Assembly (NCBI RefSeq): GCF_019976975.1
Contig: NZ_AP024630.1
Span: forward strand, 558,001 to 622,000
Direction of reading: 5' to 3'
Source of the DNA: Arthrobacter sp. NtRootA1
Lineage (GTDB): Bacteria > Actinomycetota > Actinomycetes > Actinomycetales > Micrococcaceae
DNA: 64,000 bases
The first letter of the stretch is position 1; every line of letters starts with the position of its first letter. A model generated the notes under the pieces. That model saw nothing but the letters and a program-made list of their open reading frames with translations. It did not search any database and was not told the origin of the DNA. Made by a program: the position numbers and the translations under genes. Shown here in pieces: positions 1-64,000 of the stretch.

Positions 1-237
1 AAGAAACACTGTGCCGGGCCCGGATCAAGAACCACTCCTGCAATCCATCAACACTCGCTCAGGAAAAGATCAAGGGATTTGCCCGTCCATCCGATCGAAA
101 ACGTCGTGCTCCCTTGAGCTGCTTGGATGCGTCTGAGCAGTCTTGAAGAAGTCGAGCAGTTTTGAAGAAGCCCGGCGCTTGGCCCGGACCTATCGTTGAA
201 ATATCCGAACGATTTCCAGCAGCGAGAGGGGCCTGCC
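1..237. other. Upstream region without a clear gene
   Basis: No convincing reading frame is seen here. Two near-identical 17-base units (GAGCAGTCTTGAAGAAG at 135-151 and the same with C to T at 154-170) lie in tandem before the first gene. They could be a chance duplication or regulator half-sites; nothing in the sequence decides this. Confidence 0.4.
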
Positions 238-678
238 ATGACGGAGACCGGAACTACCAAGTCCTACGACGGATTCAGCGAGGACGAACGCGCCGCGATG
301 AAGGAGCGCTCGCAAGAGCTCAAAAAGACCAAGAAGGCTTCCAAGGCCGACGGCGAGAGCGATGTCCTGGGAAAGATCGCCGAGATGCCGCCGGCAGACA
401 AGGCCATTGCGCAGCGACTCCACGCGCTGATCCGGGAGCACGCGCCGGAGCTGTCACCGAAGACCTGGTACGGAATGCCGGCGTATGCCAAAGACGGGAA
501 GAACATCGTCTTCTTCAAGAGCGCCGACAAGTTCAAGAGCAGGTATGCCACTCTCGGCTTCGAAGAGAGCGCAATGCTCGATGACGGCAGCATGTGGCCA
601 ACATCGTATGCCCTGACTGAGCTCACCCCGGAGCTTGAATCAAGGATCGTCGAGCTGATCAAGAGGGCGGTCGGCTAG
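238..678 (+). CDS. DUF1801 (YdhG-like) domain protein
   Basis: Small soluble protein of 146 residues. The C-terminal two thirds (from about residue 45) match the DUF1801/YdhG fold, with the family-typical stretch TWYGMPAYAKDGKNIVFF and a C-terminal ELIKRAVG helix. The N-terminal 40 residues are charged and lysine-rich. Relatives are often called iron-chaperone-like by homology to frataxin-fold proteins, but biochemical function is mostly unproven. The ATG at 238 is chosen because a purine-rich GAGAGGGG lies 8 bases upstream; an in-frame upstream start at 196 lacks such a site. It stands alone and converges on the leftward sugar locus. Confidence 0.8.
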   Translation: MTETGTTKSYDGFSEDERAAMKERSQELKKTKKASKADGESDVLGKIAEMPPADKAIAQRLHALIREHAPELSPKTWYGMPAYAKDGKNIVFFKSADKFKSRYATLGFEESAMLDDGSMWPTSYALTELTPELESRIVELIKRAVG

Positions 679-694
679 CGGAGCGGAAACGGCG

Positions 695-736
695 ACGACG
701 GCGACCTTCACCTTGGTAGGTGACGGCCGCCGTCGT
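695..736. terminator. Hairpin between convergent genes
   Basis: ACGACGGCG at 695-703 pairs with CGCCGTCGT at 728-736, with further pairing inside (CACCT with AGGTG). It lies between the convergent DUF1801 gene and the proline-rich gene, so a shared terminator is likely. No strong T run follows. Confidence 0.5.
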
Positions 737-757
737 ACTCGTTAATCCAAAACCAGC

Positions 758-961
758 CTAACTTGGCGGCTGATCCGGCTGATGTGTGGGGTCTGGATGT
801 GGTGGAACGGGACCAGGATCCGGAACCGGGAGCGGCCCGGGCGTCGGATTTGGACTCGGAATAGGGCTGGGCGGGAACGGGGTAGTGGGATCCGGTGGTG
901 GCTGGACCGGTCCCGGTTCCGGCGGGAACGGCTCAGGTTCGTGAGTCGGAGGAAGCGTCAT
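758..961 (-). CDS. Short proline-rich protein of unknown function
   Basis: A 67-residue protein made almost wholly of Pro, Asp, Glu, Gln and Thr with repeating PxPxPxP units and ending in HQPDQPPS. No signal peptide or membrane segment is visible. A strong AAAGGAG lies just upstream of two adjacent ATG codons (964 and 961); spacing favours the second. It is the last gene of the leftward sugar locus, 84 bases after the GH32 stop, so it may be co-transcribed. The codon bias could be a low-complexity artefact, but the ribosome site argues for translation. Function unknown. Confidence 0.5.
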   Translation of the reverse strand: MTLPPTHEPEPFPPEPGPVQPPPDPTTPFPPSPIPSPNPTPGPLPVPDPGPVPPHPDPTHQPDQPPS

Positions 962-1044
962 CATCTCTCCTTTGGAACTCAGGGTTGGTTTTTTCAGCCT
1001 ACTCCTGCCGGCGCGTCAGCTACAGAACTCCGCAATGCCCGCTG

Positions 1045-2541
1045 TCAGGCCAACGACGTGAGCTCTAACGAAGGAACTGTCGCTGAACCCCCTGTGGCGT
1101 ACGCCGATACACTCACACTGTCGGGGGCCGGAAAGATCAGCTCGGTGAGGGTGACTTGGCCGTCTTGGGCGAACACTTCCACTGAGCAGTGGTCAACGAA
1201 GATGCGGAGTGAATAGGTTCCGTCTTCGGACTGCAAGGGAGCGGTGTCCATTGATGCAAAGGACTCGTGGAAGGCGGTGTTGCCGGAGGCGGTTCTGTCC
1301 ACATGGATAAGACCATCGCCGGGCCTGATCCCTATTCTTGTTCCTTTGGCGCCGTTGCCTCGGACGATGAGCCCAAATTCCTCGGCGGAGCCAGGGACAA
1401 ACTTCACGTCGATGAGTTGTACTGCAGCGCCGCCATCAAGGGGGAGGATGCCGTCGACGTCGAGCTCTTCATAGGCAACGGTGCTGGTTGGGGACCCTTC
1501 CTTCTCCCACACGGCCACTTGACTGAGGCGCGGTTGTCCGTTGACGGTCACAAGGGAGACTTCGCGGACCAGGGACATCGGGCTACGCCAGGGCGAGGTG
1601 GGGATGGCGCTGCTGTATTGCCAATTGTTCATCCAGGCGATCATGAGCCGGCGTCCGTCGGGCGCGTCATTGAATGACACGGCTGCATAGTAGTCCCTGC
1701 CCCAGTCCAGCCATTGGTACTCGGAAAGTCGCAAGGGGTCCTGCATCCCGTCTGTGACGGTGGTTTCGGAAGTGAAGGTCACGCCGTCGAAGTGGCCAAC
1801 GAAGTACTGTCCCGAGGAACCGCTGTTGGGGCCGCCGGGGTTGAGGTTGACCGTGAGGACCCATTTGAGTTGGTCCTCGTTGCCGTCCAAGGGCAGCGGG
1901 AACAGGTCAGGGCATTCCCACACGCCACCGGTCGCGTTGGCCGGTCCGAAACTGCTCAGGTAGTCCCAGGTCTTCAGGTCATGGGAACGGTACAGGACCA
2001 CGGTGTGGTCCTGAGCTTCGACGGCGACCATGACCCAGTAGGCTTCATCCGGGCTGTTGTAGCGGAACACTTTGGGGTCACGGAATTCGGGTGAGTTGCG
2101 GTTCAGCACGGGGTTTCCGTCATGTTTGGTCCACGTGTAGCCGCCATCGGTGCTGAATGCGAGGGACTGTGCCTGGATGCCGGCGTGCTGGGAGGAGCCT
2201 TTGTAGGCGCTGGTGTAAACCGCTACGAGCGGGGACGTGTATTCGGTGCCGAATCCGCTCGTGTTCCCGGCGTCGTGGACGATGCTTCCGGAGAAAATGT
2301 CCTCGACCTCGTCGCAGGCAATGGCCACTGGCTGCTCGGTCCAGTCGAGAAGATCGGTTGAGGTGGCGTGGCCCCATGACATGTTTCCCCAGACATTCCC
2401 GAAGGGGTTGTTCTGGTAGTAGAGGTGATAGGTGCCGTCGTGGAAGATCAGCCCGTTGGGATCGTTCAGCCACGTGTCTTTGCTGGCGTAGTGCATTGCC
2501 GGTCGGAAGGCTTCACGTGTCGGGGCGGATACGGCGGTCAT
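1045..2541 (-). CDS. Glycoside hydrolase family 32 (levanase/fructan hydrolase type)
   Basis: 498 residues, cytoplasmic-looking, with no signal peptide. The three GH32 catalytic motifs are intact: WLNDPNG at 24-30 (Asp27 nucleophile), FRDP at 153-156 (transition-state Asp155) and ECPD at 209-212 (Glu209 acid/base). A five-bladed propeller is followed by a C-terminal beta-sandwich ending near residue 498. The family hydrolyses beta-fructosidic bonds in sucrose, inulin or levan oligosaccharides. It is encoded directly after a LacI-CUT1 transporter set, so it probably hydrolyses an imported short fructan; the lack of a leader fits intracellular cleavage. The exact substrate cannot be read from the sequence. 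Confidence 0.9.
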   Translation of the reverse strand: MTAVSAPTREAFRPAMHYASKDTWLNDPNGLIFHDGTYHLYYQNNPFGNVWGNMSWGHATSTDLLDWTEQPVAIACDEVEDIFSGSIVHDAGNTSGFGTEYTSPLVAVYTSAYKGSSQHAGIQAQSLAFSTDGGYTWTKHDGNPVLNRNSPEFRDPKVFRYNSPDEAYWVMVAVEAQDHTVVLYRSHDLKTWDYLSSFGPANATGGVWECPDLFPLPLDGNEDQLKWVLTVNLNPGGPNSGSSGQYFVGHFDGVTFTSETTVTDGMQDPLRLSEYQWLDWGRDYYAAVSFNDAPDGRRLMIAWMNNWQYSSAIPTSPWRSPMSLVREVSLVTVNGQPRLSQVAVWEKEGSPTSTVAYEELDVDGILPLDGGAAVQLIDVKFVPGSAEEFGLIVRGNGAKGTRIGIRPGDGLIHVDRTASGNTAFHESFASMDTAPLQSEDGTYSLRIFVDHCSVEVFAQDGQVTLTELIFPAPDSVSVSAYATGGSATVPSLELTSLA

Positions 2542-2620
2542 GGATGAAGGTCTCTTTTCTTATGCTGCGGAAGAAGTCAACCAGCGGCCGGGCAGGCCTG
2601 TCCTGCCCGGCCGTGGAGGG

Positions 2621-4234
2621 TTAGGAGTTGCTCTTATAGCGGTCGTAGGCCTGCTGGTAGACCTCGATCATTTTGTCGAGTCCGATGTTCTTCAGCTGGG
2701 AGACGTAGCCGTCCCATTCGGTCTCGATGCCGCCGGAGACGATCCATTTGGCGGTGTTTTGTTTCACCAGCGAGGCGGCGTCGGCCTCTACGGTGCTGAT
2801 CTGCTGCAGTTCCTCGTTGGACAAGGCCACGGGCGGGTAGCCGTCGTTGGCAGCGTAGGGTTTGTAGTTGTCCTCAACGGTCTTTTGCCGTTCGGCTGCC
2901 CGGGGCTCCGGGGCCACCACGTTCTTGAAGTTCTCTGCCGTGTTGGCCTTCGGTCCGCCGGGGGCGACTTTTTGGCGGCGTTCACCTTCGCTGGTGCCTG
3001 CCGGTGCGGGGATCTGGGTCAGCAGGCCGGTGGCGGCGTCCTTCTGCAGTGTCTCTCCGATGGGGCCCCAGTTGGCCTGGGCAGACTGTACGGGGTCGTA
3101 GAGATGGTCGGCCCAGCGCATTGTGGCTGCCGGATACTTGTTGGCCCGGGTGATTGCGAACGCGCCGCGGGCGATCTCCTGGTTGTTGGATTGGCTGGCG
3201 AGGTGCTTGCCGTTGACACCTTCGAGCACGGGAACGAGTGAGTAATTGCCGGCACGGTCCGCGCCAACCATTTCCTTGACTTCCCACCAGACGAAGGATC
3301 CGAGGTTTTCAGTACTGGCTTTGCCCTTGGCCAGGTATGCCTTGTCGTCCTGGGAGAACGACTCGGGGTCGATCAGTCCTTCCTGGTACCACTCGTGCAG
3401 CGTCTGGATGGCTTTCTTGTAGCCTTCCTGCGTGGCGGTGTAGATGACCTTGCCGTCCTGGACGATGCGGTGGTCCATGTTGTCCGGAACCTCACCGAGG
3501 GCGGCGATCAGGTCAACAATGTCTCCGCACCAGGAACCGGGCATGAAGCTGAGCGGGATGGTCTTCCCCGTCCCGGAAGCATCGCGTTTCTTGAACGCGA
3601 GGAGGGCGTCGTGGAATTCGTCGATGGTCTTGGGCATCGGGATGCCCAGTTTGGCCAGCCATGAGGTGTTGATCGCGATCTCGTTGGGGAATTGCACCAG
3701 TCCGAGTTCCTCGATGGAGGGCAGGGAGTAGATATGGCCGTCGGAAGAGGTGATCGCGGCTTTGATGTCGGGCCGGTCTGCGAGGAGCTTGGAGAGATTG
3801 GGTGCGTTCTTCTCGATGAGTCCTTCAAGCGGTATGAGTGTGCCGCTTGCCGAGTAAGTGGCGATTTCGGAATCGGTCAGACCGGAGTTGAAGAAGGCGT
3901 CGGGCAGGTCCCCGCTGGCGAGGATCAGGTTCTTCTTTTCCTTGAAGACTGCTTCGGGCAGGTTCTCCCATTGAACATGGACGTTGGTGTCCTTTTCCCA
4001 TTGCTGCACCAGGGACATTGTGTTGTAGTCGGGGGCCAGGGCGGATTTGGTACCCGAGAAGGTCAGCGTGAGTTTGTCTTTCACGATCGGAAGACCGGTT
4101 TCCTGGAATCCGAAATCTGCGGAGGCGTCCTTGATGTCTGGGGTGCTGTCCTGGCTGTTGCCCGAGCAGGCAGTGAACGTCAACGTTCCGGCCATCAGGG
4201 CGCCGAGGACGGCGAGTTTGCGGCGGTGTGCCAT
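2621..4234 (-). CDS. Lipoprotein sugar-binding protein of a CUT1 ABC transporter
   Basis: 537 residues. The N-terminus is a lipoprotein signal (MAHRRKLAV... TFTAC) with the lipid-attached Cys at 23. The length and the aromatic-rich body resemble the large family-1 solute-binding proteins that pair with LplB/LplC-type permeases. ATG 4234 is preferred over the longer frame because it places the signal peptide at the start and has AAAGGAAAG upstream. It lies between the two permeases and the GH32 enzyme, so it should capture the fructan or oligosaccharide substrate outside the membrane. No ATPase gene is present; such systems usually share a housekeeping MsmK/MsiK ATPase encoded elsewhere. Confidence 0.88.
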   Translation of the reverse strand: MAHRRKLAVLGALMAGTLTFTACSGNSQDSTPDIKDASADFGFQETGLPIVKDKLTLTFSGTKSALAPDYNTMSLVQQWEKDTNVHVQWENLPEAVFKEKKNLILASGDLPDAFFNSGLTDSEIATYSASGTLIPLEGLIEKNAPNLSKLLADRPDIKAAITSSDGHIYSLPSIEELGLVQFPNEIAINTSWLAKLGIPMPKTIDEFHDALLAFKKRDASGTGKTIPLSFMPGSWCGDIVDLIAALGEVPDNMDHRIVQDGKVIYTATQEGYKKAIQTLHEWYQEGLIDPESFSQDDKAYLAKGKASTENLGSFVWWEVKEMVGADRAGNYSLVPVLEGVNGKHLASQSNNQEIARGAFAITRANKYPAATMRWADHLYDPVQSAQANWGPIGETLQKDAATGLLTQIPAPAGTSEGERRQKVAPGGPKANTAENFKNVVAPEPRAAERQKTVEDNYKPYAANDGYPPVALSNEELQQISTVEADAASLVKQNTAKWIVSGGIETEWDGYVSQLKNIGLDKMIEVYQQAYDRYKSNS

Positions 4235-4274
4235 GGTCTTTCCTTTTCTAGGTTGGGGTTGGGAATAGCCGGTG

Positions 4275-5234
4275 CTACTTGACGGCACCAATCAGGGTGC
4301 CTTTGGTGAAGTGCTTCTGCATGAAGGGAAGGGCGATCATGAGCGGGAGGCTGGAGACGACGATCATGGCGTACTTGGTGAGTTCGGCGATCCGCTGTGC
4401 TGCGGCGTAGGACTCGATGTCGCCACCGGTGGTGCCGGTAGAGGAGACATCCGATTGGATGAGGATGTTCCGCAGCACCAGCTGCAGAGGGTATTTGGAG
4501 TCGTCGTTGAGGAAGATCAGGGCATCGAAGAAGGAATTCCAGTGCGCCACGACATGGACCATGATCATCAGCATGATCAAGGGCTTGGACAGGGGCAGGA
4601 CCATTTTGAAGAAGAACTTGAAGTCGTTGGCCCCGTCCATTTGGGCTGCTTCCCTAAGCTCGTTCGGGATGGTGTGCTCGAAGAATGACCGCGCGATAAT
4701 CAGGTTCCAGACTCCGACCGCGCCCGGCAGCACGACGGCCCAGATCGTGTTCAGCATGCCCAGGTCCCGGACTACCAGGTACTTGGTGATGAGGCCTCCG
4801 TCGAAAAACATGGTGATGACGAACAGAAGCATGAGCAGCTTCCGTCCGGGCATGTCTTTGCGGGAAAGGGCGTAGGCACCGAACAGGATGGTGGTCACGC
4901 TGACTGCCGTGCCAAGCACGGTGTAGATCACAGTGTTGCCAAGGCCATTCCAGATGCGGCTGTCAGCGAAGATGCGTTGGTAGCCCTCCAGCGTAACGCC
5001 CGAGGGAAACAGCCAGACTTTTCCTTCGTAGACGGCATTCGGATCGCTGACCGAAGCAATCACGATGAAGTACAGAGGGTAGACCACTGCCGCGATCGAG
5101 AGCAGGAGAACGGTGATGGCAATGATGTTGAACGCGGAGTCGGCCCATTTGTCACGCAGTGAGAAGGTGCGTTTGGCGACGGTCTGCGAGGCGGGCAGCG
5201 TGCGTTGGGGTTCGGAGGCGGTTTTTATAGTCAT
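4275..5234 (-). CDS. CUT1 ABC transporter permease, LplC/YtcP type
   Basis: 319 residues with six membrane segments after a roughly 30-residue cytoplasmic leader. The EAA loop is visible as ELREAAQMDGANDFKFF. The C-terminus QKHFTKGTLIGAVK is the classic ending of this MalG-like group. It forms the translocation channel with the upstream permease, with only 7 bases between the genes. The binding protein follows downstream. Confidence 0.9.
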   Translation of the reverse strand: MTIKTASEPQRTLPASQTVAKRTFSLRDKWADSAFNIIAITVLLLSIAAVVYPLYFIVIASVSDPNAVYEGKVWLFPSGVTLEGYQRIFADSRIWNGLGNTVIYTVLGTAVSVTTILFGAYALSRKDMPGRKLLMLLFVITMFFDGGLITKYLVVRDLGMLNTIWAVVLPGAVGVWNLIIARSFFEHTIPNELREAAQMDGANDFKFFFKMVLPLSKPLIMLMIMVHVVAHWNSFFDALIFLNDDSKYPLQLVLRNILIQSDVSSTGTTGGDIESYAAAQRIAELTKYAMIVVSSLPLMIALPFMQKHFTKGTLIGAVK

Positions 5235-5241
5235 AGCCGGA

Positions 5242-6216
5242 TCACCAGAGGGTTGCTTGGTTGGCCTTGCGCGCCACCCAGTTGAAGGTCAGGAGGAGTG
5301 CAAGGTTGAGGATGGAATTGAACAGCCCGATGGCTGCCGAGTAGCTGAACTGGGCTTGCTGCAGGCCAGCATGGTAGACGTACGTCTGGATAATTTCCGA
5401 TGTGGACAAGTTCAGGTTTGTTTGCATGAGCAGGGCCTTTTCGAAACCAACGTTGAGCAGGTTGCCGATCGCCAGGATGAACAGGACCGTGATAACGGGC
5501 ATGATCCCCGGCAGGTCAATGTGCCGGACGCGCTGGAGTTTGTTGGCGCCGTCCACTTTGGCAGCGTCGTGCAGGGCCGGGTCGATACCGGCCAAGGCAG
5601 CCAGATACACGATCATGGCGAAACCGGCGTTCTGCCACACGTCCGAAATGACATAGATAGGCCGGAACCACTCTGCTGAGCCCATGAAGAACACGGGCTC
5701 CCCACCGGCGAGTTGGATCGCGTTGTTGACCAAGCCCGATCTGGGTGAAAGCAGGACAAACATGATGCCCACCACCACCACGGTGGAGATGAAAGCAGGG
5801 GAGTACAGGACAGTTTGGGTGAATTTCTTGAACCGTTCACTCTGGAGCTGGTTGACGAGCAGCGCCAGAATGATCGGAATCGGAAAAGCCACCAGCAAGC
5901 CAAGGACGGCGATCCAGAGCGTGTTGCCAAGGACCTGGCCGAATTGGTAGGAGTTCACAAACCGGACGAAGTGCTGAAGGCCCACCCAAGGACTGCCGGT
6001 GAAACCGTCCACAGGGTTGTAGTTCCGGAAGGCAATCTGGACCCCATACATGGGCCAGTATTTGAAGATCAGAATGTAGACCAAAGCAGGAGTCAATAGC
6101 ACGTATAACTGCCAAGCCCGGAGAACCCTTTTCAAACGTGTCGCGACTGGTTTTCGTGGATTGGCTGCGGTGGGCTTGGGAGTCGATTTCCTGCGAGCTG
6201 TGATGGTGCGGCTCAC
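5242..6216 (-). CDS. CUT1 ABC transporter permease, LplB type
   Basis: 324 residues. A basic N-terminal tail (about 30 residues rich in Arg, Lys and Pro) precedes six membrane helices. The EAA-type loop reads ALHDAAKVDGANKLQRV. The C-terminal NWVARKANQATLW is typical of LplB-like permeases. It is the first transporter gene after the LacI regulator and presumably the first gene of the structural operon. The start ATG has AAAGGAAATAC upstream. Confidence 0.9.
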   Translation of the reverse strand: MSRTITARRKSTPKPTAANPRKPVATRLKRVLRAWQLYVLLTPALVYILIFKYWPMYGVQIAFRNYNPVDGFTGSPWVGLQHFVRFVNSYQFGQVLGNTLWIAVLGLLVAFPIPIILALLVNQLQSERFKKFTQTVLYSPAFISTVVVVGIMFVLLSPRSGLVNNAIQLAGGEPVFFMGSAEWFRPIYVISDVWQNAGFAMIVYLAALAGIDPALHDAAKVDGANKLQRVRHIDLPGIMPVITVLFILAIGNLLNVGFEKALLMQTNLNLSTSEIIQTYVYHAGLQQAQFSYSAAIGLFNSILNLALLLTFNWVARKANQATLW

Positions 6217-6262
6217 GGTATTTCCTTTGAGGTTTTCATAGAATTTCTTTCCATGAGGGGAT

Positions 6263-6290
6263 AGCCCATGGACCCACGGGGTTATGGGCT
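6263..6290. other. Weak inverted repeat between regulator and transporter genes
   Basis: AGCCCAT (6263-6269) is repeated inverted as ATGGGCT (6284-6290) in the 114-base gap between the lacI-type gene and the first permease. It may be a minor hairpin that lowers read-through or stabilises an mRNA end. No operator copy is seen here, so the transporter genes may be expressed from the regulator's own promoter. Confidence 0.25.
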
Positions 6291-6330
6291 GGGTTGAAGT
6301 TTGGGGAAGGGGAGAGACCGAAAGCTGGAT

Positions 6331-7353
6331 TCAGTGGCCGGGATGGGCAACAGAGGCCCTGATAACCGGCGGGCAGGAGATCCTTTCCTGCAGACGGGGC
6401 GCCTGGGAGTTCTCCACTTCTTCGAGGAGCTTTCGGACGGCCCACCGCCCCATCTCGTAATGGGGGAGCGCGATGGTTGACAGGCCTGGCCAGAGTCCGT
6501 CCGCGACGATGTCCAAGTTATCAACGCCCACTATTGAGACGTCCTTGGGAACACTGAGGCCAAGATGAGCGGCGGCTTGGTAGGCGCCCATGGCCATCTG
6601 GTCACGGAAACAGAACAGTGCGGTGGGCCGCTCAGGGAGCGACAGCACCTTCAAGGCGCCGTTTCTGGCATCCTCGGTACTGGGCGACGTGGCCACGTAA
6701 TGATCAGGGTGGCAGGACAAACCGTGGCGGCTCAGCGCCGCGAGGAACCCCTCCAAGCGCCCGTGGGCGGCCGGGATATCGTCGTGGTTGTTGATCATGC
6801 CGATGCGGCGGTGGCCGGCGGCAATCAGCAATTCCGCGCCTGCTACACCGGCGCCGACTTCGTCAGGGACTACGGAGGACACCGACGGATCATCGCAGGT
6901 GGCATCGAGCAGGATGATGGGACTTCCCCGGAGTTCTTCAGGGATCGAGACGGAGTGGTTGTACATCCGGGCGTAGATGATGCCATCCACTTGGTGCTGC
7001 TTGAGTGCCCGGATTTCGCGCCTTTCCAATTCATTGTCCAGACCGGAGTTGACTACCATGAGCAGATAGCCGAGCTCCGAGGCCGCATCCTGAGCCCCTT
7101 GAAGCATCGCCCCTGCGAAGGGGGTGGTGACGATCTCGTCGCTCACCAGTCCCAGGATCTGGGACCGCTGGTTCCGCAACCCGCTGGCCAGTCGATTGGG
7201 CGCATAGCCCAGCCCATCTGCCACGGACTGCACATGGGCCACCGTTTCAGCGTTGACACGGGAGCGGTGCGTCTCGCTCAGGGCATGGGAAACCGTGGTG
7301 ACGGAAACTCCAGCTGCCTTCGCTACGTCCTTGATGTTGACCTTGGTCGTCAT
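6331..7353 (-). CDS. LacI-family transcriptional regulator of the fructan locus
   Basis: 340 residues. The N-terminal LacI helix-turn-helix is clear (VNIKDVAKAAGVSVTTVSHA, residues 5-24), followed by the hinge and a periplasmic-binding-protein-like sugar domain. Start ATG 7353 has AAAGGTGAG upstream and puts the HTH at the N-terminus; the longer frame from 7404 would read through the operator. Two perfect 16-bp operators lie 12 and 47 bases upstream, so the gene most likely controls itself and, through read-through, the transporter and GH32 genes. The effector is presumably a fructose-containing sugar, by inference from the neighbours. Confidence 0.9.
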   Translation of the reverse strand: MTTKVNIKDVAKAAGVSVTTVSHALSETHRSRVNAETVAHVQSVADGLGYAPNRLASGLRNQRSQILGLVSDEIVTTPFAGAMLQGAQDAASELGYLLMVVNSGLDNELERREIRALKQHQVDGIIYARMYNHSVSIPEELRGSPIILLDATCDDPSVSSVVPDEVGAGVAGAELLIAAGHRRIGMINNHDDIPAAHGRLEGFLAALSRHGLSCHPDHYVATSPSTEDARNGALKVLSLPERPTALFCFRDQMAMGAYQAAAHLGLSVPKDVSIVGVDNLDIVADGLWPGLSTIALPHYEMGRWAVRKLLEEVENSQAPRLQERISCPPVIRASVAHPGH

Positions 7354-7363
7354 TGACTCACCT

Positions 7364-7416
7364 TTGCAAAACGTTTTGTATGTGCCTTGGATCACTTTAT
7401 GCAAAACGTTTTGTAT
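7364..7416. promoter_or_regulatory. Twin LacI-type operators
   Basis: The 16-base sequence TGCAAAACGTTTTGTA occurs twice, at 7365-7380 and 7400-7415, with the core palindrome CAAAACGTTTTG and a 35-base centre-to-centre spacing. The central CG step inside an A/T-rich palindrome is the standard LacI/GalR operator form. Both sites are upstream of the lacI-type start, so the pair is likely its autoregulatory operator; 35 bases is about 3.3 helical turns. Confidence 0.88.
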
Positions 7417-7544
7417 CTGTCAATGGTTTGATGGCCATAGCCTGACGGCGGGCCCGAACTGGTCCCACAGGAAATGATTCAAAAAAAAAGTTCGTACCTC
7501 GCGTAACCCTTTGGCGTACCCCGACGATTACGTCTTTGAAAGGG

Positions 7545-7640
7545 CCGAGCTGGAATTTGTCCCCCATCATGTTCCAGCTCGGTTCTTCTCTTTCTTAATG
7601 AGATTTTGAGAGACATGATGGGCCATCCTTGGGGTGGCCC
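7545..7640 (+). other. Structured leader with mutually exclusive hairpins upstream of the sigma factor gene
   Basis: CCGAGCTGGAA (7545-7555) pairs perfectly with TTCCAGCTCGG (7572-7582), and a pyrimidine-rich TTCTTCTCTTTCTT follows, which looks like a terminator. The loop of this hairpin contains CCCATCATGT (7563-7572), which is perfectly complementary to ACATGATGGG (7613-7622). The second pairing would disrupt the first. A third hairpin GGGCCA (7620-7625) with TGGCCC (7635-7640) overlaps the second. The layout suggests an attenuator or a small RNA whose 3' end is the first hairpin. It does not match a riboswitch class that I can name. Confidence 0.5.
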
Positions 7641-7735
7641 GGTTGAGCAGATAGCCTTGGTGGGTTGCCCGTCGAGCAAAGGCGGACGACCTGGCTCCAA
7701 GCCCGGACCTGCCGCCGATCGAAAGTCTCATAACT

Positions 7736-8290
7736 GTGACCGACGCATTGACCGACGAAGCGCTCCATGCGCTCAGGGGCAATAACGCGGAACTGTTCAG
7801 CGCCGTCTACCAGGCGTACGCCGGACCGGTTCTCGGCTACCTGACGGCTAAAGGCGTCTCAGATCCCGAGGCCATCACACAGGACGTGTTCCTTGCTGTC
7901 CTGCCCCGTTTGGATGACATCCGAGGCGGTGCGGGCGGATTGCGGACCTTTGTTTTTTCAGTGGCCCACGCCCGCATGGTGGATGAGCACCGGAAGCAAA
8001 GCAGGGCCCCGGAACACCACGAGTTCGCACCGGAGCGCGATCCCCGCCAATCGGGTTCTGCCGAATCCGAGGCAATGGGCCTCCTGGCTCCCCGCGAGGT
8101 CATGAAGCTCCTTGATCACCTCGGGGACGATCAACGGGAGGTCCTGGCCCTCCGGATCGTGGCAGGCCTGACCGTGGAGCAGGTGGCCGACATCATGGGG
8201 AAATCCGCCGGCGCGGTAAAGCAACTGCAGCGCAGGGCTTTGATGACGCTCCGTGAGCATTCGGTAGTAAAGGAATACGTGTCCTCATGA
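7736..8290 (+). CDS. ECF-type RNA polymerase sigma factor
   Basis: 184 residues, the usual ECF size. Region 2 includes ITQDVFLAVLPRL and TFVFSVAHARMVDEHRK; region 4 has LLDHLGDDQREVLALRIV followed by the HTH LTVEQVADIMGKSAGAVKQL. It recruits RNA polymerase to alternative promoters. The start is GTG at 7736, with a weak ribosome site. The stop overlaps the start of the next gene by four bases (ATGA), so the two are translationally coupled, as sigma/anti-sigma pairs often are. A structured leader lies about 100 bases upstream. Confidence 0.88.
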   Translation: MTDALTDEALHALRGNNAELFSAVYQAYAGPVLGYLTAKGVSDPEAITQDVFLAVLPRLDDIRGGAGGLRTFVFSVAHARMVDEHRKQSRAPEHHEFAPERDPRQSGSAESEAMGLLAPREVMKLLDHLGDDQREVLALRIVAGLTVEQVADIMGKSAGAVKQLQRRALMTLREHSVVKEYVSS

Positions 8291-9174
8291 CATACAGGGA
8301 TATGGAACGCGAAGATATCGTCGACGAGCTCATGCTCGACGCCGGGCCCACTGACGCGCCCGACCTCCGGCAGGCCCTGCTCTCCATGCGTTCCTTCGCG
8401 AACCTCCCAGCACCCGCCCCGAATGCGGCGCTGGCCGCGATGCTCGCCGGACCGCACGATGAAGTCAGCAAGCGCCGTTGGCGACACAAGCACCGGACGG
8501 CTGTGGTGAGCGTAGCCGTGGTTGCGGCTATGGGACTCGGCGTAAGTGGTGTGGCCGCTGCCAGTTCCGGATTCACCCGTACGCCTACGTTCGTCGATGA
8601 ACTGCTGGGCAATTTCGCTCCGCAACCTTCGGCCGCAGCGCCAGCACTGCCTACGCCTGATGCTCCGAAGGTCAGCACCGAACCAGCGCCCCCAGTGGAT
8701 CCCGCCGCCCTCCCGCCAGCCACCGAATCACCCGCGGTGCCGCGAATTCCGGGGACTTCCGACGCTGCCGTACCGTCAGGCCAGACGCCTGTTCAGCCAG
8801 AGCATGGAGTCCAGCCAGCGCCCGGAGTGCAGCCAGGGCCTGGGGCGCAGCCAGGGCCTGGGGCGCAAGCGGACGCCGTCGCAAACGTCCCAGCTTCAAG
8901 CGTCGCCGGCGAGCTATCTCGAACCGCCCAGACGAAACCTGCAGAAGCAGAACCTCGGGAGATAAAGCTTGAGGCAAAGCTTTACGAGGCGGTGCTTGGG
9001 CAGGCGAGTCTCCTCGAGGCTGTCGAACCAACCGCCGCGCCGGCTACGCCCGCGCCCGCCGACGGTAATAAACCAAGCCAGGCTCTCCGATCGCTGGGCG
9101 GGAAGCCGGCTCACGAACAGTCCCAGTCCTTCGTCGACAAGCTGAAGCAGCGGCTGAAAGGCGCGGGACGCTAA
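8287..9174 (+). CDS. Membrane-anchored proline/alanine-rich protein, probable anti-sigma factor
   Basis: 295 residues. The N-terminal 60 residues are acidic and helical, a basic patch SKRRWRHKHR precedes one membrane segment (about 71-92), and the rest is an extracytoplasmic Pro/Ala/Gln-rich region with repeats of PGVQPxPGAQPGPGAQ. A short helical C-terminus ends in KLKQRLKGAGR. The topology (cytoplasmic head, single helix, external tail) and the four-base overlap with the sigma gene suggest an anti-sigma factor. No HxxxCxxC zinc motif is present, so it would be a non-ZAS type, and the assignment rests mainly on context. Confidence 0.6.
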   Translation: MTYRDMEREDIVDELMLDAGPTDAPDLRQALLSMRSFANLPAPAPNAALAAMLAGPHDEVSKRRWRHKHRTAVVSVAVVAAMGLGVSGVAAASSGFTRTPTFVDELLGNFAPQPSAAAPALPTPDAPKVSTEPAPPVDPAALPPATESPAVPRIPGTSDAAVPSGQTPVQPEHGVQPAPGVQPGPGAQPGPGAQADAVANVPASSVAGELSRTAQTKPAEAEPREIKLEAKLYEAVLGQASLLEAVEPTAAPATPAPADGNKPSQALRSLGGKPAHEQSQSFVDKLKQRLKGAGR

Positions 9175-9183
9175 GCTAGCTTC

Positions 9184-9609
9184 ATGATGCATGTCAACGA
9201 TCCGGCCGTGGTGGAACGATTGATGCGAACAAAAGGATGCTGGGCAATCGTCGGGCTTAGCAACAATGAGTGGCGCTCCGCATACGACGTCTCCTTGTAC
9301 GTTCGCGATCGCATGGGCATGGAGATCATCCCCGTGAACCTCAAGGGCGAGGATGTCCATGGCGAAAAGGGATACAAGTCGCTCGCGGATATTCCTGCGG
9401 AGAAACACCCCATTGACGTCGTTGACTGCTTCGTTAACTCCCAGCGGGTGGGCGCAGTTATTGATCAGGCAATCGCAATCGGCGCCAAGGCTGTGTGGCT
9501 GCAGCTGGGCGTCTTTGACGACGACGCCGTCCAGCGCGCCAGGGATGCAGGTCTGGACGTCGTGGTCAATTCGTGCCCGGCGCGTGAAGGCTGGCATTAC
9601 GGCCTGTAA
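9184..9609 (+). CDS. CoA-binding domain protein (YccU-like)
   Basis: 141 residues forming a single Rossmann-type CoA-binding domain, the size typical of the family. WAIVGLSNNEWRSAYDV carries the nucleotide-binding turn, and the end NSCPAREGWHYGL contains the conserved cysteine seen in YccU-like proteins. Related domains occur in succinyl-CoA synthetase alpha subunits, but stand-alone members have no settled function. Two ATG codons (9184 and 9187) are adjacent. Confidence 0.85.
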   Translation: MMHVNDPAVVERLMRTKGCWAIVGLSNNEWRSAYDVSLYVRDRMGMEIIPVNLKGEDVHGEKGYKSLADIPAEKHPIDVVDCFVNSQRVGAVIDQAIAIGAKAVWLQLGVFDDDAVQRARDAGLDVVVNSCPAREGWHYGL

Positions 9610-9672
9610 TCGCCAAGTCGATTCCTTTGCTAATCTGCAGCTGACTCATTCTTTTAGCCTTGGGGGACGGCC

Positions 9673-10572
9673 ATGTGTGGCGACCATTCAGCGGTGCCCA
9701 TTTCCACACCAGCCAGGCGGGCCGTCTTGGGGGTATTCGGGGCTTCGCTTGTTGCCGGTTTGAGTGCCTGCGCTGCACCCGAAAGCACAGCACCTGAAAC
9801 CACGACGCCGGAGCTGTCGCCTGCTTCCGCGTCTGCCTCGCCCGAGGTGCCGGGCCCGAACGGTGCGCTGTCCGTCGGTGGCGAGGTGCCGCCGTCGTAC
9901 AGTGCAGCGCCAACCCCAACGCCCACCGCCACGAAGCGGATCCGGCGGACGTTCATCCCCGATTACCAGCTGCCGCCGATCGTTGGCGGCCTTGCGCCAG
10001 TGATCACCAAGATCGAAACCAAGCACCCAGTAGTGTTCCTGACGATCGACGACGGAAATATTAAGACCCCGGAATCGGTCAAACTCATGACTGACTACGA
10101 CTACCCGGCTTCCCTGTTCCTGACCAGGGACACCATCGCCGACAACCCCGCATTCTTCAACGCGTTCAAGGCGCAAGGCAGCCTCGTGGAGAACCACACC
10201 GTCACGCACAACATCAACATGGTCCGGCAGTGGGGGTATCAGCAGCAGCTGAACGACATCGTGGGCATGCAGGACTACGCCTTTCAGCATTATGGCCGGC
10301 GTCCCACGCTGTTCCGGCCCCCGGGCGGAGCCTATTCCAACGTCATGCGCCAAGCGGTTGCGGCCGCTGGGATGAAGGCGATCATCACGTGGGAGGCCAA
10401 GGCGAACGCCGGAAAGATGGACTACCAGGTGGGTAACTCGCTGCGTCCCGGCGACATCGTGCTCATGCATTTCCGTGCCGAGTTCGCCGCGGACCTGGCT
10501 GCTTTCCGTGCTGCGCAGTTGGCCGCGGGTCTGGAAGTGGTGCTGCTGGAGGATTTCCTAGGCGTGGCGTAG
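9673..10572 (+). CDS. Lipoprotein polysaccharide deacetylase (NodB/CE4 family)
   Basis: 299 residues. The N-terminal signal ends in a lipobox AGLSAC (Cys33), followed by a Ser/Pro/Thr-rich linker to about residue 85. The CE4 motifs are intact: TIDDG at 124-128 (catalytic and metal Asp), NHTVTH at 174-179 (metal His175 and His179), and RPPGGAYS near 215-222. Such enzymes remove acetyl groups from peptidoglycan, chitin oligomers or other polysaccharides at the cell surface. Substrate is not determinable here. It stands alone, 24 bases before the next gene. Confidence 0.88.
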   Translation: MCGDHSAVPISTPARRAVLGVFGASLVAGLSACAAPESTAPETTTPELSPASASASPEVPGPNGALSVGGEVPPSYSAAPTPTPTATKRIRRTFIPDYQLPPIVGGLAPVITKIETKHPVVFLTIDDGNIKTPESVKLMTDYDYPASLFLTRDTIADNPAFFNAFKAQGSLVENHTVTHNINMVRQWGYQQQLNDIVGMQDYAFQHYGRRPTLFRPPGGAYSNVMRQAVAAAGMKAIITWEAKANAGKMDYQVGNSLRPGDIVLMHFRAEFAADLAAFRAAQLAAGLEVVLLEDFLGVA

Positions 10573-10595
10573 GGCTGCCCGGGTAGGCTCTCTCC

Positions 10596-11006
10596 ATGGA
10601 CGTTTCCCAGCTCCGCCGGATCTGCCTGGGCTTTCCCGGGGCCTTTGAAGACTTCCCCTTCGGACCCGAAACGTCCGTGTTCAAGGTGCGGGCCGCCGTC
10701 GCTGGTGGAGCGCGGCACGAGGCCAAGATGTTCGCGCTTTCCGCCATGGATCCTGACAATTGGTCGGTGAGCCTGAAGTGCGAGCCCGCGTTGGCCGAGC
10801 AACTCCGGGCAGCGCATCCCGAGATCACAGGCGCCTGGCATATGAACAAGACCCACTGGAACGGCGTCCGGCTGGATGGAGCCCTTCCCGACGACATGAT
10901 CCGGGACATGGTGGAGGACTCCTATGATCTGGTGGTGGCTACGCTAAGCCGGAAACAGCAGGAACAGCTCGGCTGGGCGCGCCTCGTCAACCGTCCTGGT
11001 CTCTAA
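10596..11006 (+). CDS. MmcQ/YjbR family protein
   Basis: 136 residues. The family features are clear: an N-terminal helix and FPGAFEDFPFGPETSVFKV, then LSAMDPDNWSVSLKCEP, then HMNKTHWNGVRLDG and a C-terminal DMVEDSYDLVVATL. MmcQ/YjbR proteins have a CyaY-like fold resembling a double-wing DNA-binding domain, but a molecular role is not established for most. It is complete and of normal length. Confidence 0.85.
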   Translation: MDVSQLRRICLGFPGAFEDFPFGPETSVFKVRAAVAGGARHEAKMFALSAMDPDNWSVSLKCEPALAEQLRAAHPEITGAWHMNKTHWNGVRLDGALPDDMIRDMVEDSYDLVVATLSRKQQEQLGWARLVNRPGL

Positions 11007-11122
11007 AGCCGGAATGGACCGGGCCTGACACAGCCCCGCACCCTCTCCCCACGCCGCTGACATGGGGCTACATTGATAGTGCAAGCCAACGGGCGCAGCT
11101 GAGGCTGGTCAGGAGCGGGTTG

Positions 11123-11749
11123 ATGCTGGATCAGGGAACTTTGGACGACTTATGGAACTTTGGCGATCCGGCAGCGTCCGAAGCCAGGTTTCGCGCAGCC
11201 ATGTTGGAGGAAATCTACGACGCCGATGAGCGGGCGGAGCTTACAACCCAGCTTGGGCGGGCCATCGGTTTGCAGGGCCGGCTCGAGGAAGCCGATGCAC
11301 TCCTTGACGGAATCGACGGCGACGAACCCACAGTGGGCGTGCGCGTGCTCCTGGAGCGCGGGCGGGTTTTGAACGCCGGCGGGCACGCCGCGATGGCAGT
11401 GCCACTCCTCGAGCAGGCTGCCGAGTTGGCTGACCACCTCGGTGAGGAGTTCCTGGCGGTGGACGCGCTGCATATGCTCTCGATTGCGGATACCGCCAAT
11501 GCCGAGGCCTGGATGCGGAGCGGCCTCGAGTATGCCTCCACGGCCCATCATGAGCGAACCAAGCGATGGATGATTGTTTTGCACACAAGCCTCGGTTCGT
11601 TTCTGCACGGTAACGGGCGCTTCACCGAGGCCTTGGTGGAGTTCCAATTAGCCGAACAATGGGCGGAACGACTGGGAACTGAGCGGCAAAGGGTGCTTGC
11701 CCGGGAAGCGATTACCGAGTGCGGAAAGGCCCTCGCGGAAGGTCCGTAG
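11123..11749 (+). CDS. Tetratricopeptide-repeat protein
   Basis: 208 residues, all helical. At least four TPR-like units are visible, for example AELTTQLGRAIGLQGRLEEA, GHAAMAVPLLEQAAELADHL and LGSFLHGNGRFTEALVEFQL. TPRs mediate protein contacts; nothing else in the sequence points to a catalytic role. ATG 11123 is supported by AGGAG seven bases upstream. It lies directly before the ngcEFG operon but is separated from it by a regulatory inverted repeat. Confidence 0.8.
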   Translation: MLDQGTLDDLWNFGDPAASEARFRAAMLEEIYDADERAELTTQLGRAIGLQGRLEEADALLDGIDGDEPTVGVRVLLERGRVLNAGGHAAMAVPLLEQAAELADHLGEEFLAVDALHMLSIADTANAEAWMRSGLEYASTAHHERTKRWMIVLHTSLGSFLHGNGRFTEALVEFQLAEQWAERLGTERQRVLAREAITECGKALAEGP

Positions 11750-11772
11750 AAAGATCACGCTTTGACAAATGT

Positions 11773-11808
11773 TGATCGAAACTGGCAAGAAATATTGATT
11801 TTCGATCA
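11773..11808. promoter_or_regulatory. ngcE: Inverted repeat upstream of ngcE, probable operator
   Basis: TGATCGAAA (11773-11781) is perfectly repeated inverted as TTTCGATCA (11800-11808), with an 18-base gap, about 120 bases before the ngcE start. A TTGACA (11762-11767) lies next to the left arm. GATCGAAA-type half-sites are familiar from DeoR-family operators in actinobacteria; no regulator gene is adjacent, so the binding protein is not identifiable. Confidence 0.55.
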
Positions 11809-11925
11809 TTCGTGGTGAAGTATGTCACACGAAGGTTGGCACTGCAGAGTGGCCAACCCAGACTGTCCGACTTTCCGGCGCCTGCCGCAACAGTCGACAT
11901 TACGAGTCACTGGAGGGTTACGAAA

Positions 11926-13335
11926 ATGAACGTTCAGCACCAGTCCCTTGGCCGTCGCGGATTCCTCCGCGGGGCACTCGCAGCTGCGGTGCTCGTCCCC
12001 ATGGGGGGATCCATTGCGTCCTGTGCAGCAGGTGGTGGCGGTACCAGCGCCGGGCCCACGGGCGCAGTCTCTGACACCAACCCTTTCGGCATGGCGGATA
12101 AGTCCACCGTCGATGCCGTGATCTTCAAGGGTGGCTACGGCATCGACTACGTCGAGTTCGCCGGCAAGGCCTTCGAAAAGGCCCACTCGGGTTCCACCGC
12201 CAAGATTGCCCCGTCCACGGACATCGCGCAGGAGCTCCAGCCGCGTTTCGTCGGCGGCAACCCGCCGGACCTGATCGACAATTCCGGTGCAAAGGCCATT
12301 GGCTTCAGCACTATCCTGGCGCAGCTCGAGGACCTCACCAGCGTGGTGGAGGCCAAGAACCTCGAAGGCAAGGTCATCAAGGACACCCTGTACACCGGCG
12401 TTCTCGCTCCAGGGACCTTCGAGGGCAAGCTGGCGGCCCTGAACTATGTGCTCACTGTCTACGCCATGTGGTACTCGGACTCCCTGCTCAAGGAAAACGG
12501 TTGGACCGTTCCCAAGACCTGGGACGAAATGTACGCACTGGGTGAGCAGGCCAAGGCCAAGGGCAAGTACCTGTTCCTCTGGGGCAAGGAAGCTGCCACT
12601 TATTACCAGGAAATGGCGATCGCTTCCGCTATCAAGGAAGGTGGCGACGACGTCCGGTTGGCCTTGGAGAACCTCAAGGCAGACTGCTGGTCGCACCCGG
12701 CTATCCAGTCCGTCTTCACGGCCATGGACAAGATCATCAAGGCGGGCTACTTCAAGCCCGGCGGTTCTGGCACCCAGTTCACGGCAGCGCAGGCCCAGTG
12801 GAGCAATGCCCAAGAGGCAGTGTTCTACCCGTCCGGTTCGTGGATCGAAAACGAGATGAAGGACCAGACCAAGGCGGACTTCAAGATGACGGGTGCGCCG
12901 GTTCCTTCAGTGAGTGCGAGCCCCAAGAAGCCGTACGCCTCGCTGCACAGTGCAGCCGGCGAGCCTTACGTGGTTCCCTCCCAAGGCAAGAATGTTGCCG
13001 GCGGCAAGGAATTGCTCCGCGTCATGCTCTCCAAGGAAGCTGCTACCAACTTTGCCAAGACCAAGCTTGCTCCCACCATCGTCAAGGACACCGTCCCGGC
13101 CGATGGCTTCGGCTCCACGGCGTTGGTCTCCCAGACAAAGCTGCTCAGCGATGCAGGCGAGAACATCTACACCTGGAACTTCATCGACCTGTACGGCACC
13201 AACAAGGACCAGCTCGTCGTCTGGAACACCTTCCTCGATGGCAAGTCGGACGTTGCGACGCTGACCTCCGCCCTCCAGAACATCACCGACAAGGTCCGCA
13301 ACGACAGCTCGGTCAAGAAGATTGAAGTGAAGTGA
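11926..13335 (+). CDS. ngcE: GlcNAc/diacetylchitobiose-binding lipoprotein NgcE
   Basis: 469 residues. The leader combines a twin-arginine motif (GRRGFLRG, 9-16) with a lipobox SIASC (Cys33), as in other NgcE proteins. The mature part shows family-typical stretches: VIFKGGYGIDYVEF, LQPRFVGGNPPDLIDNSG, TVYAMWYSDSLLKENGW and FYPSGSWIENEM. NgcE delivers N-acetylglucosamine and chitobiose to the NgcFG channel in Streptomyces; the same role is inferred here. The ATG at 11926 has GGAGG upstream and starts the leader properly, unlike the longer frame from 11812. It overlaps ngcF by four bases. Confidence 0.88.
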   Translation: MNVQHQSLGRRGFLRGALAAAVLVPMGGSIASCAAGGGGTSAGPTGAVSDTNPFGMADKSTVDAVIFKGGYGIDYVEFAGKAFEKAHSGSTAKIAPSTDIAQELQPRFVGGNPPDLIDNSGAKAIGFSTILAQLEDLTSVVEAKNLEGKVIKDTLYTGVLAPGTFEGKLAALNYVLTVYAMWYSDSLLKENGWTVPKTWDEMYALGEQAKAKGKYLFLWGKEAATYYQEMAIASAIKEGGDDVRLALENLKADCWSHPAIQSVFTAMDKIIKAGYFKPGGSGTQFTAAQAQWSNAQEAVFYPSGSWIENEMKDQTKADFKMTGAPVPSVSASPKKPYASLHSAAGEPYVVPSQGKNVAGGKELLRVMLSKEAATNFAKTKLAPTIVKDTVPADGFGSTALVSQTKLLSDAGENIYTWNFIDLYGTNKDQLVVWNTFLDGKSDVATLTSALQNITDKVRNDSSVKKIEVK

Positions 13336-14357
13336 CCGTAGTGAAAACCAAGCAGAGCCGGAACGACGACGGCCTGGCCGCCGTCGTTCCGGCCATGGCC
13401 CCACCGGTTGTGGTGAGGCGCCGGCGCAAGCCGCTGACCTGGGACAAGGTCAGCTTCTTCGCGGTGTTCCTTGGCCTGCCGCTGGCGATCTATCTCTTGT
13501 TCGTGATCTGGCCGTTCATCCAGGCCTTCGGGTATTCCTTGACGGACTGGTCGGGTTTTTCGCCCACACAGAACTTCATCGGCTTTGATAACTACGCCAG
13601 GATCTTCTCGGACGACATCTTCATGAAGGCGATGGGGAACAACATCCTCCTGGTCATCGTGCTGCCGATCGTCACCATCATTCTGAGCCTGGTGCTCGCC
13701 ACCATGGTGACCGTTGGCGGGAGCAGCAAGGGCCAGATCAAGGGCCTACGCAATTCCAGCTTCTACCGTGTTGTCTCGTTCTTCCCGTACACCATTCCTG
13801 CCATCGCGATCGGCATCATGTGGGGCCAGATCTATGATCCATCCGGTGGCCTGCTCAACGGGATCCTGACCGGCATGGGCCTTGACCAGTTCAAGGACTT
13901 CGCGTGGCTGGGCGATAAGAACACGGCCATGACCGCCACCATGTTCGTGATTGTCTGGGGTTTCGTTGGCTTCTACATGGTCCTTTTCGTGGCCGGTATC
14001 AAAGGCATTCCTGCTGAGTTGTTCGAGGCCGCAAGGATCGACGGCGCGGGAAGGCTCCGTACTGCCGTGTCCATTACCATCCCGCTTATCAGGGATAACA
14101 TCCAGACCGCCTACATCTATATGGGCATCCTGGCGCTCGACGCGTTCGTCTACATGGCGGCACTGAACTCCGGCGGTGGTCCGGACAACTCGACGCTCGT
14201 GATGGCACAGCAGTTGTTCTTCACAGCTTTCAGCAAGGGGCAATTCGGACTGGCCAGCGCCATGGGCGTTGTCCTGGCTGTGGCCACCCTGATCTTCTCA
14301 GGCCTGGTGTTCGTGATTAACCGGCTCACTGGTGGCGACAAGGACGTGAGCATCTAA
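13332..14357 (+). CDS. ngcF: GlcNAc/chitobiose ABC permease NgcF
   Basis: 341 residues with a proline/arginine cytoplasmic N-terminus and six membrane helices. The EAA loop reads ELFEAARIDGAGRLRTAVSI. GTG start at 13332 overlaps the ngcE stop by four bases (GTGA), implying coupled translation. It forms the MalF-like half of the channel. As in other CUT1 loci no ATPase is encoded nearby, so a shared MsiK-type ATPase is presumed. Confidence 0.88.
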   Translation: MTVVKTKQSRNDDGLAAVVPAMAPPVVVRRRRKPLTWDKVSFFAVFLGLPLAIYLLFVIWPFIQAFGYSLTDWSGFSPTQNFIGFDNYARIFSDDIFMKAMGNNILLVIVLPIVTIILSLVLATMVTVGGSSKGQIKGLRNSSFYRVVSFFPYTIPAIAIGIMWGQIYDPSGGLLNGILTGMGLDQFKDFAWLGDKNTAMTATMFVIVWGFVGFYMVLFVAGIKGIPAELFEAARIDGAGRLRTAVSITIPLIRDNIQTAYIYMGILALDAFVYMAALNSGGGPDNSTLVMAQQLFFTAFSKGQFGLASAMGVVLAVATLIFSGLVFVINRLTGGDKDVSI

Positions 14358-15250
14358 TGACAACAAAAGTCTCAACCCCTGAAATGAAGTCGCTGCACTT
14401 CCAGCCGCGCAAGCCCGCCACTACGCCCGGGGACAAACTCGTGGGCGCTGTTTCACACACTGCGCTGACCATTTGGTCGCTCATCGTGATCCTGCCGTTG
14501 TTGTGGACGTTCATGTCCTCCTTCAAAACATCCAGCGAGATCTTCGCCTCCCCATTCGCCCTGCCCTCGCAGTGGCGGTTCGATAACTATGTGAAGGCCT
14601 GGAGTGAGGCCGGGATCGGGAGCTACTTCCTGAACTCGGTGGTTGTGGTGGGTTCGGCGCTGGTGATCGTCATGGTGCTCGGTGCCATGTGCGCCTACGT
14701 CCTGGCGAGGTACACGTTCCCGGGTAGCCGGGCGATCTACTACCTCATGCTGGCCGGCCTGACGTTCCCGATCTTCCTCGCCATGGTCCCGCTGTTCTTC
14801 GTGCTGAAGAACATCGGACTGCTGAACACCCTGCCGGGCCTGATCATCGTGTACGTGGGTTTCGCGCTGCCGTTCACAGTGTTCTTCCTGTTCTCCTTCT
14901 TCAAGTCGCTGCCGCACGAAATCACTGAAGCAGCAGCACTTGACGGTGCAGGGGAGTGGCGCACGTTCTTCCAGGTCATGCTGCCGATGGCCAAGCCGGG
15001 CCTCGCTTCGGTTGCCATCTTCAACTTCCTGGGCTTGTGGAACCAGTTCCTCATCCCTGTATCCATCAACGCTGCCGGGCCGCGCGTTCTCTCGCAGGGC
15101 CTCGCGGCCTTCGCTGGCCAGATGGGGTACGCCGTGGACTTCGGGGCACTCTTCGCAGCAGTCACTGTCACGGTGGTTCCGGTCCTGATCGTCTACGTTA
15201 TCTTCCAGCGTCAGCTGCAGGGTTCGGTCTCGCAGGGCACCTCGAAGTAG
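14357..15250 (+). CDS. ngcG: GlcNAc/chitobiose ABC permease NgcG
   Basis: 297 residues, six membrane helices, with the EAA loop HEITEAAALDGAGEWRTFF and the MalG-type C-terminus FQRQLQGSVSQGTSK. Its ATG shares one base with the ngcF stop. This is the last gene of the ngcEFG operon. Only 21 bases separate its stop from the truncated IS110 element, so any native terminator was probably displaced. Confidence 0.88.
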   Translation: MTTKVSTPEMKSLHFQPRKPATTPGDKLVGAVSHTALTIWSLIVILPLLWTFMSSFKTSSEIFASPFALPSQWRFDNYVKAWSEAGIGSYFLNSVVVVGSALVIVMVLGAMCAYVLARYTFPGSRAIYYLMLAGLTFPIFLAMVPLFFVLKNIGLLNTLPGLIIVYVGFALPFTVFFLFSFFKSLPHEITEAAALDGAGEWRTFFQVMLPMAKPGLASVAIFNFLGLWNQFLIPVSINAAGPRVLSQGLAAFAGQMGYAVDFGALFAAVTVTVVPVLIVYVIFQRQLQGSVSQGTSK

Positions 15251-15271
15251 CACACGCCCGCTAAAAAACAA

Positions 15272-15569
15272 CTGTGAGTCTTGCAGTGGCTGGTCTGGGA
15301 CTAGCTGGCGGTGTTGATGCCGGTCGTTCTGCTTGGCGCGTAACTCGAAAAAACAATTGCCCCATCGTGGGCGTGTTTTCCCCGATTTGTCCGTGCTGGG
15401 TAGAGCGGCCGGTGCTGATCTTTACCACGTCGGTGGCTTGATCAGAGGCTTGCCCAGCCTCTGGAGGTTGTGGCTCATCATAGCTTTGCCTCGAAGTGAC
15501 TCTTCCCAAGTCCAGTGCCGGTCGTGCTGCGGCCTGTCCTGTCCGTTCGAAAGCAGGAGGGTGGCCGCG
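15272..15569 (+). ncRNA. Candidate bridge RNA region of the truncated IS110 element
   Basis: This 298-base left end corresponds to the non-coding part that encodes the bridge (seek) RNA in IS110-group elements. AAAAAACAA at 15348-15356, ending at nucleotide 85 of the element, is identical to the nine bases just left of the insertion point (15263-15271). The complete element has its own flank at the same offset. GTGCTGGGT (15393-15401) sits where the other copy has its right-target guide. The region may still be transcribed although its recombinase is broken. Confidence 0.6.
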
Positions 15570-15704
15570 TTGACTATCGTTGCGCAGACCCGCCCGTTCG
15601 TCATCGGCGTGGACTCTCACGCCCGCACCTTCGCCATCAACGACGCCGGTACCAACCTACAAATCGAGTGTGAGAAGTTCCCGACCACCCCGGCAGGGAT
15701 TTTC
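15570..15704 (+). pseudogene. IS110 transposase, 5' fragment
   Basis: A TTG start at 15570 follows AGGAGG by nine bases. The reading frame LTIVAQTRPFVIGVDSHAR, then FPTTPAGI, matches the N-terminus of the intact transposase at 29876-30940, including the first catalytic Asp of the DEDD RuvC-like domain. Similarity stops after about 45 residues. The remaining 85 percent of the protein, with its other catalytic residues, is absent. Confidence 0.75.
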
Positions 15705-15711
15705 CCTGCCG

Positions 15712-16091
15712 CCAGGGTAGGCCGGAGTACAGATGGCGATAAGGGGTGTCTGTGGGCCGTTGGCACCTGTCCAGGCGAACAACTCCGCGATCACCCCACG
15801 CCGCGATCACGAACACTGCCGCGAGGAGGACTAAGCCAGCGACACGGACGAGAATACGGCCGAGGAACACACTGGTGATGATCGCTTACGCAAGGGACCA
15901 CCTCACTTCCTACTTTTCAGCGTCTTCGTCGAGGCCGCGTGGTCCCAGGGACTAAGCTCCTGTCACCGCGCCCACGGCAAGCCCAAAGGCAGAATGGCGG
16001 CCTCGGCAACGTGTGGGAGCTGACGCCGCGCCGAGAGTAGTCCCGTTTGCGAGGAGTCCGGAGACACCGCCCACTGCTAACAGGGGAAGGT
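15712..16091. other. Degenerate region, no secure gene
   Basis: No confident gene is seen. On the minus strand a frame from GTG 15870 gives a hydrophobic start, FLGRILVRVAGLVLLAAVF, and runs into the broken IS110 copy near 15711; it could be the N-terminal stub of a membrane protein cut by the insertion. A second minus-strand stretch near 15980-16070 encodes a short hydrophobic segment with stops. Both look like remnants. Confidence 0.35.
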
Positions 16092-16409
16092 TCACTTGCG
16101 CTCATACACCGGCAACGGGGGATCCCCATCCTCAGAGACTTGTACCCAGCCGTCTCTGGCTAGGTCCCGCCTCAATTCGGCAAGTGCTGCCGTCATCCCC
16201 GGAGCCCATGCTTCCTCTGGCGGAGGGGGATTGACCGATCGTGCTACAGGAAATGTGGGGCTCTTGTAAAGGGTCTTTCCGTCGACTTGACCCACAAACC
16301 GCTGCTGGGTGTTTCCGTATTGGGAGCCGAGGGTGCTTAGAATGCTCGCCCACCAGGAGGTGCCTCCCACATCCTCAAGGGCGATGGTGAGCCTATTTTG
16401 TGATGTCAT
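16092..16409 (-). CDS. Small protein of unknown function
   Basis: 105 residues, soluble, with no signal peptide. The middle is rich in Pro (VNPPPPEEAWAPG) and the C-terminus is charged (ELRRDLARDGWVQVSEDGD). The ATG overlaps the stop of the upstream membrane-protein gene by four bases (ATGA), so the two are probably one transcription unit. I recognise no family. A longer frame extending upstream is just the shadow of the DoxX-like gene. Confidence 0.6.
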   Translation of the reverse strand: MTSQNRLTIALEDVGGTSWWASILSTLGSQYGNTQQRFVGQVDGKTLYKSPTFPVARSVNPPPPEEAWAPGMTAALAELRRDLARDGWVQVSEDGDPPLPVYERK

Positions 16410-16945
16410 GTCAGTGTTCCCTCGGTAGCTGTCCTGGGCCGTGGTGAACGGAATACGCTCAACAGGTTCCTCGGGTGCTCCTTTGTCAGCAGCCACGCCA
16501 GACCACTTGCCAGCACCGGATTGGGCAGCGTCCAGATTCCCAGAGGCGTGATAAAGATCAGGAAAATGATCGCGCCGAGCAGCCCGAGTCTCGCCCGTCT
16601 GCCCCCGCTGAGAATGAGCAGCCCCAGCGCGCTCTCGCCAGCCGCAGCGAGGATCCCAATGAGTTGGGGTGTTGGAGCGACAACATTTTCGAAGAACCAG
16701 CGGTAGAGAGGAGTCAGTGGGCTGTCCGTACCGAGTTTCACGAACTGCTCCGGGGCGGCGATACTTAGCGCGGCGTTGACGCCCACGGCCATGATGATGA
16801 AGAAGACGCCGACGAAAATCCGGGCTGCTCTGGGCCTGACAAGGCACAGGAGTGAAACGGCGACAGAGTCCAAAGTCCCCGCCCACCTCACGGATTCACA
16901 GGGGTGGCGGGGCTTTGCGATGAGGGACCATTCTGAACTCGGCAC
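16406..16945 (-). CDS. DoxX-like small membrane protein
   Basis: Up to 179 residues with four predicted membrane helices: IFVGVFFIIMAVGVNAALS, LIGILAAAGESALGLLILS, LLGAIIFLIFITPLGIW and VLASGLAWLLT. This layout fits the DoxX/DUF4267-like group. The start is uncertain: GTG 16945 gives the longest form, and GTG 16891 and an internal ATG also fit, none with a clear ribosome site. It is coupled to the small gene downstream. Function unknown. Confidence 0.6.
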   Translation of the reverse strand: MPSSEWSLIAKPRHPCESVRWAGTLDSVAVSLLCLVRPRAARIFVGVFFIIMAVGVNAALSIAAPEQFVKLGTDSPLTPLYRWFFENVVAPTPQLIGILAAAGESALGLLILSGGRRARLGLLGAIIFLIFITPLGIWTLPNPVLASGLAWLLTKEHPRNLLSVFRSPRPRTATEGTLT

Positions 16946-16953
16946 CAGGGACC

Positions 16954-17310
16954 CTAGGATTTGCGGTGCTGCTTCCTGAAATTCCGCCGGTGCAGAACTA
17001 TGGCCAGGACGAGTAAAGGAACGTGAATGGCAGGGAGGTTATGCGCGAACCAGCGTGGCAGGTAGATGTCTGTGACGGAGCCGGTCGGGTCACCGAGCCG
17101 TCGCGCCAAGGGGGTCAGGGGGCAATGGAAGCCATTGCCCACGAAGATGAGCGTTTCCCCAGCTACAACTGCAGCGGCAGTGGCGGCTCGCCTGTCGGTC
17201 TTCCCGCGGAATCCCGCATATAGAAGATAGACCATGCAGGCCTCGATACTGAACCAAGCCAGAGTATGAAAGGCCTTAACCGCCCGCAGGGCCACCTGAT
17301 TTCTTCCCAT
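16954..17310 (-). CDS. Small membrane protein (DUF2784-like)
   Basis: 118 residues with three or four hydrophobic segments. The segment NGFHCPLTPLARRLGDP resembles the Cys-Pro-Leu-Thr signature of DUF2784 proteins, followed by YLPRWFAHNLPAIHVPLLV. It ends nine bases before the longest start of the next gene on the same strand, so the three small genes here (17310 to 16092) likely form one unit. Role unknown. Confidence 0.6.
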   Translation of the reverse strand: MGRNQVALRAVKAFHTLAWFSIEACMVYLLYAGFRGKTDRRAATAAAVVAGETLIFVGNGFHCPLTPLARRLGDPTGSVTDIYLPRWFAHNLPAIHVPLLVLAIVLHRRNFRKQHRKS

Positions 17311-17663
17311 GCCATCAAGAACAACACGGCGGGCAGCTGTTGCTTAGGGTATTCCGGCCCGAAGAATTGGAAGCCAGCGCCAGGTTTCAGGAGAGGGCAA
17401 TTCGCAGCGGCATCACACGCTCGTTGATGTCTTGTAAATCTAGAGCTTTTCAAGACATTACGTTCGCCTCCGAGAAGCCCAAACGGATCGGTGTCGGGTG
17501 GCACTTGTGGCTGTAAATGGCGGCTTTCTAGCTACGCTATTTGTCGCTTCGAGAAGCCTGCTGGGGCGCTCAACTGGAGTGGGGTGGGGCGGTCTTGGGT
17601 CCCGGCAGGGGCGTAGTCCGGCATAGCCGGGCCTGGACGCCGATGTTTTACTTACTTTTCACT
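17311..17663. other. Intergenic region
   Basis: About 350 bases with no supported gene. It separates the leftward small-gene unit from the rightward VIT1-type gene and must hold both promoters. No operator or hairpin was recognised. Confidence 0.4.
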
Positions 17664-18386
17664 ATGACTGAGTTGCTGAAGCAGCACCCGAACGAACCGC
17701 ACGACGACAACATCTCAGCGCGCCTGAACTGGCTGCGCGCGGGCGTACTTGGAGCCAACGACGGCATCGTGTCCGTGGCGGCCACGGTTGTCGGCGTCGC
17801 CGGGGTGACCAACGATGTCACACCCATCTTGGTGGCGGGCACAGCCGCCGTTGTGGGCGGTGCCGTTTCCATGGCCCTTGGCGAATACGTCTCGGTCAGC
17901 AGCCAGAGCGATAGCCAGCGGGCCTTGATCGAGAAGGAACGACAGGAACTCCGTGATGATCCCGCCGGCGAGCTTGAGGAACTTGCGGCCATCTACCAGA
18001 CCAAGGGCCTCACCGAAGCCACCGCGCGGACGGTGGCCCGCGAACTCACCGAGCATGATGCCCTGGGCGCGCACTTGGAGGCTGAACTGAAGATCGACGA
18101 GACAGAGGTGGTCAATGCCTGGCATGCGGCCTTCGCCTCGGCGATCGCCTTCACCGTCGGCGCGGTGCTGCCGCTGCTGGCCATCCTTCTCCCGCCGGCC
18201 GAGATCCGGGTCCCGTCTACGTTCGTGGCCGTGGTGGTGGCGTTGGTCATTACCGGCACGGTCAGCGCCAGGATCGGCGGCAGCTCGAAACGGAAGGCCA
18301 CCCTGCGCCTGGTCATCGGGGGCGCCCTTGCCATGGCCTTCACCTATGCCGTTGGCCTGCTGCTGGGCACCACAGGGATAGCCTGA
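17664..18386 (+). CDS. VIT1/CCC1-family metal transporter
   Basis: 240 residues. The family signature is near the N-terminus (ARLNWLRAGVLGANDGIVSV), followed by AVVGGAVSMALGEYVSVSSQ, a charged cytoplasmic domain (about 85-150) and three C-terminal helices. Plant and yeast relatives move iron or manganese into vacuoles; bacterial members are presumed Fe/Mn exporters. ATG 17664 places the signature at residue 16; no good ribosome site is visible, so the mRNA may be leaderless. Confidence 0.85.
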   Translation: MTELLKQHPNEPHDDNISARLNWLRAGVLGANDGIVSVAATVVGVAGVTNDVTPILVAGTAAVVGGAVSMALGEYVSVSSQSDSQRALIEKERQELRDDPAGELEELAAIYQTKGLTEATARTVARELTEHDALGAHLEAELKIDETEVVNAWHAAFASAIAFTVGAVLPLLAILLPPAEIRVPSTFVAVVVALVITGTVSARIGGSSKRKATLRLVIGGALAMAFTYAVGLLLGTTGIA

Positions 18387-18430
18387 GACCAGCACGCCTG
18401 ATCCGGTGTCCCAGTCCTGAGGAGCTTTGC

Positions 18431-18916
18431 ATGGTGGAAATCGCTGGCCTTCCAGCCCACATTCTCTTGGTCCACGGAGTAGTTGTCCTCGCGCCGCTGG
18501 CGGGTCTGATGGCGGTGGTCTTCGCCCTCGGCCGCCGCAGCAGGGCTTACTTAGCTTGGCCGCTTGGTATCCTGGCCCTTGCCTTGGTGCCGCTGTCCAT
18601 CCTCACCGCGGAAGCCGGTGAGCAGCTGGAGAAGACCAAGCCCGCCTCGGATCTCGTCCGGGAGCACGCAGAGCAAGGCAGTTTCTTCCGGTATGTCACA
18701 GTGATCTTCCTGATCGTGGCCGCCGCGCAGATTCTTGCCGCGTTTCCCTTTGTCGTGAGCCGCTGGCTGCCGCTCCGCAGAGCCGGCCGCCTGCTGGCCG
18801 CCCGCTGGGCTGTTCCCGCCACGTCCGTTCTCGGGGTCCTTGCTGGGCTGTTCCTGATTTACGAAGCCGTTGTGACCGGCCACTCTGGCTCGGCCTCGGT
18901 GTGGGGCGGAGTCTAG
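18431..18916 (+). CDS. DUF2231 membrane protein
   Basis: 161 residues with four membrane helices. The N-terminus IAGLPAHILLVHGVVVLAPL has the conserved His residues of DUF2231, which are suspected haem or metal ligands in this family. It starts 45 bases after the VIT1-type gene with GAGGAG upstream and is likely co-transcribed. Function is not established. Confidence 0.8.
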   Translation: MVEIAGLPAHILLVHGVVVLAPLAGLMAVVFALGRRSRAYLAWPLGILALALVPLSILTAEAGEQLEKTKPASDLVREHAEQGSFFRYVTVIFLIVAAAQILAAFPFVVSRWLPLRRAGRLLAARWAVPATSVLGVLAGLFLIYEAVVTGHSGSASVWGGV

Positions 18917-19505
18917 GGCATCGACGTTTCCCGCAGATCGTCATTGCTGCGCATCCGGACGGCTACAACTGCGCCGATGGCGGCGGTGAGGGCCGCGGAG
19001 ACGGTCCCGGTGGAGAGTTTGGGCAGCGGGATGCGCTCACCCTGGCCGGGCCTTCACGGTTTTCGCGTTTCATGCGGCCGAAGTAGGCGTGGGCGTCGGA
19101 CTGGCCGTCGAGGAGTTCGTCGATGAAGTCTTGCTCGTCGTTGGCTCCCAGGTAGGGGCCCCACCAGGCGTACAGGCGTTCGTAGCCCACCGTGGGGACG
19201 GGATGGCCCCGAGTTCCTTGCCGCAGTCGCTGCTGGCGCCGTGCGCTGGGTGGACCTGAACGTAGTCTGGCAGTGTCAGGAAGTTATCCCGCAGGCTGGC
19301 AAAAGAGCTGATTTGCCCCCTCAAAGCGGGTGCCCACGCCGCCGGCTGCTTCGTCCAGCAGGTCCGGCCGGCCCAGATCACCGGAGAACAACCGGAGAGC
19401 TGGTAGCCGGGCTGGTCGCCGAACGCGCCGTCGGTGACCAGGAAGGAAAGGTGCTCCGGGGTGTGCACGGCTTTGATGCGGATGTTGCCCTCCGACCGCG
19501 TGACA
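18914..19505 (-). pseudogene. MBL-fold metallo-hydrolase (persulfide dioxygenase type), decayed
   Basis: Pieces of one protein occur in successive minus-strand frames: [19 protein letters not shown], then [20 protein letters not shown], then [20 protein letters not shown], then [20 protein letters not shown] up to [12 protein letters not shown]. These match the second half of persulfide dioxygenase/rhodanese-type MBL enzymes, including the metal-site Asp and His. At least three frameshifts separate them, and the N-terminal HxHxDH part is missing. The last 45 codons ([19 protein letters not shown]...) appear to come from an unrelated membrane protein. The 5' truncation point is next to the palindrome at 19514. 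Confidence 0.8.
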
Positions 19506-19513
19506 AGACATAG

Positions 19514-19582
19514 AAGCAACGCGGGGTCACTTACGGCCCATCCCAAGGGGATTTATGGGCCGTAAGTGACCCCGCGTTGCTT
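19514..19582. repeat. 28-bp-arm palindrome, shared terminator and IS110 target
   Basis: Positions 19514-19541 are the perfect reverse complement of 19555-19582, with a 13-base loop. The arms contain GTAAGTGACCCCGCG, once on each strand. The same palindrome (one loop base changed) recurs at 29849-31298, interrupted there by the IS110 element. Both copies sit at the 3' end of genes, and this one is followed by a T-rich stretch, so it probably acts as a terminator as well as being a dispersed REP-like repeat. Confidence 0.85.
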
Positions 19583-19592
19583 TAAGAGGGGG

Positions 19593-20117
19593 TCAGAACA
19601 TCCAGGGGATCTCCGCGTGGCCGAAGTCGTTGAATGCCCCGAAGCGGCCCGCCTTGAACGCGAGAACGTCGCCGTCGCGGTCCCGGCACGTGGTCACCTG
19701 GCCGAAGAAGACCTGGTGATCCCCGACGTCGTACTGCTGTACAACAGTGCAGTCAGCCTGGGCGAGGGCTCCCTTGATCACTGGCAGCCCATTTTCGGTG
19801 ACGTCGAATTCGCCCTCGCTGAACCGGTCGCCGCCCCGCACCGCGAACCGCCGTGCGATGGATTCTTGCTTGGCCCCAAGGATGGAAACGGCGAACTTGC
19901 CACTCTCGATCAACGCCTCACCGGTCCGGGTGCCGAAGTTCAGCGAGATCATAAGGATGGGCGGTTCCAGGCTGATGGAGGTCAACGAGCTGATGGTCAT
20001 CCCGTACAGCTCATCCTCGTGCTTGGTGGTGACCACGGCGACACCCGTGAGGAAGCGGCCCATTGCGCGGCGCATTCCCATGGCATCGGGAACAGTGAAG
20101 AGCGGTGCGAGGCTCAT
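19593..20117 (-). CDS. Flavin reductase (HpaC-like)
   Basis: 174 residues of the flavin reductase-like FMN-binding fold: MRRAMGRFLTGVAVVTT at the start, then GMTISSLTSISLEPP, LISLNFGTRTG-like flavin contacts and KFAVSILGAKQESIARRF. It would supply reduced flavin to the two-component monooxygenase encoded two genes upstream. ATG 20117 follows the cupin stop directly. It is the last gene of the operon and is followed by the palindromic terminator. Confidence 0.85.
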   Translation of the reverse strand: MSLAPLFTVPDAMGMRRAMGRFLTGVAVVTTKHEDELYGMTISSLTSISLEPPILMISLNFGTRTGEALIESGKFAVSILGAKQESIARRFAVRGGDRFSEGEFDVTENGLPVIKGALAQADCTVVQQYDVGDHQVFFGQVTTCRDRDGDVLAFKAGRFGAFNDFGHAEIPWMF

Positions 20118-20118
20118 G

Positions 20119-20490
20119 TCAGTTGCTCCGCTCGGCTTGTACCGGATCGGCGTAGTACCGGACCTCGAACATCTTGGCACCGGTTTCGGAAACCCACGGC
20201 CCGTGTTCCATGCCGGGCGGGCGGGTGGCCCAATCGCCGGCTTTGAAGGTCTTACCGAGGCGCTGGTCCACGAACGAGCCCTCAAAGATGAAGACCTCTT
20301 CCCAGAAATCGTGGGTCAGGACGCCATTGGGGGAGGTATCCGTGCCGGGCTCGAACTTGAGGATGCGCGTGACGCTGTCATTGTCTGAATCCCGGGCAAG
20401 GATAGCCTCGGACAAGCCCTCAATGTGCGGGTTGCAGGGTGCGAAGTCCACCGATGAGGTGGGGGTGAACTCGAATTCGGGCTTTGCCAT
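20119..20490 (-). CDS. Cupin-domain protein
   Basis: 123 residues forming one cupin barrel. The metal-binding motif reads LTHDFWEEVFIFEGSF and the second motif GDWATRPPGMEHGPW. It resembles ChrR-like cupins found in catabolic operons. It has an AAGGAG ribosome site that overlaps the end of the monooxygenase gene. Likely a small accessory enzyme or binding protein; the reaction is unknown. Confidence 0.75.
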   Translation of the reverse strand: MAKPEFEFTPTSSVDFAPCNPHIEGLSEAILARDSDNDSVTRILKFEPGTDTSPNGVLTHDFWEEVFIFEGSFVDQRLGKTFKAGDWATRPPGMEHGPWVSETGAKMFEVRYYADPVQAERSN

Positions 20491-20492
20491 GG

Positions 20493-21979
20493 CTATTCTC
20501 CTTCCATGCCGTTGACGCTGCCATCTACTGGGCCGTTGATGCTGTAGGAACCAAGGTACTTGTCCAGCTCAGCCACCAGGGCGTCGTAGCCGTAGTTCCG
20601 GTAGGTGTAGGCTCCGCGGACCACGAACGGGGCGCCCGCGTAGAACATTTCGTACTGCTGGTGGCGGCCGGCGAATTCGAGCCGATGATGTCCCAGGCCA
20701 ACTTGAACAGCTTCACGCGTTCTTCGCTGGCAACACCCGGGGACTGCACGTAGCGTTCCATGTCCGGACGGGTCACACTGCTGGTCATGTCGGCGACGCT
20801 GGACGGCAGTTGCAGCACGCCACCACCCACCAGGTCGCGAAGGATCGCAATCACCCGTGGGTAAGTCTCGGACTGAAGACCCATGGCCCCGTAAAGGGCA
20901 CTCTTCCCGGGAACCACCATGCCGGCGTCGTCAACCGTTGCCGTGTATTCGGCGGCAAGAACTGCCGATTCAACGGACTGCACGATCGCGGCGAGCTCGC
21001 CAAGCTTCTCCTGTACTCCGGGGATCTTGTCCGTGCCGTTCACCTGGGTGACCTTGCGGGCAACAGAAGCAATGAACTTCAGCTTGGTGGAGAACCTGAT
21101 CTGGGCCTGCCAGTTTCCCAGCGCGTGGGCACCGGTATCGAAGAACTGGCGGCGAAGGGTATCGATGTTCCGGTTGATGAAGACGCGGTCCCAGGGGATG
21201 AGCACGTCATCGAACACCACAAGTGCGTCTGGCTCGTCGTAGTGGCTCGTCAGCGGGTAGTCGAAGTCGCTGGTGGCTGCCGGCGCGAACGGACGGCGGC
21301 AGTACAGCTTCAACCCGTCAGTCGCCACGGGAACAGCGAAGCTGACGGCAAAGTCCACGTCATCCGGACCCAGCGGCTTGATGCAGGTGACGAACACTTC
21401 GTCGGCAATCGCCGCGCCGGTGGCAAGCATCTGCGAACCGCGGACGATGATGCCTTCCTCGGTTTCACGCACGACGCCGACCTGCAGGTATTCGCCTTCC
21501 CAACCTGACGCCGTGGTTGCGCGGGAGACCTGAGGCGGAATGATCGCGTAGGAAAGGTACAGGTTTTCGGAAAGGATCTTCTTGTAGTACCGCTCCACGT
21601 TACCGGCGAAGTCGCGCTCGTCATTCTTGAACACGTCCGCGTGGGAGCCGAAGGCGGCGAAGAAGGTACCCACGTGGTCGGGGCTGCGGCCTACCCAGCC
21701 ATGGGTGTGCTTGGCCCACCTTTCAATGGCGTGACGGCGGAGGACGAGCTCTTCCTGGGTGCGCGGAGCAGCGAACGTGCGGTTCGCGGGTCCATCAATC
21801 TCTTCCGAATGGAACTGCATGCCGTTGCTGGGATCGGCTGCGATGTCGAACAGCTCAGCCATGGTCTGGGCGACCTTCGCGAACGCCGGGTGTTCCAGGA
21901 CGTTGCCGACTACCTCGCCATCGAGGATCACCGTCCGGCCATCGTTCAGGGACTTAAGGTATTGCATTCCGGTTCTCAT
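20493..21979 (-). pseudogene. HpaB/PvcC-type flavin-dependent monooxygenase, single-base frameshift
   Basis: The first about 430 codons encode a normal 4-hydroxyphenylacetate 3-monooxygenase-type protein: HGWVGRSPDHV, DVFKNDERDFAGNVERYY, SQMLATGAAIADEVFV, PWDRVFINRN. After LAWDIIGSN the frame shifts. The expected continuation EFAGRHQQYEMFYAGAPFV, ending in NGMEGE, is present intact in another frame to a TAG at 20493-20495. The cause is one missing G in TCGGAATTC, now TCGAATTC, at 20673-20680. As written, the protein ends with about 50 aberrant residues. It would need the flavin reductase downstream. Sequencing error or a very recent mutation are both possible, since the downstream frame is undamaged. 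Confidence 0.85.
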
Positions 21980-22662
21980 CGAAGTGAGCCTTTCTTGATT
22001 TTGTAGTTGTGTTCGATTCTCGTCCCATCCGGGAACGAGAGCTCTACTTTCCAGGAAGTTCCGTCAACGAACTTCCCCTTCAGCAGTGGCAAAGTGCCAC
22101 CCAGGCACATGAAGTCGGAGTCACCGATGTCCGTCCGCGCCAGAAGCTTTTCGACGACGTCTGCCGGCTTGCGCAGGCCTGCCAATGAACCCTCTTGGTA
22201 CAGTTCGCCGTCCACCCACGAGCGGGCGGTGCACTGGTCCAGGTCCAGGTCCTCGAGCGAGGGGACTTCGATGACCTCGGTCGCGATGGGCTTGGGGCAT
22301 GCCCTTTTGGAATCGCCAATGTCCTGGGCTTCGATGTCCCTGTCCGTGTGGTCGGAACCGATGCCGAGGTAGAACTTGCCGTTGTGGCGAATATAGAGCG
22401 GCTCAATTTCGCCGGAGGTCAGGTTGTTGCTGATGTCGTGTTCGCCTGATGTATCGAACAGGTGCGAGTCCATCCGGTAGAACATGGGCACTTCCGGCGG
22501 TGCAGCTACTCCAATGGCTGCCAGCTCGTCGATGTGATGCTGCACGGCCTTGGGATCCCTGCCGGTATAACCGGCCACTACTGCGTGGAAGTCCGAGACC
22601 GTGATTGTCTTGTCCGTGCCCACCACCCTGAAGGTGAGTGGGACTTGCCGTGTTGTTTCCAT
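21976..22662 (-). CDS. DUF2848 family protein
   Basis: 228 residues. The body SGEIEPLYIRHNGKFYLGIG...HTDRDIE and CLGGTLPLLKG matches DUF2848, a family related in fold to fumarylacetoacetate hydrolases and often found with aromatic catabolism genes. ATG 22662 with AAGGAG upstream is chosen over the longer frame. Its stop overlaps the monooxygenase start (ATGA). Probably an enzyme acting on an acid intermediate; not established. Confidence 0.8.
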   Translation of the reverse strand: METTRQVPLTFRVVGTDKTITVSDFHAVVAGYTGRDPKAVQHHIDELAAIGVAAPPEVPMFYRMDSHLFDTSGEHDISNNLTSGEIEPLYIRHNGKFYLGIGSDHTDRDIEAQDIGDSKRACPKPIATEVIEVPSLEDLDLDQCTARSWVDGELYQEGSLAGLRKPADVVEKLLARTDIGDSDFMCLGGTLPLLKGKFVDGTSWKVELSFPDGTRIEHNYKIKKGSLR

Positions 22663-22715
22663 TCCGTCTCCTTGAATGCTGGCTAAATCGTGGTGGGTCA
22701 GTGTGGCCAAACTGG

Positions 22716-23510
22716 TCAAACGGCGAGGGCGTCGTAGGCCGCGAGCCGATCGCCAATGACCGGGAATTCTGTGCGTACTGCCTTGACCTGAGCAGGATCG
22801 ATGTCCACCATGAGCACCGATTCACCGGCACCGGCTTCGGCGAGTACGTTGCCGGCCGGGTCCACCACCCGGCTGTGTCCTCCGAGCTCCACGCCTTCCT
22901 GGCTGCCTGCGGCGTTGCAGGCAATGACGAAGATTTGGTGCTCCAGCGCCCTGGCGGTTGTGAGCAGTCGCCAGTGTTCGCGACGCGCTGCGGGCCAGGC
23001 TGCCGGGACGATGACGATTTCCGCGCCCCGGGTGCTCAGCTCCATCCACAATCCTGGGAACCGGAGGTCGTAGCAGGTGATCCCGGCTGTTGCTCCGAAC
23101 GGCAACTCCACCACTGGCAGGGAGGATCCCGCGGTGAGGAGGCTGGCTTCCTTGGACTGGTAACCAAAGACGTGGATCTTCCGGTACGTGTGCAGGATTC
23201 TCCCGTCCGGTCCCAGCAGGATGGACGTGTTGCTGAGCCGGCCGTCCTCGCCGGCCTCGATGATGCTCCCGACGTGAAGGTACACACCAAGCTCTGCCGC
23301 CACCCGTGAGCACATGGACACCGTGGGGCCAGTGAGGGTCTCGGCCAGGGACTGGTACTCATCGAAGTGGAAGTATCCGGCACTCCACAGTTCCGGCAGG
23401 ATGATCAGCTCGGCACCGTCGATGCCGCGAAGAATCGCTTCAACGCGATCTATCCGCTGCCCACGGGATTCCGAATCCGGACTGGCCACCTGGACGAGTG
23501 CGACTTTCAT
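22716..23510 (-). CDS. Nitrilase-superfamily amidohydrolase
   Basis: 264 residues with a complete catalytic triad: Glu40 (ILPELW), Lys111 (YRKIHVFG) and Cys146 (GITCYDLRFPG). The size and YDLRFP motif match omega-amidase/NIT2-like members rather than true nitrilases. It would cleave an amide or a related C-N bond of the operon's substrate. It lies between the MFS transporter and the DUF2848 gene. Confidence 0.88.
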   Translation of the reverse strand: MKVALVQVASPDSESRGQRIDRVEAILRGIDGAELIILPELWSAGYFHFDEYQSLAETLTGPTVSMCSRVAAELGVYLHVGSIIEAGEDGRLSNTSILLGPDGRILHTYRKIHVFGYQSKEASLLTAGSSLPVVELPFGATAGITCYDLRFPGLWMELSTRGAEIVIVPAAWPAARREHWRLLTTARALEHQIFVIACNAAGSQEGVELGGHSRVVDPAGNVLAEAGAGESVLMVDIDPAQVKAVRTEFPVIGDRLAAYDALAV

Positions 23511-23598
23511 GGTTGTTTCCTTACTTTCGTATTTCGAGTTGTCACTTCGTGCCCATGTTTTGGGTAAACACTGTTATGAAGTGCCATCTCGCGAGGGA

Positions 23599-24939
23599 CT
23601 ATTTCTGCTCGTCCAGGTCGCTGAGCCGAAGGCCCTTGGTCTCCTTGGCGAACATGACCGAGACCATGGAGATCAGGCCCATCGCCGCGAGATAGATGCC
23701 GATCGCGTAGCCGGTGCCGAAGGCGCTGTAGAGAGCCAGGGCAATGATGGGGGACAGCGAGCCGGCGATCAGCGAGGCGAGGTTGTACGCAACCGAGGTG
23801 CCGCTGTACCGGACATCCGTGGGGAACAGTTCGGAGAAGAACGCGCCGATCACGGAACTGTAGGCGGCGAAGATCAACAGGCCGCCGACCGCGGCGGCAA
23901 TGATGCCCCACACCTGGCCGGTGTTCAGCAGTGCGAAGAACGCGAACGCCCAGATGACTGTGGCGATCGAAGCGCCGATCATGATCGGCTTCCGGCCCAC
24001 TTTGTCCGCATACAGCGCCAGAATGGGGATAGCCACGACGGCGACGCCCTGGCCGATCATGACGGCGGTGAGGCCTGTCTGCCGCTGCAAGCCCATGATC
24101 TGGGTGACGTAGGTGATGATGAACAGCGAGTAGATGTAGAAGCCTGCGTTCTCACCCATGCGGCTGCCGGTGGCGATGAGCAGCTGGCGCCAGTTGCGGC
24201 GGAACAGAATGGCCAGGGGCAATTTACGTTCCTTGACGGCTTCTGCCTCGCGCTTCAGCTGTGCTTCCTTGAACAGCGGAGTCTCTTGAACGTAGAGACG
24301 CAGGACGAGGCCGATGATCACCAGCAAAGCGGACAGCCCGAAGGCGAGGCGCCAGCCCCAGGCAAGGAATTCACTTTCGGGCATGGTCGCGGCGAGGATT
24401 GCCAGCACACCTGCGGCCATGAGGTTGCCCAGCGGCGGACCCATGTTGGGCCAGGATGCCCAGAACGCCCGCCGTGCACTGTCATTGCTGTGCTCGGAGA
24501 CGAGGAGCACGGCCCCGCCCCATTCGCCGCCCAGTGCGAATCCCTGGATCAGGCGCAGCAGCAAGAGCAGCAACGGTGCTGCGATGCCTATGGCGGCATA
24601 AGAAGGGATGAACGCAATAAGTGTGGTGGCTACGCCCATGAGCATGAGGCTGGCTACAAGGGTGGCGCGACGGCCATGCTTATCGCCGAGGTGCCCCAGG
24701 ACGACGGCGCCCAGCGGACGGGCAAGGAAGCCGGCGGCAAATGTTCCCAGCGCCAGCATGGTGCCCACCAGCGGGTCATTAGTAGGGAAAAAGAGCTTGT
24801 TGAAAACCAATGCGGCAGCGGTGCCGTAGAGAAAGAAGTCGTACCATTCCACGGCCGTGCCGGCCAGGGACGAAGCAGCGACCACGGGCAGGCTGGAGTG
24901 CTTCTGCTGCCTCAGTTCTGCTTTCTTCAAATCGGTCAT
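23599..24939 (-). CDS. MFS transporter, metabolite:H+ symporter type
   Basis: 446 residues with 12 membrane helices. EWYDFFLYG at 31-39 and the loop 2-3 motif GHLGDKHGRR at 82-91 mark the MHS/ShiA-like family, which imports aromatic or dicarboxylic acids. ATG 24939 is the first sensible start. It is the first gene of the leftward catabolic operon and diverges from the GntR regulator. The substrate is presumably the acid or amide processed by the downstream enzymes. Confidence 0.9.
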   Translation of the reverse strand: MTDLKKAELRQQKHSSLPVVAASSLAGTAVEWYDFFLYGTAAALVFNKLFFPTNDPLVGTMLALGTFAAGFLARPLGAVVLGHLGDKHGRRATLVASLMLMGVATTLIAFIPSYAAIGIAAPLLLLLLRLIQGFALGGEWGGAVLLVSEHSNDSARRAFWASWPNMGPPLGNLMAAGVLAILAATMPESEFLAWGWRLAFGLSALLVIIGLVLRLYVQETPLFKEAQLKREAEAVKERKLPLAILFRRNWRQLLIATGSRMGENAGFYIYSLFIITYVTQIMGLQRQTGLTAVMIGQGVAVVAIPILALYADKVGRKPIMIGASIATVIWAFAFFALLNTGQVWGIIAAAVGGLLIFAAYSSVIGAFFSELFPTDVRYSGTSVAYNLASLIAGSLSPIIALALYSAFGTGYAIGIYLAAMGLISMVSVMFAKETKGLRLSDLDEQK

Positions 24940-25047
24940 TGTGGGGATCCTTTTGCGGTTGGGAGAGGCCGGGGCTTCCGGTGAAGCGAGGCCGATCCCA
25001 AGAAATTGAGGGGTTCCAAATGCGTGAGCGGAGTCACTGAACAACAC

Positions 25048-25077
25048 TGTAGACTAGTTGTATACAACCCGTCTACA
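25048..25077. promoter_or_regulatory. 30-bp palindromic operator for the GntR regulator
   Basis: The 12-base palindrome GTTGTATACAAC (25057-25068) is flanked at equal distance by TGTAGAC (25048-25054) and GTCTACA (25071-25077), all with the same centre. TTGTATACAA is a typical FadR/VanR-type GntR operator. It lies between the divergent MFS operon and the GntR gene, so it probably controls both. A second CTCGTATACT near 25131 may be a weaker half. Confidence 0.85.
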
Positions 25078-25163
25078 TCGGACGAAAAAGTTTTTTGCCA
25101 GCTGTGGCCGGGGTTCAACCTTGAATGCAACTCGTATACTGGGCTTCGCGAGAAAGGCTCTCC

Positions 25164-25805
25164 ATGATCCAGATGTCTGCCACTGCCCAATCACAGCCCG
25201 AAGTGGCGTACCAGTGGATGAAAAGCTATATCGCTGCCCTGCCTCGCGACGAGGAGACCTTCCTGAACGAGGCAGTCCTTGCCAAGTCCACGGGTACCTC
25301 GCGCACGCCAGTCCGCGAAGCCCTGCTGCGACTCGAAGCGGAAGGTTTCGTCAAGCGCATCCCGCACAAGGGTGCTTACGTGCCACCGATCTCGGATCCT
25401 GATGTCCGGGCCATCCTCCAGGCACGGTCCGTAGTGGAGAAGTGGGCCGTCTCAGCACTGGACAGCATGCCGGATGGGCAGGTCGAAGCGTTCCAACGCA
25501 TCATCGACCAGCAGCACGAAGCTAAGGAGGACCCCGCCCGGTTCATTGAGTTGGACACCGAATTCCACACGCTCATGGTCCGTGCAGGAGGAAATCCAAT
25601 CCTGGCCGATTTCTACGCTTCCCTTCGGCAGCGGCAACTCAGGATTGGTGTCCGTGCTGTCACACAGGGGACAGACCGTGCGGGGGACGTGCTCCGCGAG
25701 CATCAGCTGATTGTTGACGCCCTGCGCAGCCGAAGCCTGGACGCCGCACATCAAGCGATCGACGCCCACCTGGATTCAACCCGGCTGGCGGTAATCGGCT
25801 ACTAA
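25164..25805 (+). CDS. GntR-family (FCD) regulator
   Basis: 213 residues. The N-terminal winged helix has AVLAKSTGTSRTPVREALLR and VKRIPHKGAYV; the rest is an FCD ligand-binding bundle with the metal-ligand pattern ELDTEFHTLMVRAGGN and LREHQLIVDALRSRSLDAAH. ATG 25164 follows GAAAGG at a proper distance. It diverges from the catabolic operon and most likely represses it until a carboxylate inducer binds. Confidence 0.9.
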   Translation: MIQMSATAQSQPEVAYQWMKSYIAALPRDEETFLNEAVLAKSTGTSRTPVREALLRLEAEGFVKRIPHKGAYVPPISDPDVRAILQARSVVEKWAVSALDSMPDGQVEAFQRIIDQQHEAKEDPARFIELDTEFHTLMVRAGGNPILADFYASLRQRQLRIGVRAVTQGTDRAGDVLREHQLIVDALRSRSLDAAHQAIDAHLDSTRLAVIGY

Positions 25806-25824
25806 CGCCTGGGTTTGTGTACAC

Positions 25825-26118
25825 CTAGTCCTCGCTGTGCAGCTCCCGTTGCCTAGCGCTCAGCAGCTCAAGCTCGGGCCGGGCAGCGACGAACCGTTCG
25901 ACGGCGTCGAGCACTTCCTTGAGGTGTGCGCGGTCAGGCGCCACCAGTGCCGCACCAAGCATGGTCCGGCGATATTGGTCCTGCAATCCGGTCTCGGCTG
26001 CGGACACTTCGAAGCGGCGTTTGAGTTCAGCAATGAGGGGCCGCACGAGCGAGCGTTTCTCCTTGAGGCTATGGACATCGCCCAGGAGCACATCGAATTC
26101 GATCCAACCGATCCACAT
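25825..26118 (-). CDS. DUF503 family protein
   Basis: 97 residues. The start WIGWIEFDVLLGDVHSLKEK, then KRSLVRPLIAELKRRFEVS and ETGLQDQYRRTMLG are diagnostic of DUF503, a small ferredoxin-like-fold family of unknown function that sometimes lies near ribosome-maturation genes. It is convergent with the GntR gene. Confidence 0.85.
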   Translation of the reverse strand: MWIGWIEFDVLLGDVHSLKEKRSLVRPLIAELKRRFEVSAAETGLQDQYRRTMLGAALVAPDRAHLKEVLDAVERFVAARPELELLSARQRELHSED

Positions 26119-26247
26119 GGTTCATTATGGGCACGTCTCCGGACCGCAATCCTGAGCCAATCTTGAGGAAATGTCGCACCGCAGTTGATCCAGCCCGACC
26201 AGACTGGAACCAGAGCAGGGCCGGAAGCAGCTAAGGGGGCGGGCGGC

Positions 26248-26682
26248 ATGAGCAAGAACCATACCTGGCGCGCACTCGCGGGCGTAACCGCCGTCGCTGT
26301 TTCCATGTTGGCGGCACCTGCCGCCGCACTTGCTGCATTCACTTCTACCGAGAATGCCAATCCTCAGTACTCGGCCATGCGTCTCCTGGCCCCGGCAAGC
26401 GTAGACATGGTCATGATCTGCTCGTCGAACGGTGCCAAGGTCGCCGTGGATGTCAATTCCTTCGCGGAAGTTCCAGGCGCAAACTATCACGAGATCAAGC
26501 TGTACAGCCCCTCCGGGACTTTGGAATTCACCGGAGACCTTAGCAAGAATGCCGGAAAGTCCTATAGGTCCGGAATTCAGCCTGTGGGCAACTGGACCTA
26601 CGAAATCCGCGGGTATTACAAGGTTCCCGGCACGACCAACATGTGGAAAGGCTCCGCTTTGACAGGAACCCTGACATGTTAG
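26248..26682 (+). CDS. Secreted protein of unknown function
   Basis: 144 residues. The first 29 form a signal peptide ending in AAPAAALAA. The mature part is beta-rich and carries two cysteines (MICSSNG and the final residue), which may form a disulfide. ATG 26248 starts the leader cleanly. It precedes the c-di-GMP genes by 34 bases in the same direction and may be in their transcript. No family is recognised. Confidence 0.7.
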   Translation: MSKNHTWRALAGVTAVAVSMLAAPAAALAAFTSTENANPQYSAMRLLAPASVDMVMICSSNGAKVAVDVNSFAEVPGANYHEIKLYSPSGTLEFTGDLSKNAGKSYRSGIQPVGNWTYEIRGYYKVPGTTNMWKGSALTGTLTC

Positions 26683-26716
26683 AAATTGGCGTGGGACCAA
26701 TCGGCAGGAGCGAACA

Positions 26717-27895
26717 ATGGTGCTTGACTCGTTTTCGGTGAGGATAGCCCTCGGAGTGGTCACATTGACGCTCTTCGCGCTGTTCCTCGCCTCGTACCGC
26801 CGCACCCGGTCACCATACGCGGGCTGGTGGAGCCTGGCCCTGCTGCAGTTCATGTTGGGAAACACAGCGTTCCTTCTGAACGGAACGTCGGCCCAGCACT
26901 GGGCCAACCCTTTCGGCAACGTCCTGGTGGTGGCCGGAGCGTTCAGTGTCTGGGCGGGTGCCCGTACGCTGCGGGACCTTAAAGCGGCACCATGGCAACT
27001 CGCCGTCGCTCCCATCATCACCGCGGTGGCCTCCGTGCTGGAAAGTCCCGGCTCTAACGTATGGTCCGGCGGCTTCGTGTACCTGGCCATGATGACCCTC
27101 GGCATCGCGCTGGCGGCCCGTGACTTGTGGTTCATCAAGGCGACGCACTCCCAGGTGCACAAAGCACTCTCCCTGGCTGCCGGACTTCTGGCGATCTACT
27201 ACCTCGGCCGTTGGGTGGTCTACGCACTGGAAGGCCCCGACAGCGCAACGTTCCGCATCTATTTTGGTCCTGCGCCGTCGGGCCTGGTGTCCCTGGTGCT
27301 GCTGGTGACGGTGTCCTTCAGTATGACCACGTTAAGCAGCGACCAACTGATCAAGGGCCTGAAGGAACGGGCCACCAAGGACCACCTGACGGGTCTTCTC
27401 AACCGGGGAGCCTTCCTGGATCTGGCATCCACCGAACTCAAACGACTGCGCGCCAATGATTCCGGTGCTGCAGTTGTCCTGGCTGATCTGGACCATTTCA
27501 AGCTGGTCAACGACGCCCACGGACACCGCGCAGGGGACGTCGCCTTGAAGGCTTTCGCCGAAGCCTGCACGTCCTCGGTCAGGTCTACGGATCTCATCGG
27601 CAGGTACGGCGGGGAAGAATTTGTTCTCTTCCTGCCCGGAGCCACGCAGGAGCGGGCCCAAAGCATTGCGGTCGAGATCAGCCGCCGTATGGCTTCCACC
27701 GAGGTTCCGGAGGGCGTGTCCTTCCCCACCATCAGCTACGGAGTCACGGCAAGCACCACCGCTGCCACAGACCTCACCTCCATGATCGAGGTGGCAGACG
27801 CAGCCCTGTACAGCGCCAAAGCACAGGGAAGAAACCGGATTGTAGGAGCCGACCGCCTCCAGGCGGCCACTATCGCTGACGAGGCACGATCATGA
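26717..27895 (+). CDS. Membrane diguanylate cyclase
   Basis: 392 residues. Six or seven membrane helices occupy residues 1-205. The GGDEF domain follows with the substrate motif FKLVNDAHGHRAGD, the active-site GGEEF at 298-302 and an inhibitory-site RSTD at 289-292, exactly five residues before it. All parts needed to make c-di-GMP from two GTP, and for product inhibition, are present. CAGGAG lies before the ATG. The stop overlaps the next gene by four bases. Confidence 0.92.
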   Translation: MVLDSFSVRIALGVVTLTLFALFLASYRRTRSPYAGWWSLALLQFMLGNTAFLLNGTSAQHWANPFGNVLVVAGAFSVWAGARTLRDLKAAPWQLAVAPIITAVASVLESPGSNVWSGGFVYLAMMTLGIALAARDLWFIKATHSQVHKALSLAAGLLAIYYLGRWVVYALEGPDSATFRIYFGPAPSGLVSLVLLVTVSFSMTTLSSDQLIKGLKERATKDHLTGLLNRGAFLDLASTELKRLRANDSGAAVVLADLDHFKLVNDAHGHRAGDVALKAFAEACTSSVRSTDLIGRYGGEEFVLFLPGATQERAQSIAVEISRRMASTEVPEGVSFPTISYGVTASTTAATDLTSMIEVADAALYSAKAQGRNRIVGADRLQAATIADEARS

Positions 27896-28395
27896 CAATC
27901 AATGAACTCACCACCCGGATCCAGATCCAGCACAACCAGGAACTGAGTGCCTTCCGGCAAGACATCACCAGTGCTCCGTACCAGGCTGGAACACCCGCGG
28001 CCTTGAACGTGGCCCGGCGTTCTGTGCGGATGCAACCCGTCCAGTCCGTAGGCGATGACAGCGCAAACCTAACCATTGTGGCCGACGTCGAGGGCCTTGC
28101 ATGGTTCACCGCCGATAAGGGCCTCCTGGGCAGTTGCATTACGGTCTCCATCGCCGGCCATCGGCGAAACACCGGAACGCGCGTACCCCTTCCTTTGGCT
28201 GAATGCGATGCGTGGATTGAGGCCATTCTGGGTGGCTCATGGATTACCCACGTGTACCGGGCCGGGACTCCGATTGAAGGACACGGCAGGCTCGATGTTG
28301 CCTCGTACCGGCTCTTCCTCGACGAACGCCGCAACCCAGTCGCCAAACCGAAAGCCGTAGCCGACGATACCCTGCGTCGCATGGAAGCGTCGTGA
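27892..28395 (+). CDS. Unknown protein inside the c-di-GMP operon
   Basis: 167 residues, soluble. The middle is beta-rich (NLTIVADVEGLAWFTADKG, CITVSIAGHRRNTG) and the C-terminus is helical and charged. It overlaps the cyclase upstream and the GGDEF-EAL gene downstream by four bases each (ATGA, GTGA), so it is tightly coupled to c-di-GMP synthesis and breakdown. I recognise no family; an effector, receptor or adaptor role is inference from position only. Confidence 0.65.
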   Translation: MTINELTTRIQIQHNQELSAFRQDITSAPYQAGTPAALNVARRSVRMQPVQSVGDDSANLTIVADVEGLAWFTADKGLLGSCITVSIAGHRRNTGTRVPLPLAECDAWIEAILGGSWITHVYRAGTPIEGHGRLDVASYRLFLDERRNPVAKPKAVADDTLRRMEAS

Positions 28396-29846
28396 ACGCA
28401 ACCCAGCCCAAGGCAACACAGCCCAGCGGAATCCATCCCACCCGCTCCTTCCCGGCCGACATTGACGCTCGGATCGGGAAACTGGAGCGGCACATCAGGG
28501 CCTTGATGGAGGAACTCCACCGCGCACGCCACGAGCAGCGGCGGGAAGTCTTCACGGATGCCCTCACGGGACTTGGCAACCGCGTGGCTTTGACGGATGC
28601 CTTCATTGAAGCGCAGGAGGCTGCGGCCGGGGGCGCAACCCCGGCCGCACTCCTCCTCATCACCCTGGATGGATTCAAGGGACTCAAGAAGTCCGCTGGC
28701 TATGCTTCCGCGGACCAGATTCTGGTCACGGTGGGGATGCGGATCCGCTCGGCGGTGAGGGAGAACGACGTCGTCACCCGCCTGGGTGGCGACGAATTCG
28801 CCGTGCTGTTGCCAGCCACGCCGCAAAACCGGGCGGCCGCCGTGGGAAACCGTATCCTCGCGGCGCTGGAACCCAACATCGACCTCGGGAACAGCAGTGT
28901 CCGCTGCGGGGCCAGCATGGGCCTGCGGATTGCCGAGCCGCACCACAGCGTGGAGGACCTTCTCCAGGAGGCCGATATGGCGATGGAGGAGTCCAAGAGC
29001 GAGGGCCGGAACAAGCTCAAGTTGTTCGATCCCTCCACGCTTCATGCCCGGCAACTCCAGCGCCAGATCGTGGGGGAGCTCCGGGAAGCCATCCGCTCGG
29101 ACCAGCTTGTCCTCTTCTACCAGCCGATCGTTGAGCTCGCCACCGGCCGGATTGAGGGCAGCGAGGCCTTGGTCCGCTGGAACCACCCTGCGCGTGGTCT
29201 CATCATGCCGGACCATTTCATCCCCGTTGCAGAGGCCACCGGCTTGATCGCGGAGTTGGGCCGATGGGTGCTCCGGGCGGCTGTGGAGCAACTGCGTCAG
29301 TGGCGGGAGAACCCAGTCACGGCACAACACAACTTCACGATGCGAATCAACGTGTCGGCTGCAGATCTGCAAAGCCTGGAGTTTGTGGACGATGTGCGGA
29401 ACGCTTTGGCCAAGAGGGGTCTGCCTCCGGAATCACTGGTTTTGGAGCTTACGGAGAGTGCCATCATCCAGAACAACGAGCTGGACCGTTACACCTTGGC
29501 GAGCCTGCACCGCTTGGGCGTCGGACTGGAGATCGACGACTTCGGCACAGGCTACTCGTCCATGGGGTACCTGCGAAAACTTCCTGTGGACGCCGTGAAA
29601 GTGGACCGGCAGTTCGTCCAGGAACTGAGCGAGGACAGTACCCAGTTGGGTTTCCTTGCCGCGATCCAACAGGTAATCCGCTCCTGCGGACTGCAGGGAA
29701 TCTGGGAAGGAATCGAAACGGCGGAACAGGCCGAAGCGCTGCGAAGCATCGGGTGCACGAGCGGACAAGGCTACTATTTCGGCCGACCTCTGCCCGGACC
29801 GGAATTCACGGACCAGCTCTCCCGGCAACAGACTTGGCCCGCTTAA
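28392..29846 (+). CDS. GGDEF-EAL protein, probable c-di-GMP phosphodiesterase
   Basis: 484 residues, cytoplasmic. A coiled N-terminus (about 24-50) is followed by a GGDEF domain with GGDEF at 132-136 and an I-site REND at 123-126. The substrate loop that should read like ND..GH..GD is instead LKKSAGYASAD, so cyclase activity is doubtful. The EAL domain is complete: EAL at 258-260, Asn in RINVSAADL, LELTES, DDFGTGYSS at 382-390, Lys403 and WEGIET. It is probably a phosphodiesterase with a regulatory GGDEF. GTG start at 28392. Confidence 0.9.
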   Translation: MNATQPKATQPSGIHPTRSFPADIDARIGKLERHIRALMEELHRARHEQRREVFTDALTGLGNRVALTDAFIEAQEAAAGGATPAALLLITLDGFKGLKKSAGYASADQILVTVGMRIRSAVRENDVVTRLGGDEFAVLLPATPQNRAAAVGNRILAALEPNIDLGNSSVRCGASMGLRIAEPHHSVEDLLQEADMAMEESKSEGRNKLKLFDPSTLHARQLQRQIVGELREAIRSDQLVLFYQPIVELATGRIEGSEALVRWNHPARGLIMPDHFIPVAEATGLIAELGRWVLRAAVEQLRQWRENPVTAQHNFTMRINVSAADLQSLEFVDDVRNALAKRGLPPESLVLELTESAIIQNNELDRYTLASLHRLGVGLEIDDFGTGYSSMGYLRKLPVDAVKVDRQFVQELSEDSTQLGFLAAIQQVIRSCGLQGIWEGIETAEQAEALRSIGCTSGQGYYFGRPLPGPEFTDQLSRQQTWPA

Positions 29847-29848
29847 AC

Positions 29849-29860
29849 AGCAACGCGGGG
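29849..29860. repeat. Left part of the palindrome split by the IS110 element
   Basis: AGCAACGCGGGG is the outer left end of the same palindrome seen intact at 19514-19582. The remainder of the arm resumes at 31244 on the other side of the element. It lies three bases after the GGDEF-EAL stop, so the insertion separated this gene from most of its terminator. Confidence 0.85.
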
Positions 29861-29875
29861 ATCCTTCTATGGTTG

Positions 29876-30940
29876 TCAAGGGTGGCGTGGGTCCGTGTTT
29901 GTGGCGTTAAGGGTTCGGTAGGTCCGTCGGGCGAGATAGCGTTTCACGCACCGGCGGATCTCCTTTTTGGTTCGTCCTTCGGCTTGTCGTTTGTGGACGT
30001 ATCCGATGGTGGCCGGGTCGAAGGTCATTCTGCTCAGGGCGACCATGTGCAGGGCTTTGTTCAGGGTTCTGTCGCCGCCGCGGTTGAGTCTGTGCCGGAC
30101 GGTGTTGCCGGAGGACGCCGGAATCGGGTTGACCCCGGCTAGGGACGCGAAGGCTGCTTCTGAGCGGATCCGTCCGTGGTGGGACCAGGCGGTAAGGCAG
30201 ATGGCGGCAGTGACGGGACCGAAGCCTGGTTCCTGCAGGAGCGGGGCGGCTTCGCTTATTTGGACCAGTTCTGTGATTTGGCGGTTGTTGGTTTTGATGT
30301 CCGCGTCGAGCTCGCTGATGCGTTTGGCTAGCCGGACCCCTTCGGACCGGGCGACGGTCAGTGCCAGTGGTTCCTCCCGGGAACGCCACCGGGACGCCTC
30401 GGCGATCTGTGCTCCGGTCAGGGGTTTGCGGGCATCCAGGCCGAGGTCGTTTACGCGCAGGAGGGCGGTCAAGGCGTTGACCGCCCGGGTACGGTCGGTG
30501 GTCATGGCTTCCCGTGCGCAGACCAGGACCCGCAAGGCGGCGCGGACCCCTTCGTTCAGCCGTGGCTGGCGCAGCTGCTGCTCATCCAAGGGCAGAACGG
30601 CTGCGGCGATCCGGTGCGCGTCGAGCGGATCGGATTTACCGGTTCCCTGACGTGCATCCATGCGCGCGGCTTCGGCGACCTCGTAGCCGGCGGCGCCGAC
30701 CGCGCCGGCCAACAGGGCGCCGTAGGACGCGGCTCCTTCAACGACCCATAAGGCAGCCAGGTCAGCGCCGGTGTGGCGCGCGACCCAGGCGATGGCACGG
30801 TTGATGCCTGCCCCGGTGGTCGGGAAGGCCCGGGTGGCAATCAATTCACCGGTGCCTGCGGTGATGATGGCGTAGACATGGTTTTTGGCGTGCGTGTCGA
30901 CGCCGACGACAAAAGGACGGGAATGCGCGACGATAGTCAT
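29876..30940 (-). CDS. IS110-family transposase (DEDD/serine recombinase)
   Basis: 354 residues. The RuvC-like DEDD residues are visible: Asp15 (VVGVDTHAKN), Glu68 (WVVEGAAS), Asp104 and Asp107 (KSDPLDAHR). The C-terminal Tnp domain carries the conserved Ser (PASSGNTVRHRLNRGGDR, Ser276/277) that attacks DNA. A helical linker covers about 150-230. Length and motifs indicate a functional enzyme. It would work as a tetramer with the RNA encoded in the adjacent left end to excise, circularise and insert the element. Confidence 0.92.
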   Translation of the reverse strand: MTIVAHSRPFVVGVDTHAKNHVYAIITAGTGELIATRAFPTTGAGINRAIAWVARHTGADLAALWVVEGAASYGALLAGAVGAAGYEVAEAARMDARQGTGKSDPLDAHRIAAAVLPLDEQQLRQPRLNEGVRAALRVLVCAREAMTTDRTRAVNALTALLRVNDLGLDARKPLTGAQIAEASRWRSREEPLALTVARSEGVRLAKRISELDADIKTNNRQITELVQISEAAPLLQEPGFGPVTAAICLTAWSHHGRIRSEAAFASLAGVNPIPASSGNTVRHRLNRGGDRTLNKALHMVALSRMTFDPATIGYVHKRQAEGRTKKEIRRCVKRYLARRTYRTLNATNTDPRHP

Positions 30941-31243
30941 GGCGGTTCTGGCGTCTTCCTCTATTCGCGGATGTGGTCAGGGCCGTAAAACGGCCGGTAC
31001 CGGTCCCGGGTAGAGGTCACTTCGGAACAACACTGTGACGAGTCACGCCTGAGGGCGGACAACCTTCTGATCAAGTTACCGAGGTGGGCCGGGCGGTACC
31101 GGCCGCTCCACCCCGCGGACGGACAGATCCCACTCAAAGGCACCCTCTACAGGGCCAGTCACTTACAGAGTCACACCCGCGAGGCAGAACGACTACTACC
31201 ACTCTGCCAGCCAGTCCCAGACCAGCCACCCCAATCCTCACAG
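30941..31243 (-). ncRNA. Candidate bridge RNA region of the IS110 element
   Basis: Non-coding left end upstream of the transposase, read on the minus strand. GTAAGTGAC (31166-31158) equals the target's left half as it stands beside the element, and CCGCGGGGT (31118-31110) is complementary to the target's right half (CCCCGCG). The two would overlap by AC at the insertion point. Further downstream, AGAAGG (31068-31063) matches the element's right end and TCACAGTG (31038-31031) is complementary to its left end ACTGTGA, as expected of donor guides. This order (target loop, then donor loop) matches known bridge RNAs. Confidence 0.75.
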
Positions 31244-31298
31244 TCACTTACGGCCCATCCCGAGGGGATTTATGGGCCGTAAGTGACCCCGCGTTGCT
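31244..31298. repeat. Right part of the split palindrome
   Basis: TCACTTACGGCCCAT (31244-31258) completes the arm begun at 29849. A 13-base loop and the full opposite arm (31272-31298) follow. A second, unoccupied target GTAAGTGACCCCGCG remains at 31279-31293 on the plus strand. It lies 15 bases from the purL stop and still forms a shorter hairpin. Confidence 0.85.
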
Positions 31299-31312
31299 TA
31301 GCGGCGGGAGGC

Positions 31313-33622
31313 TTAGCCGAAGTACTTCGGCAGGGTGGCCTCGTGTGCTTCGCGGAGAGCGTCCAAGGACAGCTCGTCCACGCCGTTGATCTCCAGCTTC
31401 GCGCTGGCAGCATCAACGACGCCGATCCGGAGGTGGGCGAAGCCGCGGGCGGTGCACATGTCCTTGAAGCGGACTTCCTCGGAGCGCGGCACCGAGACGA
31501 TTGCACGCGCCTGGGACTCGGAGAACAGTGCGGTGAACAGGTCCACGCCGTCGCGCTCCAGGAGTTCCTCGAGGGCGATCCGGGCGCCAACGCCGTAGCG
31601 CAGTGACGACTCCACCAGTGCGGCCGCAAGGCCACCCTCGGAGAGGTCGTGTGCGGCGTCAACCATGCCGTCGCGGGAAGCGTTGATGAGGATCTCACCA
31701 AGCTGGCGCTCAGCTGCGAGGTCGACCTTCGGCGGCAGGCCACCGAGGTGTCCACGCAGGTTGGACCATTCCGAACCGTCCAGTTCTGCTGCGGTGGTGC
31801 CCAGCAGGTAGATTGCCTGGCCATCCTCGCGCCACCCCGACGGCGTACGGCGGGCGACGTCGTCGAGCTTGCCCAGGACTGCCACCACAGGGGAGGGGTG
31901 GATCGGCGTGGTGCCGGTCTGGTTGTACAGGGAGACGTTGCCGCCGGTGACGGGAATGCCGAGTTCCATGCAAGCGTCCGAGAGGCCACGGATGGCTTCG
32001 GCCAGCTGCCACATGACGTCCGGGTCCTCAGGGGAACCGAAGTTCAGGCAGTCGCTGACGGCCATCGGAACAGCACCGGAGGTGGCCACATTGCGGTAAG
32101 CCTCGGCCAACGCGAGCTGGGCTCCCTGGTACGGCTCAAGGTAGGTGTAGCGGCCGTTGGCATCGGTAGCCAAGGCAACGCCCAGGCCGGTTTCCTCGTC
32201 AACGCGGACCACGCCGGCATCATCCGGGAAGGCCATGGCAGTGTTGCCGCCCACGTAGCGGTCGTACTGGTTGGTGATCCAGTCCTTGCTGCACATGTTC
32301 GGCGAAGCGACCAGTTCAGTAACGGCTGCAGCCAGCTCCGACGGAGCGGAAGGACGGCCGGCATCCTCGACGGAACCGGTGAAGGAGTTCGCCTGGACCG
32401 AGTCCTGCCATTCCGGGCGTGCGAACGGGCGGTCGTAGACCGGGCCGTCGTGCGCAACGGTGCGGGGGTCGACGTCGACGATTACTTCGCCTTCCCAGGT
32501 GATGATGAGGCGACCGGTATCGGTGACCTCACCCAACCAGGAGTACTCCACGGCCCACTTGTCCATCACAGCTTCGAAAGCTTCGATGTTCTCGGGGGTG
32601 ACCACGGCCATCATGCGTTCCTGCGACTCGGACATGAGGATCTCGCCCGGGGTCAGCGTGGGGTCGCGCAACAGGACAGAGGTCAGTTCGACCTCCATGC
32701 CGCCGTCGCCGTTGGAGGCGAGCTCGGACGTGGCACAGGAAATACCAGCAGCGCCGAGGTCCTGGATGCCTTCAACCAGCGAGCCCTTGAAGAGCTCGAG
32801 GCAGCACTCAATGAGGACCTTCTCAGCGAAGGGGTCGCCCACCTGGACGGCGGGGCGCTTGGAAGGCTTGGTGTCGTCGAAGGACTCCGAGGCCAGCACC
32901 GAAGCGCCGCCGATGCCGTCGCCACCGGTGCGGGCGCCGAAGAGGACAACCTTGTTGCCCTTGCCGGAGGCGTTGGCCAGGCGGATGTCCTCGTGGCGCA
33001 TGACGCCTACAGCGAGTGCGTTCACCAGCGGGTTGCCCTGGTAGACGGAGTCGAAGACCATCTCGCCGCCGATGTTCGGCAGGCCGAGGCAGTTGCCGTA
33101 GCCACCAATGCCGGCAACGGCACCGTGCATGACGCGTGCGGTGTCCGGGTGGTCGATCGCGCCGAAGCGCAGCGGGTCCATGACGGCAACCGGGCGTGCG
33201 CCCATGGAGATGATGTCGCGGACGATGCCACCGATGCCGGTAGCGGCACCCTGGTACGGCTCAACGAACGACGGCGAGTTGTGGGACTCGATCTTGAACG
33301 TCACGGCCCAGCCGTCGCCAAGGTTGGTGACGCCGGCGTTCTCGCCGATGCCCACCAGCATGTCCTTCTTCATTTCCTCGGTGACCTTCTCGCCGAACTG
33401 GCGGAGGTGGTTCTTGGAGGACTTGTAGGAGCAGTGCTCGCTCCACATAACGGAGTACATGGCGAGCTCGGCGCCGGTGGGGCGGCGGCCCAGGACCTTG
33501 ACGATCTCGTCGAATTCGTTCTGCTTCAGGCCCAGCTCAGCCCACGGGAGTTCCGTGTCCGGGGTCTTGGCAGCGTGCTCAACAGTATCGATGTTGAACT
33601 TCTTGGTGGTTTCCGTGGTCAC
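31313..33622 (-). CDS. purL: Phosphoribosylformylglycinamidine synthase subunit PurL
   Basis: 769 residues, the normal size for the small-type PurL that needs PurS and PurQ. Typical stretches include [44 protein letters not shown] and [11 protein letters not shown]. It uses ATP and ammonia from PurQ to convert FGAR to FGAM in purine synthesis. Its start overlaps the purQ stop (ATGA). The 3' end is adjacent to the IS110 insertion. Confidence 0.97.
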
Positions 33623-34392
33623 TTGTCGCCTCCCACAATCTTGTTCAAAACGGAGGTGAAGAAGCCCAGGCCGTCGGTGTCGGAGCCACCGATTCCATCG
33701 AGGGACTCAGGTCCGAAACCGACCTCAACCGCGTGCTCGGGGTGGGGCATGAGCCCAACCACGTTGCCGGCGGCGTTGGAGATGCCTGCGATGTCGCGGC
33801 GGGAGCCGTTCGGGTTGAAGCCTACGTAGCGGAACACCACGCGGCCCTCAGCCTCAAGGGCATCCAGGGTCTTCTCGTCAGCGATGTACTGGCCGTCCTG
33901 GTTCTTCAGCGGCACAACGATTTCCTGGCCGTCTGCGTAGTCCAGGGTCCAGGCTGTGTTGGCGTTCTCCACGCGCAGCGTCTGGTCCCGGCAGATGAAC
34001 TTCAGGTGGTCGTTCTTGATCATGGAACCGGGCAGCAGGTGCGACTCGGTCAGGATCTGGAAACCATTGCAAATACCCAAAACCGGGAGCTTCGCGTCAG
34101 AGTTGGCTGCGTCGATAATCTTGGTCATCAGCGGGGCGAAACGCGAAATAGCGCCGGCACGGAGGTAGTCACCGTAAGAGAAACCACCGGGGATGATGAC
34201 TGCATCAACATCTCCGAGTTCGGTGTCTGCGTGCCAGAGAGGCACCGCCGTGGCGCCTGCAAGCCGCACTGCACGGGCGGCGTCGCGGTCGTCGAGGGTG
34301 CCGGGGAAGGTCACGACGCCGATCTTGGCACCGGCCAAGCGGGGCTCAGCGGCGACGGCCACGGCCTCGCCAATCAGGGGGATCGATGTCAT
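33619..34392 (-). CDS. purQ: Phosphoribosylformylglycinamidine synthase subunit PurQ
   Basis: 257 residues, a class I glutamine amidotransferase. The catalytic Cys108 lies in [10 protein letters not shown], the His/Glu pair in [11 protein letters not shown], and the oxyanion region is [16 protein letters not shown]. It supplies ammonia to PurL. ATG 34392 begins one base after the purS stop. The N-terminal 20 residues are a slightly longer extension than in compact PurQ proteins. Confidence 0.96.
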
Positions 34393-34393
34393 A

Positions 34394-34645
34394 TCAGGCC
34401 TCGACGACCTCGACGTTGACAACATCCTCGATCACCGGGTTGGACAGGAGGGTCTCTGCGGCCTCACGGGCCTGGGCCAGGATAGCGTCGGTCACCTCGC
34501 CGTCGACTGTCAGTTCGAAACGCTTGCCCTGACGGACTGCGCTGAAGCTGTTGAAGCCGAGGCGGGGCAGTGCACCCACGATGGCTTTCCCCTGGGGGTC
34601 CAGAATCTCGGGCTTGGGCATGACGTCAACGACGATCCGGGGCAT
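34394..34645 (-). CDS. purS: Phosphoribosylformylglycinamidine synthase subunit PurS
   Basis: 83 residues. The family stretches [20 protein letters not shown] and [15 protein letters not shown], and the C-terminal [15 protein letters not shown], are all present. PurS dimers bridge PurL and PurQ. The ATG at 34645 is chosen for the conserved N-terminus. It is the first gene of the purSQL operon. Confidence 0.95.
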
Positions 34646-34901
34646 CCGGTAACTCCTGTGCGTGAGTTGGGTGAACCTTAAATAAGGCTGCCGCGGAGGT
34701 GCCGTCTCACGCCGTTCAACTGAGTTTCTTACAGCGTGGGGGCGCTCCGCGAGCTTGCACACCTATCTTACCGGGACGGGCGCGCATACCCTATTCAGCC
34801 GGATTCCGCGAGGACCCCCCGCCGATCGCCACCAAATTGGGAGCAATGAAAGCCCGACGGCGGCACTCGCCGGGCGTGGCGCCCGTCACTAGGATTGTGG
34901 C

Positions 34902-35087
34902 ATGGCGGAGAAACCGAGGTCGATGGTGCTGGGCGTCGTAGTCGCAGCTGTTTTTGCGGGTCTGGGACGAATGGTCATCCAGAAAATCAAGGCTGACAAG
35001 GCGGCGAGGGAACACCACATGACAGCCCCGTTGGATAAGGAAACGCGCGCGAAGATCAGCGACGCGCTCCGCACACCAGGCAAATAA
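34902..35087 (+). CDS. Small single-helix membrane protein
   Basis: 61 residues: a short N-terminus, one hydrophobic segment (VLGVVVAAVFAGLG) and a charged helix ending in KISDALRTPGK. It diverges from purS. It is probably a real gene given codon use and placement, but no family is recognised. Confidence 0.5.
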   Translation: MAEKPRSMVLGVVVAAVFAGLGRMVIQKIKADKAAREHHMTAPLDKETRAKISDALRTPGK

Positions 35088-35210
35088 CGGCATTAGCGCA
35101 CGCACAAATGCGCTATTCCTTCGGGTTAAATCCGGCCAAGGCGGCGTACTTTAGGGACTACACGCGGGGTTCAGGCCCTTCGTTAAATCCGGATCCAACC
35201 AGGAGGAACA

Positions 35211-35501
35211 ATGACCGAACACATTGCCGAAGTATCCGCCTGTAGCGTCGGCAGCTGCGGCTTCAACCATGATGGATGCACTGCTTTTGGAATCACCATT
35301 GGTGGATCGCAGGACCACGCTTCCTGCGCCACATTCATCGACACCAACGCAATGGGCGGCCTTCCCAAGGTCCTTGCCCACGTGGGTGCTTGCCAGCGGT
35401 CCGAATGCGTTCACAACAACAACCTCATGTGCGAGGCCCACGACGTCAGGGTCGGCCCTGGCCGCGAGGCTGCCGACTGCCTGACCTACGAGCACGCCTG
35501 A
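35211..35501 (+). CDS. DUF1540 cysteine-rich protein
   Basis: 96 residues with two related Cys modules: SACSVGSCGFNHDGCTAFGI...CATF and GACQRSECVHNNNLMCEAHDV...DCLTY. Such C-x4-C-x5-7-C patterns define DUF1540, presumed to bind metal. A strong AGGAGG precedes the ATG. It is followed by a clear terminator, so it is monocistronic. Confidence 0.88.
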   Translation: MTEHIAEVSACSVGSCGFNHDGCTAFGITIGGSQDHASCATFIDTNAMGGLPKVLAHVGACQRSECVHNNNLMCEAHDVRVGPGREAADCLTYEHA

Positions 35502-35516
35502 CTCTTATCTTTCACG

Positions 35517-35552
35517 AAAGTGGGTCCGTCCTGGTGGGCGGGCCCACTTTTT
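35517..35552 (+). terminator. Rho-independent terminator of the DUF1540 gene
   Basis: AAAGTGGGTCC (35517-35527) pairs with GGGCCCACTTT (35540-35550), with one G-U pair, and a T run follows directly. It lies 16 bases after the stop codon. Confidence 0.88.
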
Positions 35553-35564
35553 CGCGCACGTTCA

Positions 35565-35630
35565 CCCAACTAGGTAGCAGCTGAGCGCGTTTAGACGGCT
35601 CTAAACGCGCTCTAATGCGACCCAGTTGGG
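35565..35630. repeat. 66-bp imperfect palindrome, REP-like
   Basis: The inner arms GAGCGCGTTTAGA (35583-35595) and TCTAAACGCGCTC (35600-35612) are perfect with a four-base loop. The outer arms beginning CCCAACTAGG (35565) and ending CCCAGTTGGG (35630) pair at 13 of 15 positions. Everything shares one centre at 35597.5. It lies one base from the stop of the dehydrogenase gene, so it may also end that transcript. A different family from the palindrome at 19514. Confidence 0.75.
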
Positions 35631-35631
35631 A

Positions 35632-36570
35632 TCAGCGGTCCACGAGGTTGGTCAGGTCGCTTCCTTCCCGGAGCGCCGAGATGTTGGCCAGGACCAATTG
35701 TGCTGAGCCCTTGGGGCGGTTGCCTGCCACGTGCGGAGTGATGATCAGGTTTGGGGAGCTCCAGAGCTTGGAGTCTGCGGGCAGGGGCTCTTCCTTGGTG
35801 ACGTCCAATGCAGCCGCCCGGAGGCGACCCTCGTGCAGCGCGGCTACGAGGGCATCCTCATCGACGGTGGCTCCGCGGCCCACGTTGATGAACACCGCGG
35901 TATCGGGCAGTGCCTCAAGGATCTCCGCGTTCAGGGCGTTCTCCGTTTCCGGAACGGCCGGCAGGATCGAGACCAGGACGTCCGTGGTGTGCAGGATTTC
36001 CGGAAGATTCTCGGTTGCCACCACGGGGAATCCGTAGCGCTCGCCGGCAGAGTTCGCAACGCCGGTGACCTTGGCGCCCAATGCTGCCAGCAGGGGAGCG
36101 AGTCGTCCCGCGATGGAGCCGAACCCCCAAATGGTGACGTTTGCGCCGTCGAGCGTGTACTGCTGTTCCGTGGCGGCAGCCGACTGGGCCACGTTGTAGG
36201 CGCGGTCCCATGTGGCGGTCCTTTGTGCGTCGTGCAGTACGTCCAGCCGACGGACGGCAGCGAGGATCAAGGCCAAGGCGTGCTCGGCCACTGGACCGTC
36301 GTGAAGTGAGCGACCTGACGCGATAGACACGTTGGTTCCAAATCCCGCTGCCAGCACGGAATCCGGTCCGGCTGCAAGGGTCTGAACGAGTTTGAGCGCG
36401 GTCATCCGCTTGGCTGCGTCCGCGAGGTTGGCGCCGGTGTTCTGCCAGACAACCAGGACCTCCGCGTCAACGTGCTCGTCCGGAACGGGCTCATCCACCT
36501 TGTAAACGAACACGTCCTCGCCGGAGTTGGAAAGATCCAGGCTGATGGTGTTGGGGACAAGGATTTTCAC
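35632..36570 (-). CDS. D-isomer-specific 2-hydroxyacid dehydrogenase
   Basis: 312 residues. The NAD-binding turn is WGFGSIAGRLAP; the catalytic residues are Arg (NVGRGATVDEDAL region), Glu and His (ITPHVAGNRP). It interconverts a 2-hydroxyacid and a 2-oxoacid with NAD(P)H; the substrate is not determinable. GTG 36570 with GGAG upstream is preferred over the longer GTG at 36609. It diverges from the sialidase gene. Confidence 0.85.
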   Translation of the reverse strand: MKILVPNTISLDLSNSGEDVFVYKVDEPVPDEHVDAEVLVVWQNTGANLADAAKRMTALKLVQTLAAGPDSVLAAGFGTNVSIASGRSLHDGPVAEHALALILAAVRRLDVLHDAQRTATWDRAYNVAQSAAATEQQYTLDGANVTIWGFGSIAGRLAPLLAALGAKVTGVANSAGERYGFPVVATENLPEILHTTDVLVSILPAVPETENALNAEILEALPDTAVFINVGRGATVDEDALVAALHEGRLRAAALDVTKEEPLPADSKLWSSPNLIITPHVAGNRPKGSAQLVLANISALREGSDLTNLVDR

Positions 36571-36751
36571 TGCAGCTCCATCGCTAGAAGGTAATGCCAG
36601 TACGTCCACGAGGTTAGCCCGACATGGGGCCGCGAGGCTTCCCCGACTTCATCCCTAGCAATGTGACGACCAGCACCATATGGTTGTAGGACGTTCGACG
36701 TGGCACGTAATACGAGGTATATCGCCGAATCGAATCGATCCCCGCACACCG

Positions 36752-36808
36752 CGAGATGGCAGATAGCGCCAATGTTTGAGCCAAGCATTGGCGCGAAAAG
36801 CCATCTCG
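36752..36808 (+). promoter_or_regulatory. Nested hairpin just upstream of the sialidase ribosome site
   Basis: CGAGATGGC (36752-36760) pairs perfectly with GCCATCTCG (36800-36808). Inside it, GCGCCAATG (36766-36774) pairs perfectly with CATTGGCGC (36786-36794) around an 11-base loop. The two stems are separated by a symmetrical internal loop of five bases on each side (AGATA and GAAAA). It ends 12 bases before AAAGGAC, the likely ribosome site. It could be a regulatory RNA element or a pair of overlapping operators. Confidence 0.6.
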
Positions 36809-36832
36809 GCGCAGCTTCGAAAGGACACAAAA

Positions 36833-39757
36833 TTGCTCGCACGCATCGCAGCCACTGGAGCCCTGAGCCTCGCCCTCCTGGCCAGCTTGGGTCTTCCGGC
36901 CACGGCCGCCCCGATTCCACCGAACAACCCCACAGCCGCCCCTGGCGGTTTCGCCGAAGCAAATCTCGCCGCTGATCGCACAGCCGCGAACTTCTTCTAC
37001 CGGATTCCTGCACTCACCTACTTGGGCAACAATGTGGTCTTGGCTGCATGGGATGGCCGTCCCGGCTCGGCCGCCGATGCTCCCAACCCGAACTCGATCG
37101 TGCAGCGCCGCAGCACAGACGGCGGCCAGACGTGGGGCCCTGTGCAGGTCATTGCGGCCGGACACGTCGCCGATGCCAGCGGCCCCAAGTACGGCTACAG
37201 CGACCCCTCATACATTTACGACGCCGAGGCAGGCAAAGTCTTCGCCTTCTTCGTCTATTCCAAAGACCAAGGTTTCGGCGGCAGCCAGTTCGGCAACGAC
37301 GACGCAGACCGGACCGTGATCTCCTCGGCGGTTATCGAGTCCTCTGATGGCGGCGTTACGTGGAGCCAGCCACGGCTCATCACCAATGTCACCAAGCCCG
37401 GGACCAGCAAGAGCAACCCTGTGGTGGGCGATGTACGTTCCAACTTCGCCTCTTCGGGTGAAGGCATCCAGCTCAAATACGGGCCGCACAAGGGCCGACT
37501 CATCCAGCAGTACGCGGGCGATGTCCGCCAGGCCGACGGTACCAATAAGATCCAGGCCTACAGCGTCTACTCGGACGATCATGGCGTCACCTGGCACAAG
37601 GGTGCCAACGTGGGTGACCGCATGGACGAAAACAAAACCGTTGAACTCTCCGATGGCAGGGTCCTGCTGAACTCCCGCGACAACGCCAACCAGGGCTACC
37701 GCAAGGTGGCAATCTCCACGGATGGTGGTGCCACTTACGGTCCGGTCACCCAGGACACGGAGCTGCCGGATCCGGCCAACAACGGTGCCATTGCCCGGAT
37801 GTTCCCGAACGCCGCCCAAGGTTCGGCGGACGCGAGGAAGCTGATCTTCACCAACGCAAATTCCAAGACCGCCCGCGAGAACGTCTCGGCCCGGGTATCG
37901 TGTGACGACGGCGCCACCTGGCCGGGCGTCCGAACCATTCGTTCCGGCTTCTCCGCCTACTCCACGGTGACCCGTACGGAGGACGGCAAGTTCGGCGTCC
38001 TTTACGAGGGCAACTACACGGACAACATGCCCTTCGCGAAGTTCGACGACGCCTGGCTGAACTATGTCTGCGCACCGCTTTCCGTCCCTGCCGTCACCAC
38101 CGCTCCCGGTGCAACCCAACAAGTCGCCGTGACGGTCACCAACCAGGACGCCACCACGATCTCCGGCGCCAACGCCACCGTCTTCACGCCGAGCGGCTGG
38201 TCGGCCACCACGGTGCCGGTTCCCGACGTCGCGCCTGGTGCCTCGGTGACTGTCAACGTAGCGCTGACCGCTCCGGCGAACGCCAGCGGTCCGCAGAACC
38301 TTAACGCAGCATTTACGACGGCGGACGGCAGGGTTTCGCAGTTCACCTTCACGGCGACGGTCCCTGTGGCCCCGCAAGTGGGGCTCGCCATCACAGGCTC
38401 TGCACCTGCGCGTGATGTTGTGACCAGCCCGTATCAGGCCGGGGAGGCCCTCAGCTATTCCTTCACTGTGAAGAGCACGTCCAACGTCACGGCAAACGCC
38501 GTACCTGTTTCGGGGAGCTTCGACTCGGGCTTTCTGCCACCGACTGCACCCAACTGCCGGTTCAATAACCTGGCCGCCGGCGCCAGCTACAACTGCACTA
38601 CCCCCAAGCATGTGCTGACGGCCGCGGACATCGAGCGCGGCTACTTCGTGCCCGAGGCGAGCTTCACCATCACAGCCAGCTCGACGCCGTCGCTCACTAA
38701 AACGGTTCCGTTCACCGGCGCTGCGGTGGCCCTGCGCGACGGCCTGGTGGCAGCGGACATCAGCGGGGCGCGTACCGACGTCGGGCGTGACCTCGCAACC
38801 CAGCCCTACGCGGCAGGCGACCTTTTCCCCTACACGTTCACAGTCAAGAACACGGGTCCGCTCGTGGAAAACGTGGTGCCCACCGCCGGCAACTTCAGCC
38901 CCTTCGTCCCTGAGGGGCCCGGCAATTGCCGTTACCTCACCCTGCTGGCCGGGCAGAGCTACCAGTGCGCCACGCCGCGCCACACCGTGACCGCTGAGGA
39001 AGTCGACCAGGGCTTCTTCGTTCCAACCACCAGTTGGCAAGTCGGCTCGGCGGGCCAGAGCACAAGGAACTACGGGATCGACGGCGGCGAGGTGGACTTG
39101 AAAATCCGCGAACCGAAGCTTGAAGGAACAGTCTCCGCGGTCTGGGAAGACGCAGACGGTGACCGCTTCGCCAGCGCAGGAGATCCTGTGACGTACACCT
39201 ACACCGTGGGCAACGCCGGCAATGTGGCGCTGACGGGGCTTGAGGCTACGGGGTCTGGAATCACTGAAACTGCCCTGCCCATTGGCGGCACTGCGACGGC
39301 CACGCGTGTCCATGTGCTTACTGCCGGGGACGTCGCAGCCGGAAGCCTCGCCGCCGTAACTTTCGATGCGACGGCGCACAACGGCACCAAGGAAGTGGCC
39401 GCCACTGCCGAAGGCGCCGCGCTGGCCCTCAACGTCCAGCCCGCAAAGCCGGACACGGAGCCCGCGCTGAGTGTCCAGGACTTCGACGGCCAAACGGCGT
39501 CGTTTGATCTGGGCACGGGGGAGAAGTATCGCAATGGCCAGAAAGTGACTTTGAAGGGCTTGGAATACGGGCAGTGGTACTACGTGTATCTGAACAAGGA
39601 CAGTTACCGACTCGGATGGGTCTTTCCCACCACGGATAACACCGTGGAATTCATTCTTCCATCGGATGTAAAGAATGGACGTGACGATGTTGTGGTCCTG
39701 GATAAGGACGGTACGCAGCTCTCCTTTGATCGGCTGCAGGTGACGCCAAAGGGCTAG
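36833..39757 (+). CDS. Secreted sialidase (GH33, NedA type) with C-terminal modules
   Basis: About 974 residues. A signal peptide (LARIAATGALSLALLASLG...ATAA) is followed by a six-bladed sialidase domain (about 40-400) with YRIP near 56-59, five Asp-box-like repeats (STDGGQTWG, SSDGGVTWS, SDDHGVTWH, STDGGATYG, SCDDGATWP) and the conserved ENKTVELSDGRVLLNSRD. It resembles the Micromonospora sialidase NedA closely. The C-terminal half has an NPCBM-associated/NEW3-like domain and three DUF11-like repeats, but no LPxTG anchor. TTG 36833 is preferred because AAAGGAC lies seven bases upstream; TTG 36776 falls inside the hairpin. Confidence 0.9.
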   Translation: MLARIAATGALSLALLASLGLPATAAPIPPNNPTAAPGGFAEANLAADRTAANFFYRIPALTYLGNNVVLAAWDGRPGSAADAPNPNSIVQRRSTDGGQTWGPVQVIAAGHVADASGPKYGYSDPSYIYDAEAGKVFAFFVYSKDQGFGGSQFGNDDADRTVISSAVIESSDGGVTWSQPRLITNVTKPGTSKSNPVVGDVRSNFASSGEGIQLKYGPHKGRLIQQYAGDVRQADGTNKIQAYSVYSDDHGVTWHKGANVGDRMDENKTVELSDGRVLLNSRDNANQGYRKVAISTDGGATYGPVTQDTELPDPANNGAIARMFPNAAQGSADARKLIFTNANSKTARENVSARVSCDDGATWPGVRTIRSGFSAYSTVTRTEDGKFGVLYEGNYTDNMPFAKFDDAWLNYVCAPLSVPAVTTAPGATQQVAVTVTNQDATTISGANATVFTPSGWSATTVPVPDVAPGASVTVNVALTAPANASGPQNLNAAFTTADGRVSQFTFTATVPVAPQVGLAITGSAPARDVVTSPYQAGEALSYSFTVKSTSNVTANAVPVSGSFDSGFLPPTAPNCRFNNLAAGASYNCTTPKHVLTAADIERGYFVPEASFTITASSTPSLTKTVPFTGAAVALRDGLVAADISGARTDVGRDLATQPYAAGDLFPYTFTVKNTGPLVENVVPTAGNFSPFVPEGPGNCRYLTLLAGQSYQCATPRHTVTAEEVDQGFFVPTTSWQVGSAGQSTRNYGIDGGEVDLKIREPKLEGTVSAVWEDADGDRFASAGDPVTYTYTVGNAGNVALTGLEATGSGITETALPIGGTATATRVHVLTAGDVAAGSLAAVTFDATAHNGTKEVAATAEGAALALNVQPAKPDTEPALSVQDFDGQTASFDLGTGEKYRNGQKVTLKGLEYGQWYYVYLNKDSYRLGWVFPTTDNTVEFILPSDVKNGRDDVVVLDKDGTQLSFDRLQVTPKG

Positions 39758-39770
39758 ACGCAGCGCTTGG

Positions 39771-39816
39771 GCAAAACAGCGGACCGCAGAAACTTTCCTG
39801 CGGTCCGCTGTTTTGC
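39771..39816. terminator. Strong terminator after the sialidase gene
   Basis: A 19-base perfect stem from GCAAAACAGCGGACCGCAG (39771-39789) with an eight-base loop and its exact complement to 39816. The left arm carries A-rich and the right arm T-rich outer bases, so it can work in both directions. Confidence 0.9.
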
Positions 39817-39923
39817 CGTCATGTGACGCGAATTTGCGGCAGTGACGCGACAAAATTCACAAACTGTGCTGTATGTCATATTTGCCTCTCACTCTGTACT
39901 CTGTGACTCGGATGGTTGCTTTG

Positions 39924-39944
39924 TTTTGACAGGACCTGTCAAAA
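39924..39944. promoter_or_regulatory. Palindrome upstream of the subtilase gene
   Basis: TTTTGACAGG (39924-39933), one central A, then CCTGTCAAAA (39935-39944) form a perfect 21-base palindrome 72 bases before the protease start. TTGACAGG recurs alone at 39961-39968. A regulator site that controls protease expression is likely; TTGACA also resembles a -35 element. Confidence 0.55.
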
Positions 39945-40016
39945 AAGCAGCCATCTCCAGTTGACAGGCCTTGGCGATGGAGCCTGGGCCTCACTCAGTG
40001 AAAGGTGCTATCACTC

Positions 40017-43000
40017 GTGAAATCACAAGGAAAGAGCTTCGTCAGAAGCGGGGGGCTTCGAAAGGCAGCGGCCCTCGCCGTGGGTTTGCCGTTGCTGCTC
40101 TCTTCCGTGGCGTTGCCGGCCCAGGCAGCTCCCTCCCCGGAGAAGGAGTCCGGGAACCAGACAGGCGTGGTCAAGAAGAACCTTGACCCCAGCGCCTACA
40201 AGGACGGCCGCTACATGGTTGTCCTGGCAGAAAAGCCTGCGGCTACATACGACGGCGGTACGCCGGGTCTTGCGCCCACCAAACCGGAAGAGGGCAAGAA
40301 GCTCGATTCCGGCAGCGCGGAGGTGAAGGATTACCAGAAACATCTGCAACAGGCGCAGCAGGAAGTCGCGCAGCAAGAAAACGTCACCATTGAACGTGAC
40401 TTCACCACCGCCGTTAACGGCTTCAGCGCCAACCTGACGGCAGACCAGGCCATCAGCCTGGCCAAGGACCCCAAGGTCCTGATGGTCGCACCGGACACAC
40501 AGTACGCACCTGACTACTCCACCACTGACTTCCTGAAACTTAGCGGCCCCAACGGCACCTGGGCAACGCAATACGGAGGCCAGGAGAACGCCGGCAAGGG
40601 CACCGTCGTTGGTGTCATCGACACCGGATACACACCCTCCAATCCCTTTTTCGCCGGCGATCCCGTCGGCCCACTGGTCGGCGACCCCCAGGTGGGCGTC
40701 CCTTACCGGACCGCTGACGGCAAGATCGCGATGCTGAAGGCGGACGGCGATACCTTCATCGGCGAATGCCAGCCCGGCACGGACACAGGCGCCAGCTATG
40801 ACGGCAGCGCCTGCAACTCCAAGGTCCTCAGCACCCACTACTTCGCGGATGGCTTCCTGGGAAGTGTCCCCCCGGAAAACCGTGCCCCCGAGGAAGTCAT
40901 CTCGCCCGTCGACGTGGACAGCCACGGCACCCACACCGCAAGCACAGCGGCGGGTAACGGCAACGTTGACGCCGTGGTGGACGGCCGCAGCTTCGGCATC
41001 ACCAGCGGTATCGCTCCTGCCGCCAAGCTCTCCATCTACAAGGTCTGTTGGGAAGACACAGATCCGACGACGGGCGGCTGCTACGGCTCCGCTTCGGTGG
41101 ATGCCATTGAACAGGCCATCCTGGACGGCGTTGATGTGCTGAACTACTCCATCTCCGGTTCCACCACATCCACTACCGATCCCGTATCGCTGGCGTTCCT
41201 TTCCGCTGCGTCGGCCGGGATCTTCGTGGCAACCTCCGCCGGAAATTCCGGACCAACACCCAGTACCGTGAATCACGGAGCGCCCTGGTTGACCACTGTG
41301 GCTGCGACCTCTTTCTCGCAGGAACTGCAAGGCACCATTGAATTCTCCGATGGCAGCAAATTCCGCGGAGCGAGCATCATGAACCACGAGGTGAGCGGGG
41401 CCGGCGTCGTGCTTTCCACCAACGCGGCAAGCGGTGAAGGCAATGCAGCGCTGTGTGCTCCCGGCTCGCTGGATCCGGCCAAGGTCACCGGCAAGGTTGT
41501 TGTGTGTGACCGAGGCGTGGTTGACCGCACCGCCAAGAGCGCGGAGGTCCTCCGAGGCGGTGGCGTCGGAATGATCCTCGTGAACCTGACGGAATCGTCG
41601 CTGGACACGGACAAGCATGCTGTTCCCACTGTCCATGTGAACCCTCCGGCCACGCAGACCATCAAGGACAAGGTGACGGCCGACCCGGCGATCACCGTAT
41701 CCCTGCTGGACCACGACACCACGGGACTGCCCGCTGAGCCCCAGCCGCAGATCGCTGGATTCTCGTCCCGCGGCCCACTGCTGGCAACAGATTCCGATCT
41801 TCTGAAGCCTGACGTATCAGCACCTGGCGTCGCTATCCTTGCTGGCGTTTCGCCCATCGGAACCGGTGGAGACAACTTTGGATTCCTTTCAGGAACGTCC
41901 ATGGCTTCTCCGCACGTAGCTGGTTTCGGCGCCCTGATCCTGGGCAAGAACCCACTGTGGTCACCGGCAACCGTGAAATCGGCCATGATGACCACCGCCG
42001 GTCCCGTGAAGCTGGCCAATGGCGCTGTCAACAAGGACGTCTTCGCCACCGGCGCAGGCCAGGTGGACCCCGCAAAGGTCCTCAGCCCAGGTTTGGTTTA
42101 CGACGCCACCACCGAGGACTACCTCAAATTCGTTCAGGGCACGGGCCTGGACCTCGGCATTGAAGGACTTGGCACCACGCAGCCGCGGGACATGAACGTC
42201 CCCTCGTTTGCGCTGGGCAACCTGGCCGGCAAGATCGAGGTCACACGGACAGTTACAGCCCTGACACCGGGCCTCTACCGCGCCTCCGTCAACGTTCCCG
42301 GTGTCAACGTCAAGGTCACCCCGAGCGTGCTGAACTTTGCCGCCGCGGGTGAAAAGAAAACGTTCAAGGTGCAGTTCGAGAACAACAATGCAGCCCTGGG
42401 CGAGTTCGCCATGGGTTCACTCAGCTGGCAGGGTGCCAACAAGACAGTCACCTCGCCCATTGCCGTCCGTCCGCAATCTGTCATCGCGGATAAGGCAATG
42501 GCCTTCACGGGAACAGGCCCCAACGGCTCAGCAGCCATCAACATCGTCTCCGGCACCAACGCACCGGTGGGAGTCACGGTTGATGGGCTGTCCAAGGCGG
42601 ATTCCTCAGCAATTGAATTGGTTCCGGGTCCCTTTGCCGGCGAGACCAATGCCTCGAACTTCGTCAAGAAGGTAACGGTGGGGGAGAACAGTGCCTTGGC
42701 CAAGTTCTCGGTCATATCCTCCGACGAAGCAGCGGACTTCGACATGCTCGTTCTGACCCCGACGGGTCAGCAGCTCCCGTCCGCGACCGGCTCGGCCAGC
42801 GAATCCGTCACGGTGCCCGATCCCGAGCCGGGCGACTACTACGTTTTCGCCAACCTTTACGCGAGCCCCAACAACCAGCCCACCAAGGCAACAGTTGATG
42901 CCGCAGTCCTGGGGGCCAACGAGGGCAACGCCACGGTGACGCCCAACCCGATCCGCCTCGCCAACGGCAAGGCCGGCACCATCTCGTTGAACTGGACCAA

Positions 43001-43184
43001 CCTCACGCCGGGCTCCTACATTGGACGCCTGACGTTCGAGGGCACCAGCGAACCCAGCTTCGTCACTGTAGTGGTGAGTCCTGGCGGTGCCGCGGTTGTT
43101 CCGGATGACGAAAACCCGAAGAAGGAAAAGAAGAACAACAAGATCCGCGGAGACGAGCCAACGCAAAGCAACAACGCAAGCTAG
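40017..43184 (+). CDS. Secreted subtilisin-like serine protease (S8) with PA domain
   Basis: 1055 residues. A signal peptide (to about residue 38), an I9 inhibitor propeptide (YMVVLAEKPAAT to about residue 160), then the S8 domain with catalytic Asp202 (GVIDTGY), His303 (DSHGTHTAS) and Ser628 (SGTSMASPHVAG). A PA domain (about 440-560) is inserted before the Ser, as in large actinobacterial subtilases. The C-terminal 350 residues are Fn3-like, ending in a Lys/Asn-rich tail without an anchor signal. GTG 40017 is favoured over GTG 40005. It exports a broad-specificity protease; SSI-like genes lie just downstream on the other strand. Confidence 0.93.
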   Translation: MKSQGKSFVRSGGLRKAAALAVGLPLLLSSVALPAQAAPSPEKESGNQTGVVKKNLDPSAYKDGRYMVVLAEKPAATYDGGTPGLAPTKPEEGKKLDSGSAEVKDYQKHLQQAQQEVAQQENVTIERDFTTAVNGFSANLTADQAISLAKDPKVLMVAPDTQYAPDYSTTDFLKLSGPNGTWATQYGGQENAGKGTVVGVIDTGYTPSNPFFAGDPVGPLVGDPQVGVPYRTADGKIAMLKADGDTFIGECQPGTDTGASYDGSACNSKVLSTHYFADGFLGSVPPENRAPEEVISPVDVDSHGTHTASTAAGNGNVDAVVDGRSFGITSGIAPAAKLSIYKVCWEDTDPTTGGCYGSASVDAIEQAILDGVDVLNYSISGSTTSTTDPVSLAFLSAASAGIFVATSAGNSGPTPSTVNHGAPWLTTVAATSFSQELQGTIEFSDGSKFRGASIMNHEVSGAGVVLSTNAASGEGNAALCAPGSLDPAKVTGKVVVCDRGVVDRTAKSAEVLRGGGVGMILVNLTESSLDTDKHAVPTVHVNPPATQTIKDKVTADPAITVSLLDHDTTGLPAEPQPQIAGFSSRGPLLATDSDLLKPDVSAPGVAILAGVSPIGTGGDNFGFLSGTSMASPHVAGFGALILGKNPLWSPATVKSAMMTTAGPVKLANGAVNKDVFATGAGQVDPAKVLSPGLVYDATTEDYLKFVQGTGLDLGIEGLGTTQPRDMNVPSFALGNLAGKIEVTRTVTALTPGLYRASVNVPGVNVKVTPSVLNFAAAGEKKTFKVQFENNNAALGEFAMGSLSWQGANKTVTSPIAVRPQSVIADKAMAFTGTGPNGSAAINIVSGTNAPVGVTVDGLSKADSSAIELVPGPFAGETNASNFVKKVTVGENSALAKFSVISSDEAADFDMLVLTPTGQQLPSATGSASESVTVPDPEPGDYYVFANLYASPNNQPTKATVDAAVLGANEGNATVTPNPIRLANGKAGTISLNWTNLTPGSYIGRLTFEGTSEPSFVTVVVSPGGAAVVPDDENPKKEKKNNKIRGDEPTQSNNAS

Positions 43185-43202
43185 CTCGTTCGTGGAATTT
43201 GT

Positions 43203-43240
43203 GGACGGCTGACGCCCTATCTCAAGGGCGTCAGCCGTCC
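43203..43240. terminator. Bidirectional terminator after the protease gene
   Basis: GGACGGCTGACGCCC (43203-43217) pairs perfectly with GGGCGTCAGCCGTCC (43226-43240). It lies between the protease stop and the convergent SSI-like gene, so it can serve both. Confidence 0.85.
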
Positions 43241-43248
43241 GCACAAAG

Positions 43249-43638
43249 TCAGACCGCGCCCGTGGATCTTCCTGTGCCGCCCAGAAGTGGTGCCATGGCC
43301 CGCCAGCGCGCGATCTCGCAGCCATCGGTCCGGCTGAGCTTGCTGTGGACCTTCCGCCCACGGAACCAACCTGTCACAAGGGCCACCTGCGGGCCCCCGT
43401 ACTGTTGGGTACAGATCCGGTCCGGCCGCGGCTCCGGAAAGAATACTTCCTCGCCGAACTGCTCGACGGCGGCAAGGGCCGCGGCGGCGTCCGGCAGGTT
43501 CGAGTCGATCGAGCCCGGCTCCTGAGACAGAATGCCCTTAGCGGACCGCAGGTGGAACTCAGTAGGCGCGGCGCCAGGTGCCTCTGTCAGCGTGACGGTG
43601 AGGTCGACGTCGTACTCGCTGTTGTCGGAAGAAACCAT
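43249..43638 (-). CDS. Leaderless SSI-like protein
   Basis: 129 residues without a signal peptide. The second half matches the SSI inhibitor fold as in the lipoprotein at 44600-45178: CTQQYGGPQVALVTGWFRGR and KLSRTDGCEIARW, keeping the Cys pair around the reactive loop. The first disulfide pair of SSI is lost: the region TEFHLRSAKGILSQEPG has no Cys. As written it would stay in the cytoplasm. It may bind an intracellular partner or be a decaying copy; its frame is intact. Confidence 0.7.
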   Translation of the reverse strand: MVSSDNSEYDVDLTVTLTEAPGAAPTEFHLRSAKGILSQEPGSIDSNLPDAAAALAAVEQFGEEVFFPEPRPDRICTQQYGGPQVALVTGWFRGRKVHSKLSRTDGCEIARWRAMAPLLGGTGRSTGAV

Positions 43639-43698
43639 GGTTACCTTTCGCTGGTGGCGGCGGTGCTGGCGGCAGGAGTCCCCGGGGATCCGACTCCT

Positions 43699-44616
43699 CT
43701 AAAGCAGCGGTTGGATTGCCTGAAGCACGCGGGCCCGCAGCGTCTGGGATTCGGCCGCAAAAGCCCGCTGGTACTCAACGTACTCGGCCTTGCCCTGCGG
43801 TGTCTCGATCCTGATGGGCGGGTAGCCCCATTCTTCGAGGTCGTAAGGGGAAGCCTGCATGTCCATTGTCCGGATCCGCCACGACAGTTCGAAGCAGTCC
43901 ATCACCAACTCGCTCGGCAGCGCCGGAGTCAGTTTGTAGGCCCATTTGTACAGGTCCATGTTGGCGTGCAGGCAGCCCGGTTGCTCCATAGTGCGCTGGT
44001 TCTCACGGGTGGGCGTGAGCTCGTTCAGCGGGACGGCGTCCGGCGTGTAGAAGCGGAACGCATCGAAGTGGGAACAGCGGATACGGTTCTGCTCCACCAC
44101 GGCGTCAGTGCCCTCCGCGCCAAGCCGCAGTTTCAAGTACTCGTGCCGCAACTCGAATTTCTCTTGCCGGTACACCATTGCCCACTCATGGAGGCCGAAG
44201 CAGCCGAACTGACCCGGGCGCTTCGCGGTGCCGTTGAGGATAACGCCGGCGAAACTGACGGCCTCGGCGCGTTGAGCCATGAAACTCTCCCTGTCAAAGG
44301 TGACCGCGGGGGTACCTGGCGGCAGTCCGACGGCGGCGAGGTCGCCGTCGTCGAGCATGCGGTAGAACTTCCAGTTGGCGCGCTCAAGGGCACGTCCGCC
44401 ACTTAACACCACACCGTCGCCGGGATGCCAGCGAAGCAATTGGCCGGGTTTCTGGGTGTAGTAGGTGAAGAGGAAGTCCTCCACGGGATGTTTCTGTCCT
44501 GCCGACCGGCGGGCCAAATAGGGGTCGGCGTACCGGGCGACGCGTGCATGATGGGCGGCCTCCAACCCGAGCCAATGCTCTTGGGGGAGGTGCTGCGGCC
44601 TAAGCTGCTCCACCAC
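43699..44616 (-). CDS. Conserved actinobacterial protein, often labelled 3-methyladenine glycosylase
   Basis: 305 residues. The N-terminal GQKHPVEDFLFTYYTQKPGQL...RWHPGDGVVL is very conserved in actinobacteria. Database labels of DNA glycosylase are propagated without clear evidence, and no helix-hairpin-helix glycosylase motif is visible. GTG 44616 (or 44613) overlaps the end of the SSI-type lipoprotein gene by about 15 bases, so the two are likely co-transcribed. Function unknown. Confidence 0.7.
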   Translation of the reverse strand: MVEQLRPQHLPQEHWLGLEAAHHARVARYADPYLARRSAGQKHPVEDFLFTYYTQKPGQLLRWHPGDGVVLSGGRALERANWKFYRMLDDGDLAAVGLPPGTPAVTFDRESFMAQRAEAVSFAGVILNGTAKRPGQFGCFGLHEWAMVYRQEKFELRHEYLKLRLGAEGTDAVVEQNRIRCSHFDAFRFYTPDAVPLNELTPTRENQRTMEQPGCLHANMDLYKWAYKLTPALPSELVMDCFELSWRIRTMDMQASPYDLEEWGYPPIRIETPQGKAEYVEYQRAFAAESQTLRARVLQAIQPLL

Positions 44617-45178
44617 TGGAACCGATGATGGCGCTGGCCGCGTCCCACAAGGCGATTTGGCAGCCGTCAGTGCGGCTGAAGGAAGCGGAAATTTCCATGC
44701 CGTCAACCGCGCCGGTTACCTTGGCCGTTTGGGGGCCGCCGAACTGTTGCGTGCACTCTTGGTCGCTCTTGATGGGTGCGTGGCTGAGCAGCGAAGGATT
44801 ATTCTTCAGCGCAGTGCAGGCCGCATCCGCGGTGGGGTGTTTGCTTTCGGCTGCCGGGGCGCCATCGATGCAGACGAGCGTGTAGTGCTGCGGTGCTGCG
44901 TCGGCGGACTCAAGCACCGTGATGGAGAGTTCAGCGTTTCCCTGTCCCGGGGTGGGCTTGACCGCCGGGAGGCTGGGGTCCGGTGTTGTGTCTTCGGGGC
45001 CGAGGGTTGTGGGCACCTGGGTTGGCGTTGGTTTGGAGGGCGTGTCACTGGGACTAACGGACGACGACGGCGCGGAGGTAGCGCTGCTCGACCCACCCGG
45101 GGCGGGGGTGCCCGAGCAGCCGGCCAGGCCAGCGAGGGCCAGCGCGGCTATGAGGGGCCGAACGAAGCGCGAGCGCAT
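44600..45178 (-). CDS. SSI-family (subtilisin inhibitor-like) lipoprotein
   Basis: 192 residues. A lipobox LAGC at Cys21 is followed by a Ser/Thr/Pro linker (to about 85) and an SSI-like domain with both Cys pairs: YTLVCIDGAP...DAACTAL and ECTQQFGGPQ...RTDGCQIAL. SSI proteins inhibit subtilisins by a reactive loop near the CTQQF segment. A membrane-tethered form could protect the cell surface from the subtilase encoded nearby, though inhibition is not shown by sequence alone. Confidence 0.82.
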   Translation of the reverse strand: MRSRFVRPLIAALALAGLAGCSGTPAPGGSSSATSAPSSSVSPSDTPSKPTPTQVPTTLGPEDTTPDPSLPAVKPTPGQGNAELSITVLESADAAPQHYTLVCIDGAPAAESKHPTADAACTALKNNPSLLSHAPIKSDQECTQQFGGPQTAKVTGAVDGMEISASFSRTDGCQIALWDAASAIIGSSGGAA

Positions 45179-45202
45179 TGAATCTCCTTGGTTGCTGCCA
45201 TT

Positions 45203-45469
45203 TTATGCCGGTGCGGCAATGCTTTCGGGCTGGCTGATCCCTGCCCACACCTCATCGAGGGACAGCCCGAGGACATCGGCTATCGCTGCGATGGTCTGGA
45301 ATGCCGGGGTGGCCACACGTCCGGACTCAATTTTCCTCAGTGTCTCCGGTGAAACCTGGGCCTCAAGTGCAATTTCCAGCATGGAGCGCCCTCCCCGGGC
45401 TCGACGCAACATGGCGCCGAGACGCTGCCCGCGTTCGACCTCTTCAGCTGTGAGTGGCAATCTGACCAT
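45203..45469 (-). CDS. XRE-family transcriptional regulator
   Basis: 88 residues, essentially one helix-turn-helix: ARGGRSMLEIALEAQVSPET and LRKIESGRVATPAFQTIAAI. It diverges from the methionine aminopeptidase gene with only 66 bases between. Repeats in that gap are the likely operator, so it probably controls itself and the aminopeptidase. Confidence 0.85.
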   Translation of the reverse strand: MVRLPLTAEEVERGQRLGAMLRRARGGRSMLEIALEAQVSPETLRKIESGRVATPAFQTIAAIADVLGLSLDEVWAGISQPESIAAPA

Positions 45470-45485
45470 GGCTCCAATTCTAATA

Positions 45486-45507
45486 CCGGGATAATATGGC
45501 CGGGATA
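45486..45507. promoter_or_regulatory. Direct repeat operator between XRE and map genes
   Basis: CCGGGATA occurs at 45486-45493 and 45500-45507, a 14-base period, with ATAAT between. The pair lies in the middle of the 66-base divergent gap and overlaps likely -10 sequences, fitting an XRE binding site. Confidence 0.5.
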
Positions 45508-45535
45508 GTTATTGGTTGAAGGGGAAAGGCGCCGC

Positions 45536-46306
45536 ATGATCGAGATTCTGAGCCGCACCGAACTGCATCGGGCAAGGGAGGTCGGTGCCTTGGTGGCCGA
45601 CATCCTTCAAACGATGAAAGGTCGCAGCATGGTGGGCGTCAACCTCTTGGAGATTGATCAATGGGCTCAAGCCATGATCATCGATGCCGGGGCTCAATCC
45701 TGCTACGTCGACTATTCGCCGTCCTTTGGACGCGGTCCTTTTGGGCACTACATCTGCACGTCCGTCAACGATGCTGTACTCCATGGACTGCCTCACGACT
45801 ACACGCTTGCTGACGGCGACCTCGTATCCCTGGACCTCGCCGTTTCCAAGAACGGGGTCGCTGCGGACTCCGCTATCAGCTTCACAGTGGGCGATTCAAA
45901 GCCCTTGGACAGCCTGGCAATGATCGACGCAACCGAGCGGGCCTTGAGCGCAGGGATAGCCGTGGCCGGACCTGGCGCCCGCATCGGTGATATCTCCCAT
46001 GCCATAGGCTCGGTCCTCAGTGCGGGCGGATACCCGATCAATACCCAGTTCGGTGGTCATGGCATCGGATCGACGATGCACCAGGACCCGCACATCGCCA
46101 ATGCCGGGAGGCCGGGCCGTGGGTACAAATTGCGTCCCGGATTACTGCTGGCACTGGAGCCCTGGGTCATGGCGGACACCGCCGAACTCATTACCGACGA
46201 CGACGGCTGGACGCTGAGAAGCGCCACAGGTTGCCGTACAGCCCACAGTGAGCACACAATAGCCATCACCGACGACGGGGCCGAGATTCTCACCTTGGCG
46301 CGCTGA
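45536..46306 (+). CDS. map: Type I methionine aminopeptidase
   Basis: 256 residues, no N-terminal zinc finger. All five metal ligands are present: Asp in VSLDLAVS, Asp in AADSAISF, His in GGHGIGSTMHQDP, Glu in LALEPW and Glu in SEHTIAI; the substrate His is in DAVLHGLPHDY. It removes initiator Met from new proteins. ATG 45536 with AAGGGGAAAGG upstream starts at the conserved helix. Genomes of this group usually carry another map with ribosomal genes, so this is probably an accessory copy under XRE control. Confidence 0.88.
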   Translation: MIEILSRTELHRAREVGALVADILQTMKGRSMVGVNLLEIDQWAQAMIIDAGAQSCYVDYSPSFGRGPFGHYICTSVNDAVLHGLPHDYTLADGDLVSLDLAVSKNGVAADSAISFTVGDSKPLDSLAMIDATERALSAGIAVAGPGARIGDISHAIGSVLSAGGYPINTQFGGHGIGSTMHQDPHIANAGRPGRGYKLRPGLLLALEPWVMADTAELITDDDGWTLRSATGCRTAHSEHTIAITDDGAEILTLAR

Positions 46307-46346
46307 GCAGGGACCCGGGCGGCGCTTGGTTGCCTTGCGGTGGGTC

Positions 46347-46817
46347 TCAGGTGCCGCTGCGCTGGGTTGCCGCGATGAGGCCGGTCATAGCCTCGTGGAG
46401 TTCGGCCACCTCCTCGCGACTGAGGTGCAGGCGCTCCCGGATTGCACCAGGAACCGCCGTTGCCTGATCCCGAAGCGCTGCCCCCTTTTCCGTCAGCTTG
46501 ACGGCAAGAGCCCGCTCGTTGCCCGGTACGCGCTCGCGGGTGATGAGATGGGCTTCCTCGAGTCGGCGCAGGAGTGGGGACAAAGTGGCGGGTTCGTGGA
46601 GGAGGCTGTCGCTGATGTCCTTAAGAGTCCTGGGGCTCCGCTCCCAGAGTGCAAGCATCACAAGGTACTGCGGATGGGTGAGCCCTAGTTGCTCGAGGAT
46701 GGGCTTGTAGATACCCACCACGCTCCGCGAGGCAACCGTCAGCGCGAAGCACAGCTGGCGCTCCAAAAGGAGGTCGTCAGTTTCGCTGGCCTGGCTTGTC
46801 TCATCCGTCTGGGTCAT
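46347..46817 (-). CDS. MarR-family regulator, OhrR-like
   Basis: 156 residues. Cys23 in ERQLCFALTVASR matches the reactive N-terminal Cys of OhrR, the organic-peroxide sensor. The winged helix includes KDISDSLLHEPATLSPLLRR and LITRERVPGNERALAV. An ohr gene is usual next to OhrR but none is seen; the divergent neighbour is a small unknown protein. The operator at 46839 overlaps the gap. Confidence 0.85.
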   Translation of the reverse strand: MTQTDETSQASETDDLLLERQLCFALTVASRSVVGIYKPILEQLGLTHPQYLVMLALWERSPRTLKDISDSLLHEPATLSPLLRRLEEAHLITRERVPGNERALAVKLTEKGAALRDQATAVPGAIRERLHLSREEVAELHEAMTGLIAATQRSGT

Positions 46818-46838
46818 GACTGCCTTCCCGCCAATTAG

Positions 46839-46850
46839 TTAGTGCACTAA
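46839..46850. promoter_or_regulatory. MarR/OhrR-type operator
   Basis: TTAGTGCACTAA is a perfect 12-base palindrome, inside the wider AATTAGTTAGTGCACTAATT stretch. It lies 22 bases before the regulator start and 53 before the divergent small gene, so it probably controls both. Confidence 0.7.
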
Positions 46851-46902
46851 TTGTTAGCGTACTATGAACTTGTTGAAGCGTCTACAAGAGGAGTCGATCC
46901 GC

Positions 46903-47127
46903 GTGGCAAAGGAATCGTTTACCCAGAAGTTCATGCGCGCTACCGGAAAGCTGAGGATCATCTTTGGCCCCGCACACAGCAGCTCCATTGATCACGAAAT
47001 GACCGAGGCCAACCGCAGGCTCCTGGCCCAACGCGAAGCGGAGACCCAGCAATGGGAAACCCTTCGCCGTCCGGATGGCAGCACATACGTGGTTCCCCGT
47101 AATCCGGACGACAAGTCCCTGCGCTAA
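46903..47127 (+). CDS. Small protein of unknown function, copy 1 of an FGPA pair
   Basis: 74 residues from GTG 46903, which has AGAGGAG nine bases upstream; an ATG at 46864 is also in frame but lacks a site. The sequence has FTQKFMRATGKLRIIFGPAH, a charged middle and a C-terminal RRPDGSTYVVPRNPDD. It shares the FGPA segment and a G-x-Y-x-V near the end with the next gene. It is divergent from the OhrR-like regulator and may be its target. Confidence 0.6.
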   Translation: MAKESFTQKFMRATGKLRIIFGPAHSSSIDHEMTEANRRLLAQREAETQQWETLRRPDGSTYVVPRNPDDKSLR

Positions 47128-47249
47128 GCCTTTTCGCCTGTTGGGATTCTGCGCCTTTTCTGGTCCGCGGGCGTAAAATTGGCGTACTGGTACGGCATGC
47201 GCCGTCCTGCCGCTTTTCTCTCTCCCGTTGAAAGGAGGTGGAAGAACAT

Positions 47250-47478
47250 GGGACGCAAGTTGGAAAACTTTCAGCACGTGACCGAGCGGCTGCAGTCCGT
47301 ATTCGGACCAGCAACCCATGGGGACACGGATGCCCCTGTTGTGCATAAGCACGACGACTTCGAAACGGCTTCCGAGGAAGATTTGAAGCACTTCGACGTT
47401 GAGACCGACTCGGAAGGCCATCACTACGCCGTCCGCAACGACGATCCCGGGCCAACTTCAACCGACTACAGCGTGTGA
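47250..47478 (+). CDS. Small protein of unknown function, copy 2 of an FGPA pair
   Basis: 76 residues. RKLENFQHVTERLQSVFGPA parallels copy 1, as does the ending SEGHHYAVRNDDPG. The middle is acidic with several His. A strong AAAGGAGG precedes the ATG. A terminator follows 28 bases after the stop. Function unknown; the two genes look like diverged tandem duplicates. Confidence 0.65.
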
Positions 47479-47506
47479 CCGACAGTAACAACGGCACCCA
47501 AATACC

Positions 47507-47536
47507 GAAGGACCGGACCGCGAACTCCGGTCCTTC
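47507..47536 (+). terminator. Hairpin terminator
   Basis: GAAGGACCGGA (47507-47517) pairs with TCCGGTCCTTC (47526-47536) around an eight-base loop and is followed by CTTATGT. The GGACCGGA arm recurs in other terminators of this window (48193-48240 and the split one near 52029/57471). Confidence 0.8.
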
Positions 47537-47656
47537 CTTATGTAGGGCAGCCCTTATGCCCGGGCCACTGTTGAGCCACTTATAAGCATGCTTATTATAT
47601 GAGTGCATGGACATGTGGTGAGCACGCATACGTTCTGGGAAATGAGGGGGCTGTCA

Positions 47657-48016
47657 ATGAGCGCTCAAGATGATGCCGCAATGGCCCGGGGAGGTCCTGG
47701 ACGGGCGGACTACCCACAGTCGCGGGTGGCTCCGGGCAATTCCCGCCCTACACGGACAGCAGCAATCTGGGTGGCCGTAGCTGTGGGCCTGGTGGTGTTG
47801 GTCCTGTTGATCGTCTTCTTCGTCCAGAACCAGGACATGGTCACCGTTCGGTTCTTCGGATTGGAAGGGGCGCTCGCCCTCGGCACCACGCTGTTCATCG
47901 CAGCTGTTGGAGGAGGCGTGCTGGTGGCGCTGGCCGGCGGTGCGCGGATTCTTCAACTCAGGGTGAGCAATCGCCGACGCCAGAAGATGATCGGCGGACA
48001 AGGAGGCGGGCTATGA
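47657..48016 (+). CDS. LapA-domain (DUF1049) membrane protein
   Basis: 119 residues. After a polar N-terminus, two membrane helices bracket the signature VFFVQNQDMVTVRFFGLEG, as in LapA/LapB-type proteins. ATG 47657 has GAGGGGG upstream. LapA works with LapB in LPS control in Gram-negatives; the role in actinobacteria is unknown. It overlaps the next short gene by four bases. Confidence 0.82.
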   Translation: MSAQDDAAMARGGPGRADYPQSRVAPGNSRPTRTAAIWVAVAVGLVVLVLLIVFFVQNQDMVTVRFFGLEGALALGTTLFIAAVGGGVLVALAGGARILQLRVSNRRRQKMIGGQGGGL

Positions 48017-48192
48017 CGGACACTCCGCTGGAGGACGACAAGTCGCCGGACCGGCCTGCTCCAGAGGATGGCAGGGAGGCTGCCGGTCTGCTTGGTGACG
48101 CTCTTTCGCCGGTGGTCGCACCTGAATACACCGACGAGGAGCGACTGTCCGAGCCCGATCAGGAGGGCAGACAGGAACCGGGCGACAAGTAG
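48013..48192 (+). CDS. Short acidic protein coupled to the LapA gene
   Basis: 59 residues rich in Asp, Glu and Pro: it begins MTDTPLEDDKSPDRPAPEDG and ends GRQEPGDK. The ATG overlaps the upstream stop (ATGA), and a terminator begins at the first base after its own stop, so it is the last gene of a two-gene unit. It is likely disordered; no family is recognised. Confidence 0.55.
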   Translation: MTDTPLEDDKSPDRPAPEDGREAAGLLGDALSPVVAPEYTDEERLSEPDQEGRQEPGDK

Positions 48193-48240
48193 TTAATTGC
48201 GGAAGGACCGGAGCACGTGCTCCGGTCCTTCCGCAATTAA
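48193..48240. terminator. 48-base perfect palindromic terminator
   Basis: Positions 48193-48216 are the exact reverse complement of 48217-48240, with no loop beyond the turn at CACGTG. The T-rich outer arm gives a terminator in either direction. Confidence 0.88.
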
Positions 48241-48294
48241 TCCCGACGGCGGCACTCCCTGACGATTCATGTTCCGCCGGGGTGGTGGCCGTCT

Positions 48295-48594
48295 TTAGCC
48301 TTCGCAGTCAGTGCAGTAGGCGACGCCATCCTTTTCGCGGGCAATCTGCGAACGGTGGCGGACCAGGAAGCACGAGTTACAAGTGAACTCGTCGTTTGCC
48401 TGGGGGATGACCTGGATAATCAGTTCTTCGGCGACGATTTCGCCACCGGGACCGTTGGCGTCCAGGCCGTCGGTTTCGTCGAGTTCAAGAACCACGCTCT
48501 TGGCCGTGGGGGCGCTGGCGGACTGGAGCGCCTGGAGGGACTGCTCCTGGTTCTCTTTTACATCGGTACGGAGTTCGTCGTAGTCGGCTGCCAC
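48295..48594 (-). CDS. DUF4193 zinc-ribbon protein
   Basis: 99 residues. An acidic, helical N-terminus is followed by two Cys pairs, Cys72/Cys75 (TCNSC) and Cys94/Cys97 (YCTDC), forming a likely zinc ribbon; LVRHRSQIA lies between. DUF4193 is a conserved actinobacterial family of unknown function. It stands alone. Confidence 0.9.
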   Translation of the reverse strand: MAADYDELRTDVKENQEQSLQALQSASAPTAKSVVLELDETDGLDANGPGGEIVAEELIIQVIPQANDEFTCNSCFLVRHRSQIAREKDGVAYCTDCEG

Positions 48595-48751
48595 TTTTTG
48601 ATGCCTCTTCGTGTTAGGGGGTTACCGGGTATGCAACGTACAGCATGCCATGAAAATTCCATACCATACCCCAGATACGGCGCTTGTGGCGAAAACCACG
48701 TGCGTGGCGGCCCAAAAAAGGCCGCCACGCCGCGCCAATTGCCCTCTATTA

Positions 48752-51250
48752 TTACCGCACCTCGATGTCCAGAGTCTGGAAGCTATCCGCAACATGGCGA
48801 CCCACCAGCAAGCGGAAGCTTCCACGCTCAAACTGCCAGCCGCCGTCGTAATGCGCAAAAGCCCTTGCCGGGATCCGGACTTCGACGCTGTCAGTCCCCG
48901 CTGGAGCAAGGTGGGTTCCTGCGTAGCCTGCCAGCCAACGGACCGGACGTTCCACAGCGGAATCGGTGCGCTCGAGGTAGACCTGAACCACTTCACGTCC
49001 CGTACGCGTGCCGGAGTTCTTCACCGGGACGTGCACAACCACATCGTTGCCGGCCGTGACCGACTGTGGTGCGTGGGCGGTGCCCAACTCGAATGTCGTA
49101 TACCCGAGCCCGAAGCCGAAAGGCAGCGCCGGAGCAGGACCACCTTCGCCCTGCTGCTTGAGCCACGCCCGGTAGCCCACGTGAATTCCCTCGGAGTACA
49201 CCACTTTGCCGTCCACGGGAGTGGTGTTCAGGACCGGGACATCCTCCAAGGCTGCCGGCCACGTGGTTGGGAGGCGGCCGCCAGGTTCCTCGGCACCAAG
49301 CAGGATGTCTGCAATCGCGCTGCCGAACTCCTGTCCACCGAACCAGCCCAGCAGCACCGCGTTTACCTTCCCGAGCCACGGCATCACCACAGGTGAACCC
49401 GAATTCACAACCACCACCGTGCGTGGATTGACCGCCGCGACAGCTTCTACGAGGTCGTTCTGGAACCCGGGGAGGTCCAGGTTCTTACGGTCAAAGCCCT
49501 CGGATTCGATGGCTGCATTGGTTCCCACGACCACCACGGCAACATCGGAAGCCCGGGCGGCTTCCACCGCTGCGTCGATTTCGGCCCGCGGATCCGCCAC
49601 CACGGTTTCTTCACCCAGCAGGATTGCCGTGAACGGGATGATCTGTTCCTTGGGCAGACGATATTCGGCTTCGATACGCACCTGCTGGCGGGCTGCGGTC
49701 TGAACTGCGTGAACAGTCTTGGGCGGATCGAAGAGGGCGGCACCCAGGACGTCAGTGTCATCCTGGATCTCGTCGTTGAAGACTTCGGCTCCATCCAATG
49801 AGAGACGGATGTGCCCCACCGTGCCCACTCCGAGGTGGTGGATACCTGCAGAGTCGGCTGTCCAGTCGGTTTCCATCCGGATGATGGCGGCGCCTTCCGG
49901 GATGCCGATGCCGAACCAGATCAAGTGTGACGCCAGGCGGTCTTCGCCCGAGATCTCTGTGCCGTCTTCTGCAAGGAACGTAACGCGGATCCCCGGGATG
50001 TTGGAGACCGGATTGTGCAGGGAAGTCCGGGGGAACGCCTGAAGGCCCTCGGCCACCTTGGCGCCGCGCGCGTAGGTGACCTTGACGCCGTCGGGCAGTG
50101 CTTTGCGCAGTCCCTCAAGCGGTGAGACGGTGTACTTGGGCATCACCGTGGCGCTTCCGCCGCCCTGCGTGCGTGCCTCTTCAGCGTTGTGGCCGATCAC
50201 GGCAAGGCTGTTCAGCGTCGCGGCGTCCAGCGGCAGGATGCCGCCTTCGTTACGGACCAGCACGGCGCCGCGGACGGCAACTTCACGCGCGACGGCGGCC
50301 CCGTCCAGTTTGGCGGGGAGCCCGGTGACTGCGGGCTCGAAGCCTTCGAGGGAGCCGACGCGGGCAGCGAGACGGAGGATACGGATGACCTTTTCCAGGA
50401 TGGCCTCCCGGCTGACGCGGCCATCATTGACGGCGGCCAGAAGCTTGGGGCCCCAATGTCCTATAGGCCCCGGCATTTCCAGGTCCTGGTGGGCGTTGGC
50501 GGCATCGATCGAGCGCACTCCCGTCCAGTCGGAAACCACCACGCCGTCGAAGCCCCATTCCGTGGAGAGCGGGGTCTCGAGCAGCTTGTTTTCGCTCGCC
50601 GTGGTGCCGTTGATGGAGTTGTACGAGCTCATGACCAACCAAGCGCGGGCCTCGGTGATGGCGTCTTCGAACGCTGCCAGGTAGAGCTCCCGCAGCGGGC
50701 GTTCGTCCACTACAGAGTCGGAAGTGAAGCGTTCCGTCTCGGCCTCGTTGGCCAGGTAGTGCTTGGGAGTCGCTCCTACGCCCATGGACTGCACGCCGGC
50801 AACGTACCCGGCGGCCATGGTTGCCGTGAGCCGCGGGTCCTCGCTCATGCACTCGAAATGACGTCCACCCAGAGGCGAACGATGAAGGTTGATGGTGGGG
50901 CCGAGCACGGCGTGGACGCCCTTGCGGCGGGCCTCCTGGCCGAGGACCTGTCCGTAGCGGTGTGCCGTTTCCACGCTCCACGTCGCGGACAGGGCGGACG
51001 ACGACGGGAGGGAGATTGAGTCGTGCCGCTCGTCGAAGTCTTCGCCGCGGACGCCTGCTGGCCCGTCGGACAGGACGACGCGGCTCAGTCCGATCTCGGG
51101 GATCGAATGGGTTGCCCAGACGTCCGCTCCCGTCAGTAGTTGGATCTGCTGCTCCAGGGAGAGGCTCTGTGCGAGTTCCCGGATGCGGGCCTCGGCGTCC
51201 GGCGCTCCGGCCTGCGGGGCCGTGACTGCGGCCGACAATGTGGGGTTCAT
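48752..51250 (-). CDS. Glycoside hydrolase family 3 beta-glucosidase with PA14 insert
   Basis: 832 residues, no signal peptide. The GH3 N-terminal barrel has KHYLANEAE at 163-171 and the nucleophile Asp241 in VVVSDWTG. A PA14-like insert (about 400-540) sits within the second domain, and an Fn3-like module closes the protein, as in BglX-type enzymes with PA14. It releases glucose or a related sugar from beta-linked oligosaccharides in the cytoplasm. AAAGGAG precedes the ATG. Tandem TetR operators lie between it and the divergent tetR gene. Confidence 0.9.
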   Translation of the reverse strand: MNPTLSAAVTAPQAGAPDAEARIRELAQSLSLEQQIQLLTGADVWATHSIPEIGLSRVVLSDGPAGVRGEDFDERHDSISLPSSSALSATWSVETAHRYGQVLGQEARRKGVHAVLGPTINLHRSPLGGRHFECMSEDPRLTATMAAGYVAGVQSMGVGATPKHYLANEAETERFTSDSVVDERPLRELYLAAFEDAITEARAWLVMSSYNSINGTTASENKLLETPLSTEWGFDGVVVSDWTGVRSIDAANAHQDLEMPGPIGHWGPKLLAAVNDGRVSREAILEKVIRILRLAARVGSLEGFEPAVTGLPAKLDGAAVAREVAVRGAVLVRNEGGILPLDAATLNSLAVIGHNAEEARTQGGGSATVMPKYTVSPLEGLRKALPDGVKVTYARGAKVAEGLQAFPRTSLHNPVSNIPGIRVTFLAEDGTEISGEDRLASHLIWFGIGIPEGAAIIRMETDWTADSAGIHHLGVGTVGHIRLSLDGAEVFNDEIQDDTDVLGAALFDPPKTVHAVQTAARQQVRIEAEYRLPKEQIIPFTAILLGEETVVADPRAEIDAAVEAARASDVAVVVVGTNAAIESEGFDRKNLDLPGFQNDLVEAVAAVNPRTVVVVNSGSPVVMPWLGKVNAVLLGWFGGQEFGSAIADILLGAEEPGGRLPTTWPAALEDVPVLNTTPVDGKVVYSEGIHVGYRAWLKQQGEGGPAPALPFGFGLGYTTFELGTAHAPQSVTAGNDVVVHVPVKNSGTRTGREVVQVYLERTDSAVERPVRWLAGYAGTHLAPAGTDSVEVRIPARAFAHYDGGWQFERGSFRLLVGRHVADSFQTLDIEVR

Positions 51251-51357
51251 TTACTTGACTCCTTTGATACGGGTGACGGGGAAGGCCGCGTCCACTGCGT
51301 TGAAGACTCCGGGCGCTAGTCCCAGGACCGTCGGGTCTTGACACCGACTTTAGCCTC

Positions 51358-51412
51358 AAAAATCTAGCGTGACTAGGTTTTTGAGCGATAAATCTAGTCC
51401 AACTCGATTTTT
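51358..51412. promoter_or_regulatory. Tandem TetR-type operators
   Basis: Site 1: AAAAATCTAG (51358-51367), five bases, CTAGGTTTTT (51373-51382). Site 2: AAATCTAG (51390-51397), five bases, CTCGATTTTT (51403-51412). The two imperfect palindromes are about 32 bases apart in the gap between the GH3 and tetR genes, so both genes are probably controlled from here. Confidence 0.8.
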
Positions 51413-51435
51413 GGCGCGTGAAATAGACTGAGCGG

Positions 51436-52026
51436 ATGTCAATGTCGAGGGCACGCGGCCAATACGCGAAAGGTGCGGAGCGCCGCGAACAGATCATCCA
51501 GACGGCCACCGATGTCTTTGCCACAGAGGGATTTGAAGGCACAGCCCTTAAGCACGTCGCGGATCTGGTCGGCGTCAAGGAAGCCACCCTGTTCCATTAC
51601 TTCAAAGGCAAGCAGGAGCTTCTTACCGCAGTCCTGGCAGAGCGCGACCGCCGGTCCTTGGCCGCAAGCGGTAACGAAGGTGTGGGGATACACCTGATGC
51701 CCGCAATCGCCGAGCGGAACCGAACGGAACCTGGACTGACCACGCTCTACGCAGTAGCGTCCGCCACGGCCAACCACCCTGCGCACGACTCACACCCTTA
51801 CTTCAAGGAACGTTACGAGGCAGTGGTGCGGGAGATAGCAGAGGACATCGCCCGTCGACAGCAATCCAACGAGGTCCGGACCGACGTTGACGCCGCCATT
51901 CTGTCCAGATTGGTCGTTGCGGCGTTCGATGGACTGCAGTTGCAGTGGCTCTATGACAAAGACGTGGACATGGCGGAGGGACTGAGGCAGCTCATCGACG
52001 TCCTGCTGGCTCCATCCGGGCATTAA
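51436..52026 (+). CDS. TetR-family regulator of the beta-glucosidase gene
   Basis: 196 residues. The N-terminal HTH reads AERREQIIQTATDVFATEGF followed by VADLVGVKEATLFHYFKGKQ. The C-terminal domain is helical and presumably binds the inducer. It diverges from the GH3 gene. Its 3' terminator appears to have been split by the following 5.4-kb insertion. Confidence 0.88.
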   Translation: MSMSRARGQYAKGAERREQIIQTATDVFATEGFEGTALKHVADLVGVKEATLFHYFKGKQELLTAVLAERDRRSLAASGNEGVGIHLMPAIAERNRTEPGLTTLYAVASATANHPAHDSHPYFKERYEAVVREIAEDIARRQQSNEVRTDVDAAILSRLVVAAFDGLQLQWLYDKDVDMAEGLRQLIDVLLAPSGH

Positions 52027-52028
52027 TG

Positions 52029-52046
52029 CAAGGAGGACCGGGGAGC
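52029..52046. terminator. Left arm of a split terminator
   Basis: CAAGGAGGACCGGGGAGC starts two bases after the tetR stop. Its partner GCTCCGGTCCTCCTTG lies 5.4 kb away at 57471-57486, next to lysC. Apart from two extra G, they are perfect complements and would form one hairpin if the intervening DNA were removed. Confidence 0.65.
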
Positions 52047-52156
52047 AGTTTTATGCATGGAAGAAGTTCGTTGTCCGAGGTGCTTCTCGTAGTGCCTGAC
52101 AGTGACGGCGTGTCCTGGAGCATCCGCAGGTAGCTAAGCGTCCGGGGTGCGGTCTC

Positions 52157-52232
52157 GGCTCCGTCCCCCACTTTGGGATGGGGCCTTTCCGTGAAGAGCC
52201 GATCACTGACCGCTAAAGTGAAGATCTCACAA
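52157..52232 (+). repeat. Direct repeat, left copy
   Basis: It begins GGCTCCGTCCC and contains GAAGAGCCGATCACTGACCG then CTAAAGTGAAGATCTCAC. The right copy at 57363-57436 has the same order with about 80 percent identity by eye. The two copies bracket the redox cassette in the same orientation. Confidence 0.7.
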
Positions 52233-52290
52233 ACCGTCGTAGAGAACTTCTTTGGACACCTCAGGGAAGATATGCCACAGCGTCCAAATC
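52213..52290 (+). pseudogene. Possible IS3-type transposase fragment
   Basis: One frame reads ISQTVVENFFGHLREDMPQ, which resembles the C-terminal ENFFxxLKxE segment of IS3-family OrfB integrases (last catalytic Glu). Only about 25 codons are preserved, and stops lie beyond. Chance similarity cannot be excluded. Confidence 0.4.
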
Positions 52291-52378
52291 CTCAATACGG
52301 AGCCACCCGCAGCAGCGCGGCACGATATATCTGCTGGTAAATCGCCGGGCTGCGTTCAGCCGCTCGGCTGCGCCCTCC

Positions 52379-53002
52379 TCAGCGGCGGCTCACGCGTGGC
52401 AGCAACGCGAACGCGCTTTCGGCAATCCGGGTCAAGCGGGCAGGGCTGTGGCCGTATGCACCGACGATGTCGGTCCCGCGGATCACGGTTAGCACGAGGA
52501 ATGCCAGATCTTCAGCATCGGCATCCGGGTCGATGTCTCCGTTGCGCTGCGCCGCGCGCACACACTCGGCCACCGCCGTCACGAGCATAGAGAAACATTC
52601 GGCAGCAAGGCGCTGCACCTCGGCGTCTGAGGCGCCGATCTCCAGGGCCATCTTGCCCGCGAAGCACGCAGCCGCCGCCCGGTCGGAAGCTGGAGGCACA
52701 TCGTCGGCTAGAGGCACCCCGTGGACGGCGCGGAGCAGGTAGCTGTGGAGCCGTTCCAGTGCGCCGTCGTCCGTTCCGGCGAGAACCTTCGCCGGAACGT
52801 TTCCCAACCGGTTGAAGTATCCGGTCATCGCTTGCACCAGCACGCCGTGTTTGCCGTCGAAAGCGGCATAGAGGCTGCCGCGGCCCAGGCCGGTTGCTGC
52901 GCTGATGTCGTCGACGCTCGTGCCGTTGTAGCCCGACTCGCGAAATTGCCGCTCGGCGGCATGGAGAACGTGGTCGCGGTCGAAGGTTCGTGGTCTCGCC
53001 AT
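52379..53002 (-). CDS. TetR-family regulator of the redox cassette
   Basis: 207 residues. HTH: DRDHVLHAAERQFRESGYNG and ISAATGLGRGSLYAAFDGKH. ATG 53002 begins at the conserved MARPRTF. It diverges from the SDR gene, and two direct operator copies lie in the gap. It likely represses the four cassette genes and responds to their substrate. Confidence 0.88.
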   Translation of the reverse strand: MARPRTFDRDHVLHAAERQFRESGYNGTSVDDISAATGLGRGSLYAAFDGKHGVLVQAMTGYFNRLGNVPAKVLAGTDDGALERLHSYLLRAVHGVPLADDVPPASDRAAAACFAGKMALEIGASDAEVQRLAAECFSMLVTAVAECVRAAQRNGDIDPDADAEDLAFLVLTVIRGTDIVGAYGHSPARLTRIAESAFALLPRVSRR

Positions 53003-53031
53003 ACATACAAGATAGAGCCGAAAGGTCGTAA

Positions 53032-53079
53032 TTGACAAATCAGTACAGAACCGCCTAGCGTTGTTGACTGTTCAGTACA
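53032..53079. promoter_or_regulatory. Direct-repeat operators overlapping the cassette promoter
   Basis: TTGACAAATCAGTACA (53032-53047) and TTGACTGTTCAGTACA (53064-53079) differ at only three central bases. Each begins with a perfect -35 hexamer. The 32-base spacing is about three helical turns, so two regulator dimers could sit on one face. Confidence 0.75.
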
Positions 53080-53140
53080 TAAATGTCTGACTCCCCATAT
53101 CTGGCGCGGCGAAGTCACGCCTATAGTCGAAGGAACCAAC

Positions 53141-53956
53141 ATGCAGACAGCTCTCCCAGTGGCCCTCGTGACGGGCGCTTCCTCAGGAATCGGGCGGGCA
53201 GCAGCTCGTGCCCTCGTAGACGCCGGCTTCGCGGTGGTCGGCACGAGCCGAAACGCCGCGAACGCCCGCCCGCTTGCCGGGGTGTCGTTCCTCGATCTCG
53301 ATGTAGCCAGCGACGAATCGGTCCATTCCCTGGTCGAGAAGGTGATCGAACGGTTTGGTCGGACCGACGTCCTGGTCAACAACGCAGGCGTGGGCGCCGT
53401 CGGCGCCGGCGAGGAAAGCTCGATCAACCAGACCAAGGAGGTCTTCGACATCAACGTCTTCGGCCTGATGCGGATGACAAACGCAGTGCTGCCCCACATG
53501 CGCGCCCAGGGCAGTGGCCGTGTGGTCAACGTCTCCTCGGTACTCGGTCTGATCCCAGCCCCCTTCATGGCTATCTACGCCGCCACCAAGCATGCAGTCG
53601 AGGGCTACTCGGAGTCCGTCGACCACGAGCTTCGCGAGCACGGCGTCCGGGTGCTGCTGGTCGAGCCGGCCTTTACAAGCACGAGTTTCGAGGCGAGCAG
53701 CCTGGCACCGGACTCGCCACTGCCGGTCTACTCCGCACAGCGGGAGGTCTCCCGAGACGTACTGGCCACCGCTTTACGTACCGCCGATGACCCCGATGTT
53801 GTCGCAAAAGTGATCGTCGCTGCCGCCACGGACTCCAAGCCCGCACCCAGGTACACCGCCGGTTCGATGGCCGGACGCGTGAGCGTCCTGCGCCGGTTCG
53901 TGCCCTCGCGCACCTTCGACAAACAGATCCGCAAGCTCAACCAACTGGCCGGCTGA
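53141..53956 (+). CDS. Short-chain dehydrogenase/reductase (classical SDR)
   Basis: 271 residues. The cofactor turn TGASSGIGRA is at 11-20, NNAG at about 80-83, and the catalytic Ser132/133, Tyr146 and Lys150 lie in VSSVLG and YAATK. It oxidises or reduces an alcohol/ketone with NAD(P)(H). First gene of the rightward cassette; its DNA is visibly richer in G+C, with frequent GCC/CTC codons, than that of the neighbours outside the cassette. Confidence 0.9.
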   Translation: MQTALPVALVTGASSGIGRAAARALVDAGFAVVGTSRNAANARPLAGVSFLDLDVASDESVHSLVEKVIERFGRTDVLVNNAGVGAVGAGEESSINQTKEVFDINVFGLMRMTNAVLPHMRAQGSGRVVNVSSVLGLIPAPFMAIYAATKHAVEGYSESVDHELREHGVRVLLVEPAFTSTSFEASSLAPDSPLPVYSAQREVSRDVLATALRTADDPDVVAKVIVAAATDSKPAPRYTAGSMAGRVSVLRRFVPSRTFDKQIRKLNQLAG

Positions 53957-54014
53957 CACCGAAGCCAGCACCAGCATCTCCCGTCCGACCCCTCTCGAAA
54001 CAGGCTCAACACGC

Positions 54015-54917
54015 ATGGACTTCGAACACGTCACTTTCGACTTGCCGCATGGCACTTTTCACGCTCTGCAGGGCGGTGACCCCACAGGTCAACCAACGAT
54101 CTTCCTGCACGGATTCCCGGACCACCCGCCGACGGCGAAGGCGTTCCTCGCCGAACTCGGCCGCCAGGGGCGCTACGTCCTCGCGCCTTGGCTTCGCGGT
54201 TACGCCCCGTCCCCGACGGCGGGTCCATTCGATTTCGCATCCTTGACCAGCGACGTGGTCGCGCTGATCGAGCAGTGGTCTCCCCAGCGCCAGGTGGACC
54301 TCATTGGCCACGACTGGGGCGCCTTCATCACGTACGACACCACCGTCACCGCGCCGGAGCGCATCAAACGCGCAGTCACGCTCGCTATCCCCCACCCCCT
54401 CACATTCATCGGCCGGCCCCGCCCCGCCCAACTCCGCCGGAGCTGGTACATGGCCTTCTTCCAACTTCCCGGAAGCGGCATGATCGCCCGAGCCCGCGAC
54501 TTCGCCCTCATCGACCGCCTCTGGCGTCAATGGTCACCAAACCTGACCCTCGACCCGGCTCTCCACGCGGAGCTACACGAGCACCTCGGAGCGAGCTTCC
54601 CCGCGCCCCTCAAGTACTACCGGGCGATGACCCGCCTGGGCATGCTGAAGGCTGCACGCCGCCTCTCCCACCCCATCACGGTGCCCCTGCTGCACATCCA
54701 CGGCGCAGACGATGACTGCATCCTCCCCCCGAACGTCGACGACCGGCATCGATACGCCGCTCCGCACGTGCGCGCCGTCGTCCCCGACCTCGGCCACTTC
54801 CTGCACATCGAAGCCCCCGAAGCGATCGCGGAACGGATCACGACATGGGTGGCGAGTGGCTCACCCGACCCTCGCCGCGCAACCAACCCGACAACCGTCC
54901 AGAACCCGAAAGGCTGA
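54015..54917 (+). CDS. Alpha/beta hydrolase (epoxide hydrolase/dehalogenase-like)
   Basis: 300 residues. HGFPDHPP at 32-39 forms the oxyanion region, the nucleophile is Asp100 in GHDWGA (not Ser), and the catalytic His is in GHFLHIEAPE. The Asp nucleophile in GHDWG points to epoxide hydrolases or haloalkane dehalogenases rather than esterases. It lies between the SDR and the flavoproteins, so an epoxide formed by a cassette monooxygenase is a conceivable substrate (inference). Confidence 0.85.
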   Translation: MDFEHVTFDLPHGTFHALQGGDPTGQPTIFLHGFPDHPPTAKAFLAELGRQGRYVLAPWLRGYAPSPTAGPFDFASLTSDVVALIEQWSPQRQVDLIGHDWGAFITYDTTVTAPERIKRAVTLAIPHPLTFIGRPRPAQLRRSWYMAFFQLPGSGMIARARDFALIDRLWRQWSPNLTLDPALHAELHEHLGASFPAPLKYYRAMTRLGMLKAARRLSHPITVPLLHIHGADDDCILPPNVDDRHRYAAPHVRAVVPDLGHFLHIEAPEAIAERITTWVASGSPDPRRATNPTTVQNPKG

Positions 54918-54924
54918 CCAAACC

Positions 54925-55938
54925 ATGACTGAGACGACTCCTCCATTCACGAGTGACGAACTGGCCGAAGGCACTATCGACACGGTGGTGATCGGAGGCG
55001 GCGCCGCAGGACTGAACGGCGCTCTGATCCTCGCCCGCTCCCGCCGCTCGGTCGTCGTGATCGACAGCGGCTACCCCCGCAACGCGCCAGCGGAAGCCGT
55101 GCACGGCCTCCTCGCCCTGGACGGCACGCCGCCGTCCGAGATCCTTCGACGGGGACGGGAGCACGTGCGCCACTACGCCGGACGCATCGTCCTCGGCGAG
55201 GTGGTCTCGGCTGAGCCCGCCGCCCCCTCAGCTGACGGGGATTTGCGGTTCACCGTCACCCTCGCCGACGGCCGCAGCATCACCGCCCGCCGCATCCTCG
55301 TGGCCACCGGCCTCACCGACGTTCTGCCGGACGTGCCCGGGCTCGCCGAACACTGGGGGCACAGCGTGGTGCACTGCCCGTACTGCCACGGCTGGGAGGT
55401 CCGCGACGAACCCATCGGTATCCTCGCCACCGGCCCGCTCTCCATCGCCCACGCGTATCTGTACCGTCAGCTGACCGAGGACCTGACCTACTTCACCCAC
55501 GGCACCGACCTGGACGAGGACAACCGCGCCCGCTTCGCCGCCCGGGGCATCCGCGTCATCGACACCCCGGTCACCGAGGTCGTCAACGACGCCGACGGCG
55601 CCCTCGCCGAGGTACGCCTGGCCGACGGCCAGGTCGTGGCCCGCCGGATCCTCGCGGTCCTCGCGCAGCTGCAGATCCGCGCCCAGGGCCTGGAAGGTCT
55701 GCACCTGCCCGACCAGGACCTGCCGAACAAGGGCCGCAGCTTCGCCTCCGGCACGGCCGGCATCACAGAGGTGCCTGGAGTGTGGGTGGCCGGCAACGCC
55801 ACCGATCTGACCGCCCAGGTCGGGGCCTCCGCAGCGGCCGGCGCACTGGCCGGGGCCGACATCAACAGGATGCTGGCCATAGCGGACACCGACGCGGCCC
55901 TGCACGCGGCTGGACCGGGTCCGACACCCCATGTCTGA
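54925..55938 (+). CDS. FAD-dependent thioredoxin-reductase-like oxidoreductase
   Basis: 337 residues. FAD motif GGGAAG at 24-29 and redox pair Cys151/Cys154 in HCPYCHGWEVR. The NADPH motif of true thioredoxin reductases is weak (GILATGPLSIAHAY). The HCPYCHGWE context is that of the TrxR-like group that includes dithiol oxidases of natural-product pathways. It starts 7 bases after the hydrolase stop with GAAAGG upstream. Confidence 0.85.
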   Translation: MTETTPPFTSDELAEGTIDTVVIGGGAAGLNGALILARSRRSVVVIDSGYPRNAPAEAVHGLLALDGTPPSEILRRGREHVRHYAGRIVLGEVVSAEPAAPSADGDLRFTVTLADGRSITARRILVATGLTDVLPDVPGLAEHWGHSVVHCPYCHGWEVRDEPIGILATGPLSIAHAYLYRQLTEDLTYFTHGTDLDEDNRARFAARGIRVIDTPVTEVVNDADGALAEVRLADGQVVARRILAVLAQLQIRAQGLEGLHLPDQDLPNKGRSFASGTAGITEVPGVWVAGNATDLTAQVGASAAAGALAGADINRMLAIADTDAALHAAGPGPTPHV

Positions 55939-55984
55939 ACGCACCGGCGTCGAAACCACCCACTCCCGAAAGGCACGAGATCCC

Positions 55985-57253
55985 ATGATTGCTGCTGAAG
56001 AGACGTTCGACGCGCCCAATCCCATGGACAAGAACATGACATTGCGACAGCGGGCCCTGGTGGTCGGCCTCGGGATCAGCGGGACCGCCTCCGCGCTGCG
56101 ACTGCATCGCGCGGGCTGGGACGTGGTGGTGCTGGAGAAGGCCCCCGAGCGGCGCCGCGGCGGATACTTCATCGCCCTGTTCGGGACCGGGATCGCCGCC
56201 GCCGAACGGCTGGGCATCGCCGATGCCGTGCCCAATCGCGTCGCTCCGGAAGCCGTGAGCTACGAAGTCGACCGCACGGACCGGCGCCGCCGCGGTCTAA
56301 GCTACGCCGATGTGTTCGGCGGGTCTCGACTCGTATTGCGGGGCGACGTCGAAGACGCGGCCTTCACCGCCCTGCCCGACGAAGTGGAGATCCGGTACGC
56401 GACCGTGCCGAGCGCGCTAGACCAGTACCTCGCCGGGGTGGACGTAGAGATCCGCGACCTGACGACGGAGACGACGACCGTCGAACGGTTCGACCTGGTG
56501 GTCGGGGCAGACGGACTGCGCTCGACGGTGCGCCGTCTTGCGTTCGAGCCCGAGCAGAGCCCGATCCGTCCAATGAACTACATGATCGCCGCGTACAGCC
56601 TGCCCGAGGCGGTACCCGGCTACCGCCTACACGACGGGCTGATCATGGCCGAGGAGGGCCGATCAGCCTGGGTGTTCCCGTTCGCCGACCGTCCGCCGAC
56701 GGTGCTGCTCTCCTACCGCACCGACGACGTCGACGCCCAGTTCACCCGGCCAGCCATCGACTCGCTGCGCGCCGCCTACGGCCCCGAGCCCACCGGCTCA
56801 ACGCTCGGTTGGCTGCTCGACCAGTTCGAGAAGGCCCCCGACCACCTGTTCGACTCCGCCGAACAGGTGCACCTCGACCACTGGCACAGCGGGCGAGTGG
56901 TGCTCGTCGGCGACGCCGCGTGGTGCCTGACCGTTTACTCCGGCATGGGGGCATCCACCGGCCTGGCCGGGGCCGACCTGCTCGGCACCATGCTGGAGCG
57001 CCACCCGCATGACGTGCCACGAGCGCTGCAGGACTGGGAGGACCACCTGCGACCGTTCGTCGACCACCACCTCGGCAGCGGTGTGAACATGCGCAGTTTC
57101 TTCACCCCAGGCAACCGCGCCGAGTTGCTGCTTCGGACCGCGATGATACGCCTCGCCCGGCTGCCGATCGCCGGCCGGTTGCTCGCCAAGATGAGGACCA
57201 ACAGCGCGGGCGTGCGGATGAAAAGTCTGGATATCGCCGCCGCTGCGGCGTGA
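55985..57253 (+). CDS. FAD-dependent monooxygenase (PHBH family)
   Basis: 422 residues from ATG 55985, which has GAAAGG at the same distance as the preceding gene; an ATG at 55931 overlapping the previous stop is also possible. FAD motifs: VVGLGISGTASALRL near 27-41, DLVVGADGLRSTVR, and VVLVGDAAWC. Class A flavoprotein monooxygenases add one oxygen to aromatic or polyketide substrates with NAD(P)H. Last gene of the cassette. Confidence 0.87.
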   Translation: MIAAEETFDAPNPMDKNMTLRQRALVVGLGISGTASALRLHRAGWDVVVLEKAPERRRGGYFIALFGTGIAAAERLGIADAVPNRVAPEAVSYEVDRTDRRRRGLSYADVFGGSRLVLRGDVEDAAFTALPDEVEIRYATVPSALDQYLAGVDVEIRDLTTETTTVERFDLVVGADGLRSTVRRLAFEPEQSPIRPMNYMIAAYSLPEAVPGYRLHDGLIMAEEGRSAWVFPFADRPPTVLLSYRTDDVDAQFTRPAIDSLRAAYGPEPTGSTLGWLLDQFEKAPDHLFDSAEQVHLDHWHSGRVVLVGDAAWCLTVYSGMGASTGLAGADLLGTMLERHPHDVPRALQDWEDHLRPFVDHHLGSGVNMRSFFTPGNRAELLLRTAMIRLARLPIAGRLLAKMRTNSAGVRMKSLDIAAAAA

Positions 57254-57360
57254 GACCAACCCGGTGCGGACCGTGTCGACCTGAGCACATAGAGAGGCAT
57301 ATGCCAGCCAACACGCCCGCCGACAGCACCTGTTGACGACGGGCATACCGCCACGCGAAG

Positions 57361-57391
57361 AAGGCTCCGTCCCAAGTGGGGACGGAGCCTT
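57361..57391. terminator. Terminator at the end of the redox cassette
   Basis: AAGGCTCCGTCCC (57361-57373) pairs perfectly with GGGACGGAGCCTT (57379-57391) around a five-base loop. It lies about 105 bases after the monooxygenase stop and is the first part of the right-hand direct repeat. Confidence 0.75.
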
Positions 57392-57436
57392 CTCAGAAGA
57401 GCCGGTCGCTGGCCGCTAAAGTGGAGACCTCACCAA
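57363..57436 (+). repeat. Direct repeat, right copy
   Basis: It contains AGAAGAGCCGGTCGCTGGCC and GCTAAAGTGGAGACCTCACC, matching 52157-52232 in the same orientation. It directly adjoins an IS3-like terminal sequence at 57444-57467. Confidence 0.7.
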
Positions 57437-57443
57437 TTTGAGA

Positions 57444-57467
57444 GTCCAACTTTCGGGGACCAGTTCA
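57444..57467. repeat. IS3-family-like terminal repeat remnant
   Basis: Read leftward, the sequence starts TGAACTGGTCCCCGAAAGTT and ends GGAC, which resembles the terminal inverted repeat of actinobacterial IS3-group elements. No intact partner end or transposase is present. It marks the right edge of the inserted cassette, four bases before the terminator arm of lysC. Confidence 0.5.
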
Positions 57468-57470
57468 CTT

Positions 57471-57486
57471 GCTCCGGTCCTCCTTG
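57471..57486. terminator. Right arm of a split terminator
   Basis: GCTCCGGTCCTCCTTG pairs with 52029-52046. It lies 20 bases from the lysC stop and would have been the shared terminator of the convergent tetR (51436) and lysC genes before the insertion. Confidence 0.65.
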
Positions 57487-57506
57487 TTTTGTAAGGCTTG
57501 GTGGCC

Positions 57507-58853
57507 CTAGCGGCCCGTGCCGCCGTAAACGGTAGCTTCAGCGTCGCCGTCGAGCTCGAATGCAGCGTGGATGGCGCGGACGGCGTCATCCAGGGCATCG
57601 GCGCTCGTGACAACCGAGATGCGGATTTCCGAGGTGGAGATCATGTCGATGTTGATGCCGGCGTCGGAGAGGGCCTTGAAGAACGTTGCCGAAACGCCGG
57701 GGTGTGAACGCATTCCCGCGCCGATCAGGGACAGCTTGCCAACGTGCTCGTTGTATTCGATGCTCTCGAAGCCGATTTGGTCTTCAGCTGCACGCAGGGC
57801 GGCCAAGGCATCGGCGCCTTCGACGATGGGAAGCGTGAACGAGATATCCGTGCGGCCCGTGCCGTGGGTGGACACGTTCTGCACGATCATGTCGATGTTC
57901 GAGTGCGCGTCCGCGATCACCTGGAAGATCGCAGCGGCCTTGCCCGGAATGTCCGGCACGCCTACAACGGTGACCTTGGCTTCGGACCGGTCGTGTGCAA
58001 CGCCGGAGATGATTGGCTGCTCCAAGGCAACTCCCTCTTGAATCGTGAACTTTTCATCGGCGCCCGGGATGACCCACGTGCCTTCGTGCTGGCTGAATGA
58101 CGAACGGACGTGCAGCGGCACGCCGAAACGGCGGGCGTACTCAACGCACCGCAGGTGCAGGATCTTGGCGCCGGAAGCAGCAAGTTCCAGCATTTCCTCG
58201 CTGGAGATGCGGTCGATCTTCTGGGCCGACGACACAACACGGGGATCGGCGGTATAGATGCCGTCCACGTCCGTGTAAATCTCGCAAACATCGGCTTCGA
58301 GCGCTGCAGCCAAGGCAACGGCCGTGGTGTCCGAGCCGCCACGACCCAGCGTTGTGATCTCGTTGGTGCTGCGGCTCATGCCCTGGAAGCCCGCAACGAT
58401 CGCAATGTGTCCCTTGTCCAGGGCGGTGCGGATGCGGTGGGGGTCGACGTCGATAATCCGGGCCTTGCCGTGGATGCCGTCGGTAATCATGCCTGCCTGG
58501 GAGCCCGTGAAGGACTGGGCGGAGGCGCCAAACTTGTTGATGGCCATGGCAAGCAGTGCCATGGAAATTCGTTCTCCGGCGGAAAGGAGCATGTCCATTT
58601 CGCGGGCAGGAGCGGAGTCCGTAACCTGGCCTGCGAGGTCCAGGAGTTCGTCTGTGGTGTCTCCCATGGCGGAAACAACAACCACAACCTCGTTGCCGGC
58701 CTTCTGCGCATCCACAACACGCTGAGCGACCCGCTTGATGCCATCAGCATCGGCAACCGAGGAACCGCCGAACTTCTGAACGATCAGCTGCTTGGTAATG
58801 GCAGCTCCGTCGGAGAGCTCGTCGATCTTCACTTCGGTAGTGGGCATAGTCAT
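57507..58853 (-). CDS. lysC: Aspartate kinase
   Basis: 448 residues. KFGGSSVAD at 27-35 is the kinase signature; the ATP/aspartate region includes [20 protein letters not shown]. Two C-terminal ACT domains (from about residue 290) bind lysine/threonine for feedback control. It phosphorylates aspartate, the first step to Lys, Met, Thr and diaminopimelate. Actinobacterial genes of this type often yield a shorter beta subunit from an internal start. GAGGG lies upstream of the ATG. Confidence 0.95.
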
Positions 58854-59052
58854 GCGCGCACCCTCACTGCATCAATAGGGTTCGAACGCGGCATGCCAAA
58901 ATCGAAATTGGAGCACGCCTGCGTAGCTTATTTGGCCAGTTTATCGCCGTGTGCAGGGCTGGTAGGAATTGTGACCACATGGCGGCCACACAGTCTGTTT
59001 CAGCAGCAGGTCCCCGGGCGTACGATCCCTTTTATGAGCATTGCGTGGTGCC

Positions 59053-60177
59053 ATGGCCAGGGTTCCTGAGAACCCGGAGGACCCGGGGCCGGCGCGCAGC
59101 GAATCGGAATACGAAGTGATCGGCGGCGGCGTAATCGACGACCGGTTTCCGCGGCATGACGGGACCGCGGGGAGTGAACACAGGCTGAACCATCAACCTG
59201 GGATCGCCGGCATTCTTGGAGCCGCTGTGCGGGAGGCGTGGGTTGACTGCCGCATGTCCTTGCAATCGTGGTGGTTCTGGTTGGCGTGCGCGTCCGCCTT
59301 GATTCTGGCCTGGGCGATGGCCACAGCTGTGGTGGCCTTCGGCGATGCCAACGGATGGTTCGAATCCAGTCTGCCAAGCGCCACGTACATACTGATGGCC
59401 GGTTTTATGGCAGTCGTTTCTGCACTCCTCGGGGCAGTGTGGGGCTTCCGTCAAACAGTTCGAACATTCTTAGGTGTGCTGTTCGCCGGAATGTTCCGCG
59501 GGGCAGCCTTCGCGGTGCCGTCCGGCATCTTGCTGCTCATCGTGGGCATGGCCGTCGGCGGGCCGATCGCGTTGGCGGGTGCCGGCGTCGTGGTTGTTGT
59601 CCTTGAAATTGTGTTGTTTGGACTCATAGGCGCCGGTGCCCGCGCCTGCTCGGGCCGAACGGCGGCAGGTGTTGCGTTGGCTGCGGCGCTGGTGGCATTC
59701 CTGTGCCTGGGCAACGTAGCGGCTACCATCGCGCTGATTCCGGGGACGGCGGTGATGGACCAAGCGTCAGTGCCCATCAACGTGGAGCGGGACGATGCAG
59801 GACGGATCACAGCATACGAGTGCGTTGGGCAACTGCGCCCCGTGGAAGTGGCGCATACAGAGTGGGTTGCTTGGCTGGCAGCGTCCAATCCGATCCTGCT
59901 CTTCGGTAGCATCGCCGCCGAGACGCTCCCCAAGGAGCATGAACTGACATGGGTGTTGTCCGGCTTGCAGTGGGCCGCCGATGGACCGAGCCGTGATGTT
60001 CCGTGTATCGGAGGGGAATCAAGTGATCAGCTTGCGCCTCCGGTGCCCGTCGCTGTCACTGGCCTCGTGATTCAGGCAGCGGTTGCTGCCTTGGTGCTCC
60101 TGCCGGGGCGCTGGTTGTCCTCGCGCCGCCTTACGTCAGCGCGTTCCGTCGGCCCTCAAACGCCCGGCCAAGCGTGA
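59053..60177 (+). CDS. Polytopic membrane protein of unknown function
   Basis: 374 residues. A polar N-terminus (1-70) is followed by about six membrane helices ([54 protein letters not shown] and others) and a C-terminal helix near residue 345. An extracytoplasmic region (about 245-330) has two cysteines (ECVGQL and DVPCIGG). The 3' end overlaps recR on the opposite strand by 47 bases. No family recognised. Confidence 0.65.
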
Positions 60178-60730
60178 CTTCGTCGGCGTACTCAAGGTCC
60201 CCACCCACTGGCAGGCCGGAAGCCAACCGCGTGACGGTGATCCCGATCGACTTGAGCATGCGGGCCAAGTAGGTGGCAGTGGCCTCGCCCTCAAGGTTGG
60301 GATCCGTGGCGATGATGATTTCCTGGATGGCGCCGTCGTTGAGGCGTGTGAGGAGTTCGCGGATCCGCAACTGCTCCGGGCCAATGCCCGCAATGGGATT
60401 GATGGCTCCTCCCAGCACGTGATACCGGCCGCGGAAGGAACGCGTGCGCTCTACAGCGAGAACGTCCTTGGACTCCTCAACCACGCAAATGACGGACGGA
60501 TCCCGCCTAGGATCGCGACAAATGTTGCACATTTCCTGCTCGGTGACGTTGCCGCACACAGTGCAGAACTTGACCCGTTCCTTCACCGTGGTGATGGCCG
60601 TAACGAGCCGCTTCATGTCCTCGGGATCTGCCTCAAGGATGTGGAACGCCAGGCGCTGTGCCGATTTCGGGCCCACACCGGGAAGCCGGCCGAGCTCGTC
60701 AATCAGCTCTTGAACTGCACCTTCGTACAA
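60131..60730 (-). CDS. recR: Recombination mediator RecR
   Basis: 199 residues. HhH motif [20 protein letters not shown], zinc finger Cys56-Cys59-Cys68-Cys71 ([19 protein letters not shown]), and a Toprim domain with [12 protein letters not shown]. RecR works with RecF/RecO to load RecA at gaps. It follows dnaX by 33 bases in the same direction, the common dnaX-recR order. Confidence 0.96.
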
Positions 60731-60763
60731 AATGTCCTCGTTTGTTTGGTATTGATGCTGTCA

Positions 60764-63700
60764 TCAGCGGGGTTGCAGGGGAGAACCGTCCAAGGCGCGC
60801 TCTTCGATCAGCTTTCCGCCCAGAATACGCTCGACGGCAGCCCGCCCAAAGACCCTCGATTCCTCGATCGTCTCGTCCTCCGGGCTGGGGATATCCTCCG
60901 GCGCCGGCTCCGGCCTGGCTTGCGTCCGCACGGGCGCCTGCACCCGTCCGGCTTGGGCTTCGGGACTGTTGGTCAAGCGCTGGTACAGGCTCTGACGAGC
61001 CGACGGAGCGCTCGACGGCGTGCCCTCCTCAAGCGTCGCAAGGGAGCCGCCAGCGGGCTGGGTTTCCGTGGCTGTAGTGGGCCACGCCGCAGGTGCTGGG
61101 GTGGTCGCCGGTGCCGTGCCGGGCCAACTCGACGCCGGGGCGACGTCCCAGCCCAAAGAGCCGTTTTGATCGGCGTTGGTTGCGTGGCCATAGGTGGTGG
61201 TCGCAGGGGCCGGGGCGTCTGGAATGTCATTTGCCGGGGCTTGCGCCACTGCCGGTTCATAGACAGGGACATTCGACGCGCCAGTGTCGGACTCGATGGG
61301 TGACTGGGGCCTGGCGCCCACATTGGATTCAGTGCCAACTACCCATGTGCCAGGTGCCTGTTCTACTGCCCTTGACCAGGGATCTTGCGAGGCCGATGGC
61401 TGTGACGACGTGGTAGCTGCAGTGGCCGAGGTTGCAGCGGCATGCGGCTCACGCGTTGGCTGCGATGACCCCGACGTAGCCTGACGTTCCCCGGAAGCGG
61501 CCGCCGGCGTGCTGTTCGAGGCGGAAAATGCGGGTGACGGTTCCCAATCCATCGGCGGTTCTTCGTCCAGCGGCGGCGCATCTTCGTCGAGCGGAGGACC
61601 CCAATCCTCGTTAGGGTAGGCGTAGTCTCCAGCTGGTTCCTGGGTAGGAGCCGGAGTTTCTACGGAAGCCGCCGCCTCTGCGGCAGGAGCTGGCGAGGAT
61701 GCCGGCGTCGTTGATTCTGCCTGGACGGTGATGGTTGCGATTGGAATAGCTGCGTTTGGGGTCGCTAACTCCGGCCTGGCCGGAACCGGTGTTGCTACCT
61801 CAGGGGCAGCGGGGGCCAGGCCCCAGGCAGAGTCGACTGACGATGCAGGCTTCGGGGCTGCGGCCGGCACGTGGGCAGGCGCCTGGGTAGGGTCTGGGGC
61901 TGCCGACGGCGCTGCGGTGCCAGGTGACGCCGGAACATCCCGGCTAGTAGGTGCTTTTGGGTTTGGCTCAGAGCTCGCTGAGCTGTTGCCGCCAGCCACT
62001 GCGACGATCTGGCAGTCGATGCCGATGGTCTTGTGGATTGCCTGGCGAAGGTTCTCGGAGTGATCTGCGCGCCCAAAAGCACCGGCGAGCCCACCGGTGG
62101 TGAAGGCGAGTGTCAGCACTTGACCGTCGAACTGTGCCACTTGGGCATTGGGTTCAACCAAGGCCCAGGTGCTGCGTTTGATCTTGGTCAGCGTCTGCAG
62201 GACTTCGGGCCACGCTCGACGGAGTGCTTCGACGTCTCCGCCAGCGGCTGGCGCCGGCTTTGACGTGGGGGCCGGCTGGGAAACGGGTGCAGTCTGTGGG
62301 GCGGGTGTACTCTGCGGAGCCGGTTGCGGTGCGGCGGGAGGGGCCGTCGCAGCGGGTGGCTTCGTCGAGGGAGCATTCTGGCCGGGACGCTGTGTAGCCG
62401 TCGGCTCGTCCACCGGCCAGTCATTTGTGGTGACGCGGGGCGCGGAAAGTTGCTCGCGGGACACGGGCGTTGACGACGTTTCCGGCACAGGTGCAAGTGC
62501 AGGCGCTTGAACTGGTGCTTGTGCAGGTGCTTGTGCCTGAACTGGTGCGGGTGCTGGAGCCCCAGTCGGGACCGATTCAGCTGCCGCCGGCGCTTGCGCG
62601 GGAGCCGACTGGGCAACGGGGGCAACCGCCGGTGCAGAAGCCGCGGCGGAAGGTGTGCCAGAGGCGGCAGCCGGGACCCCCGCGTCGCCGGCGTAGTTCA
62701 GCCGACGCTCCACGCGGTCGATCCGGGCCGCAATGCCCCGTTCAGTCTGCTCGGAGCTTGGCAGCAGGATGCGCGCACAGAGAAGTTCCAAGTGCAGCCG
62801 CGGGGACGTGGCTCCGGTCATTTCCGTGAGCGCCGTGTTGGTGACGTCCGCCGCGCGGGAAAGCTCCGCAGCGCCCAGGTTTGTAGCCTGGTTGCGCATC
62901 CGGGCAATCTGGTCCTCGGGCACGCCGCGGAGGATGGCCTGTGCGCTCTCCGGCATCGCCTGGACGATGATGAGGTCCCGGAAGCGTTCCAGGAGGTCTT
63001 CTACGAAACGCCGGGGATCGTGCCCGGTCTGGATGACGCGGTCAACGGCACGGAAGACAGTTGAGGAATCAGCAGCTGCGACGGCGTCCACGACATCGTC
63101 CAGCAAGGAAGCGTGCGTGTAGCCGAGAAGCGCAACCGCGAGCTCGTAGTCGAGGCCGTTGGGTCCTGCGCCCGCCATGAGCTGGTCAAGCACGGACAAG
63201 GTATCGCGGACGGAACCGCCGCCGGCTCGGATAACGAGCGAAAGCACGCCCGGAGCCACGGGAACGTTCTCCTGGTGGCAGAGCAACTCAAGGTACTTCA
63301 TGAGCGGCTCGGGCGGCACCAACCGGAAGGGGTAGTGGTGCGTGCGCGAGCGGATGGTGCCGATGACTTTGTCCGGCTCCGTGGTGGCAAAGATGAACTT
63401 GATGTGTTCCGGCGGCTCTTCGACGATCTTCAGGAGCGCATTGAAGCCAGCCGACGTGACCATGTGGGCTTCGTCGATGATGAAGATCTTGTAGCGGTCC
63501 CGCACCGGGGCGAAAGTTGCGCGCTCGCGAAGATCACGGGCGTCGTCCACGCCGCCATGGCTGGCGGCGTCAATCTCAATAACGTCCAGGGAGCCGGAGC
63601 CGCCGCGCGCGAGTTCGATACAGCTGGGGCACTTGCCGCAGGGGGTGTCGGTGGGTCCCTCGGCGCAGTTAAGGCAACGGGCCAGGATGCGCGCGGAGGT

Positions 63701-63859
63701 GGTCTTGCCGCAGCCGCGGGGGCCGGAGAAGAGGTAGGCGTGATTCACGCGGTTCTTCCGCAGGGCCGTCATCAGGGGCTCGGTGACGTGTTCCTGCCCG
63801 ATAACGTCCGCGAAAGAGTCCGGGCGATACCTTCGATACAGGGCAGTTGTAACAGTCAC
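60764..63859 (-). CDS. dnaX: DNA polymerase III subunits gamma/tau
   Basis: 1031 residues. Walker A GPRGCGKT at 46-53, a zinc-binding set Cys62/65/74/77/80, DEAH at 129-132 and FATTEPDKVIGTIRSR sensor region. Clamp-loader domains occupy about 1-370. The remaining 650 residues include a long Ala/Pro/Gln-rich linker (about 390-550), a tau-like helical block (about 555-640, ALRRAWPEVLQTLTKIKRST) and another low-complexity tail. The length is on the large side, as in other Arthrobacter-type proteins. It loads the sliding clamp and links polymerase cores. Confidence 0.95.
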   Translation of the reverse strand: MTVTTALYRRYRPDSFADVIGQEHVTEPLMTALRKNRVNHAYLFSGPRGCGKTTSARILARCLNCAEGPTDTPCGKCPSCIELARGGSGSLDVIEIDAASHGGVDDARDLRERATFAPVRDRYKIFIIDEAHMVTSAGFNALLKIVEEPPEHIKFIFATTEPDKVIGTIRSRTHHYPFRLVPPEPLMKYLELLCHQENVPVAPGVLSLVIRAGGGSVRDTLSVLDQLMAGAGPNGLDYELAVALLGYTHASLLDDVVDAVAAADSSTVFRAVDRVIQTGHDPRRFVEDLLERFRDLIIVQAMPESAQAILRGVPEDQIARMRNQATNLGAAELSRAADVTNTALTEMTGATSPRLHLELLCARILLPSSEQTERGIAARIDRVERRLNYAGDAGVPAAASGTPSAAASAPAVAPVAQSAPAQAPAAAESVPTGAPAPAPVQAQAPAQAPVQAPALAPVPETSSTPVSREQLSAPRVTTNDWPVDEPTATQRPGQNAPSTKPPAATAPPAAPQPAPQSTPAPQTAPVSQPAPTSKPAPAAGGDVEALRRAWPEVLQTLTKIKRSTWALVEPNAQVAQFDGQVLTLAFTTGGLAGAFGRADHSENLRQAIHKTIGIDCQIVAVAGGNSSASSEPNPKAPTSRDVPASPGTAAPSAAPDPTQAPAHVPAAAPKPASSVDSAWGLAPAAPEVATPVPARPELATPNAAIPIATITVQAESTTPASSPAPAAEAAASVETPAPTQEPAGDYAYPNEDWGPPLDEDAPPLDEEPPMDWEPSPAFSASNSTPAAASGERQATSGSSQPTREPHAAATSATAATTSSQPSASQDPWSRAVEQAPGTWVVGTESNVGARPQSPIESDTGASNVPVYEPAVAQAPANDIPDAPAPATTTYGHATNADQNGSLGWDVAPASSWPGTAPATTPAPAAWPTTATETQPAGGSLATLEEGTPSSAPSARQSLYQRLTNSPEAQAGRVQAPVRTQARPEPAPEDIPSPEDETIEESRVFGRAAVERILGGKLIEERALDGSPLQPR

Positions 63860-63897
63860 AAGTGAAACCTACCTATAGGGACTGACATTTTAAATAA

Positions 63898-63988
63898 GAG
63901 ACCCCTCATGCACCCGCCAGAGCCCATCTACCCTTGCTACCTTCCGGTCCTGGGGGAGTTCAACAGGATGACGCCACATGAGGGGCCG
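63898..63988 (-). ncRNA. ffs: Signal recognition particle RNA, small bacterial type
   Basis: Read on the minus strand, the RNA begins CCCCTCATGTGG and ends CATGAGGGG, which close the long stem (63902-63910 with 63977-63985). The apical Ffh-binding region is canonical: CCCAGGACCGGAAGG followed by AGCAAGGG. A T-rich stretch after the 3' end gives a terminator. It lies upstream of dnaX on the same strand, a common position. It works with Ffh in membrane protein targeting. Confidence 0.9.
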
Positions 63989-64000
63989 TCGACAAGCTTA

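Follow-up and report, generated by a model that had tools for sequence, protein, structure and literature searches.

A predicted guide RNA in the left end of an actinobacterial IS110-group element matches the hairpin repeat that the element occupies

Why does an insertion sequence of Arthrobacter sp. NtRootA1 lie inside a hairpin repeat, and what sets the base at which it inserts? The element was studied in a window of 64,000 nucleotides (contig NZ_AP024630.1, positions 558,001 to 622,000; coordinates below count from the window's first base). Reading this DNA without database searches had led to the proposal that the element's left end encodes a bridge RNA with guides for the element's own palindromic target. 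Our analysis draws on the element's anatomy, its insertion points, empty sites in relatives, a consensus fold and the covariation of both target guides and the left donor guide. It is very probable that this is an RNA-guided element of the IS110 group, in which a predicted left-end RNA pairs with both halves of the target and with the element's own joined ends, and insertion occurs at one shared C of a hairpin arm. RNA guidance is already known in the IS110 family; what this branch adds is a suggestion of how guides may move between host hairpins.

The element spans 29861-31243 on the minus strand (1383 bp), as defined by its junctions and by the empty site in relatives. Its identification as IS110 is borne out by Pfam domain matches, but the span first given to it, 29849-31298, was too wide and includes the split hairpin. 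Its ORF (29876-30940, minus strand, 354 aa) matches DEDD_Tnp_IS110 and Transposase_20 (PF01548 and PF02371), giving the DEDD RuvC-like domain and the Transposase_20 domain with conserved serine found in the IS110 group. Matches of this recombinase to solved structures were distant, at 37.9 bits for IS621 (8wt6) and 36.6 bits for ISCro4. Residues D15, E68, D104, D107 and S276/S277 align with the catalytic residues of IS621, the N-terminal part of that alignment being weak (10.8 bits). The ORF is preceded by 303 nt of non-coding DNA and only 15 nt follow its stop codon. The predicted RNA thus lies in a long left end and the right end is short, the layout of the IS110 group, and not in a long right end as in the IS1111 group.

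All six full copies of the element in the genome (99-100% protein identity; four weaker matches were also found) lie inside the hairpin repeat at the same position, between GTAAGTGA and C, in agreement with the palindromic target first proposed. Their surroundings differ, with two sharing one loop sequence. At every one of the six left junctions GTAAGTGA is followed directly by CTGTGAGG, and at every right junction AGAAGGATC is followed by CCCGC(G/A)TTG. In the window, the left part of the split hairpin (31244-31297, minus strand) ends in GTAAGTGA and the right part (29849-29860, minus strand) reads CCCCGCGTTGCT. An uninterrupted copy, the intact palindrome, lies at 19514-19582; it and the minus-strand strings named in the sequence-only reading were all found where that reading had placed them. 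The exact pattern GTAAGTGACCCCGCG occurs three times in the window and 13 times in the whole genome, its reversed pattern not at all in the genome, and GGGCCGTAAGTGA occurs 27 times. Counted manually from the GTAAGTGACCCCGCG and GGGCCGTAAGTGA places, 20 hairpin loci have an exact inner arm and six of these are occupied. Of the 198 genomes searched within the genus, 89 contain the exact 15-mer of the hairpin and 57 contain a member of the element family (E up to 1e-100).

Empty sites were sought at the 3' end of purL, where 197 genomes gave a match and the best-ranked 19 besides our own genome were examined by eye (L210-L228). The hairpin stood at the orthologous place in 17 of these 19, with a shortened inner part in L214, and a different hairpin was present in L227 and L228. 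None of the 19 carried the element there. The empty site L211 is identical to the joined flanks of our element over a stretch that begins 34 bases left of the exchange point and ends 25 bases to its right. Insertion is scarless: a single C (31243 at the left end, 29860 at the right, minus strand) is common to both ends, and there is no further target duplication. The constant presence of a hairpin beside purL hints at a role such as that of a terminator between genes. An origin of the repeat from a REP-associated (RAYT) transposase was also considered and is unsupported, as the Y1 tyrosine transposase domain (PF01797) had no match in our genome whilst 5 of 14 control genomes matched.

To describe the predicted RNA (31015-31243, minus strand), a consensus fold was computed with RNAalifold from 29 left ends (alignment A2). 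It comprises a 5' stem-loop, a long stem interrupted by an internal loop, and a second stem-loop between the donor guides (31042-31060, minus strand; helix 7), in which four of the seven pairs show a compensatory change. The two sides of the internal loop carry the left and right target guides. Across the alignment 94.2% of cells were paired, and both-side changes occurred in 24 of 49 pairs, compared with 12.0 in shuffles (sd 2.1; 0 of 500 as high); these counts leave aside the pairs that the first six bases of the element form with the right donor guide. Sliding the structure by 1-3 columns lowered pairing to 28-49%, a control that favours the structure because it was derived from the same alignment. 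The fold energy of the single sequence was not unusual (z -1.55, with 9 of 200 shuffles as good; z -1.39, with 10 of 100) and is no evidence either way. In the genome, a covariance model recovered all six copies together with another full-length RNA and a partial match; it scored our RNA at 211.8 bits, the window being part of its training set. A search of Rfam returned no matching family and no bridge RNA family. The consensus fold and its compensatory changes support the predicted bridge-type RNA with two loops at the left end. Elsewhere in the genome, a partial bridge RNA lies beside an IS110 remnant (G000:C1:2205661-2206899).

The left target guide reads GTAAGTGA (31159-31166, minus strand) and is followed by a C (31158) opposite the exchange-point C, together the GTAAGTGAC of 31166-31158. 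Its assignment was examined across 95 left ends (69, and 26 more), five of them copies of our own element, which were located by [CT]TGT[GA]AG or a similar motif and reduced to distinct left flanks. Excluded from the statistics were loci with less than 58% identity or a start later than residue 2, loci without the left-end motif (L066, L070, L126) and L164 and L165; a column-based guide extraction, which mis-registered several rows, was also kept out. For the 49 distinct left flanks, the best ungapped 8-nt match to the RNA of the same element averaged 7.33 of 8, compared with 5.69 (sd 0.096) for shuffled flanks. Nucleotides 70-84 of the RNA held the best match in 45 of the 49. Among the 45 flanks matching at least 6 of 8 at the guide, agreement was 0.87-0.98 at positions -1 to -8 and fell to 0.13 at -9. 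Ten of the 49 flanks came solely from loci added after the guide position had been seen, and seven of these matched at least 7 of 8 there, four belonging to one A-rich cluster; L142, L145 and L162 failed. The left target guide stands as first proposed, since it covaries with the left flank across relatives. The cluster L144-L167, with left flank AAAAAACAA, is spread over many genomes with one A-rich target, CAAAAAACAA followed by C, and its members mostly gave no match to the right-end motif.

The right target guide had been placed at CCGCGGGGT (31110-31118, minus strand), a choice that we now regard as highly improbable. The letters do match, 8 of 9 bases being complementary to ACCCCGCGT of the intact target, but in the consensus fold these columns are a paired stem. 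The same letters persist in L029 and L046 despite right flanks of ACCAACCA and ACTGGAGC. Nor did the site covary: at four offsets the observed match to the right flank was 1.45-1.95 of 6, and shuffling gave means of 1.59-1.88. By contrast, a nearby site, the five bases preceding a conserved GA[CT], covaries strongly with the right flank. In 42 distinct pairs, restricted to elements whose right end fits TAG[AG]AGNNTC, its match to the five bases immediately right of the C was 3.95 of 5, compared with 1.68 for shuffled pairs (0 of 5,000 shuffles as high), with the qualification that the GA[CT] anchor had itself been spotted by visual inspection of these elements. From +6 to +8 the match was near chance or lower. 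An anchor-free search with 6, 7 or 8 letters gave little or no signal (5.06, 5.41 and 6.03 observed; 4.90, 5.38 and 5.85 shuffled). As the guide had been misplaced, the overlap by AC deduced from it at the insertion point is also wrong, and the sole common base is C.

In our own element the covariation places the right target guide at 31129-31134 (minus strand), read as AGTGG or GTGGG. In the register of the family, AGTGG matches the target CCCGC at only 2 of 5 positions. Shifted by one base, GUGGG and CCCGC would form five pairs including one G-U, but an A would then stand opposite the exchange-point C. Our RNA has one base more than its 12 aligned relatives. The guide fits its target poorly unless moved by one base, and either register is possible.

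For the donor, the first guide is AGAAGG (31063-31068, minus strand), which corresponds to the left donor AGAAGGAT in the right end of the element (29861-29868, minus strand). At the variable positions (AGAAGG, AGAAGA, AGGAGA) guide and right end agreed in 54 of 58 rows (duplicates included); of the other four, two disagreed and two were mis-anchored. The second guide, TCACAG (31033-31038, minus strand; within TCACAGTG, 31038-31031), is complementary to the element's first bases, CTGTGA. It is conserved in alignment A2 and too invariant for covariation. Both donor guides agree with the initial proposal, the left by covariation and the right by conserved complementarity.

Donor and target were compared around the exchange point at 42 distinct sites for which both junctions could be read. 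They had the same base before the C in eight of these, the same base after it in two, and one or the other in nine. Because C is partly built into the motifs used to find the left and right ends, its sharing is partly so by construction; for our own element it is confirmed by the empty site. Our target reads A-C-C and our donor T-C-T, without the CT core of IS621. As a rule this lineage shares one C, whereas IS621 has a CT core with a near-invariant T (PMC11208158, PMC11208160). It is uncertain whether a one-base core is new, but it may be. The residue at the position of IS621 G63 was considered as a cause of the altered core and dropped, as both A and G occur there.

From these parts a mechanism can be proposed. 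The recombinase would act with the predicted RNA from the left end. In the first loop of this RNA, 8 nt would pair with one strand of the target's left half and about 5 nt with the opposite strand of its right half, and the second loop would bind the joined ends of the element itself. The element, in circular form, would then recombine into the target at the shared C, with no loss and no further duplication. Since the left guide reads GTAAGTGA, insertions would fall in one arm of the dispersed hairpin repeat. The transcript, the circle and the strand exchange are proposed by analogy with IS621 and ISEc21. A TTGACA at 29874-29879 (minus strand) is possibly the -35 box of a promoter that would arise when the ends join in the circle.

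Several features of the element have counterparts in known systems. IS621, an IS110-group element of E. coli, likewise has a DEDD recombinase and a left-end RNA with a 5' stem-loop, a target loop and a donor loop. As proposed here, its left guide pairs with the bottom strand and its right guide with the top strand, and its targets are also hairpins (REP) (PMC11208160, PMC11208158). The 14-nt footprint found here (8 + C + 5) equals the length of IS621 positions 1-14 and would place our C at IS621 position 9. The two recombinases are only distantly related, and the host here is an actinobacterium. In ISEc21, an upstream non-coding seekRNA guides target choice and insertion occurs without duplication, as here, but ISEc21 inserts into certain transposase genes of the IS3 family, in a conserved region, and not into a hairpin repeat; its relative ISMch6 has been redirected naturally (PMC11187229). 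ISPpu9, ISPpu10, ISPa11 and ISRm19 of the IS110 family had all their copies in REP palindromes (7/7, 7/7, 6/6 and 4/4), in Pseudomonas and Sinorhizobium hosts, in a 2006 study that predates the discovery of guide RNAs (PMC1525189). ISKrh6 of Kocuria rhizophila, another IS110 element from an actinobacterium, is described as having a predicted seekRNA region, its exact ends and target being left open by that study (PMC12500396). Among the titles and abstract openings listed, from a search with subscription papers mostly outside its reach, none described our element or its hairpin.

Could the hairpin itself, and not its letters, be what is recognised? If the recombinase read the hairpin shape or the palindrome, the guide match would be incidental. 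Hairpin-like targets do occur in other lineages, since a right-arm match of at least 8 was found in the left flank of 7 of 58 sites (three of them our own copies; null fraction 0.014), including the Brevibacterium site L039. However, 46 of the 58 sites lack a right-arm match of even 7 or more in the left flank, left flanks generally follow the guides, and our own six copies sit at the guide-defined base. Recognition of shape is the least probable of the explanations weighed here.

A more serious contender keeps the left guide but dispenses with the right. The left guide alone might suffice, our own right guide being inactive and the hairpin merely the commonest GTAAGTGAC site. In its favour, our right guide fits at 2 of 5 positions when read in the register of the family. 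Against it, hairpin arms make up 29 of the 50 GTAAGTGAC sites outside the guides of the elements themselves (manual count), yet all six insertions are in them (p = 0.03), which weighs weakly. We consider this unlikely, though it deserves real weight beside guidance by both halves of the target loop.

Two other genomes, G170 and G158, bear on how guides may change. A different hairpin arm, GGGCCTCAAGTGTC, had 25 matches in G170, nine in G158 and none in our own genome, whilst GTAAGTGACCCCGCG was absent from G170 and G158. The G170 elements carry the guides TCAAGTGT and TTAAGTGT, and the G158 element L238 carries TTAAGTGA; G158 additionally carries elements with other guides (L054/L108, L109). 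In a protein tree the G170 elements and L238 grouped with our element with moderate support (80/84). L238 is possibly a guide intermediate between hairpin targets. It is truncated (171 aa) and occupies the older target, and its altered guide may therefore reflect decay. Tentatively, and leaning slightly to the doubtful side, we propose a separate actinobacterial bridge-RNA lineage with a one-base core (C; the left guide sets the preceding base, which in most cases is not that of the donor). Its guides would have walked by small changes between the host-specific hairpins TCAAGTGT, TTAAGTGT, TTAAGTGA and GTAAGTGA, including the one-base shift of the right guide described above.

Such a guide series suggests a possible route by which an RNA-guided element is retargeted as host repeats differ. 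Dozens of related elements allow guides and natural targets to be read side by side, and they yield guide-length rules (8 + C + 5) for a lineage far from IS621. If one base shared by donor and target suffices, the preference of IS621 for a CT core would not hold generally.

The sequence-only reading had named relatives that keep their guides but lie at unrelated sites as evidence against guidance; a check for these brought out a few exceptions and no pattern. Of the 49 left flanks, those of L026, L071, L145 and L162 matched fewer than 6 of 8 at the guide, and in L065 and L142 the best match lay off the guide position. The left flanks of L026 and L145, TAGAAGATT and TAGAAGGATT, resemble donor sequence; no recombinase gene was found upstream within 575 and 652 bases. 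These two elements may have inserted into donor look-alikes, as reported for some off-targets of IS621 (PMC11208160), or beside a lost copy. L112 (G168:C1:1022600-1025300), which deduplication of left flanks hides from the left-guide test, has guides ACAATCA and CACAG that misfit its site TTAAACGC/GATAAG. The guides of the L052 cluster do fit that site, and one element may have been replaced by another.

A second, broken IS110 element in the window (15272-15730, plus strand) has a full-length bridge RNA with a different guide at 15272-15501, located by the covariance model. In this element the left guide and the left flank, AAAAACAA, agree at 8 of 8 positions. Its ORF loses similarity beyond about 67 aa, and no right end was found. 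In L046, L047, L030, L064 and L067 the flanks resemble, by eye, codons of His-rich HNH or transposase genes, and these elements appear to lie inside the coding sequence of other multi-copy genes.
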